From Aureimonas phyllosphaerae (lineage in GTDB: Bacteria > Pseudomonadota > Alphaproteobacteria > Rhizobiales > Rhizobiaceae), in assembly GCF_900113065.1 (NCBI RefSeq), contig NZ_FOOA01000006.1, positions 62,001 through 126,000 on the forward strand: DNA of 64,000 nucleotides, given 5' to 3'. Shown one piece after another: positions 1-64,000 of this stretch. Below the pieces are notes generated by a model. It made no database searches, had not been told where the DNA came from, and was given only the letters and a program-made list of their open reading frames with translations. The translations under genes and the position numbers were made by a program. Numbering within the stretch: position 1 is the stretch's first letter; every line of letters begins with the position of its first letter.

Positions 1-1
1 T

Positions 2-1978
2 GGCGGCGGCTACGGGTTCGCCGTGCCGCTGCTGGCTGGCGACCACGTGACCGACGACGCCGGCACGGGCTTCGTGCACACGGCGCCGAGCCACGGCCGC
101 GAGGACTTCGAGGCCTGGACCTCGGCACGCCGCGAGATCGAGGCGCGCGGCATCGACGCATCGATCCCCTTCCCGGTGGACGACGACGGCTTCTACACCA
201 AGGACGCACCGGGCTTCGGGCCGGATGCCGAGGGCGGAGCCGGCCGCGTCATCGACGACAAGGGCAAGAAGGGCGACGCCAACAAGCGGGTAATCGACGC
301 GCTGGTGGCGGCCGGCCGGCTGCTCGCGCGCGGACGCCTCAAGCATTCCTATCCGCATTCCTGGCGCTCCAAGAAGCCGGTGATCTTCCGCAACACGCCG
401 CAATGGTTCGTCCACATGGACAAGGACCTCGCCGGCTACGGGCTCGACGGAGCCAAGCCGTCGGGCGGGGACACGCTGCGCGGACGCGCCCTCAGCGCCA
501 TCGACGACACGCGCTTCGTGCCCGCCAGCGGGCAGAACCGTCTGCGCGGCATGATCGCCGACCGGCCGGACTGGGTCCTGTCGCGCCAGCGCGCCTGGGG
601 CGTGCCGATCTGCGTCTTCGTCGACGAGGACGGGGAGGTCCTGAAGGACGAGGCGGTCAACGCACGCATCCGTGACGCCTTCGAGAAGGAGGGCGCCGAC
701 GCCTGGTTCGCCGAGGGCGCCAAAGAGCGCTTCCTCGGCAACGAGCACGACGCTGCCCGTTGGTCGATGGTCCGAGACATCCTCGACGTCTGGTTCGATT
801 CCGGCTCGACCCACGCCTTCTGCCTGGAAAAGCGCGCCGACCTGAAGTGGCCGGCCGACCTCTATCTCGAAGGCTCCGACCAGCACCGCGGCTGGTTCCA
901 TTCCTCGCTGCTCGAAGCCTGCGGCACGCGCGGCCGCGCGCCCTACGACGCGGTGCTGACGCACGGCTTCGTGATGGACGAGGACGGGCGCAAGATGTCG
1001 AAGTCGCTCGGCAACGTCGTGACGCCGCAGGAGGTCATCTCGCAGTCCGGCGCCGACATCCTGCGCCTCTGGGTGGTCTCGTCCGACTATTCGGAGGACC
1101 TGCGCCTCGGCAAGACGATCCTCCAGACCAATGTCGACGCCTATCGCAAGCTGCGCAACACGGTGCGCTGGATGCTCGGCACGCTGGCGCACGACCGGGG
1201 CGACGACGTGCCGCTTGCCGAGATGCCCGAGCTCGAGCGCCTGATGCTCCACCGCCTCGCCGAGATCGAGGGCGTGGTCCTGAAGAGCTACGACGCCTTC
1301 GACTTCAAGCGCATTGCCCGCACGCTTCTCGACTTCATGGTGGTGGAGCTTTCGGCCTTCTACTTCGACATCCGCAAGGACGCGCTCTACTGCGACGCGC
1401 CGTCCTCGGTGCGCCGCCGGGCGGCGCTCCAGGTCGTGCGCATCCTCTTCGACCGCTTGGTAACGTGGCTGGCGCCGCTCCTGCCGTTCACGATGGAGGA
1501 GGCGTGGCTGAGCCGCTATCCGGAAGCACGCTCGGTGCATCTGGAAGCGTTCCGCGGCTGTGATCCCGTCTGGGTCGACGAGGCGCTGGCGGAGCGCTGG
1601 CGGCAGATCCGGCGCGTGCGCCGCGTCGTCACCGGCGCCCTGGAGGAAGAGCGCCGCGCCAAGCGCATCGGCTCCTCGCTGGAGGCGGCCCCCGTGGTGC
1701 ATGTCGCGGACGCGGACCTGCGCACGCTTCTCGGCGAGATCGATCTCGCCGAGATCGCGATCACCAGCGACATCGCCCTCACCGGCCAGCCTGCGCCGGA
1801 GGGTGCCTTCACGCTGTCCGACACGCCGGGCATCGCGGTGGTGCCGACACGGGCGGAAGGGCAGAAATGCGCGCGCTCATGGAAGGTCTCGCCGCTCGTC
1901 GGCACGGACCCCGAGTATCCCGACGTCACGCCGCGCGACGCCGAGGCGCTGCGCGAACTCAAAGCAACGGCCGCCTGA
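2..1978 (+). CDS. ileS: Isoleucine--tRNA ligase, C-terminal two thirds (5' end outside window)
   Basis: This is a cytoplasmic class I aminoacyl-tRNA synthetase that charges tRNA-Ile. About 658 codons are visible and the reading frame is open to the left edge, so the N-terminus with the HIGH motif lies outside. The visible part begins in the editing (CP1) domain ([15 protein letters not shown]), continues through the catalytic half with GWFHSSL and the KMSKS loop (about 992-1006), and ends in the anticodon-binding helical domain. The extreme C-terminus keeps only KCARS where many IleRS carry a CxxC zinc pair, and no second pair follows, so the C-terminal zinc knuckle looks degenerate. The stop codon sits in the loop of a perfect hairpin. 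The identity is secure. Confidence 0.97.
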
Positions 1979-1992
1979 GGTGCGGCCGTTGC
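1964..1992 (+). terminator. Hairpin around the ileS stop codon
   Basis: A perfect 11-bp stem (GCAACGGCCGC / GCGGCCGTTGC) with a 7-nt loop spans the end of ileS and its TGA. No T-run follows, so it is at best a weak or factor-assisted terminator, or an mRNA 3'-end stabiliser. Confidence 0.4.
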
Positions 1993-2158
1993 CTCGTGGT
2001 AACGGAATCTTTGCCGTTTCTGGACTCGGACCGTGCTCTCGCCTAGAAGCTCTTCGTAAAATCGCCGGATTGTCCTGAGCAAAGGCGCGGGGGGAGGGGT
2101 CCCCGCGCGACCTCGATGGGGCCCGAGCGGTCACGAGACACAAGGGGAAACGCCCGGC

Positions 2159-2830
2159 ATGACACACACCACCGTTCGCGTCGGCTCGCGCATGCTGGCT
2201 CTCGGCGCTGCCGCGCTGGCGCTCAGCGGCTGCATGGGTCCGACCTACGGCACGGGCACCAGCCAGGGCCAGCAGCTGTTCAACGACCTCGACGGCATGC
2301 TGACGCTGGGCTCCTCCAACCGGACGCGCGTCGACTACTCGCCCCGCCCCGAACTCGTGAAGTCGCAGAAGCGCGACGTGCTGCCACCGCCGCGCGTCGC
2401 GGCAAGCGCGAGCACGGATGCGAACTGGCCGGAATCGCCCGAGCAGCGCCGCGCCCGGCTGCGCGCCGCAGCGCCCGACGGCAGCGACGGCGCCCTTCCG
2501 GTCGCCTTCATGACCGCCGACAAGGAGGGCATGACGCGCGAGGAGGCGACCGTCAGCTCGACCGTCGGCAAGCGCGCCGAGATGGAAGGCAGCTGGATCT
2601 CGTCCAAGCAGATGGCCGGCCAGCGCGTCGCCGCCAACGAGCGCGCCCGCGTCGGACGCCAGGGCGATCCGACCCAGCGCCGCTACCTGTCGGAGCCGCC
2701 GCTGACCTACCGCCAGCCCGCCGCGACGGCGCCCGCCGGCGATCCCGGCGTCGACGAGGATGCCAAGGCTCGCAACGCCAACGGCACGAAGACCCTTGGC
2801 TCGAAGCTGAAGAGCCTCTGGCCCTTCTGA
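2159..2830 (+). CDS. Putative lipoprotein of unknown function
   Basis: This is a predicted lipoprotein of 223 residues. The N-terminus has a short basic region, a hydrophobic stretch (MLALGAAALA) and a lipobox LSGC with the modified cysteine at about residue 25. The next residue is Met, not Asp, so outer-membrane sorting is plausible. The remainder is polar, Pro/Ala/Arg-rich and without a domain I recognise; it ends in KSLWPF. An AAGGGGAAA ribosome site precedes the ATG. The gene follows ileS in the same direction after 180 bp, so co-transcription is possible. The function is unknown, and I would not name it beyond lipoprotein. Confidence 0.75.
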   Translation: MTHTTVRVGSRMLALGAAALALSGCMGPTYGTGTSQGQQLFNDLDGMLTLGSSNRTRVDYSPRPELVKSQKRDVLPPPRVAASASTDANWPESPEQRRARLRAAAPDGSDGALPVAFMTADKEGMTREEATVSSTVGKRAEMEGSWISSKQMAGQRVAANERARVGRQGDPTQRRYLSEPPLTYRQPAATAPAGDPGVDEDAKARNANGTKTLGSKLKSLWPF

Positions 2831-2831
2831 C

Positions 2832-2850
2832 GCGGCGCTAGTCGCGCCGC
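2832..2850. terminator. Small hairpin between two convergent genes
   Basis: GCGGCGC and GCGCCGC form a perfect 7-bp stem with a 5-nt loop between the convergent lipoprotein gene and tadA, overlapping the tadA stop codon. There is no T-run, so the evidence for termination is weak. Confidence 0.3.
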
Positions 2851-3287
2851 GCGCGGAAGAAGTCGCGCAGGAGCGCGGCGGACTCCGTTTCACCGATGCC
2901 GGAATAGACCTCCGGCGCGTGGTGGCAGGTCGGCTGGGCGTAGAAGCGGGGACCGTGTTCCACCGCGCCGCCCTTCGCGTCGCCCGCGCCGAAGTAGAGC
3001 CGCCGGATGCGCGCGAACGAGATCGCCGCCGCACACATGGCGCAGGGCTCCAGCGTCACGTAGAGGTCGGCGCCGATCAGCCGCTCCGAGCCGATCGCCT
3101 CGCAGGCTCGGCGGATCGCCAAGATCTCGGCATGGGCCGTGGGGTCGAAGAGGGCGCGGGTCTCGTTGCCCCCGCGGCCGATGACCTGCCCGTCCAGCAC
3201 CACCACGGCCCCCACCGGCGTCTCGCCGCGGGCCTCGGCGGACCGGGCCTCGACGAGCGCCTCATCCATGGAATTCAAGCGCGACAT
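2838..3287 (-). CDS. tadA: tRNA-specific adenosine deaminase TadA
   Basis: This enzyme deaminates A34 to inosine in the anticodon of tRNA-Arg(ACG) in the cytoplasm. The 149-residue protein has the cytidine-deaminase fold signature: HAE at about residues 52-54, giving the zinc ligand and the proton-shuttling Glu, and PCAMC at about 81-85, giving two zinc-binding Cys. An upstream ATG would add 18 residues with no similarity to the family. MSRLNSMDEAL at 3287 gives the usual length and leaves 68 bp to the divergent rluB-like gene, so I chose it. The end is convergent with the lipoprotein gene at a distance of 7 bp. Confidence 0.95.
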   Translation of the reverse strand: MSRLNSMDEALVEARSAEARGETPVGAVVVLDGQVIGRGGNETRALFDPTAHAEILAIRRACEAIGSERLIGADLYVTLEPCAMCAAAISFARIRRLYFGAGDAKGGAVEHGPRFYAQPTCHHAPEVYSGIGETESAALLRDFFRARRD

Positions 3288-3355
3288 GCAAGGTCTCTCG
3301 TTTGATCGGCGGGAGTTTGCTATGCGTGCCGGAGAACACAAGGCATAGCGAAAAG

Positions 3356-5716
3356 ATGAGCGACGAGAACCAGGGCGGCCGTTCGGGCCGCGGCGGTGCG
3401 GGCCGCGGCCCAGGCGGATCCAAGGGCGGGTCCGTGGGCGGTTCGGGTCCGCGCGGCGGCAAGCCCGGCGGATTCAAGGGCAAGCCGGGCGGCGCGGGCG
3501 GCGATCGGCCGGCCCGTCCCTTCCGGCCGCGCCCCGAGGGCGCCGAAGGCGAGGCGCGCGGCGAGCGCTCCGGCCCGAAGCGGTTCGGCGCCAAGCCGTT
3601 CCGCCCGCGCGAGGGCGAGGGCGGCGGAGGCGAGCGTCCGGCCCGCGCCTTCAAGCCGCGCGGCGAGCGCGCCGAGGGCGGCGATCGGCCGCCGCGCGGT
3701 GACCGCCCGTTCCGCCCGCGCGAGGAGGCCGGTGGAGAGCGCCCCGCCCGGTCCTTCAAGCCGCGTGGTGACCGCGCGGAGGGTGGCGAGCGCCCGTCCC
3801 GCGACCGGAGCGAGGGTGGTGATCGTCCCGCCCGCAACTTCAAGCCGCGCACCGAGGGCGGCGATCGGCCGTTCCGCCCTCGCGAGGAGAGCGGTGGAGA
3901 GCGTCCCGCCCGGTCGTTCAAGCCACGCGGTGACCGCGCGGAGGGTGGCGAGCGTCCGTTCCGCGACCGGAGCGAGGGCGGTGATCGTCCTGCCCGCAGC
4001 TTCAAGCCCCGCACCGAGGGCGGCGAGCGGCCGCCTCGCGGCGACCGTCCGTTCCGCCCGCGCGAGGAGGCCGGGGGCGAGCGTCCGGCCCGTGCCGTCC
4101 GCCCGCGCGAGGAGCGTTCCGAGGGCGGCGAGCGCGCGCCCCGCCGCGACGGCGTCAAGCCCTTCACGCCCCGCTCGCGCGGCATGTTCTCGCATGCCGG
4201 CGCCAAGCGCGAGGGCGAGGGCGGCGAGCGTCCGCGCTCCTACGGCCGCCTCAGCCACGACGGCGCCGAGACCCAGCGCCGTGCGCGCCCGATGGGCGAG
4301 CGGCCCCGCAGCGGGGCGACGGACGGCGAGGACGGCGCACCCGGCACGATGCGCATCGCCAAGCGGCTGGCACGTGCCGGCATCGCCTCGCGCCGCGACG
4401 CGGAAGGGATGATCGCCGACGGGCGCGTGACCTTGAACGGCAAGCGTCTCGACAGCCCGGCGCAGGACGTCACGAATTCGGATCGCATCGAGATCGACGG
4501 CAAGCCCCTGCCGCCGATCGAGCGCACGCGCCTCTGGCTCTTCCACAAGCCGGCCGGCAGCGTCACCACCAACCGCGACCCGGAAGGGCGCCCGACCGTG
4601 TTCGACCGCCTGCCGGCGGACATGCCGCGCGTCCTGACCGTCGGGCGGCTCGACATCAACACCGAGGGGCTCCTCCTTCTCACCAACGACGGCGGCCTTG
4701 CCCGCATCCTGGAGCTTCCCTCCACCGGCTGGCTGCGGCGCTACCGGGTGCGCGCGCATGGCGAGATCACGCAGGAGAAGCTCGACGAGCTGCGCCAGGG
4801 CATCGCGGTCGACGGCGTCTTCTATGGCGCGATCGAGGCGACGCTCGACCGCACGCAAGGATCGAACGTCTGGATGACGATCGGCCTGCGCGAGGGCAAG
4901 AACCGCGAGGTCAAGCGCGTGCTGGGCCATCTCGGCCTCGACGTGAACCGCCTGATCCGCCTGTCCTTTGGACCGTTCCAGCTCGGCGAGCTCGAAGAAG
5001 GCGCGGTGCAGGAGATCAAGGGGCGCATGCTGAAGGATCAGCTCGGGCCGACCCTGATCGAGGAAGCGGGCGCCGACTTCGACGCGCCGATCGTCAACCC
5101 GTTCTCCAACAAGCCGGTGGCCGCCGAGCGCCGCCGGCCAGAGGAGGGCGAGGAGACGCCGAAGCGCGCGGCCGGGGCGAAGAGCGAATGGGTGAGCAAC
5201 TCGCCCGACAGCCCGCGCCCGAACCGGAAGAAGTTCGGCAACGCCAAGCGCGAGGAGGCCCTTGGCCGCCTCGACACGCAGGCGCCGCGCGCGCGCCGCG
5301 ACGACGGCGAGAAGCGGTCGTTCGAGAAGCGCGAGACCAAGCCGTTTGGCGAGCGCAAGCCGCGCGCCTTCGGCGACAAGCCCGCCGGCGGGCGGGACCG
5401 CGACGGCGCGGACGCGGGCGATCGGCCGGCGCGCCGTCCGCCCTCGGCGCCCAAGCGCACCGCCAACGTCTGGATGGCGCCGGGCGCGCGCGCGGTCGGC
5501 GAGAAGACGAAAGCCGCCCGCGAGGAGCGCGCCGCCCGGCGCGCGGCCGAGGACGAGAGCCGCGGCAGCCGTCCGCCAAGAGGCAAGGGACGCTCCGGTG
5601 AAGGGCGCGGCGGCGATCGCCCGCGCACGGGCGGCGACAAGCCGTTCCCCCCGAAGGGCGACGGCCCGCGTTCGGGTCCGCGCTCCGGACCCCGGTCCAG
5701 CCCGCGCAAGGACTGA
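3356..5716 (+). CDS. RluB/RsuA-family pseudouridine synthase with long repetitive N-terminal and basic C-terminal extensions
   Basis: The central third (about residues 332-570 of 786) is a complete RluB-type rRNA pseudouridine synthase. An S4 RNA-binding domain starts at MRIAKRLARAG, and the catalytic motif GRLDINTEGLLLLTNDG carries the nucleophilic Asp at about 433. The likely target is U2605-type positions of 23S rRNA, by family. The first 330 residues are low-complexity Arg/Gly/Glu repeats (GGERPAR, RPFRPREE, SFKPRGDRAEGG), and the last 200 are again Arg/Lys/Pro-rich and probably disordered; both probably bind RNA. Typical RluB is about 250-300 residues, so this one is more than twice as long, although long basic extensions are known in alphaproteobacterial homologues. 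I started at MSDENQ because the upstream in-frame residues look non-coding. Confidence 0.9.
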   Translation: MSDENQGGRSGRGGAGRGPGGSKGGSVGGSGPRGGKPGGFKGKPGGAGGDRPARPFRPRPEGAEGEARGERSGPKRFGAKPFRPREGEGGGGERPARAFKPRGERAEGGDRPPRGDRPFRPREEAGGERPARSFKPRGDRAEGGERPSRDRSEGGDRPARNFKPRTEGGDRPFRPREESGGERPARSFKPRGDRAEGGERPFRDRSEGGDRPARSFKPRTEGGERPPRGDRPFRPREEAGGERPARAVRPREERSEGGERAPRRDGVKPFTPRSRGMFSHAGAKREGEGGERPRSYGRLSHDGAETQRRARPMGERPRSGATDGEDGAPGTMRIAKRLARAGIASRRDAEGMIADGRVTLNGKRLDSPAQDVTNSDRIEIDGKPLPPIERTRLWLFHKPAGSVTTNRDPEGRPTVFDRLPADMPRVLTVGRLDINTEGLLLLTNDGGLARILELPSTGWLRRYRVRAHGEITQEKLDELRQGIAVDGVFYGAIEATLDRTQGSNVWMTIGLREGKNREVKRVLGHLGLDVNRLIRLSFGPFQLGELEEGAVQEIKGRMLKDQLGPTLIEEAGADFDAPIVNPFSNKPVAAERRRPEEGEETPKRAAGAKSEWVSNSPDSPRPNRKKFGNAKREEALGRLDTQAPRARRDDGEKRSFEKRETKPFGERKPRAFGDKPAGGRDRDGADAGDRPARRPPSAPKRTANVWMAPGARAVGEKTKAAREERAARRAAEDESRGSRPPRGKGRSGEGRGGDRPRTGGDKPFPPKGDGPRSGPRSGPRSSPRKD
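3709..4110 (+). repeat. In-frame tandem repeat in the pseudouridine synthase gene
   Basis: Three copies of a unit that begins GTTCCGCCC start at 3709, 3871 and 4051, giving periods of 162 and 180 bp (54 and 60 codons). Each unit encodes RPFRPREE, GGERPAR, FKPRGDRAEGG and related blocks. Copies one and two differ at few positions; the later spacing is lengthened by an extra GGERPPRGD-like block. Frame is kept throughout, as expected for protein-level repeats that expand by recombination or slippage. Confidence 0.85.
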
Positions 5717-5722
5717 CGGCGC

Positions 5723-6286
5723 GTGGCTATGCGCATCGTGGCGGGCGTCCTGAAGGGGCGTCCGCTCGCCACCCCCTCGACCGATGCGATCCGGCCCACC
5801 TCGGAGCGCCATCGCGGGGCGCTGTTCGACATTCTCGCCCATGGGCTCGGGGTGCGCTTCGAGGACGGGCGCGTCCTCGACCTTTTCGCCGGCACCGGGG
5901 CGCTCGGGCTGGAGGCGATGTCGCGCGGCTGCCGCTACGGCGTCTTCGTCGAGGAAAGCGCCGAGGGGCGCGGGCTGATCCGCACCAATATCGAGGCCTT
6001 CGGCCTTGGCGGCCGCACCAAGATCCTGCGGCGCGATGCCACGCGGCTCGGGGATGCCGGCACGATCGATCCGTTCGACCTCGTGCTTGCGGACCCGCCC
6101 TATGGCCGGCGTCTCGGCGAAGCGGCGCTGGCGGGCGCCCTCGCCGGTGGCTGGCTGGCCTCCCAAGCGGTCGTCGTCCTTGAGGAGGCGCTCGACGCGC
6201 CGTTCGAGCCGGTGCCCGGCCTCGATCTCCTCGACGAGCGGGCGATGGGCGAGACGCGCCTTCGCTTCCTGCGGCCCGCGGGCTGA
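5723..6286 (+). CDS. rsmD: 16S rRNA (guanine(966)-N(2))-methyltransferase RsmD
   Basis: This is an SAM-dependent methyltransferase that acts on G966 of 16S rRNA during 30S assembly. The 187-residue protein has the SAM-binding loop LDLFAGTGALGLEA (about 52-65) and the catalytic DPPYG (about 124-128), the family variant of NPPY typical of RsmD. It begins 6 bp after the pseudouridine synthase stop, so the two rRNA-modification genes are very likely one operon. A GTG at 5723 gives MAMRIVAG; an ATG two codons later (5729) is an equally possible start. Confidence 0.94.
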   Translation: MAMRIVAGVLKGRPLATPSTDAIRPTSERHRGALFDILAHGLGVRFEDGRVLDLFAGTGALGLEAMSRGCRYGVFVEESAEGRGLIRTNIEAFGLGGRTKILRRDATRLGDAGTIDPFDLVLADPPYGRRLGEAALAGALAGGWLASQAVVVLEEALDAPFEPVPGLDLLDERAMGETRLRFLRPAG

Positions 6287-6366
6287 CGCCGGGACCAAGG
6301 CACGCCCTTACAAAATCGTAATTGGTGCCTTTTCTCGCGCTCCTCCATATCCCCGGAGGAACCGGG

Positions 6367-6417
6367 CATTCCGAGCCCCCGGAATTCCCGAGCCCCCCGG
6401 ATTTCCCGAGCCCAAGG
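6367..6417 (+). repeat. Three short tandem repeats upstream of the M16 peptidase genes
   Basis: Three consecutive units of about 15-18 bp, each of the form ATTCCCGAGCCCCCGG with small changes, fill the leader just upstream of the first M16 start codon. Their role is unknown; they could affect leader structure or be a slippage product. Confidence 0.6.
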
Positions 6418-6429
6418 ACACCCGCCTCG

Positions 6430-7956
6430 ATGAGCTTCCCGATCCGACGTGCCGGCGTATCCGCGATCGCACTGGCGATCGCGCTGTCGACCCCGGTCTT
6501 CGCGCAAGGCACGCAGCCGGCGCCCGCCCCCGCGCCCGCGACAGCGGCGAGCCCCGCCGGCGAGGCGGCCGCCGCCAAGGCCGAGGCGATGCGCCCGGCG
6601 ATCGAGAGCTTCACGCTCGACAACGGGCTGCAGGTCGTGGTGCTGCCCGACCACCGCGCGCCGATCGCCACCCAGATGATCTGGTACAAGGTCGGCTCCG
6701 CCGACGAGCCGAAAGGCGTGTCGGGCATCGCCCACTTCCTCGAGCACCTGATGTTCAAGGGCACGAAGACCCACAAGCAGGGCGAGTTCTCGGCTGCGGT
6801 TGCCGCGATCGGCGGCGAGGAGAACGCCTTCACCTCCTACGACTACACCGCCTACTACCAGCAGGTGCCGGTCGAGGCCCTGAAGGAGATGATGGGCTTC
6901 GAAGCCGACCGGATGGAGAACCTCGTCCTCACCGACGAGGTGGTGCTGCCCGAGCGCGACGTGATCCTCGAAGAGCGCCGCATGCGGATCGACAACGAGC
7001 CGGGCGCCCAGCTTTCGGAGGCCGTCGACGCCGCGCTCTTCCAGAACCACCCCTACGGCACGCCGGTGATCGGCTGGCGCAACGAGATGGAGAAGCTGTC
7101 GAGGCAGGACGCCATCGCCTTCTACGACCGCTTCTATACGCCGAACAACGCGACCCTCCTGATCGCCGGCGACGTGACGCTCGATCAGGTGAAGGCCTAT
7201 GCCGAGGAGACCTTCGGCAAGGTGCCGCGCCGCGCCGATCCCGGCGTGCGCCAGCGCCCGCAGGAGCCCGAGCCGCTGGCCGCGCGCAGCGTCACCTTGC
7301 GCGACGCGCGCGTCACCCAGCCGAGCGTTCAGACGACCTACCTCGTGCCATCCGACAACAACGCCAAGCCCGGCGAGTCCGAAGCGCTCGATCTCCTCGC
7401 CGACATTCTCGGCGGCGGCACGACGAGCCGCCTCTACCGCGCGCTGGTGGTCGACCAGGGAATCGCGGCCGGCACGGGTTCCTACTACCAGGGCACCGCG
7501 CTCGACGACGGCCAGTTCATGACCTACGGCACGCCGCGAGGGGACGCCACGCTCGATCAGGTCGAGAAGGCGGTGAATGCGGAAGTCGAGAAGATCGCCC
7601 GCGACGGCGTGACGGCGGCCGAGCTCGAGGCTGCCAAGAACCGCGTGCGCAAGGCGCTGATCTACCAGCGCGACAACCAGACCTCGATGGCGCGGCGCTA
7701 TGGCGCAGCGCTCTCCACCGGCGGCACGATCGAGAAGGTCGAGAGCTGGCCGGACCGCATCGAGGCGGTGACGGTCGATCAGGTGAACGCGGCCGCCAAG
7801 GCCTATCTCCAGCCGAAGCGCTCGGTCACCGGCTACCTTCTGCCGGCGGATGCCGAGACCAGCGCCGAGGCGAAGGCCCCTGCCGGATCGCCCGAGGCGG
7901 CCGGCGCGGTGGCCCCCACCGACGGCGCGCCGGTCCCCGGCGACACCCGCTCCTGA
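6430..7956 (+). CDS. Periplasmic zinc peptidase of family M16, active subunit type
   Basis: This is a processing-peptidase-like zinc metalloprotease exported to the periplasm. The N-terminus is a Sec signal peptide (ISAIALAIAL-type core) with a likely cut after VFA. The inverted zinc motif HFLEH lies at about residues 102-106 and the third ligand Glu at about 181-182 in VILEERRMR, as in family M16. Two M16 domains follow in 508 residues. The start MSFPIRR is preferred because the longer open frame upstream encodes only Pro/Ser repeats from the leader. It is followed after 26 bp by a second M16 gene lacking the zinc motif, the usual catalytic/non-catalytic pair that acts as a heterodimer. Natural substrates are unknown. 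Confidence 0.92.
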   Translation: MSFPIRRAGVSAIALAIALSTPVFAQGTQPAPAPAPATAASPAGEAAAAKAEAMRPAIESFTLDNGLQVVVLPDHRAPIATQMIWYKVGSADEPKGVSGIAHFLEHLMFKGTKTHKQGEFSAAVAAIGGEENAFTSYDYTAYYQQVPVEALKEMMGFEADRMENLVLTDEVVLPERDVILEERRMRIDNEPGAQLSEAVDAALFQNHPYGTPVIGWRNEMEKLSRQDAIAFYDRFYTPNNATLLIAGDVTLDQVKAYAEETFGKVPRRADPGVRQRPQEPEPLAARSVTLRDARVTQPSVQTTYLVPSDNNAKPGESEALDLLADILGGGTTSRLYRALVVDQGIAAGTGSYYQGTALDDGQFMTYGTPRGDATLDQVEKAVNAEVEKIARDGVTAAELEAAKNRVRKALIYQRDNQTSMARRYGAALSTGGTIEKVESWPDRIEAVTVDQVNAAAKAYLQPKRSVTGYLLPADAETSAEAKAPAGSPEAAGAVAPTDGAPVPGDTRS

Positions 7957-7982
7957 CCCTTCGCGACGACGGATCCCCAGCC

Positions 7983-9314
7983 ATGAACGCGCTTTTCAAG
8001 CCTTTCCGCCGCGCCACCGCCGTGTTCGGCCTGGTCGCCGGCCTGTCCTGCAGCCTCGTCTCGCTGGCCCAGGCCGTCGAGATCAAGGAGGTGACGAGCC
8101 CCGGCGGCATCCACGCCCTCCTCGTTGAGGACTATACCAACCCGTTGATCGCCATGCGCTTCGCCTTCAAGGGCGCGGGCTCGACGCAGGACGCGCCCGG
8201 CAAGGAGGGCACGGCGAACCTCCTGTCCGGTCTCCTCGACGAGGGCGCGGGCGACATCGACAGCGCGGCGTTCCAGGCCAAGCTCGATGAACTCGGCGTC
8301 TCGCTTTCGTTCGATTCGAGCTACGACAACTTCTCCGGCAACTTCCGCACCATCGTCGAGAACGAGGACGCGGCCTTCGACCTTCTGCGCCTTGCGGTCA
8401 ACGAGCCGCGCTTCGATCAGGAGCCCGTCGAGCGCATCCGCGGCCAGCTTCTCGCCGGCATCGTGGCCAACGAGCAGGATCCCGGCACGCTGGCGGCCAA
8501 GGCCTTCCGCTCGACCGTCTTCCCCGGCCATCCCTATGCGCGCCCCTCGGAAGGCACGGTGGACACGCTGAAGACCGTGACCGCCGACGACCTGCGGGCC
8601 TTCCGCCAGAAGACGTTCGGCCGCGACAACCTCGTCGTCGGCGTCGTCGGGGCGATCGACGAGGCGACGCTGAAGAGGCGCCTCGACGAAATCTTCCTGC
8701 CGCTGCGCGAGAAGGCAGACCTCGTCCCGGTCGCCGACATCCAGCCGGTGACCGGCAAGCAGGACAACGTCGCGCTCAACCTGCCGCAGACGCAGATCCA
8801 GTTCGCGCTGCCGGGTGTGAAGCGCGATGCGCCGGAGTTCTTCGCCGCCTATCTCGCCAACCACATCCTCGGGGGCGGCACGTTCGATTCGCGCCTCTAC
8901 AAGGAGATCCGCGAGAAGCGCGGCCTTGCCTACGGCGCGGGCTCGTATCTCACCAACTACGACCATGCCGCGATGCTGGCGGGCTCCACCGCCACCCGCG
9001 CCGACAAGGCGCAGGAGAGCATCGCGATCATCCGGGCCGAGCTGAAGCGCCTCGCCGACGAGGGCCCGAGCCAGGAAGAGCTCGACCGCGCCAAGGCTTT
9101 CGTGAAGGGCTCCTACGCCGTCCAGAACCTGTCGTCGTCGCTCTCGATCGCCTCGACGCTGGTCGGCATCCAGCTCGACGATCTCGGCACCGACTATATC
9201 GAGCGGCGCCAGGGCCTGATCGACGCGGTGACGCTGGACCAGGTGAAGGCCGAGGCCAAGCGGCTCCTGTCGGTCGATCCGACGATCATCACGGTCGGCC
9301 CGGCCGACGCCTGA
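7983..9314 (+). CDS. M16 family peptidase-like protein, non-catalytic partner
   Basis: This 443-residue secreted protein has an M16 fold but no HxxEH; the corresponding segment reads LLSGLLDEGAG. It keeps the C-terminal RLYKEIREKRGLAYG signature, whose Arg and Tyr hold substrate in the partner's active site in this family. A signal peptide (FGLVAGLSCSLVSLAQA) precedes the mature part. It lies directly after the active M16 gene, so a heterodimer is expected. The same frame stays open for more than 1.9 kb upstream through rsmD and the first M16 gene; that part is a shadow of those genes, and ATG 7983 after GGATCC is the credible start. Confidence 0.9.
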   Translation: MNALFKPFRRATAVFGLVAGLSCSLVSLAQAVEIKEVTSPGGIHALLVEDYTNPLIAMRFAFKGAGSTQDAPGKEGTANLLSGLLDEGAGDIDSAAFQAKLDELGVSLSFDSSYDNFSGNFRTIVENEDAAFDLLRLAVNEPRFDQEPVERIRGQLLAGIVANEQDPGTLAAKAFRSTVFPGHPYARPSEGTVDTLKTVTADDLRAFRQKTFGRDNLVVGVVGAIDEATLKRRLDEIFLPLREKADLVPVADIQPVTGKQDNVALNLPQTQIQFALPGVKRDAPEFFAAYLANHILGGGTFDSRLYKEIREKRGLAYGAGSYLTNYDHAAMLAGSTATRADKAQESIAIIRAELKRLADEGPSQEELDRAKAFVKGSYAVQNLSSSLSIASTLVGIQLDDLGTDYIERRQGLIDAVTLDQVKAEAKRLLSVDPTIITVGPADA

Positions 9315-9322
9315 GCCGCGGC

Positions 9323-10240
9323 GTGACCGTCTCCGATACCGAGCGGCCGTCCCTCGTGGGCGGCCGATCCGCGTCCGAGACCCGGATCGGTCTGGCGCTC
9401 GGCGGGGGCGGGGCGCGCGGGCTCGCCCATCTCCATGTGCTCGCCGCCTTCGAGGACCTCGGCCTTTCCCCGAGCCGTATCGCCGGCGCCTCGATCGGCG
9501 CGATCGTCGGGGCGGCGGCTGCGAGCGGCTTCTCGGCCGCCGCGATCGAGGACCACGTCCTTGCGGTGCTCGCCACGCGCCGGCACGTCTTCGGCACGCT
9601 CTGGCGCACCCGGCCGCCGACGCTCGCCGAATTCCGGGCCGAGGGGGGCTTTCGTCTCGGCCAGCTCAATGCCGAGCGGGTCGTCGGCGCCTTCCTGCCG
9701 CTCGGGCTGCCCATTGGCTTCGACGGGCTCGCCATCCCGCTGACCGTGATGGCGACGGATTTCTACGGCGGGCTCGAATGCGCCATCGAGGCGGGCGACC
9801 TCGTCAGCGCGCTCGCCGCCTCGGCGGCGCTCCCGGCGCTGTTCCGGCCGGTGCGGCGCGACGACTTGGTGCTGGTCGACGGCGGCATCACCAATCCCCT
9901 GCCGTTCGACGTCTTCGGTGGTTCGGTGACCCATGTCGTTGCCTGCGACGTCACCGGCGCGCCGGAGCGCGGGGTGCTGCCGCTGCCGACGCCGGTCGAG
10001 GCGATGTTCGGGGCCTCGCAGCTGATGATGTCGGCGGTGATCCGGGCAAAGCTCGCCTGCACCGCGCCCGACATCCTCGTGCAGCCGCCGGTCTCGCCGT
10101 ACCGGGTGCTCGATTTCCTGCGCGCGCGCACGATCCTTCACGAGACGCGCGGCGTGCGCGAGGAGGTGAAGCGCCGGCTCGGCGACCTCCTCGACGTCCG
10201 GGGCGCTACTGCGTCGCCGCCTCTTCCAGAAAGCGCATGA
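9323..10240 (+). CDS. Patatin-like phospholipase family protein
   Basis: This is a serine acyl hydrolase of the RssA/patatin group. The oxyanion loop GGGGARG is followed by the nucleophile elbow GASIG with Ser at about residue 57, and the Asp of the catalytic dyad is in VDGG (about 186). No signal peptide is evident, so it is probably cytoplasmic or membrane-associated, and the lipid substrate is unknown. Translation starts at GTG 9323, 8 bp after the M16 gene, so it may belong to the same transcript. Its last 35 bp overlap the 3' end of the convergent topoisomerase gene. Confidence 0.9.
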   Translation: MTVSDTERPSLVGGRSASETRIGLALGGGGARGLAHLHVLAAFEDLGLSPSRIAGASIGAIVGAAAASGFSAAAIEDHVLAVLATRRHVFGTLWRTRPPTLAEFRAEGGFRLGQLNAERVVGAFLPLGLPIGFDGLAIPLTVMATDFYGGLECAIEAGDLVSALAASAALPALFRPVRRDDLVLVDGGITNPLPFDVFGGSVTHVVACDVTGAPERGVLPLPTPVEAMFGASQLMMSAVIRAKLACTAPDILVQPPVSPYRVLDFLRARTILHETRGVREEVKRRLGDLLDVRGATASPPLPESA

Positions 10241-11249
10241 GGCCGGTCTCGACCCGCGTCAGCCCCTCGCGCACCCGCCCCTTCATCAGGTCCGCCGGCA
10301 GGCGCTCCTCCTCGAAGGCCGCGACGATCTCGGGGTGAACGTAGGAGGCGCGCGCCACGGTCGGCGTGTTGCGCAGGAGTTCCGACACCGACTTCATGGC
10401 TTTGGCCACCGCCCGCTTGCGCTTGGGCGCCGTGTCCGCCTTCTCCGGCGTCACCTCCTCCAGAAGGAAGCGCAGCGCCTCGGCCGAGCCGTGGAAGGTG
10501 CGGAAGTCCTTGGCCGAGACTTTCTTGCCCGACGAGTCGCGCAGGTATTCGTTGAGGAGGGTGGCCGTCAGGTCCTTGGCCGCCGTCGCGCCCTTCTCGC
10601 GGAAGCGGAAGAGGCGCTTGGCGCCGCGCTCGCGGCGCATCCGGTCGAGCGAGCGCACCAGCGCCGGTTCGGCGATCTCGATGACATGCGCCTTGTTGGA
10701 TTTGCCGACGAAGCGCAGTACGGCACGCTTCTTGGCGATCTTCAGGTTCTCGCGGCGCAGCGAGGCGACGCCGCGACCGCCGTCCTTGGCGTATTTCTCG
10801 TGGCCGGGGCGCATGGCGGCGACATCGATGAGGCGCGCGGCCACCGCCGCCGTGCCGCGCCGGTCGGTGCCCTGGCGTTTCAGGTCGCGGGCGATGCGCT
10901 TTCGCAGCTTCGGCAGCGCCCGGCCGAAGCGCAGGAGCCGCTCGGTCTTGACCGCGTTGCGCACGTTCACCCAGTCGTCGTGGTAGCGGTACTGCAGGCG
11001 CCCCTTCTCGTCGCGCCCGGTCGCCTGGATATGGCCGTTCTCCTCGACGCAGATCTTCACGTCGCGCCAGGCCGGCGGCAGCACCAGCTTCTTGATCCGC
11101 GCCTTCAGCGTCTTGTCGGTGATCGTCTCGCCATTGGTGAAGCAGATGCGCTGCCCGCGCCCGTGCGGATGGATCTCGACGCCGAAGTCGGCGGGATCGA
11201 CGATGGTGAGGCCGAACCGTTCGGCGTGGAAGTCGAGGCGCTTGTTCAT
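10206..11249 (-). CDS. DNA topoisomerase IB
   Basis: This is a poxvirus-like type IB topoisomerase (347 residues) that relaxes supercoils through a 3'-phosphotyrosyl intermediate. The nucleophile is Tyr at about 303 in RASYVHPE; active-site Arg/Lys residues lie in GRALPKLRKRIARD and KSNKAHVIE, and the family RLFRFREKG block is present. An upstream in-frame ATG would add 47 residues of Arg/Ser-rich sequence unlike the family, so MNKRLDFHAE at 11249 was chosen. Type IB enzymes occur in only some bacteria and are accessory to TopA and gyrase. The gene is divergent from a small DUF2945 gene across 170 bp. Confidence 0.92.
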   Translation of the reverse strand: MNKRLDFHAERFGLTIVDPADFGVEIHPHGRGQRICFTNGETITDKTLKARIKKLVLPPAWRDVKICVEENGHIQATGRDEKGRLQYRYHDDWVNVRNAVKTERLLRFGRALPKLRKRIARDLKRQGTDRRGTAAVAARLIDVAAMRPGHEKYAKDGGRGVASLRRENLKIAKKRAVLRFVGKSNKAHVIEIAEPALVRSLDRMRRERGAKRLFRFREKGATAAKDLTATLLNEYLRDSSGKKVSAKDFRTFHGSAEALRFLLEEVTPEKADTAPKRKRAVAKAMKSVSELLRNTPTVARASYVHPEIVAAFEEERLPADLMKGRVREGLTRVETGLMRFLEEAATQ

Positions 11250-11419
11250 GGGGGCGGGGTTCACGTGGCGGATCAGCCGTCGGGAACGCGGCGTGGCGAA
11301 GCGCGGTTCCTGCCTCGTTGGGTGCGACCGAATGTCGGTGGACGACCGCTCGCAGGAGGGAACGCGACGGCCGGCTCGCGACTTGCCCACCCATCGAAAC
11401 GGATCAGCGAGAGCTTGCG

Positions 11420-11644
11420 ATGAGCACGGTTTCCAAGGGTGACACGGTCGAGTGGTCCTACGGCAAGGGCAAGGCCGAGGGGAAGGTCGAGGCGCGCTTC
11501 ACCAAGAAGGTGACGAAGACGATCAAGGGCAAGGAGATCACGCGCAACGCGTCGAAGGACGAGCCCGCCGTCCTGGTGAAGGCCAAGACCGGCTCGAAGG
11601 CGCTGAAGAGCGAGAGCGAGGTTCACAAGAAGAAGGCGCACTGA
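11420..11644 (+). CDS. DUF2945 (hypervirulence-associated TUDOR-like domain) small protein
   Basis: This is a 74-residue, Lys-rich, soluble protein. The pattern KGDTVEWSYGKGKAEGKV followed by a KTIKGKEITRNASKDEPAVLVK segment matches the DUF2945/HVA1 family, small proteins with a Tudor/SH3-like barrel that occur in bacteria and fungi. Molecular function is unknown. MSTVSKG is the credible start, since the longer open frame is Arg-rich leader. It is divergent from the topoisomerase IB gene, so the two may share a promoter region; whether they work together is speculation. Confidence 0.8.
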   Translation: MSTVSKGDTVEWSYGKGKAEGKVEARFTKKVTKTIKGKEITRNASKDEPAVLVKAKTGSKALKSESEVHKKKAH

Positions 11645-11685
11645 GCCGCGCCTGACGGCTTGACGAAGACCGAGCCGGCCGGCCT

Positions 11686-13524
11686 TCAGGTTGGTCGGCT
11701 CTCGCTCGAGTTGGCGAGATGGGCGGGCGCCGCGCCCCGCGGCTGGCGCACCCGCGCGCCGTCACCCTTCGGCTTGGTGAGGGGCTCGGGCGACACGCGG
11801 CCGCGGCCGAGCACCGTCAAGCCGGTTCCGGCGGTGCGGGCCTGCTGGAGCGCCAGGCGCTCGGCGTCGCGCCGGCGCACGTCCTCGACGATGCGGCCGG
11901 CCTCCTCGCGATCGAGCCCCAGCGCTTCAAGCGTCTTGCCGCCGAAGCGCAGCGCTGATTCCAATGTTTCGCGCAGCTCGAACGTCACCCCCCGCTCGCG
12001 AAGCGAGAGCGAGTGGTTGCGGTCGTAGGAGCGCGCGAAGATCGCGACGTTCGGGAATTCCGAATGGATGAGGTCGACGATCGCGTTGGTGGTCTCCGGC
12101 TTGTTGGTGCAGACGGCGACGATCTTGACCTGCCGGATGCCCGCTGCCTCCAGCACCGAGCGCCGGAGCCCCGAGCCGAAATAGATCCGGAAGCCGAAGC
12201 GGCCGGCGGCGCGGATGCGCTCGGCCGAGGAATCGATGATCGTCATCTCCAGCCCGCTCGATAGCATGACCTGCGCGGCCATCTGGCCGAAGCGCGAGAA
12301 GCCGATCATCAGGACATCGGACTGCTCGGCGCCGGAGAAGTCCTCCACCATCTCGTCGGCCCGCTCCTCGTCCGGCACGAGGCGGCGCGCCAGCCGGTCG
12401 GCGAGCGGCGTCAGCGCCATGGAGAGCGTCACGATGGAGACGAGGATCGATCCGGTCGCCCCGTCGAGGATCGCCGAGGCGGTTGCCGCCGAGAACAGGA
12501 CGAAGGCGAACTCGCCGCCCTGCGGCAGCACCAGCGACGTGCGCAGCGCCACGGCGTGGCTTTCGCCGAACAGGCGGCAGAGCGGGTAGAGGATCGCGGC
12601 CTTGGCCGCCATCAGCGCAGGAGCACCCAGAAGCACGATCCAGGCGTAGTCGGCGATGACAGTGAGATCGAGCGTCAGGCCGACGGCGATGAAGAACAGG
12701 CCGAGCAGCAGGCCGCGGAATGGGTCGATATTGGCTTCGAGCTCGTGGCGATAGGAGGACTCGGCCAGAAGGACGCCTGCGATGAAGGCGCCCATCGCCA
12801 TCGAAAAGCCCGCAAGGCCCATCAGGAGCGCCGAAGCCAGCACCACGAAGAGTGCGGCCGCGATCATCACCTCGCGCGCGCCGGAATTCGCCAGCACCCG
12901 GAACAGGGGGTTGATCAGGTAGCGGCCGACCACGACGAGCGCCACTAGTGCGCCCACCGAGCGCGCCATCGCCCACGGGTCGAAGGCGGCGGTGCTGTCG
13001 GTGCCGGGCGCCAGCACCGGCAGGATGGCGAGCAGCGGCACGATCGCGAGATCCTGGAACAGGAGGATCGAGAACGAGGTCTGGCCGAAACGCAGGTTAA
13101 TCTCGCCCGATTCCTCTAGAAGCTGCAGCGCGAAGGCGGTGGACGAGAGGGCGAGGCCGAAACCGATCACGACCGCCGCGTTCCAGCCGGGCAGGATCAG
13201 CGACAGACCGGCCGTCAGGATGCCGCCCGTCACCACGACCTGCGCGAGGCCGAGGCCGAAGATCTGCCGCCGCAGCGCCCAGAGGCGCGAGAGCTTCAGC
13301 TCCAGCCCGATGATGAAGAGGAGGAACACGACGCCGAGCTCGCCGATATGCAGAATCTCGTCCTGCCCGTGCTGCACGAGGCGAAGGATCGGCCCCATGA
13401 CGATGCCGGCGAAGAGATAGCCGAGGATGGTGCCGAGCCCGATCCGCTTGAACAGCGTGCCGGCCACGATGCCGCCGCCGAGGATCAGGAGGATCTCGAG
13501 AAACAGCGGTGCGGTCTCTGCCAT
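11686..13524 (-). CDS. CPA2 family K+/H+ antiporter with RCK domain (KefB/KefC/YbaL type)
   Basis: This is an inner-membrane monovalent cation:proton antiporter of 612 residues. The first 380 or so residues hold about a dozen hydrophobic segments of the Na_H_Exchanger family. From about residue 402 a TrkA-N (RCK) domain follows, with the nucleotide-binding loop GFSRFG and the downstream IIDSSAERI. The last 60 residues are a basic tail. Family members export K+ in response to ligands or electrophiles; which ion and ligand apply here cannot be read from sequence. MAETAPLFLEIL at 13524 puts the start directly at the first membrane segment. It is divergent from pmbA across 117 bp. Confidence 0.9.
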   Translation of the reverse strand: MAETAPLFLEILLILGGGIVAGTLFKRIGLGTILGYLFAGIVMGPILRLVQHGQDEILHIGELGVVFLLFIIGLELKLSRLWALRRQIFGLGLAQVVVTGGILTAGLSLILPGWNAAVVIGFGLALSSTAFALQLLEESGEINLRFGQTSFSILLFQDLAIVPLLAILPVLAPGTDSTAAFDPWAMARSVGALVALVVVGRYLINPLFRVLANSGAREVMIAAALFVVLASALLMGLAGFSMAMGAFIAGVLLAESSYRHELEANIDPFRGLLLGLFFIAVGLTLDLTVIADYAWIVLLGAPALMAAKAAILYPLCRLFGESHAVALRTSLVLPQGGEFAFVLFSAATASAILDGATGSILVSIVTLSMALTPLADRLARRLVPDEERADEMVEDFSGAEQSDVLMIGFSRFGQMAAQVMLSSGLEMTIIDSSAERIRAAGRFGFRIYFGSGLRRSVLEAAGIRQVKIVAVCTNKPETTNAIVDLIHSEFPNVAIFARSYDRNHSLSLRERGVTFELRETLESALRFGGKTLEALGLDREEAGRIVEDVRRRDAERLALQQARTAGTGLTVLGRGRVSPEPLTKPKGDGARVRQPRGAAPAHLANSSESRPT

Positions 13525-13641
13525 GGCCGGCTCCGGAGGATGACCGGCGCGGGCGCGCCGGGCGCGGCGGCTTGACGACGGCTTGAAGGCAGCCAATGGC
13601 ATAATAGATGGTGCGGATGCAAAAGGTTCGGCGGTTTCCCC

Positions 13642-14979
13642 ATGAATGACGACATCGGACGGCTCGAAGACCTCGGGGTACGCCTGATCGGGGCCGCGAG
13701 GCGGGCCGGTGCGGATGCGGCGGATGCCGCCGTGGTGCGCTCGCGCTCGCAGGGCGCGCAGGTGCGCATGGGCAAGCTGGAGGAGCTGGAATCCTCGGAG
13801 AGCGACGACCTGTCGCTGCGCGTCTTCGTCGGCGGGCGGGTCGCGACCGTCTCGGCCGACCTTCGCGCCGACATGGATCGCCTGGCTGAGCGCGCCGTCG
13901 CCATGGCGCGCGTCTCGCCAGAAGACCCCTATGCCGGCCTTGCCGACCCGGCGCTGCTTGCCCCCGACCGGCCCGACCTCGACCTCTTCGACCCGACCGA
14001 GATCTCGAGCGAGGCGCTGATCGATACGGCGCGCGAGATGGAGGACGCCGCGCTCGGCGTGCCGGGCGTCACGAAATCGGGCAGCGCCTCGGCGAGCTAC
14101 GGCGTCACCGGGCTCGTGCTCGTCACCTCGACCGGCTTTTCCGGCTCGCGCCAGCGCTCCGGCTTCTCGCGCTCAGTCAGCGCGGTGGCGGGCGAGGGTA
14201 CCGGCATGGAGCGGGACTACGACTTCGATTCACGCATCCATGCGGCCGATCTCGAGGACGCGACGGCCATCGGCCGGCGCGCCGGCGAGCGGGCGGTGCG
14301 CCGGGTCAACCCGCAGAAGGTGGCGACCGGCCGCTATCCGATCGTGCTCGATCCGCGCGTCTCGCGCGGGCTGATCGGTAGCCTTCTCGGCGCGATCAAC
14401 GGCGCGGCGATCGCGCGCGGCACGAGCTTCCTGAAGAACCGCATGGGCGAGCGCGTGCTGCCGCCCGGCCTCGACCTCGTGGACGAGCCGCGCCTTCAGC
14501 GCCGCGCCGGCTCGCGTCCGTTCGACGGCGAGGGTGTCGGGGGCGAACGCCTCGCCCTCGTCGAGGACGGCGTGCTGCGCCACTGGATCCTCGACAGCGC
14601 CACGGCGCGCGAATTGAAGCTTCAGACCAACGGCCGCGCCTCGCGCTCGTCGTCCGGCGTCTCGCCCTCCTCGACCAACGTCACGCTGACGCCGGGCGCC
14701 CGGTCGCCGGAGGCGCTCGTCGCCGACACGCATTCGGGCATCTACGTCACCGAGATGATCGGCTCCGGCGCCAATCTCGTGACCGGCGACTATTCGCGCG
14801 GCGCGTCCGGCTTCCTGATCGAGAACGGCCGTCTGGCCGGTCCCGTGTCGGAGTTCACCGTCGCCGGCAACCTCCTCGACATGCTTGCCGCCATCGAGCC
14901 GGCCGACGATCGCGACGAGCGCTTCTCGGTCGTGGTGCCGACGCTGCGGATCGGCGAGATGACGGTGGCGGGACGCTGA
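13642..14979 (+). CDS. pmbA: TldD/PmbA family metalloprotease component (PmbA/TldE)
   Basis: This 445-residue protein aligns with PmbA (TldE): an N-terminal alpha/beta domain with LRVFVGGRVATVSADL, a middle with LDPRVSRGLIGSLL, and a C-terminal barrel ending in the GEMTVAGR-type motif. PmbA partners TldD in a heterodimeric zinc protease that degrades unfolded peptides and matures some microcins. PmbA itself lacks the HExxxH found in TldD, and I see none here. The tldD gene is not in this window. An inositol-phosphatase-family gene follows 2 bp after the stop, an arrangement common in alphaproteobacteria. Confidence 0.92.
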   Translation: MNDDIGRLEDLGVRLIGAARRAGADAADAAVVRSRSQGAQVRMGKLEELESSESDDLSLRVFVGGRVATVSADLRADMDRLAERAVAMARVSPEDPYAGLADPALLAPDRPDLDLFDPTEISSEALIDTAREMEDAALGVPGVTKSGSASASYGVTGLVLVTSTGFSGSRQRSGFSRSVSAVAGEGTGMERDYDFDSRIHAADLEDATAIGRRAGERAVRRVNPQKVATGRYPIVLDPRVSRGLIGSLLGAINGAAIARGTSFLKNRMGERVLPPGLDLVDEPRLQRRAGSRPFDGEGVGGERLALVEDGVLRHWILDSATARELKLQTNGRASRSSSGVSPSSTNVTLTPGARSPEALVADTHSGIYVTEMIGSGANLVTGDYSRGASGFLIENGRLAGPVSEFTVAGNLLDMLAAIEPADDRDERFSVVVPTLRIGEMTVAGR

Positions 14980-14981
14980 GC

Positions 14982-15767
14982 GTGACCGACGCCCTCGCCG
15001 ATCTCGACCTCCTGCGCGAGGTCGCGGCGGAAGCCGGGCGGATCGCCGCGCGCTTCTGGCGCCGCGACCCCCGCGTCTGGTGGAAGGGGCAATCCCCGGT
15101 CTCCGAGGCCGACCTCGCGGTCGACGCCTATCTCAGTTCCGCCCTCCTTTCGGCCCGGCCCGGCTACGGCTGGATCTCGGAGGAAACCGCCGCGCGCCCC
15201 TCGGACGGCGGCGAGGAGCGCTTCTTCGTGGTGGACCCGATCGACGGCACGCGGGCTTTCCTGCGCGGCGAGCCGACTTGGTGCGTGTCGATCGCCGTGG
15301 TGTCCGGCGGCCGGCCGGTGGCGGGTGTCCTCGACGCGCCCTCGCTCGGCGAGGTCTTCGCCGCGTCCGCGGACGGCGCGGCCGAGCTGAACGGCACGGC
15401 GATCGCGGTGCGCTCAAGCGGCGGGCCTGGGGAGACGCTGCACCTGTCGATGCCCGAGCCGATGCGCCGGCAGATCGCGGGCCGAACCGCAGGGCCTGTC
15501 GACTACGCACCCAACATCCCCTCCCTGGCGCTGCGGCTCGCCATGGTCGCCTGCGGCCGGCTCGACGGGACGCTGGTCGGCGCGCGCGCCAACGACTGGG
15601 ACATCGCCGCCGCCGACCTGATCCTGGAGCGGGCCGGCGGGGTCCTCGCGGGGCTGGACACCGGGCCCCACCTTTACAATCCCGTCCCCAGAAGGCATGG
15701 CGTTCTGGTCGCCGGCGCGCCGGATATCGTGGAGCGCCTTCGCGCCTACGCCGCTCTCGCGGCCTGA
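14982..15767 (+). CDS. Inositol monophosphatase/3'(2'),5'-bisphosphate nucleotidase (CysQ-like)
   Basis: This is a Mg2+- and Li+-dependent sugar/nucleotide phosphatase of 261 residues. The metal-binding motifs are complete: SEE in WISEET (about 64-69), DPIDGT (about 85-90) and WD in NDWDIAAADL (about 206-207). CysQ-type members hydrolyse 3'-phosphoadenosine 5'-phosphate, while SuhB-type members act on inositol phosphates; the sequence alone does not settle which. A GTG start at 14982, 2 bp behind pmbA, implies translational coupling, and a DUF4170/acyltransferase/waaA/lpxK run follows in the same direction. Confidence 0.88.
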   Translation: MTDALADLDLLREVAAEAGRIAARFWRRDPRVWWKGQSPVSEADLAVDAYLSSALLSARPGYGWISEETAARPSDGGEERFFVVDPIDGTRAFLRGEPTWCVSIAVVSGGRPVAGVLDAPSLGEVFAASADGAAELNGTAIAVRSSGGPGETLHLSMPEPMRRQIAGRTAGPVDYAPNIPSLALRLAMVACGRLDGTLVGARANDWDIAAADLILERAGGVLAGLDTGPHLYNPVPRRHGVLVAGAPDIVERLRAYAALAA

Positions 15768-15817
15768 CGAAACTCCCGGCGGCGCCCAGGCCCGCCCGCA
15801 ACATCGGATCCCGTTTC

Positions 15818-16054
15818 ATGGTCAGCGAAGCCGAGCCCCGCCAGCGCCTCCATCTCGTGTTTGGCGGCGAGCTTTCCTCCCTCCAGGGCGTCGATTTCCG
15901 CGACCTGTCGGCGCTCGACGTCGTCGGCATCTTCCCCGACTACGCCTCGGCGCTCGCCGCCTGGCGCGGCAAGGCGCAGGCCACCGTGGACAACGCCTCG
16001 ATGCGCTATTTCATCGTCCACCTTCACCGCCTGCTCGACCCCGAGACGGTCTGA
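15818..16054 (+). CDS. DUF4170 domain protein
   Basis: This is a 78-residue soluble protein with the conserved blocks RLHLVFGGEL, LDVVGIFPDYASA and RYFIVHLHRLLDP of the DUF4170 family, which as far as I know is largely restricted to alphaproteobacteria. No function is known. It sits between the cysQ-like gene and the lipid A acyltransferase-like gene, a conserved neighbourhood in related genomes by my recollection, which hints at a role in the envelope. The open frame upstream belongs to a shadow of the cysQ-like gene; ATG 15818 gives the family length. Confidence 0.85.
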   Translation: MVSEAEPRQRLHLVFGGELSSLQGVDFRDLSALDVVGIFPDYASALAAWRGKAQATVDNASMRYFIVHLHRLLDPETV

Positions 16055-16074
16055 CGGACCGGGCGCCGTCGCGC

Positions 16075-16845
16075 GTGGACGAGATCGCGGGTTCGGGCGG
16101 GAGCAAGGCGCCGCGCAAGCGCTGGCGCGTGCGCCTGCAGCGGCGCTCGAAGGCCTGGCTGCGCTCGCGCACGGCCGTCGGCCTCGGCGCCGGCGTCATC
16201 CACGGCGCGCTGCGCTTCATCCGCCTCGCCCAGCGCACCGCGCCCGGCTCCAGCGACTTCCGCGCCATCCTCACCCGCCATCATCCCGCCATCGTCGGCC
16301 TGTGGCATGGGCAGCATCTCCTGGCTCCCTTCTTCCGGCCGATCGAACTCCCCTATGTCGCCCTCCTGTCGCGCAGCGCCGACGCCGAGATGAACGCCGC
16401 CGTGGTGGAGCGCTTCGGCATCGGGACGGTGCGCGGGTCTGGTGGCCGCGTGCGCGAGGCGGTGCGCGAAAAGGGTGGGGCGAGGGCGCTGATCCAGCTG
16501 CGTCGCAGCTTGGGCGAGGGCTTCGGCGTCTGCATGATCGCCGACGTGCCGAAGGGCACGCCGCGCGAAGCGGGGCTCGGCATCGTCACGCTCGCCAAGC
16601 TGTCGGGGCGCCCGATCATCCCGAGCGCGGCGGTCACCAGCCGGCGTCATGTCGTGAAACGCAGCTGGGACAAGACGACGCTGCCCCTGCCGTTCGGGCG
16701 CATCGCCGTCGTCATGGGCGATCCAATCACCGTGCCGCCCGACGCGGGGCCGGAGGAGATGGAGCGCCTGCGCGCCGCCATCACGCGCGCCATCGAGGCC
16801 GCCAACGAGAAGGCCCTCGCCCTGGCCGACGGAGACCGGCCATGA
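16075..16845 (+). CDS. DUF374 family lysophospholipid/lipid A acyltransferase-like protein
   Basis: This is a predicted membrane-associated acyltransferase of about 256 residues. The conserved GLWHGQHLLAPF segment and the SRSADAE and GSGGR blocks identify DUF374 (LPLAT superfamily), with a WHG in place of the usual HxxxxD. The genes that follow are waaA and lpxK with 4-bp overlaps, so a step in lipid A or Kdo-lipid A acylation is likely. No ATG lies near the start of homology; GTG 16075, 20 bp after the DUF4170 stop, is the best candidate, and the exact N-terminus is uncertain. The N-terminus is very basic. Confidence 0.85.
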   Translation: MDEIAGSGGSKAPRKRWRVRLQRRSKAWLRSRTAVGLGAGVIHGALRFIRLAQRTAPGSSDFRAILTRHHPAIVGLWHGQHLLAPFFRPIELPYVALLSRSADAEMNAAVVERFGIGTVRGSGGRVREAVREKGGARALIQLRRSLGEGFGVCMIADVPKGTPREAGLGIVTLAKLSGRPIIPSAAVTSRRHVVKRSWDKTTLPLPFGRIAVVMGDPITVPPDAGPEEMERLRAAITRAIEAANEKALALADGDRP

Positions 16846-18164
16846 GCGACTTCTGGGCCCGACGGGCGCTCGGCGCCTACCGCGTCGCCGGCTCGCTCGC
16901 CTATCCGGTGATCGGCCCCTACGTCGCTTGGCGGGCGTCCAAGGGCAAGGAGGAGCGTCCGCGCCGGCGCGAACGCTACGGCTTCCCGTCCGAGATCCGC
17001 CCGCACGACCGGCCGCTGGTCTGGGTGCACGCGGCGAGCGTCGGCGAGAGCTTGGCCATCATGCCGCTGGCCCAGACGCTGGCCGGTGAGGGCATCGGCG
17101 TCCTCGTCACCACCGGCACCGTGACCTCGGCCAACATGATCGCCGAGCGGCTGGTGCCCGGCATGATCCACCAATACGTGCCGCTCGACCTTCGCCCCTG
17201 CGTCGCGCGCTTCCTCGACCACTGGCAGCCCGATCTCGCGCTGGTCGCCGAAAGCGAGATCTGGCCGGTGACGCTCGGCGAGCTCGCGCGCCGGCGCGTG
17301 CCGCAGGTTCTCGTCAATGCCCGCCTGTCGGACCGCTCGTTCCAGCGCTGGCGCGCCGCGCCGCGGCTCGCCGAATCCATCATGGAAAGCTTCGCGCTGG
17401 TGGCCGCGCAGTCCGAGGTCGATGCCGAGCGCTATCATCTCCTCGGCGCGCGCGCGGTGACGACGGTCGGCAACCTCAAGGCCGACATCGCCGCCCCGCC
17501 GGTGAACCGCGAGGATCTCGACGAGGCACGCCGGATGATCGGCCTGCGGCCCGTCTGGGCCGCCGTGTCGACCCACGAAGGCGAGGAGGCGATGGCCGCC
17601 GACATCCATCTGCGCCTTCGCGAGGACCGGCCGCGACTTCTCACCGTGATCGTGCCGCGCCATGTCGAGCGTGCCGACGCCGTGTTCCGGATGCTGACGG
17701 GGCGGGGCCTCAGCGTCGCGCGCTGGAGCCGCGGCGAACTGCCCGATCCGACCGCCGACGTGCTGCTCGGCGACACGATCGGCGACATGGGCTTCTATCT
17801 CCGCCTCACCGACATCGCCTTCATCGGCAAGTCGATCCATTCCGAGGGTGGCCAGAACCCGCTCGAGGCCGCCCGCCTCAACACCGCGATCCTGTCGGGA
17901 CGGCTCGTGCAGAACTTCCGCGATATCTACGGCCGGCTGATCGAGCGCGGCGGCGCGCGCATCGTGCCGGACGCGCCGGCGCTCGAAGCGGCGGTCGCCG
18001 AGCTCTTCGCCCATCCCGAGACGCGGCGCGCCATGGCGAGCGCCGCGCGCGAGAGCGTCGAGGAGATGGGCGGCGCGCTGCGCCGGACGCTGGGCGCGCT
18101 CGACCCCTATCTCCTGCCGCTGCGCCTCGCCGTCTCGATGGACCGCGGGGGAGACCGGCGTTGA
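16842..18164 (+). CDS. waaA: 3-deoxy-D-manno-octulosonic acid transferase (Kdo transferase)
   Basis: This is an inner-membrane-anchored GT30 glycosyltransferase that adds Kdo from CMP-Kdo to lipid IVA on the cytoplasmic face. The 440 residues include an N-terminal hydrophobic anchor (AYRVAGSLAYPVIGPYVAW), the catalytic-Glu block HAASVGES (about residues 63-70), the AESEIWP motif and GGQNPLEAA near the CMP-Kdo pocket. The ATG overlaps the stop of the upstream DUF374 gene (ATGA), and its own stop overlaps the TTG start of lpxK (TTGA), so the three are translationally coupled. Confidence 0.95.
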   Translation: MSDFWARRALGAYRVAGSLAYPVIGPYVAWRASKGKEERPRRRERYGFPSEIRPHDRPLVWVHAASVGESLAIMPLAQTLAGEGIGVLVTTGTVTSANMIAERLVPGMIHQYVPLDLRPCVARFLDHWQPDLALVAESEIWPVTLGELARRRVPQVLVNARLSDRSFQRWRAAPRLAESIMESFALVAAQSEVDAERYHLLGARAVTTVGNLKADIAAPPVNREDLDEARRMIGLRPVWAAVSTHEGEEAMAADIHLRLREDRPRLLTVIVPRHVERADAVFRMLTGRGLSVARWSRGELPDPTADVLLGDTIGDMGFYLRLTDIAFIGKSIHSEGGQNPLEAARLNTAILSGRLVQNFRDIYGRLIERGGARIVPDAPALEAAVAELFAHPETRRAMASAARESVEEMGGALRRTLGALDPYLLPLRLAVSMDRGGDRR

Positions 18165-19246
18165 TCCCCTTGCGCGCGCCCCGCTTCTGGTTCGAGCCGT
18201 TCGGCTGGCAGGCGGCGCTCCTCGAGCCCGCAGCCTTCGTCTACGGGCGCGTCGCCGCGCGCCGAATGGCGGAGGCGCCGCGCCGACAGGCTGCGGCACC
18301 AGTCATCTGCATCGGCAACTTCACGCTGGGCGGCGGCGGCAAGACGCCGACGGCGATGGCGCTCGCGGAGGCCGCGCGGGCGCTCGGGCGGACGCCCGGC
18401 TTCCTGACGCGCGGCCATGGCGGCGCATCGCGTCTGCCGCTTTTGGTCGAGCCCGACCGCCACGGCGCGGCACTCGTCGGCGACGAGGCCCTGCTTCTGG
18501 CGGAGCGCGCGCCGACCGCCGCCTCGCCCGACCGCGCGGCCGGCGCGCTTCTCCTGCGCCATGCCGGCTGCGACCTCTTCCTGATGGACGACGGCTTCCA
18601 GAGCGCCCAGCTTCAGCCGGACCTAGCGCTTCTCGTGGTCGACGGGGCGACCGGCCTCGGCAACGGGCGCACCTTTCCCGCCGGCCCCTTGCGTGCGCCG
18701 CTGGGCGCCCAATGGCCGCACGCCGACGCGCTTCTCGTGATCGGGGCGGGCGAGCCCGGCGACGCCGTGGCGCGCCGTGCGGCCGCCGACGGCAAGCCGG
18801 TCCATCGTGCGCGCCTTGCGACGGTCGACGCGGCAGGGCTCCGCGGCGTGCGCTGCCTCGCCTTTGCCGGCATCGCCAACCCCGGAAAGTTCCATGCCTC
18901 GCTGGAGGAGGTGGGGGCCAAGGTCGAGACGCGGCGCGATTTTCCTGACCACCACCCCTTCACGGAAGCCGAGGCGCACGCGATCCTGTCGGACGCCGAG
19001 GCCAAGGGCCTGGTGCCGGTGACGACGGCCAAGGACCATGTCCGGCTCCTGGCCGGCGGCCCGCAGGCGCGCTTGCTCGGCGAGGCCGCGCGGGTTCTGC
19101 GTGTCGCGCTGCGTTTCGAGGATCCGGCCGCGCCCGAGGCGATCCTTCTGGCGGCCGAGGCGGCGTTCCGCGCGCGTCCGCCCGCCGTTCAGCCCTTGGC
19201 CGCCGCGCCCGTCTCGGCCTTGAGGGAGGCCGCGGCGTCGGCATAG
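18161..19246 (+). CDS. lpxK: Tetraacyldisaccharide 4'-kinase
   Basis: LpxK phosphorylates the 4' position of the lipid A disaccharide to give lipid IVA at the inner membrane. The 361-residue protein has an N-terminal amphipathic/hydrophobic helix, the P-loop GNFTLGGGGKTP (about 52-63; Lys at about 61) and the family block LMDDGFQ, with the catalytic Asp region and HHPFTEAE downstream. Translation appears to start at TTG 18161, within the TTGA that ends waaA. Its last 58 bp overlap the 3' end of the convergent DUF2093 gene. Confidence 0.94.
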   Translation: MIPLRAPRFWFEPFGWQAALLEPAAFVYGRVAARRMAEAPRRQAAAPVICIGNFTLGGGGKTPTAMALAEAARALGRTPGFLTRGHGGASRLPLLVEPDRHGAALVGDEALLLAERAPTAASPDRAAGALLLRHAGCDLFLMDDGFQSAQLQPDLALLVVDGATGLGNGRTFPAGPLRAPLGAQWPHADALLVIGAGEPGDAVARRAAADGKPVHRARLATVDAAGLRGVRCLAFAGIANPGKFHASLEEVGAKVETRRDFPDHHPFTEAEAHAILSDAEAKGLVPVTTAKDHVRLLAGGPQARLLGEAARVLRVALRFEDPAAPEAILLAAEAAFRARPPAVQPLAAAPVSALREAAASA

Positions 19247-19404
19247 GGCTCCTGGCGCTCGACGCTCCAGTATTTCAGGAGATCCAGCGCGATCGCCTCG
19301 CCGGTCACCGCGCAGCGCACGAAGGCGCCGGGGCGGATCACCTCGAAGTCGCCGTCTCCGTAGCGCAGCTTCGCTTCGCCGCCGCCGTCCATTCGGTTCA
19401 TCAT
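19189..19404 (-). CDS. DUF2093 family small protein
   Basis: This is a 71-residue protein with the pattern EAKLRYGDGDFEVIRPGAFV, then CAVTGEAIALDLLKYWSVERQEPY, which matches DUF2093 of alphaproteobacteria. Two Met codons occur at the start (19404 and 19401). Function is unknown. It lies downstream of mutL in the same direction with 60 bp between, and its 3' end is antisense to the last 58 bp of lpxK. Confidence 0.85.
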   Translation of the reverse strand: MMNRMDGGGEAKLRYGDGDFEVIRPGAFVRCAVTGEAIALDLLKYWSVERQEPYADAAASLKAETGAAAKG

Positions 19405-19464
19405 GGGATAGGTCTTCTTCCGGAAAGCTGTTGTGGCGTTGTTCGGGCCAAACGGGCGTCCGTG

Positions 19465-21294
19465 TCAACGCCGCCCGAACAGGCGTTCGATGTCGGCAAG
19501 CTTCAGTTCGATGAAGGTCGGGCGCCCGTGGTTGCAGGTCGCCGACGCCGGCACCGCCTCCATGCGGCGCAGGAGCGCGTTCATCTCCGAGGCCTGCAGG
19601 CGGCGCCCGGCGCGCACCGACCCGTGGCAGGCCATGGTGGCGGCGACATGGTCGACGCGCGAGCCGAGCCCGGAGCCCGAGCCCGTCTCCGTCAGTTCGT
19701 CGGCGATCTCGCGCACCAGTGCCGGCGCATCCACTTCGCCGAGGATCGCCGGCGTCTCGCGCACCATCACGGCGCCCGGCCCGAAGCGCTCGAGATGGAG
19801 GCCGAAGCGCTGCAGCACCGCCTCCTCCGCCACGAGGCGCTCGACCTCCGCCTCGGTGAGATCGACCACTTCCGGGATCAGGAGCATCTGCGAGGGCAGG
19901 GCCTTGGCGTGCATCGCCTCCTTCAGTGCCTCGTAGACGAGGCGCTCGTGGGCGGCGTGCTGATCGATGAGGACGAGGCTGTCCTCGGTTTCGGCGACGA
20001 TGAAGGCGCGCCCGATCTGGGCGCGCGCGGCGCCGAGCGGGAACTCGGCCCGGATCGGGGCGGGTGCCGCCTCCTCGAAGCGGTCGGTGCGGGCCGAGGG
20101 CTGGAAGCCGCCGAAATCGGCTGGGCGGTCGTCCAGCGGGCGCGAGGGGGAACGGGCGGGATCATAGGGCGCGGCAGGCCGTTCGGAAAAGCTGAAAGCC
20201 GGTCGCGGTGCATGGGCGGCATCCGTGGGGGCGGTCGCCGGCTCGTCCCTGCCGCCGGCGCGAAAGCGCGCCATCAGCCCGTCCGTGCCCTCCGTCGAGC
20301 CGCGAAGCGACAGGCGCGCGAGCTCCGCCCGAATCGCGCCAACGACGAGCCCGCGTACGAGGCCGGGGTCGCGGAAGCGCACGTCGGCCTTAGCCGGATG
20401 AACGTTGACGTCGACGTCGCGCGGATCGACCTGCAGAAAGAGGACGCAGACCGGATGCCGGTCGCGCGGCATGACGTCGGCATAGGCGCCGCGGATCGCC
20501 GACAGGATCAGCCGGTCGCGCACCGGACGCCCGTTGACGTAGACATACTGGTGCTGCGCCGTGCCGCGATGAAAGCTCGGCAGGCCCGCATGACCGGCGA
20601 GAAAGACGCCCTCGCGCCCCGCGTCGAGCGAGAAGGCGTTGTCGGAGAAGTTCTCGCCAACGATCTCGCCGATGCGCTGGAGCGCCGCCGCCTCGTCGAC
20701 AGCCGGAAGGACCAGAGGGCTGCGGTCCTCGCCGGTCAGCTCGAAGCGCACGGCGGGAAAGGCGATGGCGATGCGCCGGACGACCTCGGTGATCGCCGCC
20801 GACTCCGCCCGGTCGCTTTTCAGGAACTTGAGGCGTGCGGGCACGGCGTGGAAGAGGTCGCGCACCTCGATCACCGTGCCGGCCGACAGCGCGGCGGGGC
20901 GCGGCCCCTCCTGCCGTCCCCCATGGACGAGGATCTCGTGCGCACCGTCCGAGCCGCGCGCCCGCGAGCGGAGGGACAGCCGCGCCACCGAGCCGATCGA
21001 GGGCAGCGCCTCGCCGCGAAAGCCGAGCGTCTCGATCCCCTGAAGGCCGCCCTCCATCTTGGAGGTGCAGTGGCGCCGGACGGCGAGCGGCAGCTCGGCC
21101 TCCGGAATGCCGCAGCCGTCGTCGGTGATGCGGATGAGGCTCTTGCCGCCGCCGGCCGTCGCGATCTCGATGCGGCGCGCCCCGGCGTCGAGAGCGTTCT
21201 CGACGAGCTCCTTCACGACGCTCGCCGGCCGCTCCACTACCTCGCCGGCGGCGATCTGGTCGATCAGGGTCTCGGTGAGCTGGCGGATCGGCAT
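19465..21294 (-). CDS. mutL: DNA mismatch repair protein MutL (endonuclease type)
   Basis: This is the mismatch repair matchmaker that links MutS to strand incision. The N-terminal GHKL ATPase motifs are complete: ENALDAGA (about 32-39), DDGCGIP (about 58-64) and GFRGEAL (about 91-97). After a Pro-rich linker (about 350-410), the C-terminal domain carries [12 protein letters not shown] (about 444-455), the DQHA-x2-E-x4-E metal site of nicking MutL proteins, plus ACHGS (about 555) and CNHGRP (about 587). The protein is therefore a latent endonuclease, as expected in bacteria without MutH. Length is 609 residues. The gene is downstream of glgX in the same direction, 72 bp apart. Confidence 0.96.
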
Positions 21295-21366
21295 GCGGCG
21301 GCCTTCGGGATGCGGGGCGTCTGCGTCACATAGGCTCCGCGCCGCGCCGGAGCAAACCGCCTTGCG

Positions 21367-23385
21367 TCAGGCTTCCACGACGATCACGACGGAGCGGGAG
21401 GCGACGACGAGATCGCACCCCTCTTCCAGCGCACGCTCCGGCTCGTCCGGCCGGTCGGAGGCGAGCGCGAGGCGGTGGGTGCGGCCGGGCGGGGGAGGGG
21501 GCAGGCGCAGGCGAAGCACATCGCGGCCGGCATGGAGATAGACCAGCGCCGCCGAGCCCTCGACCGCCAGCCGGGCGCCGAGCCAGGGCCGCTCGCCGTC
21601 CTGCCACTCGACGGGCGCCATCGCCGTGCCGTCCGCGCCGAGCCAGGTGACGTCGGGAGCGCCATCCACTTCGGCTCCGGTCAGGAAGGCCGGGGAGCGG
21701 AGCGCCGGCGTGTCCGCCCGCAGCCGGGCGAGGCGCGCGGTGAAGGCGACGAGCCCCTCGTCCGCCGCCGTCCAGTCGACCCAGACCGTCTCGTTGTCCT
21801 GCGCATAGGCGTTGTTATTGCCGCGCTGGCTTCGTCCCATCTCGTCGCCTGCGACGATCATCGGGTTGCCGCGCGAGACGAAGAGCGTGGCGAGAAGCGC
21901 GCGGATGTCGCGCTGCCGCGCCGCGAGGATCGCGGGATCGGCGCCCGCCCCTTCCGCGCCGTTGTTCCAGGAGTGGTTCTCGTTGTGGCCGTCGCGGTTC
22001 CCCTCGCCGTTGGCCTCGTTGTGCTTGTCCTCGTAGGCGACGACGTCGGCGAGCGTGAATCCGTCATGGGCGGCGACGAAATTGACGCCGGATGCCGCAT
22101 CGCGGCCGGGCCCGGCGAAGAGGTCAGGCGAGCCCGACAAGCGCGTGGCGAGCGCCGACAGGAGCCCGTTCTCGCCGCGCCAGAAGCGCCTGACATCGTC
22201 GCGGAACCGGTCCTGCCATTCGAGGAAGGGCGCCGGGAACCGGCCGACCTGATAGCCGCCGGGGCCGATGTCCCACGGCTCCATCACGTGGAGGCGGTCC
22301 TTCAGCACCGGATCGCCGGCGAGCCTCCGGAGGAACGGCGCGTCGGGCGAGAAGCCCTCGGGGCCGCGCCCGAGGATGGTGCCGAGATCGTAGCGGAACC
22401 CGTCGATGCCGCCGAGCTCGACCCAGGCCCGCAGCGCGTCGATCCCAAGCTGCATCACCGGCTCGCGCCAGAAGGCGAAGGTGTTGCCGGTGCCCGTGTC
22501 GTTGACGAGCCGGTCGGGCTCGGCGGGATCGGCGGCGTAGTAGGTGGCGTTGTCGAGGCCGCGATAGCTGAGCGTCGGCCCGCCGTGGTCGCTTTCGCCG
22601 GAATGGTTCAGCACCATGTCGAGAAGGACGCGGATGCCGCGCGCGTGCAGCGCCTCCGTCACCCGCCGCACCTCCGCCCAGCCGCCCGGCACGAGGCGCG
22701 GGTCGGGCGCCATCTGGCAGACGGGGTTGTAGCCCCAGGCGTTGGACAGGCCGAGCCGGACGAGATGCCGCTCGTCGATCGCGGCCGTGAGCGGCATCAG
22801 TTCCACCGTCTCGACGCCGAGGCGCTCGAGATGGTCGAGGACGGCGGGCTCGGCGAGGGCACCGAGCGTGCCGCGCAAGGGAGCCGGCACGCCCTCGTGG
22901 CGCTGGGTATAGGCGCGCACCAGAAGCTCGTAGGTGAAGCCGGGCGCCCGGGACGGCAGCACCAAAGCACCGGCGTCGGGGCGACAGACCACGGCGCGCG
23001 GCACGAGGGCGGCGGTGTCGAGCTGCCGCGCCACCGGCGCGCCGAGTGCCGCGTGGTAGACGAAGGGCCGGTCGAGCCGGAGGGCGTAGGGGTCGACGAG
23101 GAGCTTGGCCGGATCGAAGCGATGCCCCTTTGCGAGATCGAAGGGCCCGTGGGCGCGAAGGCCGTAGAGCGCGCCCTCCGCCAGCCCCGGCAGGAAGCCG
23201 AAATGGACGTCGCCCGCGCGGCCCGGTAGCGCGAGGCGCTCGCGCTCGTTGATGCCGGCCGGATCGAAGAGGCAGAGCTCGATGCGGCTTGCATGGGCGG
23301 AGAAGACCGCGACATGGACGCCGTCCGCCGCAACGCTCGCGCCGAGCCGCTGGGGAGCGCCCCGTTCCGCCGTGATCATCGTCAT
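21367..23385 (-). CDS. glgX: Glycogen debranching protein GlgX
   Basis: This is a GH13 isoamylase-type enzyme that hydrolyses alpha-1,6 branches of phosphorylase-trimmed glycogen. An N-terminal CBM48-like domain (about 10-130) precedes the (beta/alpha)8 barrel. Catalytic residues are Asp at about 333 (GFRYDLG), Glu at about 369 (VMEPWD) and Asp at about 441 (AAHDGFT). The GlgX-specific stretch NGEGNRDGHNENHSWN is present. Length (672 aa) is usual. The ATG is 15 bp after the DUF2585 stop, making it the last gene of glgC-glgA-pgm-DUF2585-glgX. It partners glgP, encoded nearby. Confidence 0.95.
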   Translation of the reverse strand: MTMITAERGAPQRLGASVAADGVHVAVFSAHASRIELCLFDPAGINERERLALPGRAGDVHFGFLPGLAEGALYGLRAHGPFDLAKGHRFDPAKLLVDPYALRLDRPFVYHAALGAPVARQLDTAALVPRAVVCRPDAGALVLPSRAPGFTYELLVRAYTQRHEGVPAPLRGTLGALAEPAVLDHLERLGVETVELMPLTAAIDERHLVRLGLSNAWGYNPVCQMAPDPRLVPGGWAEVRRVTEALHARGIRVLLDMVLNHSGESDHGGPTLSYRGLDNATYYAADPAEPDRLVNDTGTGNTFAFWREPVMQLGIDALRAWVELGGIDGFRYDLGTILGRGPEGFSPDAPFLRRLAGDPVLKDRLHVMEPWDIGPGGYQVGRFPAPFLEWQDRFRDDVRRFWRGENGLLSALATRLSGSPDLFAGPGRDAASGVNFVAAHDGFTLADVVAYEDKHNEANGEGNRDGHNENHSWNNGAEGAGADPAILAARQRDIRALLATLFVSRGNPMIVAGDEMGRSQRGNNNAYAQDNETVWVDWTAADEGLVAFTARLARLRADTPALRSPAFLTGAEVDGAPDVTWLGADGTAMAPVEWQDGERPWLGARLAVEGSAALVYLHAGRDVLRLRLPPPPPGRTHRLALASDRPDEPERALEEGCDLVVASRSVVIVVEA

Positions 23386-23400
23386 ATCGTCCGCCCGTCC

Positions 23401-27057
<3,657 letters not shown>

Positions 27058-27061
<4 letters not shown>

Positions 27062-28326
27062 CCCTGGCTGAGCCGGTCAATCATCGACTGCGTGACGAGG
27101 CAGACGCCACCGGCCGAGCGCCGGAAGCGGCTGGCGTCGAGCTCGGGATCCTCGCCGATCACCAGTCCGTCCGGAATGTGGACGCCCCGGTCGAGGATGG
27201 CGCGCGTGACGCGCGCGCCCCGCCCGATGTGGCAGTGCGGCAGCACCACGGCCTCGTTGAGCACGGAATAGGAGTTCTGGCGCACGCCCGTGAACAGGAG
27301 CGAGCGGTGCAGCGAGCCGCCGGAGATGATGCAGTCGCCCGAGACGAGCGAGGAGATCGCCATGCCGCGGCGCCCGTCCTCGTCATGGACGAACTTGGCC
27401 GGCGGCGTCACGTCGGCATAGGTCCAGATCGGCCAGTCGCGGTCGTAGATGTCGAGCTGCGGCACGACGTCGGTGAGATCGATATTGGCCTGCCAGTAGG
27501 CGTCGACCGTGCCGACGTCCCGCCAGTAGGAGCCGTACTCGGCCTCCGAGCGCACCACCGAGGAGGAGAAGGTGTGGGCGTAGGCGGTGCCGTGCTTGAC
27601 GACGTAGGGCACGATGTCGTGGCCGAAGTCGCGGCTGGAACTGGGGTCGGCCGCATCGCGCCGCAGCTGCTCGGCGAGGAACTTGGTGTTGAAGACGTAG
27701 ATGCCCATCGAGGCGAGCGCCGTGTCGGGGCGACCCGGGATCGACGGGGGATCGGCCGGCTTCTCGACGAAGGCGGTGATCTGGTTCTTCTCGTCGACAT
27801 GCATGACGCCGAAGGCGACGGCCTCCATGCGCGGCACCTCGAGACAGCCGATCGTCACGTCGGCGCCGGTGTCGACATGCTGCTGCAGCATGATCTCGTA
27901 GTCCATCTTGTAGACGTGGTCGCCTGCAAGGATCACGATGTATTCGGGCGCGTAGGCCTCGATGATGTCGATGTTCTGGTACACCGCGTCGGCGGTGCCG
28001 GCGTACCACTGGTCCTCCGACACGCGCTGCGAGGCGGGCAGGACGTCGAAGCTCTCGTTGCGGCCCGGACGCAGGAAGTTCCAGCCCCGGTTGAGGTGGC
28101 GGATCAGCGAGTGCGCCTTGTACTGCGTGGCGACGCCGATGCGGCGGATGCCCGAGTTGATGGCGTTGGAGAGGGCGAAATCGATGATGCGCGACTTGCC
28201 GCCGAAGTAGACGGCCGGCTTGGCGCGGTCGTCGGTCAGCTCCATCAGGCGCGATCCGCGCCCGCCGGCCAGCACATAGGCCATCGTGTCACGCGAGATC
28301 GGCCCCGCGCGCCGGTGATCTGCCAT
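27058..28326 (-). CDS. glgC: Glucose-1-phosphate adenylyltransferase
   Basis: This is ADP-glucose pyrophosphorylase, the committed and allosterically regulated step of glycogen synthesis. Its 422 residues include the nucleotidyltransferase loop [18 protein letters not shown], the substrate site FVEKPADPP and a C-terminal left-handed beta-helix ([19 protein letters not shown]). MADHRRAGP at 28326 follows a strong AGGAGGAGA ribosome site; the longer frame is leader. It is the first gene after a strong terminator and has a 165-bp leader with two GTGCAAA direct repeats, so glgC probably has its own promoter. Confidence 0.97.
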
Positions 28327-28450
28327 CCTCGTCTCCTCCTGCGCAGTTCCCCTCGCTCCCGCGCAAAGGGCATGCCGACTGCCAGTCTTCTTCGTTTCCA
28401 GCGTGGAAAGATAGAGCCGATGATCGCGCGGCAACTATCGGTCTTCGCCC

Positions 28451-28470
28451 TTTGCACAGAGATTTTGCAC
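28451..28470 (-). promoter_or_regulatory. Two direct repeats in the glgC upstream region
   Basis: TTTGCAC occurs at 28451-28457 and again at 28464-28470 (GTGCAAA on the glgC strand), a 13-bp period, about 125-145 bp before the glgC start and just after the glgP terminator. This is a candidate protein-binding site; no regulator can be named. Confidence 0.3.
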
Positions 28471-28491
28471 GGGCTGGGCGCCTTGCGCACG

Positions 28492-28526
28492 AAAAAAGGA
28501 GGGCCGATGCGCGGCATCGGCCCTCC
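28492..28526 (-). terminator. Rho-independent terminator after glgP
   Basis: On the reverse strand a perfect 12-bp stem (GGAGGGCCGATG / CATCGGCCCTCC) with a 5-nt loop is followed directly by six T residues. It lies 32 bp after the glgP stop and separates pgi-glgP from glgC-glgA-pgm. Confidence 0.93.
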
Positions 28527-28558
28527 GGGTCAGACGGGACGGCGGATGGGCCGTCGTA

Positions 28559-31051
<2,493 letters not shown>

Positions 31052-31059
31052 GGCGGGTC

Positions 31060-32709
31060 TCAGGTTCTCAAGGTGGCGATCGCGGACACGAGGCCCGCGG
31101 TGGAGGAATCGCGGCCGTCGGTCGAGGCCTCGCCGCGAACGACCGGGAGGAGGCCCGTCGCCAGCTCCTTGCCGAGTTCGACGCCCCACTGGTCGAAGGC
31201 GTTGATCCCGAAGAGCTGGGCCTCGACGAAGACGCGGTGCTCGTAGAGCGCGACGAGGCGGCCGAAGGCGAAGGGGGTGAGCTTGTCGTAGAGGATCGTC
31301 AGCGACGGACGGTCGCCGGAGAACTCGCGGTGCGGGGCGATGCGCTCGGCCTCGTCGGCCGGGCGGCCGGCGTCCAGAAGCTGCTGCCGGGCCTCCTCCA
31401 GCGTGCGGCCCTTCATCAGGGCCTCCGACTGGGCGAGGCAGTTGGCCAGAAGCAGGTCCTGGTGGACGCGCATTTCCGGGCTCGTCTCGTGCGCGTTGGC
31501 GCCCACGATGAACTCGACCGGGATGATGTCGGTGCCCTGATGGAGGAGCTGGAAGAAGGCGTGCTGGCCGTTGGTGCCGGGCTCGCCCCAGACCACCGGG
31601 CCGGTCGCGGTCTCGACGCGGCGCCCGTCGAGGCCGACATGCTTGCCGTTGGATTCCATGTCGAGCTGCTGGAGATAGGCCGGCAGGCGGGCGAGGCGCT
31701 GGTCGTAGGGGATCACGGCGCGGGTGCGGTGCTTCTGCGGCACGCGGTGCCACCAGCCGACGAGGCCGAGGATGAGGGGCAGGTTCTGCGCCGCCGGCGC
31801 CTCGCGGAAGTGGCGGTCCATGTCGCGCGCGCCGGCCAGGAACTCGCGGAAGCGCTCGGGCCCGATCGCGATCATCAGCGGCAGTCCGATCGCCGACCAG
31901 ACGGAGTAGCGCCCGCCCACCCAGTCCCAGAAGCCGAAGGTGCGGTCCTCGCCGATGCCGAAGGCGCCGACCTTGTCGAGCGCCGTCGAGACCGCGCAGA
32001 AATGGGCGCCGACCGCGGCCTCGCCGAGCTTGGCCGAAACCCAGGCGCGCGCGGTCTGCGCGTTTGTCATGGTCTCGATGGTCGTGAAGGTCTTGGAGGC
32101 GACGATGAAGAGCGTCGTCGCCGGGTCGAGCCCTTGCAGCGTGTCCGCCATGTGGGCGCCGTCGATGTTCGACACGAAATGGGCGCGCGGGCCGTCGTGG
32201 TAGGGCGAGAGGGCGATCGCGGCCATGACGGGCCCGAGATCCGAGCCGCCGATGCCGATATTGACGATGTCGGTGATCCGTTCGCCGGTCGCGCCCCGGA
32301 TCGAGCCGTCGCGGACGCCACCCGCAAAGCGCGCCATCGCGGCGAGCACCGCCTCGACCTCGGCGCCGACCGCCTGACCCTCGACCGCGAACCCGTCCTC
32401 GGGGCGGGCGCGCAGGGCGACATGGAGAACAGCGCGGTTCTCGGTCGTGTTGATCCGGGCGCCCGAGAACATCGCGTCGCGGCGCTCGAGGACGCCGACC
32501 GTCTCGGCATAGGCATGGAGAGCCGAAAGATCGTCGGCCGACAGCGCGGTCTTCGAGACGTCGAGGAGAAGGTCGTCGTGGCGGAACGAGAAATGGCGGA
32601 AGCGATCGGCGTCGGCCGCAAAGAGGGACCGGATCCCCTTGGCCGCGGCGGCTTCGCCGCGGGCCTTCAGCTGGTCAAGGGATGCGTCGTTCGAAGACTG
32701 GTCGGTCAC
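31060..32709 (-). CDS. pgi: Glucose-6-phosphate isomerase
   Basis: This enzyme interconverts glucose 6-phosphate and fructose 6-phosphate. The signatures are [13 protein letters not shown], the [13 protein letters not shown] phosphate loop, the catalytic Glu/His region [13 protein letters not shown] and the C-terminal [24 protein letters not shown] block, cited here as [13 protein letters not shown] and [10 protein letters not shown]. Starting at GTG 32709 (VTDQSSN) gives 549 residues, the same as the E. coli enzyme; an ATG at 32793 would add 28 Arg/Pro-rich residues. It heads the pgi-glgP transcript. Confidence 0.96.
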
Positions 32710-32867
32710 GCGCTCGGTCCATGGCTTCTGGGGGCGAGCCGGTGGGCTCACGCTTGGGCGCCGAAGGATAGTGCGTTTTGCCGCAGTGCCCAACAGTTTC
32801 CCGAAAAGCCTGCTTGGCGACCGTCTACCGCCTCGTGCCCGAAGCGGGGAGACGATAGCGCAAAGCC

Positions 32868-32892
32868 GTTACGCAATCGCCAATTGCGTCAC
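32868..32892 (-). terminator. Hairpin after the small unknown gene
   Basis: GTTACGCAAT and ATTGCGTCAC form a 10-bp stem with one mismatch and a 5-nt loop, 17 bp beyond the stop of the 75-residue gene. The tract after it is only moderately T-rich, so it may be a weak terminator or an operator upstream of pgi. Confidence 0.35.
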
Positions 32893-32908
32893 GGCCGCGT
32901 GATGGAGC

Positions 32909-33136
32909 TCAGGTCTTCAGGCCGGCGAGCTTCTCGATCGCATGGTCGAGCGTCTGCGACATCGGGTCGATGCCGTCGGCGCGGTTCTCCGCGTCGACGC
33001 GGCGCTTCCATTCGCCGAGGATCGAGCGCTTCTCGTGACCGTCCAGGAACCCGTCCTCGACCACGGCCATCGGCGAATCGAACGACGTGCCGTCGTCGCG
33101 GTCGAACTTGGCGTGCTTCAGAGACTCGGTGCTCAT
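32909..33136 (-). CDS. Small conserved-looking protein of unknown function
   Basis: This is a 75-residue acidic soluble protein (MSTESLKHAKFDRDDG, then DSPMAVVEDGFLDGHEKRSILGEW and MSQTLDHAIEKL). The composition, with many Asp/Glu/Lys and few Arg/Pro repeats, looks genuinely coding in this high-GC genome, and a possible ribosome site (CAGGAGTGG) precedes the ATG. I do not recognise a named family. It lies 75 bp beyond the tamB stop in the same direction. The start at 33136 is preferred to one 13 codons upstream. Confidence 0.65.
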   Translation of the reverse strand: MSTESLKHAKFDRDDGTSFDSPMAVVEDGFLDGHEKRSILGEWKRRVDAENRADGIDPMSQTLDHAIEKLAGLKT

Positions 33137-33211
33137 GGGTCCACTCCTGCTGACAAACCCCTTTCGGGAAGACAACGGGAAACGTGGAACGCCCGGTCCC
33201 GGTTGCGCGCC

Positions 33212-36200
33212 TCAGTATTCCTTTTCGTAGAAGACGCCGACCTCGCCGCCCCCGTTCGCCGTCACCGCACCGCGGGCCTTGATGTCGGCCCCGAGTTCGA
33301 GGTCGATCGAGACGCGGCCGGTGGAATCGACGCCGACATAGGTGTTCTCGTTGATGTAGCGTCCGACGCCGACCGAGGTCTTGCCGTCCGCCGTGGTCCG
33401 GATGTCGAGGTCGTCGACGCCGAGCTGCGAGCGCAGGTTGTCGAGGAGGCCGGTCGAGCCACCGACGCCTGACAGCTGGGCCGCGGCGGAGGCGAGCTGG
33501 GCGATCTGCAGCGGCGAGAGGTCGGCCGTGCCCTGGCCGAAGATCAGCCGCGCCAGCACCTCGTCCTGCGGTAGGGCGGGGGAGGAGGTGAAGTTGAAGG
33601 CGGGATCGTTCGCCGGCCCGGTGATCGCGATATAGACCGTCACCTCGCCGGTGTCGGACGCGGCCAGGAAGTCCAGCGTCGGCACGAGGCCGTCGTCGAA
33701 GGTCAGCGTCGCGCGCTGGAAGTCGAGGCGGCGCGACAGGAGCTGGAAGCGCCCGCGCTGCAGCTCGAACCCGCCGCTCACCGCGATGTCGGAGATCGGG
33801 CCGGTGACGCGGATCGTGCCGCCGAGTTCGAGATCGAGACCGCGGCCGCGCACGAAGACGCGGTTCGGCGCGTTCAGCGTCACGTCGAGACGGATGCCGC
33901 CGCTCGCACCGCCGCCCCCCCTGCTCGGCGGGTTGATCTCGCGGATCTGCTGCTGCACGGCGGGCGGCGTGTTGCGACGCTTCAGGTCGATCTCGGCGAC
34001 CGAGCTCGGCAGGTTGTCCGGCACGAGGATCGCGATCTCCTGCGCGTTCACCGTGCCGGCGAGAAGCGCGTTGCCGGTGAGCGGGCCGGTCAGGGTCAGC
34101 CCCGCGTCGAGGCGCACGGTGAAGAGTTCGCCGTCGCCGTAGCGGCCGTCCGCGACCTGGATGCGTAGGTCTGCCGGGAAGCCGGCGCCGATGCCGATCG
34201 TGCCCGCCACGCTGACGGTGCCGCCGGCGCCGAGCTGGGCCGTGACGCTGGTCAGGGTCGCGGTTTGCCCGTTGAGGGAGACCTGCGCGTTGATATTGTT
34301 CAAGGACAGGTTGGCGCCGGTATCGACGAAGGACGCGCCGGCGGTGGAGATCGTGCCGGTGACATTGGGCGCTGCCGCCGTGCCCTGCACGCGGGCATCC
34401 ACGCGCACCGTGCCCTGCACCGAGCGGCCGCCCTCGGCGAGGATCCGGTTGGCGATCGAGAGAGGAGCGGTGCCGTTCAGGGCAAGGTCGAAGGTCGGCG
34501 TGCCGGACAGGCCGACCGAGCCGTTGGCGGTGAAGGCGAGGCCGGAGCCGGACAGCGAACTGTTCACCGTCACGCGGTTGTCGGCGTAGGTGCCGCGCGC
34601 GGCGATGTCGAGCGGGCCGACGCCGGCGTCGCGCGTCTGCGTCACCGAGAAGCCGGTGAGGCGGAGGTCGTAGTCGGCGCGCGGCGCGGACAAGGTGCCG
34701 GTCGCGCGCGCCGTCCCGTTCAGCGTGCCCTGCGGGCCGATGCCGCTCGCCGCAGCGGCGGCGAGCGATGCCGGCACGTTGTCGAAGGCGACGTTGAGGT
34801 CGAGACGCTGACCGACCGTGCCCGACGCCGTCACCGAGCCGGTGCCGAGGTCGACGCGGGCGGTCTGCAACTGGACGCTGCCGTCGGCGTAAGTGCCGGC
34901 GGCCGTGGCGTTGATGGCCGGGGCGCCTGCGGCGCGCGTCTGCGCCACCGAGACGTCGGCGGATCGAAGGTCGAAGGTCGCGTGGGGCGCCGCGATCGAT
35001 CCCGTAGCCGCTAGGTTGCCCGACAAGGTGCCGCGGGCGTCGAGGCTCGGCTGCACGGCATTGGCGAGCGCCACCGGAAGCCGGTCGAGCGCGACGCGCA
35101 GGTCAAGCGCGCGCCCGACCGTGCCGTTGGCGTCCAGCGATCCGGTGCCCGTGTCCACCCGCGCCCGGTTGAAACGGGCCGTGCCGTCGGCAAACGTGCC
35201 GGCGATGTCGAGCGTGACCGTCTCGACCCCGCCCTGGCGCAGCGGCGCGGCGGAGAGACCGTTGCCGGTGAGGGTGAAGGTCGCGTTCGGGGCGGCGAGC
35301 GTCCCGGTCGCGGTGGCCTGCCCGTTCAACGTGCCGCGCGCGTCGAGGCCGGGGCGCAGGCCGTTGGCGAGCGCCGCCGGCAGGTCGACGATCTGGAGGC
35401 GGAGGTCGAGCGCCCTGCCGACCGTGCCCGTCGCCTCGATCCGTCCGGTGCCCGCGGTCAGGAGGGCTCGGTCGAGCCGTGCGGTGCCGCCGCGATAGAG
35501 ACCCGCAAGGTCGAGCGAGACCGGCTCGACGCCGGCGCGCCGGATTTCGGCCGCGGTGATGCCGCGACCCGCGAGATCGAAGGTGACGGCCGGGTTTTCC
35601 AGGGATCCCGTGGCCGAGGCCGTGCCGTTGATCGTGCCTTCCGCGCCCAGCCCGTCGACGAAGCCATTGGCAAGGGCGACCGGCAGGTTCGAGATGTTGA
35701 GGTCGAGGTCCAGCGCCTCGCCGACCGTGCCGGTGGCTTCGATGAAGCCGGAACCGAGATCGACGCGCGCGGCCGACAGGGTCGCCGTTCCGTCGCGGTA
35801 TTGGCCGGCGAAGGCAGCGTTCACGCCTTGCAGATTGGCGGCGCGCGTCTGCGCGGTGGCCACGCCCTCGGCGCGAAGATCGAAGTCGAGGTCGGGCGCC
35901 GACGACAGGCCGCCCACCGCCACCGTGCCGCTGGCCGTACCGGCGGCATCGAGGCCTGCCACGAACGGATTGGCGATGGCGAGCGGGAAACGGTCGAGCG
36001 CGAGATCGAGGTCGAGCTGGTCGCCGGCCGAGCCGGATAGGGTGAGCGAGCCGGAACCGGCGTTGAGGCGGATTTCGCTTAAGGTCGTGCGCAGGCTTCC
36101 GAGCGTCACCGCCGCGGGAGCGGCGAGTTCGACCGGGGCATTGGGGATCGCGGCCGTCAGCCGTCGAAGCTCGATCACCGTGCCGGCGTCGGTGAAGGCG

Positions 36201-38584
36201 AGATCGCCGGACAGCTCGGTCGGCACGTCGTTGATCCGGGCCGAGGCGTTCAGGGCCGTCGCGTTGTTGATCTCCTCCAATGCGGCGTTCAGCCGCTCGA
36301 CCGTCAAGCCGCCGGCCGTGATCGATGTGGCGGCCACGGTGCCGGTGGCGCGCGGCGCGGTAAGGTAGTCCGTCGCGCGCAGCTGGATGCGGGCGTCGCG
36401 CAGCGCCGTCTCGGCATTGTTGCGCGTCAGCGTCAGCGCGTTGCTGGCGAGGTCGAGATCGGCGACCGGCGTACCGCCGTTGCCGACCGCGAGCGACACG
36501 GTGCCGTTGAGATCGCCCGAGCCGTCCTGGCCCGCGAGCGCGAGAAGCGTCGTCGCATCCTGGATCGCCAGGCGGATCGCACCGGTCGCCCGGTTCTCGC
36601 CATCGAGCGCGACCTCGCCCTCCACGCGGTTCTGGCCCTGTCGCAGGAGAAGGTTCCGCAGGCGACGCACGTCGCCCTCGGTCGCGAGATCGGCCGAGAG
36701 CGAGAGCGGCGCGCCGTCGAACGTGCCGTCGATGGCGACGGTCCCGGCGGGCGCCTCGGGCGCGAAGGTGCCCCGGATGCGGGCCTGGAGGTCGGTCAGC
36801 TGCCGGCCGACAACCTCGAGGTTGGAGGCGCTGGCGGTGAGGTCGATCGCGGGCGCGCTGGTGGTGCCGGAGGCCTTGAGGTCGAACTGCGCCTGACCGT
36901 TGAGGGCGGCGTCGGCGATCGCGGCCTGGTTGATCTGGCCGGTGATCGCGGCGGCGATCTCCTCGCCGGTGAGGTTGACCGACCCCGACAGGTCGAGCGC
37001 GTCGCCGTCGACGCGCAAGGCTTCGACGCCGAACGAGCCGTCCGCCGCGCGCCGGGTAAAGCCCGCGATCGCGACGCGCGGGCCGACATAAGGCACGGCG
37101 TCGCTCGACAGGGCGGCGGTCTCGATGTCGCTGTCGACGCGCAGCTGGAAGGTCGAGAAGTTGGAGGCGGCGTTGCCCGAAAGGGCAAGGTTCGCGGTCT
37201 CGGTGGTGAGCTTCGCCGTGTTGAACGTGTAGCCGTCCGCCGTCAGCGCGCCGTCGACATTGACGGCGATCGGCCCTTCGAGGACGCGCGCGGCGATGCC
37301 GTCCGGCACCGAGGCGGACTGGGCGCCAAGGTCGATGACGACCTGCCCGATCAGGTTGTTGAGATCAAAGCCCGGGCTCGTCGCCTTCAGCGTCACCGCG
37401 TTGGCGACATAGTCCTCGAAGCCGGCGGTGCGCGCGCTGGCCGCAACATCGAGCGTGGCCACCGACAGGCTGCCGCGCAGCGTCGCGTCGATCGAGGAGA
37501 TCTCGAGAGCGGTGCGCGCGCCTTGGCTGCCGAAGGCGAGCGGCACCGGGTTGGCGGCATCCGTGCGCAGGGCGAGCGTCAGGTCGTTGCCGGCGCCCGT
37601 CCGGTCGAACGTGCCGGATGCCGTCAGGTCGAGCGGGCCGGACTGGAGACGGCCGCTGTCGATCGCGATCACCCCGTCGGTCCGCAGGAGGACATTGGCT
37701 GCGAGCTGGAGGTTGTCGCCGACGACGCCCTGGTAGGCGAGCGGCACGAAGGGCGCGGAGAGTGCGGTGAGGTCGACGCCGATGCGCCGGCCGTCCGCGC
37801 CGTTCTGGACGGTGGCGCGCAGGGTCGCGGCCCGCTCGGAGCCGAGGTCCAGCGTGCCGTCGGCGGCGAAGTTGTCGAACGGGCCGGTGCCGTTGATCGA
37901 CAGGCTGACGGGTGGCGCGCCGGGCAGCTTCAGGAGCCCGGCGACGAGGCCGCCGGCCGGCTCGCTGGCATTGACCGCGATCTCCAGACGATTGGCGTCC
38001 GGCTGGAAGCCGATCTTCAGCGCGATGTCGCCGCCCTGATCGAGGCGGCGGATCGTGGCGGAGGCGTCGAGCTGCGTCGGATCGGGCGAGAGGTTGAGCG
38101 CGGCCTCGGCGGCCAGGCGCGCCGGGATGCCGGCAACCGCCTCGTTCAGGACGAACTCGTTGATCGCGATGCGGTTGATGCGGGCGGTGATCGAGGGGAG
38201 GGAGAAGGGCTCGGAGCTTTCCTCGGTGGTCGGCGGGGCCGCGCGCGGCAGGCGGTCCATCACCACCTGCCCGGCCGACAGGTTCTGCACCTCGACGGTC
38301 TTGCGCACCAGGGCCAGCGGCGACCAGTCGAGCGCGAGATTGCGAAGGGTGAGCCAGACGCCGTCGCGGTCGGCGACGGTCACCTCGTCGATCCGCACCT
38401 CGCCGCTGAAGGCGCCGGACAGGCCCTGGATCTTTACCTGCCGGTCTTCGGTCGACAGGAGGTTCTCGAGCTGGCCGGCGAGGAACTGCGCGTGCGCGGG
38501 CTGCGCTGCAAGAAGCGCGGCCGCCACCAGCGCGAGGAGGCGCAGCTTCAGGAGAAGGGCGGAGAGGAGGCGCATCGCGATCAT
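33212..38584 (-). CDS. tamB: Translocation and assembly module subunit TamB
   Basis: This is a large AsmA-like inner-membrane-anchored protein (1790 aa) that spans the periplasm and, with the Omp85 protein TamA, supports insertion of outer-membrane proteins and, in current models, phospholipid transport. A signal-anchor (LLLKLRLLALVAAALLAA) is followed by well over a thousand residues of beta-rich repeats such as ALANGF.DGL.A.GT.NG.A.ATGSL, repeated with variation about every 90-100 residues, and by the conserved DUF490 C-terminus ending in GEVGVFYEKEY. The ATG follows the tamA stop with no gap (TGA-ATG). A second Met three residues on is an alternative start. Confidence 0.95.
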   Translation of the reverse strand: MIAMRLLSALLLKLRLLALVAAALLAAQPAHAQFLAGQLENLLSTEDRQVKIQGLSGAFSGEVRIDEVTVADRDGVWLTLRNLALDWSPLALVRKTVEVQNLSAGQVVMDRLPRAAPPTTEESSEPFSLPSITARINRIAINEFVLNEAVAGIPARLAAEAALNLSPDPTQLDASATIRRLDQGGDIALKIGFQPDANRLEIAVNASEPAGGLVAGLLKLPGAPPVSLSINGTGPFDNFAADGTLDLGSERAATLRATVQNGADGRRIGVDLTALSAPFVPLAYQGVVGDNLQLAANVLLRTDGVIAIDSGRLQSGPLDLTASGTFDRTGAGNDLTLALRTDAANPVPLAFGSQGARTALEISSIDATLRGSLSVATLDVAASARTAGFEDYVANAVTLKATSPGFDLNNLIGQVVIDLGAQSASVPDGIAARVLEGPIAVNVDGALTADGYTFNTAKLTTETANLALSGNAASNFSTFQLRVDSDIETAALSSDAVPYVGPRVAIAGFTRRAADGSFGVEALRVDGDALDLSGSVNLTGEEIAAAITGQINQAAIADAALNGQAQFDLKASGTTSAPAIDLTASASNLEVVGRQLTDLQARIRGTFAPEAPAGTVAIDGTFDGAPLSLSADLATEGDVRRLRNLLLRQGQNRVEGEVALDGENRATGAIRLAIQDATTLLALAGQDGSGDLNGTVSLAVGNGGTPVADLDLASNALTLTRNNAETALRDARIQLRATDYLTAPRATGTVAATSITAGGLTVERLNAALEEINNATALNASARINDVPTELSGDLAFTDAGTVIELRRLTAAIPNAPVELAAPAAVTLGSLRTTLSEIRLNAGSGSLTLSGSAGDQLDLDLALDRFPLAIANPFVAGLDAAGTASGTVAVGGLSSAPDLDFDLRAEGVATAQTRAANLQGVNAAFAGQYRDGTATLSAARVDLGSGFIEATGTVGEALDLDLNISNLPVALANGFVDGLGAEGTINGTASATGSLENPAVTFDLAGRGITAAEIRRAGVEPVSLDLAGLYRGGTARLDRALLTAGTGRIEATGTVGRALDLRLQIVDLPAALANGLRPGLDARGTLNGQATATGTLAAPNATFTLTGNGLSAAPLRQGGVETVTLDIAGTFADGTARFNRARVDTGTGSLDANGTVGRALDLRVALDRLPVALANAVQPSLDARGTLSGNLAATGSIAAPHATFDLRSADVSVAQTRAAGAPAINATAAGTYADGSVQLQTARVDLGTGSVTASGTVGQRLDLNVAFDNVPASLAAAAASGIGPQGTLNGTARATGTLSAPRADYDLRLTGFSVTQTRDAGVGPLDIAARGTYADNRVTVNSSLSGSGLAFTANGSVGLSGTPTFDLALNGTAPLSIANRILAEGGRSVQGTVRVDARVQGTAAAPNVTGTISTAGASFVDTGANLSLNNINAQVSLNGQTATLTSVTAQLGAGGTVSVAGTIGIGAGFPADLRIQVADGRYGDGELFTVRLDAGLTLTGPLTGNALLAGTVNAQEIAILVPDNLPSSVAEIDLKRRNTPPAVQQQIREINPPSRGGGGASGGIRLDVTLNAPNRVFVRGRGLDLELGGTIRVTGPISDIAVSGGFELQRGRFQLLSRRLDFQRATLTFDDGLVPTLDFLAASDTGEVTVYIAITGPANDPAFNFTSSPALPQDEVLARLIFGQGTADLSPLQIAQLASAAAQLSGVGGSTGLLDNLRSQLGVDDLDIRTTADGKTSVGVGRYINENTYVGVDSTGRVSIDLELGADIKARGAVTANGGGEVGVFYEKEY

Positions 38585-40558
38585 TCAGAAGGCCTGTCCG
38601 ATGCCGGCGTAGATCTGGAACGAACCGTCGCGGGGGCCGGGGTCGAGCGGAATGCCGACATCGACGCGGATCGGGCCGAAGCCGGTGAGGTAGCGGGCGC
38701 CGACGCCCGCGCCGATCTTCAGGTTGCCGAAGTCGGGCGCGAAGTCGTCGCCGACCGTGCCGGCGTCGACGAAGGGCACGACCTGGATCTTGTCGGTGAC
38801 GTTGAAGCGCAGCTCGGCCGAGGCCTCGAACACCGACAGGCCGCCGGTCGGGGTGTTGACGAAGTCGGGATCGGTGCCGGGCAGCGGGAAGGGCGGATAG
38901 TAGGGGCCGATCGACTGGAACACGTAGCCGCGCACCGAGCCGCCGCCGCCGGCGAAGAAGCGCCGGTCGGTCGGCACGTCGGCGAGATCGGCGCCCGCGA
39001 TCACGCCGTAGCCGACGCGCCCCGCGACGACGAAGCGGTCGCGCTCGTCGAGCGACAGGTAGGCCGACACGTCGCCGCGTGCCTTGATGAAGGGCGTGCC
39101 GTCCTCGATCTCGTAGGTCGGCTCGGCATAGAGCTTGGCGAGGAACCCCTTGGTCGGGTTCAGCTCGTTGTCGCGCCCGTCATAGGTGTAGGTGAAGGGC
39201 ACGGAGGCGAGCAGGAACTCGTTCTCGCCGAGATAGGTGCCGACGGTCTCGTATTCGGCAAGGAGGCTTACGGCGACCGTCTGCTGGTCGTCGATCATGT
39301 ACTCGACGCCGTTGCTCACCGCGATCGACTGGCGGTCGTAGGCGAGCGGCTGCTCGCGAAGGCCGGTGATGGAGCCGACATAGACCGAGTCCGGGCCGAG
39401 GACGCCGGGTTTGCGGAACACGGCCGAGGCCTTGTAGTCGAAGCCGTCGGTCTCGCGGCCGGTGTCGGACAGGGTGTTGGCGCCGATGCGCGAGACCGAG
39501 CCCTCGATGCGAAGGCTCTCGGCCCGGCCGAAGAGGTTGCGATGCTCCCAGTAGGCGTTGGCGCCCGCGCCTTCGGTGTTGGAGAAGGTGGCGCCCGCGC
39601 CGATGACGCGGCGCGGCCGCTCGGCGACGGTCACCTGGATCGGCAGCGTTCCGTCGGGCGCCTGCGCGTCCGCCTCGCGGATCGTGGCGGTGGAGAAGAC
39701 GTTGAGCTTGCGCAGCCGCTCGCGCGCCTTTTCCAGCGCCTGCGGCGAGTAGGTCTCGCCGGGGCGGATGCCGGTCATGTAGGCGACGAAGCCGGGCTCC
39801 ATACGCTCGGTTCCGGTCACGAAGGTCTGGCCGAACGGGATCGCCTCGCCGGGCGAGAGGGTGATCGCGATGTCGAGGCGCTGCGTCGCGGAATCGGCGA
39901 CGATGTCGCGGCGGGTCACGGCGACGAAGGGGCGCCCCTCGTTGCGCAGGTCCTGTACGATACGGTTCTCGATCTGCAGGATGCGCACCGAATCGGCCGA
40001 GGAGCCCGGCGTCAGATCGTAGGTCGCCGGGTCGAGCGGCACGCCGTTGGCGTCGAGGCGAACGGTGCCGACCTGGAAGAGCGGGCCGGGATTGACGTCG
40101 ATCGTCACCGGCACGGGGCGCGAGGTGTCGAAGGTCGCGTCGGGAGCCAGCGTCGCGATGTCCTGGCCTTCGATGCGGATGGTCACGAGCCCGTCGTAGC
40201 GCGCGTTCTCGTACAGCGTGCCGACGAGGCGACGCCGGTCGCCCTTGGCTTTCGCGAGGAGGCCGAGCGAGCCCGACACCGGCTCGTCCTCGTCGGCCTT
40301 CAGCGTCGAGGCGGCCTCCAGCGTGTCCTGGAGATCGTCCTCGTTGGGCGAGACGTTGATCGTCACATCGTAGCGGACGGGATCCGGCAGTTCGGCCGCG
40401 GCCTTCTCCTCTTCCGACGGGCCGAAGAGGTTGAACGGGTCGAGGAAGCCGAGATCGAGGGCGCGGGCGGCGGGCGCGCCGAGGCCGAGGCCGAGCGCCA
40501 CGGTCAGGGACGCGATCACCGCCATGGGGCGGGCAAGACGGGTCAATCCAGAAATCAA
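38585..40558 (-). CDS. tamA: Outer-membrane Omp85 protein TamA
   Basis: This is a 657-residue BamA-superfamily outer-membrane protein. A signal peptide (SLTVALGLGLGAPAARA) precedes three POTRA-like periplasmic domains (roughly residues 60-330) and a 16-strand beta-barrel, with the RRFFAGGGGSVRGY loop (VRGY is the Omp85 substrate-gate motif) and a terminal Phe after GIGQ. It is encoded directly before tamB without spacing, confirming a Tam complex. The leader carries several stem-loops. Confidence 0.95.
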   Translation of the reverse strand: MISGLTRLARPMAVIASLTVALGLGLGAPAARALDLGFLDPFNLFGPSEEEKAAAELPDPVRYDVTINVSPNEDDLQDTLEAASTLKADEDEPVSGSLGLLAKAKGDRRRLVGTLYENARYDGLVTIRIEGQDIATLAPDATFDTSRPVPVTIDVNPGPLFQVGTVRLDANGVPLDPATYDLTPGSSADSVRILQIENRIVQDLRNEGRPFVAVTRRDIVADSATQRLDIAITLSPGEAIPFGQTFVTGTERMEPGFVAYMTGIRPGETYSPQALEKARERLRKLNVFSTATIREADAQAPDGTLPIQVTVAERPRRVIGAGATFSNTEGAGANAYWEHRNLFGRAESLRIEGSVSRIGANTLSDTGRETDGFDYKASAVFRKPGVLGPDSVYVGSITGLREQPLAYDRQSIAVSNGVEYMIDDQQTVAVSLLAEYETVGTYLGENEFLLASVPFTYTYDGRDNELNPTKGFLAKLYAEPTYEIEDGTPFIKARGDVSAYLSLDERDRFVVAGRVGYGVIAGADLADVPTDRRFFAGGGGSVRGYVFQSIGPYYPPFPLPGTDPDFVNTPTGGLSVFEASAELRFNVTDKIQVVPFVDAGTVGDDFAPDFGNLKIGAGVGARYLTGFGPIRVDVGIPLDPGPRDGSFQIYAGIGQAF

Positions 40559-40570
40559 CGCGGATGCTCT

Positions 40571-40656
40571 CTTCGCCCAGGCGGTCTCTTCGGGTTCGGG
40601 GCGAAGGCCGGTCCCGCAGCGGTTTCAGGCCGCTGCGCCCCGCCTTTCGAGGCGGG
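40571..40656 (-). promoter_or_regulatory. Structured tamA leader with three stem-loops
   Basis: Three perfect stems stand in a row just before the tamA start: CTTCGCCC/GGGCGAAG (40571-40606, long loop), GCAGCGG/CCGCTGC (40616-40636, 7-nt loop) and CCCGCCT-TTCG-AGGCGGG (40639-40656). They are close enough to the start codon to affect translation or mRNA stability, but no known riboswitch class is recognisable. Confidence 0.4.
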
Positions 40657-40874
40657 AAAACCCTGGCCGCCGTCCCCGAGCGACACCGGTTCAAAATGCC
40701 GGACCGGGCTCAAATAACAACCGCTTGGTGAGCCTCGCGCAAGATTCACGAGAGGTTTTGTGGGAGTTGCGCCACACTCCCGGTCCCGGCACCGGGCCCT
40801 CCCGGCAGGGCATCCGCGACCTTGCGTCGCGTGGGCCGTGGGTGGCCCGTGCCCCGGGCATTCCGCCGCCCGCG

Positions 40875-40889
40875 CTGGAATGTTTCCAG
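40875..40889. promoter_or_regulatory. Operator-like inverted repeat upstream of coxS
   Basis: CTGGAA and TTCCAG form a perfect 6-bp dyad with a 3-bp spacer. It is the clearest dyad in the gap that might bind a dimeric regulator. No regulator gene for it is in view. Confidence 0.35.
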
Positions 40890-41035
40890 AATTCGCTTGC
40901 GGCCCGGCAGCCCGCCGTTGCAGTCTCGGCCTGCCCGACAAGAGAACGCGGCGGCGCCCCATGCGCCCTCGAGCCGTGCGGCGGGCAGGGCCCGGTTTTC
41001 GGGCGCTTTGGCAAGGTCGTCTCGGGAGGACGCGT

Positions 41036-41536
<501 letters not shown>

Positions 41537-41611
41537 GGCCGGCGTCAGGGCCGACCGTTCCGGCACGCCGCACGCGTGCCGGCCTACCAGTTTCGATCTC
41601 GGGAGGATCTC

Positions 41612-43966
<2,355 letters not shown>

Positions 43967-43976
43967 GGAGGGACGC

Positions 43977-44780
43977 ATGTACCAGACGCAATACAAGCGT
44001 GCCGGATCGCTCGACGAGGCCAAGGCGCTGGTCGGCGCCTCGGGCGGCGAGGGCAAGTACCTGTCGGGCGGCATGACGCTGATCCCGACGATGAAGGCGC
44101 GGCTCGCCAGCCCCTCGGCACTGATCGACCTGCGCCACATCGCCGATCTCAAGGGCATCTCCGTCGAGGGACGGCGCGTGCGCATCGGCGGCGGCGTCAC
44201 CCATGCCGAGGTCGCGGCGTCCAAGGAGATCGAGGCGGTCTGCCCGACCTTCTGCGAACTCGCCAACCTCATCGGCGATCCCGCCGTGCGCCACATGGGC
44301 ACGATTGGCGGCGTCGTCGCCAATTTCGACCCGGCGGCCGACTATCCGGCGGCGCTTCTCGCGCTCGGCGGTACGATCCACACCGACCGGCGCGAGATCG
44401 GCGCGGACGACTTCTTTCTCGGCCTGTTCGAGACGGCGCTGGAGGAGGACGAGATCGTGACGGGCGTCTCGTTCGAGGCGCCGGATGCGGCGGGCTGGGA
44501 GAAATTCCGCAACCCCGCCTCTCGCTATGCCATGTGCGGTGTCTTCGTCGCCTGGCGCGGTGGCGAGGCCCGCGTTGCCGTCACGGGCGCGGGTTCGAAC
44601 GGCGCCTTCCGCTGGCAGGAGGGCGAGGCCGCCCTGTCCGCGCGCTTCGAGCCTGAGGCGCTCGACGGCGTCTCTGTCGACGAGGGCGAGATGATCGGCG
44701 ATCTCCACGGCTCGTCGGCCTATCGCGCCAACCTCGTGCCGGTCGTTACCAAGCGGGCGGTGCGCTCGGCGCGCGGCTGA
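43977..44780 (+). CDS. coxM: FAD-binding medium subunit (CoxM-like)
   Basis: This is the FAD-binding subunit (267 aa) of the same hydroxylase, delivering electrons from the Fe-S clusters to an acceptor. The two FAD-pyrophosphate loops are visible: [11 protein letters not shown] (about residues 24-34) and [15 protein letters not shown] in the middle. A GAGGAGGGA ribosome site overlaps the spacer; coxL ends 10 bp upstream. A strong bidirectional terminator follows. No coxDEFG accessory genes are next to it. Confidence 0.92.
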
Positions 44781-44798
44781 CGGATCTCTCGACCAACG

Positions 44799-44831
44799 AA
44801 AAGGGGCGGCCCGACGGGGCCGCCCCTTTTT
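44799..44831. terminator. Bidirectional rho-independent terminator between coxM and a BA14K gene
   Basis: A perfect 14-bp stem (AAAAGGGGCGGCCC / GGGCCGCCCCTTTT) with a GACG loop, flanked by A residues on one side and T residues on the other, serves both coxM (forward) and the convergent gene ending at 44853. Confidence 0.95.
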
Positions 44832-44852
44832 CATGCCCGCCGGGCAGGCCCG

Positions 44853-45296
44853 TCAGAGATTGCAGCGCCGCTCGTAGCCGTCATAGCCGACATAGGTGTC
44901 GGTCCGCGGGTCATAGGAGCGATAGCGCGCGATGCAGCGGTCCACGTGGCTTGAACGTGTGTAGGTGCCGTAGTCGTCGTAGTAACGGGCCTGGCGCGGC
45001 GCCTGATAGTAGCGCGGCGGCGCGGGGATCGTGTCCCCGTAGGAGGGCGGCGCGACATAGACCGGGCGCGGCGGCGGCTCGTAGTAGCGCGGCGCGGGCT
45101 TGTAGTAGCGGGGCTGCTGCGGCTGCGACAGGGCCGAGCCGAGCAACGCACCGGCGGCGAGGCCCACCGCGCCGCCAAGCAGCACGTCGCCCGCATTGCC
45201 CCGGTCGCGATGGCGCCAGGGATCGGCTTGCGCCGCCGGCACGGCGGCGGTCAGGGCCAGGGCAGAGGTTACGAGAGCAAGAAACGTCTTGCGCAT
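44853..45296 (-). CDS. BA14K-like secreted protein, copy 1
   Basis: This is a 147-residue exported protein. It has a signal peptide (FLALVTSALALTAAVPAAQA, cut after AQA), a glycine/alanine helix pair (GGAVGLAAGALLGSAL, a Gly-zipper type segment), and a Pro/Tyr-rich middle (YYKPAPRYYEPPPRP). The C-terminal motif HVDRCIARYRSYDP, then DTYVGYDGYERRCNL, matches BA14K-family proteins of Rhizobiales, named after a Brucella immunoreactive protein. The two Cys of the C-terminal motif probably form a disulfide. A second member is next door, with similar spacing and a matching upstream repeat. Confidence 0.85.
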   Translation of the reverse strand: MRKTFLALVTSALALTAAVPAAQADPWRHRDRGNAGDVLLGGAVGLAAGALLGSALSQPQQPRYYKPAPRYYEPPPRPVYVAPPSYGDTIPAPPRYYQAPRQARYYDDYGTYTRSSHVDRCIARYRSYDPRTDTYVGYDGYERRCNL

Positions 45297-45379
45297 GGAA
45301 AGCTCCCATCCGGCACCGCCGGTTCGTTCAATGCCGGGCGCTCGCCCGGCTGTCGACGGTGATGAAGCACGATCGCACA

Positions 45380-45396
45380 TGAACGATAGCTGAACG
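45380..45396 (-). promoter_or_regulatory. TGAACG direct repeat upstream of BA14K copy 1
   Basis: TGAACG occurs at 45380 and again at 45391, an 11-bp period, about 85-100 bp upstream of the copy 1 start. The same arrangement stands upstream of copy 2. Direct repeats with one helical turn of spacing are typical of OmpR-type response regulators; the regulator itself is unknown. Confidence 0.45.
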
Positions 45397-45446
45397 CGGA
45401 AGTTTCCGCCGCGAGCCCTTAAAAGACGGAAAGGTACCGCCACGCG

Positions 45447-45480
45447 AAAAAGGCGCCGGGCAGGTGCCCGACGCCTTTTC
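45447..45480 (-). terminator. Rho-independent terminator after BA14K copy 2
   Basis: On the reverse strand GGCGTCGGGC and GCCCGGCGCC pair (one mismatch) around a 4-nt loop and are followed by a run of five T residues. It stands 21 bp after the stop of copy 2. Confidence 0.88.
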
Positions 45481-45500
45481 TGCAAGGGTATCGCTGCGAC

Positions 45501-45950
45501 TTAGAGGTTGCAGTAGCGACGTTCGCCCGCGCTGTTGGCGACATAGGTGTTGGTGCGCGGATCGTAGGTGCGGTAGCGCGCGGCGCAACGGGCGGCCTGC
45601 GAGCGGCTCACCACGACGCCCTCGCGATAGGCGGGCCCGCGGTTCGCGTTGGCGGCGGCACCCACGGCAGCGCCGGCGGCGAAGCCGAAGATCGCGGCGG
45701 CGGCGGCATCGCCGCGGTTCCGGTCGCGATAGCTCTCGCGGTACCAGCGATTGTAGCGGCGGTCGTCCCAGCGACGGCCGTCGCGGCGGAAGTCGCGGCA
45801 GTCGCGCGCACCGGGGTTGCGGGCGCAGAAGCGCTCGACGAAACGCTGACGCTCGCGGAAGCTCTGGGCCTCGGCCTGCGGAGCCGAGAAGGTGACGACG
45901 CCAGTGGCCAGCACCGCGGCGGCCATGAAGGACTGGAACAGCTTGCGCAT
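45501..45950 (-). CDS. BA14K-like secreted protein, copy 2
   Basis: This 149-residue exported protein has a signal peptide (FMAAAVLATGVVTFSAPQAEA), an Arg/Asp/Tyr-rich region (RRWDDRRYNRWYRESYRDR), an Ala/Gly helix (AIFGFAAGAAVGAAANA) and the C-terminal BA14K block AARCAARYRTYDPRTNTY ending RRYCNL. It shares architecture and the two motif cysteines with copy 1, 200 bp away, but differs in the middle, so the two are old tandem paralogues, not a recent copy. Function is unknown; lectin-like activity has been reported for the Brucella namesake. Confidence 0.85.
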   Translation of the reverse strand: MRKLFQSFMAAAVLATGVVTFSAPQAEAQSFRERQRFVERFCARNPGARDCRDFRRDGRRWDDRRYNRWYRESYRDRNRGDAAAAAIFGFAAGAAVGAAANANRGPAYREGVVVSRSQAARCAARYRTYDPRTNTYVANSAGERRYCNL

Positions 45951-46065
45951 GAAGGGCTTTCTCCCAAAGGTTGGCGGTAGCGTCGCGGCTACAGACCGGA
46001 GTGACGGACCGCAGGAACCGGGGATCTGTCATCCGGTTCCATCCATGATCCAAAATGAGCGTCGC

Positions 46066-46093
46066 AACCTGAACGCGACCTGAACGCGTCAGG
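46066..46093. promoter_or_regulatory. Perfect direct repeat plus dyad upstream of BA14K copy 2 and the radical SAM gene
   Basis: ACCTGAACGCG is repeated twice without gap (46066-46076, 46077-46087), and TCAGGT follows, making an ACCTGA-ACGCG-TCAGGT dyad. It lies in the divergent region, 116 bp before BA14K copy 2 and 80 bp before the radical SAM gene, and contains the TGAACG pair with the same 11-bp period as upstream of copy 1. Confidence 0.55.
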
Positions 46094-46173
46094 TTCGAAC
46101 GCTCCGGTCGCAGGCGGTGGAAAAGCCGTCGGCGCGCATGGCCTGAACGAAGCGGGAACACTATATAGAGAGA

Positions 46174-47412
46174 ATGAGCAAGCCGACCCTGATGCAGAAG
46201 CTGGCGATCCTCTCGGACGCCGCCAAGTACGACGCGTCCTGCGCTTCCAGCGGGACGTCGAAACGGGACTCGACGAAGTCCAAGGGCATCGGCTCGACCG
46301 AAGGATCGGGGATCTGCCACGCCTATGCGCCGGACGGGCGGTGCATCTCGCTGCTCAAGATCTTGATGACCAACTTCTGCATCTACGACTGCGTCTACTG
46401 CGTGAACCGCTCGTCCTCCAACGTCGCGCGGGCGCGCTTCTCGGTGGAGGAGGTCGTGAAGCTGACGATGGAGTTCTACAAGCGGAACTATATCGAGGGC
46501 CTGTTCCTCTCCTCCGGCATCATCCGCAACTCCGACTATACGATGGAGGAGATGGTCCGTATCGCGCGAAAGCTGCGGATGGAGGAGAACTTCGCGGGCT
46601 ACATCCACCTGAAAACCATCCCCGACGCGTCGCCGAAGCTGATCGAGGAGGCCGGCCTCTTCGCCGACCGCCTGTCGATCAACATCGAACTGCCGACCGA
46701 CATCGCGCTGGAGGCGCTGGCGCCCGAGAAGAAGCCGCGCGACATCAAGCGCTCGATGGGGCACCTGCGGCTCAAGATCGACGAGCACAAGGGCGAGGCA
46801 AGGGACCGCGCCAAGCCGCCCAAGTTCGCGCCGGGCGGCCAGTCGACGCAGATGATCATCGGCGCCGACGGGGCGAACGACGACCTGATCCTCGGCCGGT
46901 CCGAGAACCTCTACGGCAACTACCGGCTGCGTCGCGTCTATTATTCCGCCTTCTCGCCGATCCCGGATGCCTCCTCGCGGCTGCCGCTCGCCAAGCCGCC
47001 CCTGATGCGCGAGCACCGCCTCTACCAGGCGGACTGGCTGATGCGCTTCTACGGGTTCGGGCGCGACGAGATCGTGTCGGGCGGCTCGGCCGACGGGATG
47101 CTGGACCTTGCCATCGACCCGAAGCTCGCCTGGGCGCTGAAGAACCGCGGGCGTTTCCCGGTCGACGTCAACAAGGCGGATCGCGAAATGCTCCTGCGCG
47201 TGCCGGGCTTCGGCACAAAGGCGGTCGACCGCATCCTCTCGACGCGCCGCCACCGGTCGCTGCGCCTCGACGACGTCGCCCGGCTCTGCCACTCGGTGGA
47301 AAAGGTACGCCCCTTCGTGCAGGCGCTGGACTGGACGCCGGGGGGTCTCACCGACCGGGAGAACCTGCGCGGGCTGGTGGCGCCCAAGGCCGAGCAGCTG
47401 AGCCTCTTCTGA
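46174..47412 (+). CDS. Putative DNA modification/repair radical SAM protein
   Basis: This 412-residue radical SAM enzyme has the [4Fe-4S] motif CIYDCVYC (Cys at about 69, 73, 76), preceded by a Ser/Thr/Lys-rich N-terminus with GSGICHAYAPDGRC. The TIM-barrel half continues to about residue 270. The C-terminus holds a helix-hairpin-helix DNA-binding motif (VNKADREMLLRVPGFGTKAV, from about 332). This family is known to pair with DUF4130/UdgX proteins, as here: its TGA shares one base with the ATG of the next gene. The radical chemistry and substrate are unknown; DNA is likely because of the HhH and the partner. Confidence 0.9.
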   Translation: MSKPTLMQKLAILSDAAKYDASCASSGTSKRDSTKSKGIGSTEGSGICHAYAPDGRCISLLKILMTNFCIYDCVYCVNRSSSNVARARFSVEEVVKLTMEFYKRNYIEGLFLSSGIIRNSDYTMEEMVRIARKLRMEENFAGYIHLKTIPDASPKLIEEAGLFADRLSINIELPTDIALEALAPEKKPRDIKRSMGHLRLKIDEHKGEARDRAKPPKFAPGGQSTQMIIGADGANDDLILGRSENLYGNYRLRRVYYSAFSPIPDASSRLPLAKPPLMREHRLYQADWLMRFYGFGRDEIVSGGSADGMLDLAIDPKLAWALKNRGRFPVDVNKADREMLLRVPGFGTKAVDRILSTRRHRSLRLDDVARLCHSVEKVRPFVQALDWTPGGLTDRENLRGLVAPKAEQLSLF

Positions 47413-48890
47413 TGTTTCTGGCACGCCTCGACCACCCGGCGGATTTCGACGCCTGGCGCGAGGCGGCCCGCACGGCGCTGGCGCTGCACGTCCCGCCGGA
47501 GGAGATGGCCTTCGCCGTCAGTGAGGATCCGGCGCCCCTCTTTGCCGAGCCCCTGCCGGACCGCCCTGCCGACGCCGCGCCCTTCAACGTCCCGAAGGCG
47601 TTTCCGGACGTCGCGCGCAAGCTCATCTGCCACGCCGACCCTGAGCGCTTCGTCTTCGCCTATCGCCTCCTCTGGCGCCTGCAGGACGAGAAGAAGCTCC
47701 TCGAGATTGTCTCCGACCCCGACACGCGCCGCGCCGTCGAGATGCAGAAGGCGGTCTATCGCGACAGTCACAAGATGAAGGCCTTCGTGCGCTTTCGCGA
47801 GATCGAGGACGCCGAGGGCCAGCGCCAGTACATCGCCTGGTTCGAGCCCTTCCACCACGTCGTCGAGCTCACCGCCCCCTTCTTCATGCGCCGCTTCCCC
47901 GGCATGGTCTGGAGCATCCTGACGCCCAAGCGCTCCGTCCACTGGGACGGCGTCGAGATGGTCTTCGCGCCGGGCGCCGACCCCTCGCAGAAGCCGGCCG
48001 ACGACGACATGGAGGCGCTCTGGCTCACCTACTACGCCTCGATCTTCAACCCGGCGCGGCTGAAGGTGAAGGCGATGCAGGCCGAGATGCCGAAGAAGTA
48101 CTGGCACAACCTGCCCGAAGCGACCCTGATCGAGCCGCTGATCCGGGGCGCCGAGGCGGCGCAGCGCCGCATGATCGAAACCCAGCCGACGCTCCCGAGT
48201 TTCCGCCACGAGAAACAGGCGGAGCGAAACGACATGGCACGCGCGGCATCACAGGTTCCGGCCTTCAACGGCTTCAACAAGCCGCCGGAAGACATCGAGG
48301 AGGCGCGCGAGCAGGCTCGGCACTGCAAGGCGTGCCCGCTCTGGGAGCCCGCGACCCAGACCGTCTTCGGCAAGGGCCCGGCCGACGCGCCGGTCATCTT
48401 CGTCGGCGAGCAGCCGGGCGACCAGGAGGATCTGGCCGGCGAGCCCTTCATCGGCCCCGCCGGCAAGGTCTTCGACGAGGCGCTCGCCGCCGCCGGCATC
48501 GACCGCTCCCAGGCCTATGTCACGAATGCCGTGAAGCACTTCAAATTCGAGCCGCGCGGCAAGCGGCGTATCCACGCCAAGCCCAACATGGGCGAGGTCA
48601 AGGTCTGCCGCTGGTGGCTCGAACAGGAGCGCGAGCTCATCAAGCCGAAGCTCATCGTGGCGCTGGGCGCCACGGCCGCGGCATCGGTGCTGGGCAAGAC
48701 CGTGACGATCCGCGACACGCGTTCCAAGCTCATCGACCTGCCCGACGGCACCACCAAGCTCCTCGTCACCGTCCACCCCGCTTACATCCTGCGCCTGCCG
48801 GACCCGGAGGCCCAGGCGCGCGAGCGCGAAGCCTTCCACGCCGACATGGACCGCGCCAAGGCCTACGTGCCGGAGATCGCGCTGGGGTGA
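47412..48890 (+). CDS. DUF4130-UdgX fusion: uracil-DNA-binding/uracil-DNA glycosylase superfamily protein
   Basis: This 492-residue fusion has two parts. Residues 1 to about 250 are a DUF4130 domain (FAYRLLWRLQDEKK, HKMKAFVRFRE, FEPFHHVVELTAPFF, MVWSILTPKRS), the constant partner of the upstream radical SAM protein. Residues about 285-492 are a family-4-like uracil-DNA glycosylase fold with Fe-S Cys (CKACPLW and KVCRWW), motif A GEQPGDQED, HPAYILR near the end, and the loop KRRIH at about 384-388. That loop, with His at about 388, is the hallmark of UdgX, which in mycobacteria forms a covalent bond with uracil-containing DNA and so does not turn over as a glycosylase. The same behaviour here is inference. 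Confidence 0.92.
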   Translation: MFLARLDHPADFDAWREAARTALALHVPPEEMAFAVSEDPAPLFAEPLPDRPADAAPFNVPKAFPDVARKLICHADPERFVFAYRLLWRLQDEKKLLEIVSDPDTRRAVEMQKAVYRDSHKMKAFVRFREIEDAEGQRQYIAWFEPFHHVVELTAPFFMRRFPGMVWSILTPKRSVHWDGVEMVFAPGADPSQKPADDDMEALWLTYYASIFNPARLKVKAMQAEMPKKYWHNLPEATLIEPLIRGAEAAQRRMIETQPTLPSFRHEKQAERNDMARAASQVPAFNGFNKPPEDIEEAREQARHCKACPLWEPATQTVFGKGPADAPVIFVGEQPGDQEDLAGEPFIGPAGKVFDEALAAAGIDRSQAYVTNAVKHFKFEPRGKRRIHAKPNMGEVKVCRWWLEQERELIKPKLIVALGATAAASVLGKTVTIRDTRSKLIDLPDGTTKLLVTVHPAYILRLPDPEAQAREREAFHADMDRAKAYVPEIALG

Positions 48891-48907
48891 GGGCGCGCGC
48901 GTGGGTT

Positions 48908-49087
48908 GGCGGGGCTGCCGCCCCGAGCCCCGCTCGGGAAAGAATTCCCGAACCCTTCTTTTCGTTTATGACCTCTTCCGAGATCGGGACGGGCCGTTGG
49001 CCCGTTCCGATCTCGGACAAGCCTCGAATGAGGAGGGGTTCAGGGGAAATCATTTCCCTTGACGGGGTGCAGGGGCAGCGCCCCTGC
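48908..49087. repeat. 180-bp imperfect palindrome (REP/MITE-like intergenic element)
   Basis: The gap after the UdgX gene is almost wholly an inverted repeat. The centre (48977-49017) is two 19-bp arms starting TCCGAGATCGG, with a single G:T wobble and a 3-nt spacer. The outer parts also match when one side is reverse-complemented: both contain GGGG..TGCC..CC, GGGAAA.GA.TTCCC and GAACCC. Each half has its own small hairpins, for example CAGGGGC/GCCCCTG near the right end. It would fold into one long stem in either strand. No ORF is inside. Confidence 0.85.
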
Positions 49088-49167
49088 TATCGACGCCACG
49101 CCCCTCTCGCCCCGGCCCCGTCTCGTGCTAGGGCATCGGCGACGAGAGCGTGCCGGAGGAGGGCAGC

Positions 49168-49866
49168 ATGAAGAGATCGCGGGTCAACGAGATCATCCGG
49201 CAGAGCGACGAGTTCATCCGCTCGTTCGGATACGTGATGCCGCCGTTCGCCTATCTCTCGCCGGCCGAAATGCAGGCGCGGCAGGCGGACCTCCAGGCGG
49301 TCGTCGATCGGCGGCTCGGCTGGGACATCACGGACTACGGACGCGGCGACTTCGACAATCTCGGCCTGTTCCTGTTCACGACGCGCAACGGCGACAATAC
49401 CGACCTGAAGGCGGGGCGCGGGATGCTCTACGCCGAGAAGATCATGATCTCGCGGCAAGATCAGCTGTCGCCGATGCATCGGCACGATCTCAAGGCCGAG
49501 GACATCATCAACCGGGGCGGGGCGACGCTGGCGCTGAAGCTCTACACGGCGGGGCCGGACGGCGAGATCGACAAGTCGCTGCCGGTCAACGTCGTGACCG
49601 ACGGCATGCGGCGCCAGATGAAGGGCGGCGACATCCTGCGTCTGTCGCCGGGCGAGAGCGTGACCTTGATGCCGCGCACCGACTGGCACGCCTTCTGGGG
49701 CGAGGGCGGGGACGTCCTCATCGGCGAGGTCTCGACCGTCAACGACGACCTGACCGACAACGTCTTCGCCGAGCCGATCGGGCGCTTCGCCGAGATCGAG
49801 GAGGACGAGGCACCGCTGCACCTCCTTGTGTCCGACTACGACAAGTGGCTGGGCAACCAGCGATAA
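49168..49866 (+). CDS. D-lyxose (ketol-)isomerase
   Basis: This is a cupin-fold metal-dependent sugar isomerase (232 aa) of the D-lyxose isomerase family, which interconverts D-lyxose and D-xylulose and often also D-mannose and D-fructose. The putative metal ligands lie in MHRHDLKAEDIINRGG (two His and a Glu) and in DWHAFWGEGGD. A GGAGGAGGG ribosome site fixes the start MKRSRVNEI. It stands alone: no sugar kinase, transporter or regulator is adjacent. The physiological sugar is therefore not evident from context. Confidence 0.9.
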   Translation: MKRSRVNEIIRQSDEFIRSFGYVMPPFAYLSPAEMQARQADLQAVVDRRLGWDITDYGRGDFDNLGLFLFTTRNGDNTDLKAGRGMLYAEKIMISRQDQLSPMHRHDLKAEDIINRGGATLALKLYTAGPDGEIDKSLPVNVVTDGMRRQMKGGDILRLSPGESVTLMPRTDWHAFWGEGGDVLIGEVSTVNDDLTDNVFAEPIGRFAEIEEDEAPLHLLVSDYDKWLGNQR

Positions 49867-49999
49867 CTGTGGACGCCGGGCGGCGCGGGACTCCTGATCG
49901 GGGACCCGCTCCGCTAGATTAGGGCTTCCTCGACCATGAACATCGCGGGCCCGTGCGCTGAGCCGTGCGGGGCCGTTCGCATTCTCGGAGTGAAGCCGT

Positions 50000-51520
50000 T
50001 TGACCAAGGTCGCCGTCGATCTCGGAACGACCGCCACGGGCGAGCCGGCGGAGATGGACCTGGAGGAGCTCCTGTCCACGCGCCTTCTGGTGCAGGGCAA
50101 TTCCGGCTCGGGGAAGTCGCACCTCTTCCGCCGCATCCTGGAGCAGAGCGCCGGCTGGGTGCAGCAGGCAATCATCGATCCGGAAGGCGACTTCGTGTCC
50201 TTCTCCGACCGGTTCGGCCATGTCGTGGTGGATGCCGACCGGACGCCGGCCGAGCTCGCCCGCATCGCGACGCGCATCCGCCAGCACCGCGCCTCCGTCG
50301 TCCTTAACCTCGAAGGGCTCGACGCCGAGGTGCAGATGAATTGCGCCGCCGCCTTCCTGAACGGCCTGTTCGACGCCGACCGGCACCACTGGTTCCCGAT
50401 GCTGATCGCGGTGGACGAGGCGCAGATCTTCGCGCCGGCGATCGCCGGCGAGGTGGGGGACGAGGCGCGTCGCATCTCGCTCGGCGCGATGACCAACCTC
50501 ATGTGCCGCGGCCGCAAGCGCGGGCTCGCCGGCATGATCGCGACGCAGCGCCTCGCCAAGCTCGCCAAGAACGTGGCGGCGGAAGCCTCGAACTTCCTGA
50601 TGGGCCGCACCTTTCTCGACATCGACATGGCGCGCGCCGCCGATCTTCTCGGCATGGACCGGCGGCAGGCCGAGCGCTTCCGCGATCTCGAGCCCGGCCA
50701 TTTCGTGGCGCTAGGGCCGGCGCTGTCGCGCAAACCCATTCCGCTGCGCATCGGCCCGGTCGAGACGGCCGGGCGCTCGGGCCGCCCGGTGCTAATGGCG
50801 CTGCCCGAGGCGAGCCCGGCCGAGATGGCCGACCTCATCTTCACCGCTGGCGCGGACGAGCCGGTCGCCCTGCCGGCGCCGGTTCGGCGCGAGCCGGCGG
50901 TGGCGACGCGCGAGCTTCTGGAGCGCGTCTCGGCGCCGCGCCTTGCCGCGCCCGCGCCGCCGGACGAGGAGCCGGGGGAGGACGAGGAGACGCTGGCCGA
51001 GCGCCAGGAGCGGATCGATTCGATCTTCACCGAGCTGATGGCCGATCCGGAGGCGGCGTTCCGCCCCGTCCAGACGCTTTATCAGGACTTCCTCACCCAT
51101 TGCCGGCTGAAGCGCCTGTCACCGGGTGCGCTGGATCTTGCCGGCTTCCGGCGCAAGCTCGCGCTGGCGCGCGCCGGGGTCGGAGCCGACGGCGAGGACG
51201 AGGCCTGGACCGAGGTCGTGGCACGCTCGGAGGAGCTGCCGGAGGACATGCAGGGGGTCTATCTCCTGCTCGCCAAGGCGGCGCGCGATGCCGAGCCCTG
51301 TCCGGGCGACGAGGTGCTGGCGCGCGCCTACGGCAGCCATTCGCCCTCGCGCGGGCGCTTCCTTCTGACTTGGATGGCCGAACGCGGCTATATCGCGGCC
51401 GAGACCGACTTCCGGGGCAACCGCGTCGTAACGATCGCCGGCAACAACTGGCGCACGGGCGCGGGCAGCGCCAAGCCGCGCGGGGCCAGCGCAGCGCCGC
51501 GCCTGCGCCGGGTGAAATAA
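50000..51520 (+). CDS. HerA-like (DUF87) P-loop ATPase
   Basis: This is a 506-residue ATPase of the HerA/FtsK superfamily. The P-loop is GNSGSGKS (about 33-40) and the Walker B is LIAVDEAQIF (Asp at about 139, Glu about 140), followed by CRGRKRGLAGMIATQRLAK with the sensor Gln and Arg. A flexible Pro/Glu segment (about 305-335) leads to a C-terminal domain of about 160 residues that I do not recognise. HerA normally pumps DNA with the nuclease NurA in resection, or with other effectors in defence systems; no nuclease is adjacent. TTG 50000 with GGAG 10 bp upstream is the only good start. Confidence 0.85.
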   Translation: MTKVAVDLGTTATGEPAEMDLEELLSTRLLVQGNSGSGKSHLFRRILEQSAGWVQQAIIDPEGDFVSFSDRFGHVVVDADRTPAELARIATRIRQHRASVVLNLEGLDAEVQMNCAAAFLNGLFDADRHHWFPMLIAVDEAQIFAPAIAGEVGDEARRISLGAMTNLMCRGRKRGLAGMIATQRLAKLAKNVAAEASNFLMGRTFLDIDMARAADLLGMDRRQAERFRDLEPGHFVALGPALSRKPIPLRIGPVETAGRSGRPVLMALPEASPAEMADLIFTAGADEPVALPAPVRREPAVATRELLERVSAPRLAAPAPPDEEPGEDEETLAERQERIDSIFTELMADPEAAFRPVQTLYQDFLTHCRLKRLSPGALDLAGFRRKLALARAGVGADGEDEAWTEVVARSEELPEDMQGVYLLLAKAARDAEPCPGDEVLARAYGSHSPSRGRFLLTWMAERGYIAAETDFRGNRVVTIAGNNWRTGAGSAKPRGASAAPRLRRVK

Positions 51521-51574
51521 GGCGCGGGTCCGCAAGGGCTCGTCCCCGCCCGCGATCCGTGCCAGAAGGGCCCC

Positions 51575-52099
51575 ATGTTTCCCGAGACGCTCTGGACCGA
51601 AGACCTGATCCTCCGCCCCATCGCCCTTGGCGACACGGGCGCGATCTTCGACGAGTACGCGCAGGACCCGGAGGTCACGCGCTACCTGACCTGGGCGCCG
51701 CACACCTCGGTGCGCGAGACCGAAGAGTTCATCACCGGCTGCATCGCCAGCGAGACGTCGCGCACCTTCACGCTTCTCGGGCGGCGCGACCGGCAGCTGC
51801 GCGGGGCGCTGACGATCCGGCGCGACGTGCCGGGGCGCATCGGCTTCGGCTACGTCCTGTCGCGCCGCTCGTGGAACCAGGGCCTGATGACCGAGGCGCT
51901 GACCGAGGTCGTCGCCTGGGCGATGAAGCAGCGCGACGTCTGGCGCATCGGCGCTACCTGCGACGTCGACAACGTGGCGTCCGCGCGCGTCATGGAGAAG
52001 GCAGGGCTCGAGCGCGAGGGGCTTCTCAAGCGCTGGATGGTGCACCCGAACATCGAGGATACGCCGCGCGACTGCTGGATGTTCGCCAAGGCCCGCTGA
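51575..52099 (+). CDS. GNAT family N-acetyltransferase (RimJ/RimL-like)
   Basis: This is an acetyl-CoA-dependent acetyltransferase of 174 residues. The N-terminal TEDLILRPIALGDTGAI and the segments IGFGYVLSRRSWNQGLMTEAL and NVASARVMEKAGLEREG are those of the RimJ/RimL branch, which acetylates protein N-termini or small amines; the substrate cannot be told. The gene lies 54 bp after the HerA-like gene in the same direction and is convergent with the DUF2585 gene 3 bp later. Confidence 0.88.
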   Translation: MFPETLWTEDLILRPIALGDTGAIFDEYAQDPEVTRYLTWAPHTSVRETEEFITGCIASETSRTFTLLGRRDRQLRGALTIRRDVPGRIGFGYVLSRRSWNQGLMTEALTEVVAWAMKQRDVWRIGATCDVDNVASARVMEKAGLEREGLLKRWMVHPNIEDTPRDCWMFAKAR

Positions 52100-52102
52100 G
52101 CT

Positions 52103-52714
52103 TCAGACCGGCGGTACGGAGACCCCGAGAAGCCGCAGCGTGCCGAGCACGAAGCCGTCGCGGATGGCGAGTGCGATGGCGAGTTCGAAGAGGAGCACCA
52201 GCCCGATCGTTCCCTTCAGGGGAAGCGCCCGCGCGGCGAGGAAGCCGAGCGCCACGAACACGGTGTCGCCGAGCGCGTTGAAGACGCTGTCGCCATGATA
52301 TTCCGGCGCGCCGACTGCCTGGCCGAACATCGCGATGATCCAGGGCGAGTTCTCCATCACCTCCCAGACGCCGCTGGAGGCGAGAGCGGTGAGGAGAAGC
52401 CAGCTCGTCGGCCAGTGTGGCCGCGCGCGATGGAGCGCCAGATAGAGACCGATGCCGAAGACGACGTGGAGCGCGGAATACCAGTCCGCGAACTGCTGCG
52501 AGGATCCCGGCGAATGCGGGTCGCCGTCCCAGAGCCGGATCGTGCCGCAGTCGCAGACGAGCGGCCGACCCATCAGATCGAGAATGGCGGCCATCACGAG
52601 GACGATGGCAGCCCCCACGACGATCTGACCCGCCGGCGTGGACAGAAACACGTTGGAGGCGCGGTCGGCGGGGCGTGGGGCCATGTCTGTCATGCCGGCT
52701 GAACGCGCGGCCAT
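52103..52714 (-). CDS. DUF2585 family membrane protein, second copy
   Basis: This is a predicted membrane protein of about 203 residues with the same pattern as the copy at 23.4 kb: CDCGTIRLWDGD, SSQQFADWYSALH, GIGLYLALHRARP, VWEVMENSPWIIAMF, YHGDSVFNALGDTVF and IRDGFVLGTLRLLG. About five hydrophobic segments are visible. Function is unknown. Several starts are possible (GTG 52720, ATG 52714, ATG 52693); none has a clear ribosome site. It is divergent from crtX across about 110 bp. Confidence 0.85.
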   Translation of the reverse strand: MAARSAGMTDMAPRPADRASNVFLSTPAGQIVVGAAIVLVMAAILDLMGRPLVCDCGTIRLWDGDPHSPGSSQQFADWYSALHVVFGIGLYLALHRARPHWPTSWLLLTALASSGVWEVMENSPWIIAMFGQAVGAPEYHGDSVFNALGDTVFVALGFLAARALPLKGTIGLVLLFELAIALAIRDGFVLGTLRLLGVSVPPV

Positions 52715-52823
52715 CGCCACAGGTTGCGACGGCTCGCGTGCCGTCCACAGTCTTGTGCGTCGCCCTTCGGGCGTTTCACGCTATCTGTGATGTCGTCGCC
52801 CGCACCAACCTCGGCATATCGCT

Positions 52824-54089
52824 TTGCATTTCGGCCTCGTCTGCCCCCCGTTTCCGAGCCATGCGCGCGCGTTCGAGGCTCTTGCGCTGGCGCTCGCCCA
52901 GCGTGGCCATCGCTCGACCTTCCTGATGAACGCGGGCTGCGGCGAGATGGTGCGCGCCGGCCCGTGGGACGTCCGAGAGGCGGGGCTGGGCGCGGCGCCG
53001 CGTCCGACGGCGAGGGCCGGCTCCACCGGCCTCTTCGGCATCCTGCGCACGGTGGCCGAGAGCGCGGAGCGCACGCAAGGACTGGTATCGGGCGGCGTGG
53101 CGGTTCTGCGCGAGGCCGGCGTCGAAGCCCTCGTCGGCGACCAGATGGAGCCGGCGACCGGTCTTCTCGCCACGCATCTCGGCTTGCCCTTCGTGTCGCT
53201 CGCCTCGGCGCTGCCGATCGATCCCGACGCGGCCCTGCCGCCGCCCTATCTCGACTGGCCGTTCGACGACAGTGTCGACGGGCTGAAGCGCAACCGTGGC
53301 GGGCGCTACGTCGCGGGCCTCCTGATGCGCCGACAGGCCGAGACGATTCGTCGCTGCGCGCTCTCGCTCGGCCTCCAGCCGCTCGGGGGCCTGGAGGACT
53401 GGCTGTCGCCGCTCGGCACGATCTCGCAGACGCTGCCCGCCTTCGACTTTCCCTATGGCGGCGCGCGCCGGATCCTCGGCGTCGGGCCGCTGCGCTCGCC
53501 CGGCGAGGGGCAGGCGCCGCTGCCCTTCGCGCCCGATCCCGCGCGGCCGCTCGTCTTCGCCTCGCTCGGCACGCTGCAGGGGCACCGCGTCGGTCTCTTC
53601 CGGGTGATCGCCGAGGCCTGCCGCCGGCTTGACCTCGGTCTGGTCGTGGCTCATTGCGGACGTCTGACAGCACGGGAGGCGGCCACCATCGATGCGGATC
53701 TCGTGACCGACTTCCTGCCCCAGCGCACCATGCTGCGCGCGGCAAGCGTCTGTGTGACGCATGGCGGGCTGAACACCGCGCTCGACGCGATGGAAGCCGG
53801 CGTGCCGGCGCTCGCCATCCCGATCGCCTACGACCAGCCGGGCGTCGCCGCCCGTCTCGTCCATCACGGCGCAGGGCTGAAGCTCTCGCGTCGCCGCCTG
53901 ACGCCGGACGCGGTGGAGGGCGCGCTCGTGCGTCTCCTGGGCGAGGCGGAATTCTGTTCGGAGGCCGCCGCCATCGGCGCGGCGATCGGCGAGGCGGGGG
54001 GCGCGACGCGTGCGGCCGAGACGGTCGAGGCCTGGGTGACGCATGCCCTCGCAACCACCTGGCCGCCTCTCGCGCGGGAGGTGGCATGA
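52824..54089 (+). CDS. crtX: Zeaxanthin glucosyltransferase CrtX
   Basis: This is a GT1 family UDP-glucosyltransferase (421 aa) that adds glucose to the hydroxyls of zeaxanthin. The N-terminal Rossmann start MHFGLVCPPFPSHARAFEAL and the C-terminal signature THGGLNTALDAMEAGVPALA with YDQPGVAARL match CrtX. A TTG at 52824 is needed to include the first beta-strand; the next in-frame ATG would cut it off. The stop overlaps the crtY start (ATGA). It is the first gene of crtX-crtY-crtI-crtB, the order known from Pantoea. Its substrate requires a beta-carotene hydroxylase that I do not find here. Confidence 0.93.
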   Translation: MHFGLVCPPFPSHARAFEALALALAQRGHRSTFLMNAGCGEMVRAGPWDVREAGLGAAPRPTARAGSTGLFGILRTVAESAERTQGLVSGGVAVLREAGVEALVGDQMEPATGLLATHLGLPFVSLASALPIDPDAALPPPYLDWPFDDSVDGLKRNRGGRYVAGLLMRRQAETIRRCALSLGLQPLGGLEDWLSPLGTISQTLPAFDFPYGGARRILGVGPLRSPGEGQAPLPFAPDPARPLVFASLGTLQGHRVGLFRVIAEACRRLDLGLVVAHCGRLTAREAATIDADLVTDFLPQRTMLRAASVCVTHGGLNTALDAMEAGVPALAIPIAYDQPGVAARLVHHGAGLKLSRRRLTPDAVEGALVRLLGEAEFCSEAAAIGAAIGEAGGATRAAETVEAWVTHALATTWPPLAREVA

Positions 54090-55249
54090 GTCTCGACGCC
54101 GACGTCATCCTGCTCGGCGGCGGTCTCGCCAACGGGCTGATCGCCTATCGCCTCGCGATGCGGCGGCCGGACCTCAAGGTGCTCGTCGTCGAGGGCGGCG
54201 AGGCGCTCGGCGGCAACCACACCTGGAGCTTCCACGACGGCGACCTGTCGACCGCCGAACAGGACTGGGTCGCCCCGCTCGTATCCGCGCGCTGGGCCGA
54301 CTACGACGTGCGCTTCCCAGGCCGGCGCCGCCGCTTTGCTACCGGCTACGCCTCGGTCTCGTCGGAGCGCTTCCGCGAGGTGATCGCCGCGCGGCTCGGC
54401 GAGCGCATCCTGACCGGCGTTCCGGCGGTCGCGGTCACGCCGACCGGCGTGACGCTCGCCGACCAGCGCACGCTGACCGCGCGCGCGGTGATCGACGGGC
54501 GGGGGGCGCGAAAGAGCCCGCATCTCGACCTCGGGTTCCAGAAGTTCCTCGGCCAGGAATGGGAGTTCGACCGCCCGCACGGCGTCGAGCGTCCGGTGAT
54601 CATGGATGCCACCGTACCCCAGCGCGACGGCTATCGCTTCGTCTACCTCCTGCCCTTCTCGCCGACGCGCCTCCTCGTCGAGGACACCTACTATGCCGAC
54701 CGCGGCGATCTCGACGTCGAGACCCTGCGCGGGCATCTCGCCGACTATGCCGCGGCGGCGAACTGGGGCGAGGGGCGCCTCGTGCGCGAGGAGCACGGCA
54801 TCCTGCCGATCGCGCTGGGCGGCGACATCGACGCCCTGATCGCGGCGGCCGGCGGCATGCCGACGGTGGGGCTGGCCCATGCGCTGTTCCATCCGACCAC
54901 CGGCTACTCGCTGCCCGACGCCGTCCATGTCGCCGATCTCGTCTCGCGCGCGCCGGACATCTCGCCCGAAGGGTTGTCGCGTCTTCTCGACGCGCATGCG
55001 CGCAACATCTGGTCCGACCGCAGCTATTTCCGCATGCTGAACCGCCTTCTCTTCCAGGCCGGACGGCCGGAGGAGCGCTACCGGATCCTCGAGCATTTCC
55101 ATCGTCTGCCGGACGATCTGGTGGCGCGGTTCTATGCCGCACGGCTGGACTTTGGCGACAAGGTGCGCATTCTCGCCGGCAAGCCTCCCGTTCCGGTCCT
55201 GAGCGCCCTCCGGGTCCTCGCCGCCCGTCGTCCCAAGGAATCCGCATGA
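54086..55249 (+). CDS. crtY: Lycopene beta-cyclase CrtY
   Basis: This is a flavoprotein that cyclises both ends of lycopene to give beta-carotene at the membrane. The 387-residue protein has the N-terminal dinucleotide motif LLGGGLANGLIA, the WSFHDGD block, and the family core DATVPQRDGYRFVYLLPF followed by VEDTYYAD. The C-terminus has the conserved FYAARL and GKPPVP. Both ends overlap neighbours by 4 bp (ATGA with crtX and with crtI), so the four biosynthetic genes are coupled. Confidence 0.95.
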   Translation: MSLDADVILLGGGLANGLIAYRLAMRRPDLKVLVVEGGEALGGNHTWSFHDGDLSTAEQDWVAPLVSARWADYDVRFPGRRRRFATGYASVSSERFREVIAARLGERILTGVPAVAVTPTGVTLADQRTLTARAVIDGRGARKSPHLDLGFQKFLGQEWEFDRPHGVERPVIMDATVPQRDGYRFVYLLPFSPTRLLVEDTYYADRGDLDVETLRGHLADYAAAANWGEGRLVREEHGILPIALGGDIDALIAAAGGMPTVGLAHALFHPTTGYSLPDAVHVADLVSRAPDISPEGLSRLLDAHARNIWSDRSYFRMLNRLLFQAGRPEERYRILEHFHRLPDDLVARFYAARLDFGDKVRILAGKPPVPVLSALRVLAARRPKESA

Positions 55250-56748
55250 AGCACGTTCCCCCGCCCGCCCGGTCCGCCGTCGTCATCGGTTCGGGCTTCG
55301 GCGGACTGGCGCTGGCGATCCGGCTTCAGGCCGCCGGCATCCAGACGGTGCTTCTGGAAAAGCGCGACAAGCCGGGCGGCCGCGCCTACGTCTACGAGGA
55401 CCAGGGCTTCGTGTTCGATGCCGGGCCGACCGTGATTACCGATCCCTCGGCGCTGGAGGAGTTGTACGAGGCCGCCGGCAAGAAGCTGTCCGACTACGTG
55501 ACGCTCCTGCCGGTCAGCCCGTTCTACCGGCTCTGCTGGGAGGACGGCTACGCGTTCGACTATGCCAACGACCAGGCCGAGCTCGACCGGCAGATCGGCG
55601 CGAAGAGCCCCGAGGATGTCGAGGGCTACCGCCGCTTCCTCGCCTATTCCAAAGCCGTCTTCGAGGAGGGCTACCTCAAGCTCGGCACCGTGCCGTTCCT
55701 GCAGTTCCGCGACATGGTGCGCGCCGGGCCGCAACTCGCCAAGCTCCAGGCCTGGCGCTCGGTCTATGCCAAGGTGTCGGAATTCATCAAGGACGACCAG
55801 CTCCGGCAGGCCTTCTCGTTCCACTCGCTGCTGGTCGGCGGCAACCCCTTCGCCACCTCCTCGATCTACGCCCTGATCCACGCGCTGGAGCGCGAATGGG
55901 GCGTCTGGTTCCCGAAGGGCGGCACCGGCGCGCTGATCCAGGGCATGGTGAAGCTCTTCACCGACATCGGCGGGCGGATCGAACTGAACGCCGAGGTCTC
56001 GCGCATCGCGGTCGACGGGCGGCGCGCGACCGGCGTCGTGCTGCACGACGGGCGCAGCTTCGACGCCGATATCGTGGCCTCCAACGCCGACGTCGTCCAC
56101 ACCTACGACAAGCTCCTGCGCGGCACGACGCGCGGCGCGGCTCAGGCCGCCAAGCTGAAGCGCAAACGCTTCTCGATGTCGCTCTTCGTCCTCTATTTCG
56201 GCCTGAAGCGGCACCAGACGCAACTGCAGCACCACACGGTCCTCTTCGGGGCGCGCTACCGGGCGCTGATCGACGAGATCTTCAAGGGCAAGGAACTGGC
56301 GGGCGACTTTTCGCTCTACCTTCACAGCCCCTGCGCCACCGACCCGTCGCTCGCCCCGCCGGGCATGGGCAGCTACTACGTGCTGTCGCCGGTGCCGCAC
56401 CTCGGCAACGCCTCGATCGACTGGTCGGTCGAAGGGCCGCGCTATGCCGACCGCATCCTCGACTATCTCGAGGCCCGCTACATGCCGGGCCTGCGCGCCG
56501 ACCTCGTCACCCAGCGCATCTTCACGCCGAACGACTTCGTGTCGGAACTCAACGCCCATCACGGGTCGGCCTTCTCGCTCGACCCGGTGCTGACGCAGTC
56601 CGCCTGGTTCCGCGCGCACAATCGCGACGACTGGATCCCGAACCTCTACTTCGTCGGCGCAGGGACCCATCCGGGCGCCGGCGTGCCGGGCGTCGTCGGC
56701 TCGGCCAAGGCGACGGCGGGTCTGATCCTCGGGCATGAGCCAGCCTGA
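55246..56748 (+). CDS. crtI: Phytoene desaturase (lycopene-forming) CrtI
   Basis: This is an FAD-dependent desaturase/isomerase that converts 15-cis-phytoene to all-trans-lycopene in four steps. The 500-residue protein has the N-terminal VIGSGFGGLALAIRLQAAG, the KPGGRAYVYEDQGF stretch with DAGPTVI, and the bacterial CrtI C-terminus NLYFVGAGTHPGAGVPGVVG (the carotenoid oxidoreductase signature). ATG overlaps the crtY stop, and the end overlaps crtB by 14 bp. Confidence 0.97.
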   Translation: MKHVPPPARSAVVIGSGFGGLALAIRLQAAGIQTVLLEKRDKPGGRAYVYEDQGFVFDAGPTVITDPSALEELYEAAGKKLSDYVTLLPVSPFYRLCWEDGYAFDYANDQAELDRQIGAKSPEDVEGYRRFLAYSKAVFEEGYLKLGTVPFLQFRDMVRAGPQLAKLQAWRSVYAKVSEFIKDDQLRQAFSFHSLLVGGNPFATSSIYALIHALEREWGVWFPKGGTGALIQGMVKLFTDIGGRIELNAEVSRIAVDGRRATGVVLHDGRSFDADIVASNADVVHTYDKLLRGTTRGAAQAAKLKRKRFSMSLFVLYFGLKRHQTQLQHHTVLFGARYRALIDEIFKGKELAGDFSLYLHSPCATDPSLAPPGMGSYYVLSPVPHLGNASIDWSVEGPRYADRILDYLEARYMPGLRADLVTQRIFTPNDFVSELNAHHGSAFSLDPVLTQSAWFRAHNRDDWIPNLYFVGAGTHPGAGVPGVVGSAKATAGLILGHEPA

Positions 56749-57661
56749 CCTCGCGGCCATCTCGGCCGCGTCGATCGCCAAGGGGTCGAAGAGTTTCGCC
56801 GCCGCCTCGCGCCTCTTCGACCGGGAGACGCGCCTGAGCGTCGTGATGCTTTACGCCTGGTGCCGACACTGCGACGACGTGGTGGACGGGCAGGAGGCGG
56901 GATCGGCGGCCCGCCATCTCGACGAGCGCCCGGCGCATGAGCGCATCGCCGCGCTCCGGGCCGATACGGAAGCCGCCTTCGAAGGGCGCACGCAAGGGCT
57001 CCATCCCGCCTTCGCGGCGCTCGCCGAGGTCGTGCGGCGCCACGGCATTCCTCGCACGGACGCCGCCGAGCATCTCGCGGGCTTTGCCATGGATGTCGAC
57101 GAGGAGCGCTACCGGACCCTCGACGATCTCCTCGTCTACTGCTGGCGCGTGGCCGGCGTCGTCGGCGTGATGATGGCGCGGATCATGGGCGTCCGGGACG
57201 AGGCCGTGCTCGACCGGGCGAGCGATCTCGGCCTTGCCTTCCAACTGACCAACATCGCGCGCGACGTCGTCGACGACGCGGTGGCCGGCCGGGTCTACCT
57301 GCCGCTGGACTGGCTGATCCAGGAGGGGCTCGACGTCGCCGATCTCACCGATCCGCGGCGCGCCGAGGCGGTGTTCCGGCTGCGGCGTCGTCTGGTCGAG
57401 GCGGCGGAGCCCTTTTACGCTTCCGCGCGAATTGGAATCGACGCCCTGCCGCGCCGCTCCGCCTGGGCGGTCGGCACCGCGCACGGGGTCTATCGGCGGA
57501 TCGGGTTGAAGCTCGTCGCCATCGGGCCGCAGCCGCGCCCTGAGCGCGTGTCGACGACGACCGGCGAGAAGATCGCCGAGATCGGCCGCGGCGCGGCGAT
57601 GGTGCTGCGCGCGGGCGGGACCGCGCCGCGCTCGCCGCTCCTGTGGACGCGGCCGCGCTGA
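56735..57661 (+). CDS. crtB: Phytoene synthase CrtB
   Basis: CrtB condenses two GGPP to phytoene. Both Asp-rich Mg2+-diphosphate motifs are present: CDDVVD (about 46-51) and ARDVVDDAVAGRVYLP in the second half, plus the QLTNIARD context typical of squalene/phytoene synthases. The length of 308 is normal. It is the last gene of the crtXYIB run and ends 10 bp from the stop of the convergent MHYT-GGDEF-EAL gene. Confidence 0.97.
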   Translation: MSQPDLAAISAASIAKGSKSFAAASRLFDRETRLSVVMLYAWCRHCDDVVDGQEAGSAARHLDERPAHERIAALRADTEAAFEGRTQGLHPAFAALAEVVRRHGIPRTDAAEHLAGFAMDVDEERYRTLDDLLVYCWRVAGVVGVMMARIMGVRDEAVLDRASDLGLAFQLTNIARDVVDDAVAGRVYLPLDWLIQEGLDVADLTDPRRAEAVFRLRRRLVEAAEPFYASARIGIDALPRRSAWAVGTAHGVYRRIGLKLVAIGPQPRPERVSTTTGEKIAEIGRGAAMVLRAGGTAPRSPLLWTRPR

Positions 57662-57671
57662 CGCCTCGCGG

Positions 57672-59675
57672 TCAGACGGCGCGGGCCAGCATCGGCGTCG
57701 TCGGCAGAACGAAGGGCGTCGGCTTGCCGAACAGGTAGCCCTGCGCCCCGTCGCAGCCGATGCGGCGCAGGATGTCGCGCTGGGCGGGCGTCTCGACGCC
57801 TTCGCCGACGATCGCGATCTCCATGTCGCGGCCCATCTGCGCGATGCCTTTCAGGACCGCCATGGAGTTGCGGTCGATTTCCGCCGACGTGACGAAGCTG
57901 CGGTCGATCTTGATCACGTCGACCGGCAGGCGCCGGAGGTGGGACAGGGACGAGAAGCCGGTGCCGAAGTCGTCCATGGCGACCCTGACCCCGAGGGCAC
58001 GCACCGCGTTCAGGATGGCGGCGACCTCGTCGTGGTTGGCCACGATTGCGGTTTCCGTCAGTTCGATCGTCAGGCGCTGCGGCGGCAGGCCGGTTTCAGC
58101 CAGGATCCGCGCGACCAGCGCCGGAAACCGCGCCGAGCGCAGCTGCAGTGCCGAGACGTTCACCGCGACATAGAGATCCGAGGGCCAGGCGGACGCCTTC
58201 AGGCAGGCGTCCTTCAGGACCCACTCCCCGATGGGACCGATCGCGCCGGAGGCCTCGGCCAGGGGAATGAACTCGGCCGGCGACACCGGCCCGCGCATCG
58301 GATGCGTCCAGCGCAGGAGCGCCTCGTATCCGAAGATGGAAAGCGTCTCGGGGTTGACGATCGGCTGGAAGTGCAGGCGGAACTCGTCGCGCTCGACCGC
58401 GGACTGGAGATCGCTCTCCAACTGGGCCCGTTGGCGGTCGGCCTCGCGCATGCCGGGCGTGAAGCGCACCACCTGCCCGCGGCCGCGACGTTTGGCCTCG
58501 TAGAGGGCCGCATCGGCCCGGCGCGTGATCGTCTCGGCATCCTCGGCATTCTCGATGCTGCAGATGCCGATCGAGCAGCCCGACAGGATCTGGCGTCCGT
58601 CGATGTCCATCGGCTCGCGCAGCGCCGCGCCGAACTCGTGCGCCATCTGCGCCGCCGATTCCGGGTTGTCGAAGACGAGCGCCGCCAGTTCGTCACCGCC
58701 GATGCGGTAGCCGTAGGTGCCCGGACCCATCGAGGCCTGGAAGCGCCGCGACACTTCGCACAGGAGCTTGTCGCCCGTCGCGTGGCCGTAGGTGTCGTTG
58801 ATCGACTTGAAGTGATCGAGGTCGATCATCATCAGCTTGAACCAGCGGCCTTCGGCCAGCGCCTGGTCCATCTTGAGCTGGAGCGCGCGCCGGTTGGGAA
58901 GGCCGGTCAGGGGATCGCGGTAGGCCATGTCGAGAAGCGACCGGTCCGCCCGCGTCCGCTCGTCCATGTCGATGATCGAGGTCGACAGGCCGGTGCCCAC
59001 GATGAGCAGCGCCACGATCGCGATCGCGAGCGCCATGCCGGTCGATCCGACGCCGGCCGCCGTCGTCTCGCTCGCGATGGGCGTCAGCGTCAGCGCCTGC
59101 ATGCCGAAGAGGTGGAGGGTGATGATGCCGAGCGCCAGAAGCCCGGCCGCGAGCGCTTCGCGGCGCAGGCCGGCCGAGCCGCGGAGCGTCCACAGGGCGC
59201 CGGTGCTGAAGGCGATGGATGCGGCGAGCGACAAGGCCGCCGCGAAGCCGTCCCAGTGCAGGACGCCCGGGACCTGATACCCGAACATGCCGAGATAGTG
59301 CATGCCGGTGATCGACACGCCGAGCATGGCACCACCTGCGAGCGTGCGCATCCGCGTCGGCACGCGGCCCGCCAGCGCCAGCGCGATGCCGGAGCCCGCG
59401 ATCGCGACCAGCGTGGACAGGACGGTGAGCAGCGGGTCGAACGTCGCGGGAACATCGGGGCGGTAGCCGAGCATCGCGACGAAATGCGTCGTCCAGGTCG
59501 AGATGCCCGTGCTGATCGCCGCAAGGAACAGCCAGCCGATCCGCGCCCGCCCGTCGAACGAGCGGCTGCGCACGAATAGCGTCATGGTGACGAAGGCGCC
59601 ACTGGCGCACACGATGGCCGCAAGGAGCAGCAGCGTCAGCTGATGTTCCAGGACGAGGCATGTGGACAGGACCAT
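57672..59675 (-). CDS. MHYT-GGDEF-EAL membrane protein (c-di-GMP turnover)
   Basis: This is an inner-membrane c-di-GMP enzyme of 667 residues. The first 230 residues are seven hydrophobic helices with MHYT-type motifs: THFVAM (about 63), GMHYLGM (about 124) and a degenerate LHLFGM (about 187). MHYT domains are proposed to bind a metal and sense O2, CO or NO. The GGDEF domain has RIGGDEL (about 324-330; the last residue is Leu, and no RxxD inhibitory site precedes it), and the EAL domain has YEALLRW (about 450), DDFGTGFSSL and VEGVETPAQ, all complete, so phosphodiesterase activity is more certain than cyclase. A GGAGAG site supports ATG 59675 over TTG 59699. It separates crtB from crtE. Confidence 0.92.
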   Translation of the reverse strand: MVLSTCLVLEHQLTLLLLAAIVCASGAFVTMTLFVRSRSFDGRARIGWLFLAAISTGISTWTTHFVAMLGYRPDVPATFDPLLTVLSTLVAIAGSGIALALAGRVPTRMRTLAGGAMLGVSITGMHYLGMFGYQVPGVLHWDGFAAALSLAASIAFSTGALWTLRGSAGLRREALAAGLLALGIITLHLFGMQALTLTPIASETTAAGVGSTGMALAIAIVALLIVGTGLSTSIIDMDERTRADRSLLDMAYRDPLTGLPNRRALQLKMDQALAEGRWFKLMMIDLDHFKSINDTYGHATGDKLLCEVSRRFQASMGPGTYGYRIGGDELAALVFDNPESAAQMAHEFGAALREPMDIDGRQILSGCSIGICSIENAEDAETITRRADAALYEAKRRGRGQVVRFTPGMREADRQRAQLESDLQSAVERDEFRLHFQPIVNPETLSIFGYEALLRWTHPMRGPVSPAEFIPLAEASGAIGPIGEWVLKDACLKASAWPSDLYVAVNVSALQLRSARFPALVARILAETGLPPQRLTIELTETAIVANHDEVAAILNAVRALGVRVAMDDFGTGFSSLSHLRRLPVDVIKIDRSFVTSAEIDRNSMAVLKGIAQMGRDMEIAIVGEGVETPAQRDILRRIGCDGAQGYLFGKPTPFVLPTTPMLARAV

Positions 59676-59795
59676 GAACGGCTCTCCGTTGACAGCCAAT
59701 CATTGTCATGCCGATCTGAAAGAAACCGTAGCGTGTGTCGGAAAATCCGAACGGTCAGTCGCAGGTACGATCCGGCGTGTCGCGACCCCGGCCGG

Positions 59796-60761
59796 TCAGC
59801 GGCGACCGCCTTCCTGCTCGATCGCCGGCGGAAGCGCGGCCGGCTGCGGCGGGCGGCCGAGGCCCGCCAGCCGCACCACCAGGGCATCGAGGCGCGAGCT
59901 GGCGCCGAAGACGGTCTCGAGATGGGCGCGTGCGGTGCCGATGTGACGCTCCACCAGCCGCTGCGTGCGCTCGACGCCGACCAGCGCCACCACCGTCGAC
60001 TTGCCGGCATCGCGCCCGACATCCTTGCCGATCGCGGCCGGGTCCGACGTCAGGTCGAGGAGGTCGTCCATCAACTGGAAGGCGAGGCCGAGCTCGCCCG
60101 CGAAGGCGGAGAGATTCGCGCGTTGGCCCGGCGTCGCGCCGGCCACGATCGCGCCGAGCTCGACGGCCGACAGGAACAAGGCGCCGGTCTTGCGTCCGTT
60201 GGCGTCGCCGATGTCCTGCGCCGACCGGGGACCCCGGCCGCCGCGAAGGTCCTGGTACTGGCCGCCGACGAGGCCTAGCGAGCCGACCGCCGAGGCAAGG
60301 ACGCCGACGGCGGCGTTGCGCCGTTCGGGCGCCAGCCCCTCGATCCGCGACAGGACGGCGAAGGCTTCCGTCAGCATGGCGATCGAGGCGAGCACCGCGA
60401 CGTCCTCGCCATGGCCGCGGTGGATCGCCGGGCGGCCACGCCGCAGCGCCGCGTCGTCCATGCAGGGCAGGTCGTCGAGAATCAGCGAGGCGGCGTGCAC
60501 CATTTCCACCGCGCAGCCGGCGTCGAGAGCGGCGTCGAGGGGGCCGCCGAGATCCTGCGCCACGATCGCCGCGATCAGCGGACGCAGGCGCTTCCCGGGC
60601 GCGAGCAAGCTGTCGCGCATCGCCGCCTCCAGCCCCTGCTGGCCCGCCAGGACCACGGGCACGAGCTCAGCCAGCCGCGCTTCGATCCGGGCAAGAAGGA
60701 GGGTGTTCGGGCCGTCGGTGGAAAGGGTCATCGCGTCTTCGTCACTTTCGGCGCGGGACAT
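59796..60761 (-). CDS. crtE: Geranylgeranyl diphosphate synthase CrtE
   Basis: This is a trans-isoprenyl diphosphate synthase that makes GGPP for CrtB. The first Asp-rich motif DDLPCMDD (about 96-103) is preceded by HAASLIL, with small residues where FPP synthases have an aromatic, as in Pantoea CrtE; the second is DDLLD (about 232-236). Length is 321 from ATG 60761, or 311 from ATG 60731. It is divergent from idi across about 175 bp and lies upstream of the MHYT gene in the same direction, 120 bp apart. A housekeeping IspA is less likely because of the chain-length residues. Confidence 0.92.
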   Translation of the reverse strand: MSRAESDEDAMTLSTDGPNTLLLARIEARLAELVPVVLAGQQGLEAAMRDSLLAPGKRLRPLIAAIVAQDLGGPLDAALDAGCAVEMVHAASLILDDLPCMDDAALRRGRPAIHRGHGEDVAVLASIAMLTEAFAVLSRIEGLAPERRNAAVGVLASAVGSLGLVGGQYQDLRGGRGPRSAQDIGDANGRKTGALFLSAVELGAIVAGATPGQRANLSAFAGELGLAFQLMDDLLDLTSDPAAIGKDVGRDAGKSTVVALVGVERTQRLVERHIGTARAHLETVFGASSRLDALVVRLAGLGRPPQPAALPPAIEQEGGRR

Positions 60762-60935
60762 CCCTGATGTCACCGTGGGCGGAGTTCTGTACGAAGTTGT
60801 AGCACGGGGCCGCGCCACTGGAACCCGCCGGGCCGGGAGCGGGACGGAATGCGACGAATCGACGTAGAGCGCGCCGGTGCCGTCGGTGGCATGCGGGAGG
60901 CTCGATTGGACGGTGGGACGAGGAACGGGACGGGC

Positions 60936-61979
60936 ATGGGCGAGGAGACCGGCGGCATCGCCGCGCGCAAGGGCGATCATCTCGACATCGTCCTGTCGCC
61001 GCGCCTCAAGGGACGCCAGGCGGAGACCGGCTTCGACGCCGTGCGCTTCGAGCATGTCGCGTTGCCCGAGGTGGACCTCGACGCGATCGATCTCGGAACG
61101 CGGTTTCTCGGCCGGACATTGCGCGCGCCGATCCTGATCTCCTCGATGACCGGCGGGCCGGAGCGCGCCGGCGCGATCAATGCGCGCCTTGCCGAGGCCG
61201 CCGATCACCTCGGCCTTGCGCTTGCTGTCGGCTCGCAACGCATCGCGCTGGAAGGGCGGGGCGCGGGCGGGCTCGACGCGGGCCTTCGTCGCCGCGCGCC
61301 GAACGCGCCGATCCTCGCCAATATCGGCGCGGCGCAGCTCGTCGCGGGCTGGGGGCCGGACGAGGCGCGGCGCGCGGTCGCGATGATCGAGGCCGACGCC
61401 CTGATCGTCCACCTCAATCCCCTGCAGGAAGCCCTGCAGCCGGGCGGCGACCGGCGCTGGAGCGGGATCTTGGCCGCGATCGAGGCGCTGGTCGAGGCGG
61501 TCGAGTTCCCGGTCGTGGTGAAGGAGGTCGGCGCCGGCATCTCCGGCCGGCTCGCGCGGCAGCTGGTCGATGCGGGCGTCGCGGCGATCGACGTCGCGGG
61601 CGCCGGAGGCACCAGCTGGGCGGCGATCGAGGCCGAGCGGACGAGCGACCCGCGCGCGCGCGCCGCCGCGCTCCTGTTCTCCGACTGGGGCATTCCGACC
61701 GCCCGCGCCATCCGGGACGTCCGAGTTGCCTGTCCCGAGGCCGTGGTGATCGGCTCAGGGGGCGTGCGCAACGGTCTCGATGCCGCGCGCGCGATTCGCC
61801 TCGGCGCCGACCTTGTCGGCCAGGCGGCGGCCGGACTGCCCGCGGCGGACCGCTCGAGCGAGGCGGTGGTTGATCATTTCACGCAGGTGATCGAGGAGTT
61901 GCGGATCGCCTGCTTCTGCACCGGTTCGGCCGATCTCGCAGCGCTACGCCGCGCGCCCCTTTTGCCCTCGGGCGGCTGA
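60936..61979 (+). CDS. fni: Type 2 isopentenyl-diphosphate delta-isomerase
   Basis: This is an FMN- and NAD(P)H-dependent IPP/DMAPP isomerase that supplies the DMAPP starter to CrtE. The 347-residue TIM-barrel protein has RKGDHLDIV at the start of homology, LISSMTGG, the [12 protein letters not shown] block and [15 protein letters not shown] near the C-terminus, all typical. Two earlier in-frame ATGs exist (60849 and 60891); MGEETGG at 60936 sits just before the conserved region and follows a GAGGAACGGG stretch. Type 2 idi genes accompany several zeaxanthin or astaxanthin clusters of alphaproteobacteria and Pantoea. Confidence 0.92.
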
Positions 61980-62052
61980 GGGCCGCTTTCCGTTTGCCGC
62001 GGGCGTGTCCCATCCGCTAATCCGGGCCGATCACGGTTTCGATGGAGGACGC

Positions 62053-63096
62053 ATGAGCACGCTGACCCAGTATCTCGAGGCCCATGCGGCGGCCGATCCC
62101 CGGCAGCGCGACGTCGCCGCGCTGATCGAGCGGCTGGCCGAGGCCGCCGGATCGTTGCAGCGGCTCATCTCGACCGGCGCGACCGGGGATGCCGGCGCGG
62201 CCACGGGCCCAGCGGGCGATCCCAACGGCGGCGGCGACATCCAGAAGGTGCTCGACCGCGAGGCGGACCGCCTGTTCCTCGAGGCTGCGCGCGCCGCGCC
62301 CGTCGCCTTCTACGGCTCGGAGGAGCAGGACGAGGCGGTGGTGCTGAACGAGGGCGCGAGCCTTGCCATGGCGATCGACCCGCTCGACGGCTCGTCCAAC
62401 ATCGAGACGAACGTGTCGATCGGCACGATCTTCTCGATCCTGCCGGTCACCGACGCGCACCGCGCCGATGCCTCGGGCGTCTTCCGCCAGCCGGGCCGTG
62501 CGCAGCTGGCCGCGGGCTTCTTCGTCTACGGCCCGCGCCTCATGCTGGTGGTGACGCTGGGAGCGGGCACCCACGCCTTCGGCTGGTCGCCCGAGACCGG
62601 CGTCTTCACGCGCATGGGACCGCTCAACATTCCGGCCGTCGCCAAGGAATATTCGATCAACGCCTCGAACGCGCGCCACTGGGACGAGCCGGTGCGCCTC
62701 TATATCGAGCGCTGCCAGGAGGGGGTGGAGGGCCCACGCGGGCGCGACTTCAACATGCGCTGGGTCGCCTCGATGGTGGCCGACGCCTATCGAATCTTCG
62801 TGCGCGGCGGCATCTACATCTACACCGGCGACCGGCGGAAGGGCTACGATCGCGGCCGCATCCGCCTCGTCTACGAGGCGAACCCGGTCGGCTTCTGCGC
62901 CGAGCAGGCGGGCGGTGCGGCGAGCGACGGCCTCCAGCCGATCCTCGACATCGTGCCGGACGGCCTGCACCAGCGCACGCCCGTCGTCTTCGGCTCGCGC
63001 GAGGAGGTCGTCGAGTTCGCACGGGTGATGGCCGATCCCTCCAGCCTCACCGAGACCTCGTCGCTGTTCGGCCAGCGCCCGATCGGGGGCATCTGA
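62053..63096 (+). CDS. fbp: Class I fructose-1,6-bisphosphatase
   Basis: This enzyme hydrolyses fructose 1,6-bisphosphate to fructose 6-phosphate in gluconeogenesis or the Calvin cycle. The 347 residues carry the metal site DPLDGSSN, an upstream [15 protein letters not shown], the sugar-binding block GGIYIYTGD and [10 protein letters not shown]-like [20 protein letters not shown] site precedes ATG 62053. The gene is followed after 1 bp by the epimerase gene. In many alphaproteobacteria class I FBPase is part of a cbb operon (cbbF), but no RuBisCO genes are in view. Confidence 0.95.
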
Positions 63097-63097
63097 G

Positions 63098-63769
63098 GTG
63101 GGCGGCGACATTCTCATCGCGCCGTCGATCTTGTCGTCGGACTTCTCGCGGCTCGGCGAGGAGATCGCCGCCGTCGACCGGGCGGGCGCGGACTGGATCC
63201 ATCTCGACGTGATGGACGGGCACTTCGTGCCCAACATCACCTTCGGACCGCCGGTCGTGGCGGCCGTGCGCGGCGCATCGCGCAAATTCTTCGACGCGCA
63301 CCTGATGATCGAGCCGGCCGATCCGTATCTCGAGGCCTTCGCCAAGGCGGGCTGCGACGGGATCACCGTGCATGCCGAGGCCTCGACCCATCTCGACCGG
63401 ACGCTGCAGGCGATCCGCGGGCTGGGGTGCAAGCCCGGCGTCGCGATCAATCCGGCGACGCCCGAGACCGCGATCGAATACGTTCTCGACCGGGTCGACC
63501 TCGTTCTGGTGATGACGGTGAACCCCGGCTTCGGCGGGCAGAGCTTCATTCCGGCGACGCTGGAGAAGATCCGGCGCCTGCGCACGCTGATCGGCGACCG
63601 GCCGATCCGGCTGCAGGTGGACGGCGGCGTCGCGCCCGACACGATCGGCGCGATCCGGGCGGCCGGTGCCGACACGTTCGTCGCGGGCTCGGCGGTCTAC
63701 CGCGGCGGCACGGAAGTAAGCTACCGTGACAATATCGCCAAGCTTCGCGAACACGCCGGTCTCAACTAA
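63098..63769 (+). CDS. rpe: Ribulose-phosphate 3-epimerase
   Basis: This enzyme interconverts ribulose 5-phosphate and xylulose 5-phosphate in the pentose phosphate or Calvin cycle. The 223-residue TIM barrel has [13 protein letters not shown], the metal/catalytic block [22 protein letters not shown] and the phosphate-binding VDGGV..DT and AGSAVYRG. The GTG at 63098 follows the fbp stop after a single base, so the pair is co-translated. The gene ends 231 bp before the window edge. Confidence 0.96.
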
Positions 63770-64000
63770 GCGTGATGGCGCCGAAGTAACGAGGCGCAAT
63801 CCCTTGGATTCAACCGGTTAGTCGCAGACTTTCGGCGCGGGCGTTTCTCCGGCGCTCTTCCGTCGCCAAGATTTGTGGCGCCGGGATGTTGCATTGCGGC
63901 AGCGATTGCACACCTAAGCGGCCGCATGCATGGGTTCGGGGAGTTGCGAGGTCTCGCGATCGTCCCAGCTATGCAGGCGATAGCACGGCCCTCGCGGCCT
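63770..64000. other. Gene-free 3' end of window
   Basis: I see no gene in this stretch. It contains only a small AATCC/GGATT hairpin at about 63800 and a palindromic AACCGGTT. It is AT-richer than its surroundings and probably carries the promoter of a gene beyond the window. Confidence 0.45.

Follow-up and report, generated by a model that had tools for sequence, protein, structure and literature searches.

Several described systems bear on the gene pair considered here. Among radical SAM enzymes, spore photoproduct lyase needs a conserved hydrogen-donor cysteine after its CxxxCxxC motif, and MiaB, RimO and LipA carry an auxiliary cluster on N-terminal cysteines. HMCES and YedK (SRAP) shield abasic sites and belong to a protein family unrelated to UdgX. 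In Bacteroidetes there is the COG1573-COG4277 operon, which we take to be the TIGR03916/TIGR03915/TIGR03914 pair. SOS regulation of this operon has been predicted and reported (PMC8565304), with the suggestion that the operon deals with ribonucleotides misincorporated by SOS polymerases, and for the alpha- and beta-Proteobacteria PMC3323433 predicts that splB is under SOS control. An association between DUF4130 and radical SAM proteins was already noted in 2013 (PMC3765255). UdgX captures uracil DNA instead of turning over, H109 being the DNA-crosslinking histidine of the M. smegmatis protein, and PMC10359453 describes what UdgX does in the cell as for the most part unknown.

The window analysed here, a stretch of 64,000 nucleotides from Aureimonas phyllosphaerae, contains a radical SAM gene followed by a gene that fuses DUF4130 to UdgX (Table 1). 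The start codon of the second gene shares the A of TGATG with the stop codon of the first, a one-base overlap that the preliminary description had placed exactly to the base, and third-position GC is 0.94 in the radical SAM gene and 0.93 in the fusion gene. Searches of NCBIfam place both proteins well within named families: the radical SAM protein scores 565.6 bits against TIGR03916 (curated cut-off 343.5; model positions 1-383 of 415), and the fusion protein scores 214.4 bits against TIGR03915 (cut-off 112.25) and 333.3 bits against TIGR03914 (cut-off 189.95). Within these three families the pair is a typical representative of the form with a fused UdgX, and no structural difference was found.

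Table 1. Features of the locus; nucleotide positions refer to the window, residue numbers to the protein concerned.
Feature	Position in window	Residues	Strand	Remarks
LexA-box-like GAACGCGACCTGAAC	46071..46085		+	GAAC-N7-GAAC; 103 bp before radical SAM start
LexA-box-like GAACGAAGCGGGAAC	46145..46159		+	GAAC-N7-GAAC; 29 bp before radical SAM start
Radical SAM gene	46174..47412	412 aa	+	ATG start at 46174, TGA ends at 47412; TIGR03916 (rSAM_link_UDG)
Extra invariant cysteines, radical SAM protein		C23, C48, C57	+	N-terminal to CxxxCxxC
CxxxCxxC, radical SAM protein		C69/C73/C76	+	Radical SAM motif
HhH-like stretch, radical SAM protein		near 326-380	+	VPGFGTK at 343
DUF4130-UdgX fusion gene	47412..48890	492 aa	+	ATG at 47412, TGA ends at 48890
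DUF4130 / TIGR03915 domain	47412..48146	1-245	+	Profile matches
UdgX domain / TIGR03914	48126..48851	239-480	+	Profile and structure matches
Motif A GEQPGDQED	48405..48431	332-340	+	Aligned to UdgX 6ail
R-loop KRRIH	48561..48575	384-388	+	H388 equivalent to M. smegmatis UdgX H109

This makes the pair a known but biochemically unexplained kind of DNA-repair family. The word "uncharacterised", which had been applied to it earlier, is apt for the biochemistry but not for the rest, as all three families bear names, the association has been on record since 2013 (PMC3765255) and SOS regulation has been predicted and reported (PMC8565304). Among the papers searched, none joins radical SAM with UdgX or UdgX with the SOS response, and none mentions TIGR03915.

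Presence of each family, defined as a profile score over the cut-off, was surveyed in 249 Pseudomonadota and 198 Bacteroidota genomes, and a second set held 80 other radical SAM loci, mostly from Bacteroidota. The radical SAM protein is present in 39 of the Pseudomonadota genomes and DUF4130 in all 39 of these (Fisher P 1e-43, a value that ignores kinship), while in Bacteroidota DUF4130 accompanies it in 58 of 60 positive genomes, both exceptions having the radical SAM gene at a contig edge. DUF4130 lies in the surrounding locus for 75 of the 80 loci of the second set and within 500 bp of the radical SAM gene in 69; four more (L146, L172, L216 and L217) were rejected as cases of a radical SAM gene without a partner, as a DUF4130 gene lies elsewhere in the same genomes, and L222, whose radical SAM gene is cut by the contig end, is the sole locus of the 80 for which no DUF4130 was found. 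A radical SAM family spread over many genomes without any partner, an outcome which the preliminary description had set against its own reading, was thus not found as regards DUF4130. DUF4130 occurs without a radical SAM match over the cut-off in 2/249 Pseudomonadota and 4/198 Bacteroidota genomes, two of the latter four having partial or broken radical SAM matches, and it may therefore have some existence independent of the radical SAM protein.

UdgX follows a different pattern. It is present in 29 of the 39 radical SAM-positive Pseudomonadota genomes (co-occurrence P 1e-21) and not over the cut-off in the other ten, it shares one open frame with DUF4130 in 27 of the 39 loci, and the 75 DUF4130 partner genes of the second set gave no UDG match (profile search on all, Pfam on 71). 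Natural deletions in L133, L134, L135 and L137 have removed the radical SAM gene and kept UdgX; one genus has also lost the greater part of DUF4130 but still has UdgX. The core unit is the radical SAM protein together with DUF4130, and UdgX is an optional, separable add-on.

The operon appears to be SOS-controlled through LexA-type boxes. The two boxes upstream of the gene pair, which like the three extra invariant cysteines of the radical SAM protein had been missed by the earlier reading, have the form GAAC-N7-GAAC, and all 28 loci that belong to the class of the window have this motif within 200 bp upstream, where 0.0045 would be expected in 200 bp. CTGT-N8-ACAG precedes eight of the 11 other Pseudomonadota loci (0.0027 expected), giving exact LexA-type boxes upstream of the radical SAM gene in 36 of 39 loci; the exact box is absent in L125, L127 and L132, the last of which has a near match. 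The lexA gene of the same genome has a box of its own about 43 bp upstream of the lexA match. In the second set, CTAA-N5-TTAG was found in 19/80 loci (0.0046 expected) and GGA-N5-TCC in 11/80 (0.039 expected), both of them named as Bacteroidetes SOS motifs in a passage of PMC8565304, and 47 of the 80 loci have none of the five motifs tested. Four different SOS-type motifs precede the radical SAM gene in different lineages, and SOS boxes also stand before loci without UdgX, for example L110 and L116. SOS control of the operon has in part been published before (PMC8565304). The pair indicates a radical enzyme under SOS control to which no lesion has been assigned and which, in two phyla, is hardly ever found without DUF4130.

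The neighbouring genes speak of repair in some relatives. The description of the pair as an isolated cassette is right for the window, where it is flanked by BA14K-like genes on the opposite strand and by a D-lyxose isomerase, but not for L109 and L113, which have DnaE2 directly downstream and an IMS (Y-family, ImuB-like) gene upstream of the pair, nor for L118, with a cisplatin-damage ligase and a damage exonuclease nearby. One blastp cluster adjoins the radical SAM gene in 12 of the 80 loci, and its single tested member is a LexA-like protein with HTH and peptidase S24 domains. The earlier idea of a DNA-repair module is strengthened by these neighbours and by the SOS-type boxes. As a separate observation, L120 has genes between the radical SAM and DUF4130 genes, beta-helix/NosD-like except for one without a match over the cut-off, and L121 has one called gene in this place, hemerythrin-like; these intervening genes look unrelated to repair.

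On balance, we regard the pair as probably encoding an SOS-induced radical enzyme for DNA lesions, formed by the radical SAM protein and DUF4130, with a separable UdgX domain that captures uracil or AP sites. DNA damage would lead to cleavage of LexA and release of the promoter with its two GAAC-N7-GAAC boxes, so that the operon would be induced in A. phyllosphaerae; the radical SAM protein and DUF4130 would then act as one working unit, presumably as a physical complex, the former contacting DNA via its C-terminal HhH region and the latter recognising the lesion or completing the active site. The 5'-deoxyadenosyl radical would attack the damaged nucleotide, leading to its reversal or to tolerance by translesion synthesis. 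The fused UdgX would be a separable second tool that excises uracil, bonds through H388 to the abasic site and shields it during repair or replication, and in this covalent capture of abasic DNA during a damage response it would resemble HMCES and YedK. Going further, we suggest only tentatively that the radical SAM enzymes which repair DNA include a second class, unlike spore photoproduct lyase in detail: an SOS-induced enzyme of two proteins, the radical SAM protein with an N-terminal three-cysteine auxiliary cluster and DUF4130, would treat a lesion that blocks replication by radical chemistry, linked in some cases to the translesion machinery of ImuB-DnaE2, with UdgX as a covalent uracil/abasic cap in some lineages.

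The radical SAM protein itself bears on two alternatives. Its CxxxCxxC was as first described, whereas the claimed C-terminal HhH motif is present as a stretch with weak profile matches to the HhH proteins ComEA and RuvA (E 0.019-0.044). C23, C48 and C57 are invariant in 72/72 aligned sequences, and their probable role is to hold an auxiliary Fe-S cluster or to carry electrons or hydrogen atoms; since the loop that carries them is predicted with low confidence (pLDDT below 50 at residues 23-28 and 43-57), the cluster is a guess from conservation. Three invariant cysteines N-terminal to CxxxCxxC recall MiaB, RimO and LipA, but the protein is without the domains of those families in its NCBIfam and Pfam matches, and the cysteine spacing in those enzymes is different. 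The best 50 of 114 Foldseek matches (E <= 0.001) include HydE, BioB, ThiH, MqnE, HydG, PflA and viperin, MiaB, RimO and lipoyl synthase are also among the matches, and besides TIGR03916 NCBIfam gives just a 19-bit match to HydE at E 0.001. That these closest folds are of enzymes modifying small molecules, tRNA and proteins, and that the HhH matches are weak, would suit an SOS-induced unit acting on RNA, protein or a nucleotide; the UdgX fusion, the repair-gene neighbours and the damage-type promoters argue against this, and we consider it unlikely. No more probable is a second photolyase of the spore photoproduct lyase type, which would reverse a thymine dimer directly by radical chemistry: SOS control is compatible with UV damage, the radical SAM motif is shared with SplB, and a figure legend in PMC3765255 ties DUF4130 to SplB-like radical SAM photolyases. 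Against it, no spore photoproduct lyase family is found among the NCBIfam matches at E 0.001, no lyase, SplB included, is among the best 50 of the 114 folds, and no conserved cysteine follows CxxxCxxC in the 72 sequences (best column 24/72), so that membership failed on both sequence tests, family match and downstream cysteine; in addition, PMC8565304 keeps SplB (COG1533) apart from the COG1573-COG4277 operon in its account of SOS genes.

The fusion protein, in turn, bears out the assignment to UdgX. Pfam finds DUF4130 at residues 78-236 (E 2e-39, 135.4 bits against a cut-off of 27) and UDG at residues 319-472 (E 7e-32). Of the 609 Foldseek matches to the whole predicted structure, the best 50 consist of one phage polymerase and otherwise of proteins from the UDG superfamily, and in the structural comparison M. 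smegmatis UdgX has about 45% identity and a TM-score of 0.87 on the target. In a separate alignment with the solved M. smegmatis UdgX (6ail, E 5e-48), GEQPGD and KRRIH stand opposite their counterparts, the latter with the R-loop, whose histidine is kept in 38/38 UdgX domains compared; as KRRIH starts at residue 384, this is H388, as originally stated, and crosslinking by the fusion protein may be expected. In contrast to M. smegmatis UdgX, the domain is fused to DUF4130 within a radical SAM operon, and its motif B is HPAYILR, not HPSSLLR, the HPA variant occurring in 3/38 domains. The operon provides UdgX with a testable SOS setting. DUF4130 has no solved relative by profile search (best E 0.037, to designed proteins), and an alignment of 80 sequences gives R127, F128, P146, F158, R161, W167, W204, Y207, R216, P227, W231 and E236 as invariant.

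The intact key residues, the gene fusion, the one-base overlap and a co-occurrence of UdgX with the radical SAM protein far above chance could all be read as a single pathway, in which uracil DNA is first bonded covalently to UdgX and then offered by DUF4130 to the radical SAM enzyme, which works on the captured base or strand, for example by releasing the crosslink. This order, put forward in the preliminary description, lacks support as a mechanism that holds generally: ten of the 39 Pseudomonadota genomes and all 75 second-set partner genes are without the UdgX or UDG match that it needs, UdgX survives natural loss of the radical SAM gene, and SOS boxes also precede UdgX-free loci. We hold it to be quite improbable. 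A UDG base-excision system that forms part of the SOS response, suggested for COG1573-COG4277 in PMC8565304, would accord with the SOS regulation and the DnaE2 linkage but is very unlikely, as UdgX captures without turnover in the account given in PMC10359453, and the function common to these loci can scarcely be that of a UDG because none of the 75 partner genes, mostly from Bacteroidota, has a UDG match; the Bacteroidetes operon described as such a system thus appears without a UDG domain.

An anti-phage or DNA-hypermodification cassette, for which the NCBIfam title "DNA modification/repair" could be quoted, is highly improbable, as SOS-type promoters and repair neighbours were found instead, the PADLOC search for known defence systems was empty at E 0.01, and PHROG matches are weak (E 0.0075 for the radical SAM protein; for the UDG part 2.9e-4, with a family of phage DNA polymerases). 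The query P0001 matches ten of 50,697 phage records, eight of them unannotated "Bacteriophage sp." from faecal samples and two "Acinetobacter phage MD-2021a"; in one of the latter, glyQ and glyS adjoin the matched gene and the record is therefore likely bacterial DNA, and a phage origin was rejected.

The gene pair is best explained as an SOS-induced repair operon that combines a predicted core enzyme, composed of a radical SAM protein (rSAM) and DUF4130, with a separable UdgX domain. We consider this explanation as a whole probable; our confidence is higher for regulation and modularity, and lower for the chemistry, in which the rSAM radical would directly convert a replication-blocking lesion. 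The preliminary description had placed the gene pair at 46174-48890 with a one-base overlap, and re-derivation at base level gave exactly these positions, the A of the TGATG junction being common to the stop of the first gene and the start of the second. Its identification of UdgX also holds, as this part of the fusion protein matches TIGR03914 of NCBIfam (“UdgX family uracil-DNA binding protein”, 8e-100), and the KRRIH alignment it had proposed places this motif and GEQPGD on those of M. smegmatis UdgX, the nearest solved structure (about 45% identity, Foldseek). The DUF4130 part is TIGR03915 (“putative DNA repair protein”, 2e-63) and rSAM is TIGR03916 (“putative DNA modification/repair radical SAM protein”, 7e-170); in Pfam, the domains of the pair are Radical_SAM, DUF4130 and UDG. 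Three more UDG-superfamily matches lie in the same genome (G000:C43:230506, C43:207744 and C43:128502).

Features of the operon and its surroundings in the window
Feature	Position	Strand	Remarks
BA14K-like small protein (PF07886)	44853-45305	-	divergent from 46071 box
LexA-box-like site	45381		beside BA14K-like genes
BA14K-like small protein (PF07886)	45501-45950	-	divergent from 46071 box
GAAC-N7-GAAC site	46071-46085	+	upstream of rSAM
GAAC-N7-GAAC site	46145-46159	+	upstream of rSAM
rSAM gene	46174-47412	+	412 aa
DUF4130-UdgX gene	47412-48890	+	492 aa
HerA-type DUF87 ATPase-domain protein	50000-51520	+	downstream of operon, past D-lyxose isomerase
Fourth GAAC-N7-GAAC site	59439-59453		GAACGTCGCGGGAAC

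In one set of 249 genomes of the window's phylum, Pseudomonadota, used for all three families, rSAM exceeded the cut-off in 39, DUF4130 (TIGR03915) in 41 and UdgX (TIGR03914) in 38. DUF4130 accompanied rSAM in 39/39 genomes (P 1e-43) and UdgX did so in 29/39 (P 1e-21), both values ignoring relatedness; nine genomes carry UdgX without rSAM. These counts exclude seven genomes with weak rSAM matches below the cut-off, G071 with its DUF4130 remnant, and many genomes with a TIGR03914 match below the cut-off; at E 0.001 TIGR03914 matches in 192 of the 249, the hits below the cut-off being mostly ordinary UDG-like by score. A single open frame encodes DUF4130 and UdgX at 27 of the 39 rSAM loci; of the two other UdgX-positive loci, L097 is interrupted by a contig break and L114 has a split frame. 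In L114 (genome G155, 3356-4822) the UdgX part runs over two frames and adjoins a DnaE2-cluster gene, which reflects either a sequencing error or a decaying gene.

Among 198 genomes of Bacteroidota, the phylum of the Capnocytophaga genome, 60 have rSAM, 62 have DUF4130 (PF13566) and 58 have both. In the two with rSAM only (G277, G374) the gene sits at a contig edge; of the four with DUF4130 only, G305 and G313 hold broken or partial rSAM matches below the cut-off, and no rSAM match was found in G286 and G387. Among the Bacteroidota DUF4130 open frames listed, none exceeds 371 residues, too short for a DUF4130-UdgX fusion. A second set, the best 80 of 589 confirmed rSAM places in a scan of named species genomes, is mostly from Bacteroidota, with relatives of Psychrobacter/Moraxella/Acinetobacter, Brachymonas and Fibrobacter. 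Here DUF4130 lies inside the fetched locus in 75/80, at most 500 bp away from rSAM in 69 of them, and elsewhere in the genome for four; none was found for L222, where a contig end cuts rSAM. Profile search gave no UDG match in any of these 80 loci, and in the 80 sequences of an alignment of 71 of the 75 partner genes and nine others, including the window's first 245 residues (cut ahead of UDG), Pfam found DUF4130 and no UDG. The preliminary description had set against its pairing a wide occurrence of rSAM without a partner; contig ends aside, rSAM without DUF4130 was not seen in the genomes compared.

Natural deletions also occur. The flanks of the G071 locus (L135) are 86-90% identical to those of the intact locus of same-genus G123 (L096), of which bases 6103-7956 are missing; this loss takes out almost the whole rSAM gene and roughly 207 codons from the start of the DUF4130 gene, and leaves the LexA-type box and UdgX. 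A gap of this kind is also present in G051 (L137), where no exact box is found, and in G055 and G171 (L136, L138) UdgX follows the same upstream gene, again with no box. In G200 and G217 (L133, L134) the segment absent relative to related loci (L102 6957-8192, L099 6969-8207) matches the rSAM gene, with box and UdgX kept; the G217 DUF4130 additionally lacks the segment bearing P227 and W231. The retention of UdgX where rSAM is deleted implies that it has a use of its own. The serial scheme first proposed, in which UdgX captures uracil-containing DNA, DUF4130 presents it and rSAM then acts, is unlikely, since each of the two, core and UdgX, is maintained in genomes that lack the other.

Regulation points to the SOS response. 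In the window's class, 28/28 loci have GAAC-N7-GAAC (either strand) in the 200 bp ahead of the rSAM start, and the window itself has two copies; the expectation, calculated from the rest of the loci, is 0.0045 per 200 bp. The window's genome contains this motif 156 times on both strands vs 49 for the reversed control, and its lexA has a box about 43 bp upstream of the match. In the other classes, exact CTGT-N8-ACAG, the gamma/beta LexA box, was present in 8/11 loci (0.0027 expected), with a near match in L132 and none in L125 and L127. In the second set (best 80 of 589; the beginning of the tblastn match serving as rSAM start) CTAA-N5-TTAG lies upstream in 19/80 loci, GGA-N5-TCC in 11/80, in three or four copies each, and GAAC-N7-GAAC in three loci of one genus, Chryseobacterium (0.34 expected); 47/80 have none of five motifs. 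In 12/80, members of a single blastp cluster are encoded on the strand opposite rSAM at a distance of 3-520 bp; the one member tested (L164) has HTH and peptidase S24 domains, as in LexA, and GGA-N5-TCC is present in 11 of these 12 loci.

From context, we take COG4277 to be the rSAM family of the window. PMC8565304 gives GTTC-N7-GTTC as the alphaproteobacterial LexA motif, predicts SOS regulation of a two-gene COG1573-COG4277 operon in Bacteroidetes and states that such regulation had been reported in Verrucomicrobia and Alphaproteobacteria. PMC3765255 predicts a mutagenesis-related enzyme in DUF4130 and links it to UDGs and to rSAM photolyases resembling SplB. New here are the core/accessory split, the natural deletions, the six-cysteine pattern and the finding of no UDG domain in the Bacteroidota partner genes identified; the COG1573 label there may accordingly come from fused relatives.

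Across 72 rSAM proteins C23, C48, C57, C69, C73, C76 and H49 are invariant, and no cysteine column after C76 exceeds 24/72. The three extra N-terminal cysteines resemble the layout of auxiliary-cluster rSAM enzymes; the AlphaFold model (pLDDT 85.7) is unsure precisely there. The top Foldseek match was HydE (5e-9); other rSAM enzymes, acting on small molecules, tRNA and proteins, came next, and spore photoproduct lyase was not among the top 50. Over 80 DUF4130 sequences, most of which share about 20% identity with that of the window, 12 residues are invariant; profile search found no solved relative of DUF4130. The UdgX R-loop His is present in 38/38 domains and GEQPG in 37/38, the exception being the split L114. 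The fused UdgX of L098, L100, L103, L104 and L106 keep GEQPGD and this His and lack the CxxC pair and later Cys, which are probable Fe-S ligands.

The genes flanking the operon in the window are unrelated. Elsewhere, in L109, L113 and L114, DUF4130-UdgX is followed directly by a same-strand gene for a DnaE2-type polymerase; the first two of these loci also have an IMS-family (ImuB-like) gene upstream, and in L099, L102 and L105 DnaE2 is found upstream on the opposite strand (family models were tested for DnaE2 of L099 and L109 and IMS of L102 and L113; the others were assigned by blastp cluster). L118 carries the cisplatin-damage ligase (TIGR04120) and ligase-associated exonuclease (TIGR04122), and both are also annotated on Phaeobacter plasmid pPGA1_262. 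UvrA near several Flavobacteriaceae loci (family tested for L163) may reflect shared synteny.

On plasmids rSAM matched 158 of 72,556 records, the relatives there being annotated under the same family names; the closest named ones among the matches listed are from Rhizobium, Phaeobacter, Agrobacterium and the like. Of the 158 records, 58 are Phaeobacter and 142 are predicted non-mobilizable. A 240-kb record labelled Acinetobacter phage (L224, CAKLQH020000003.1 86422-99552) looks like bacterial chromosome, as its rSAM-DUF4130 pair adjoins glyQ and glyS.
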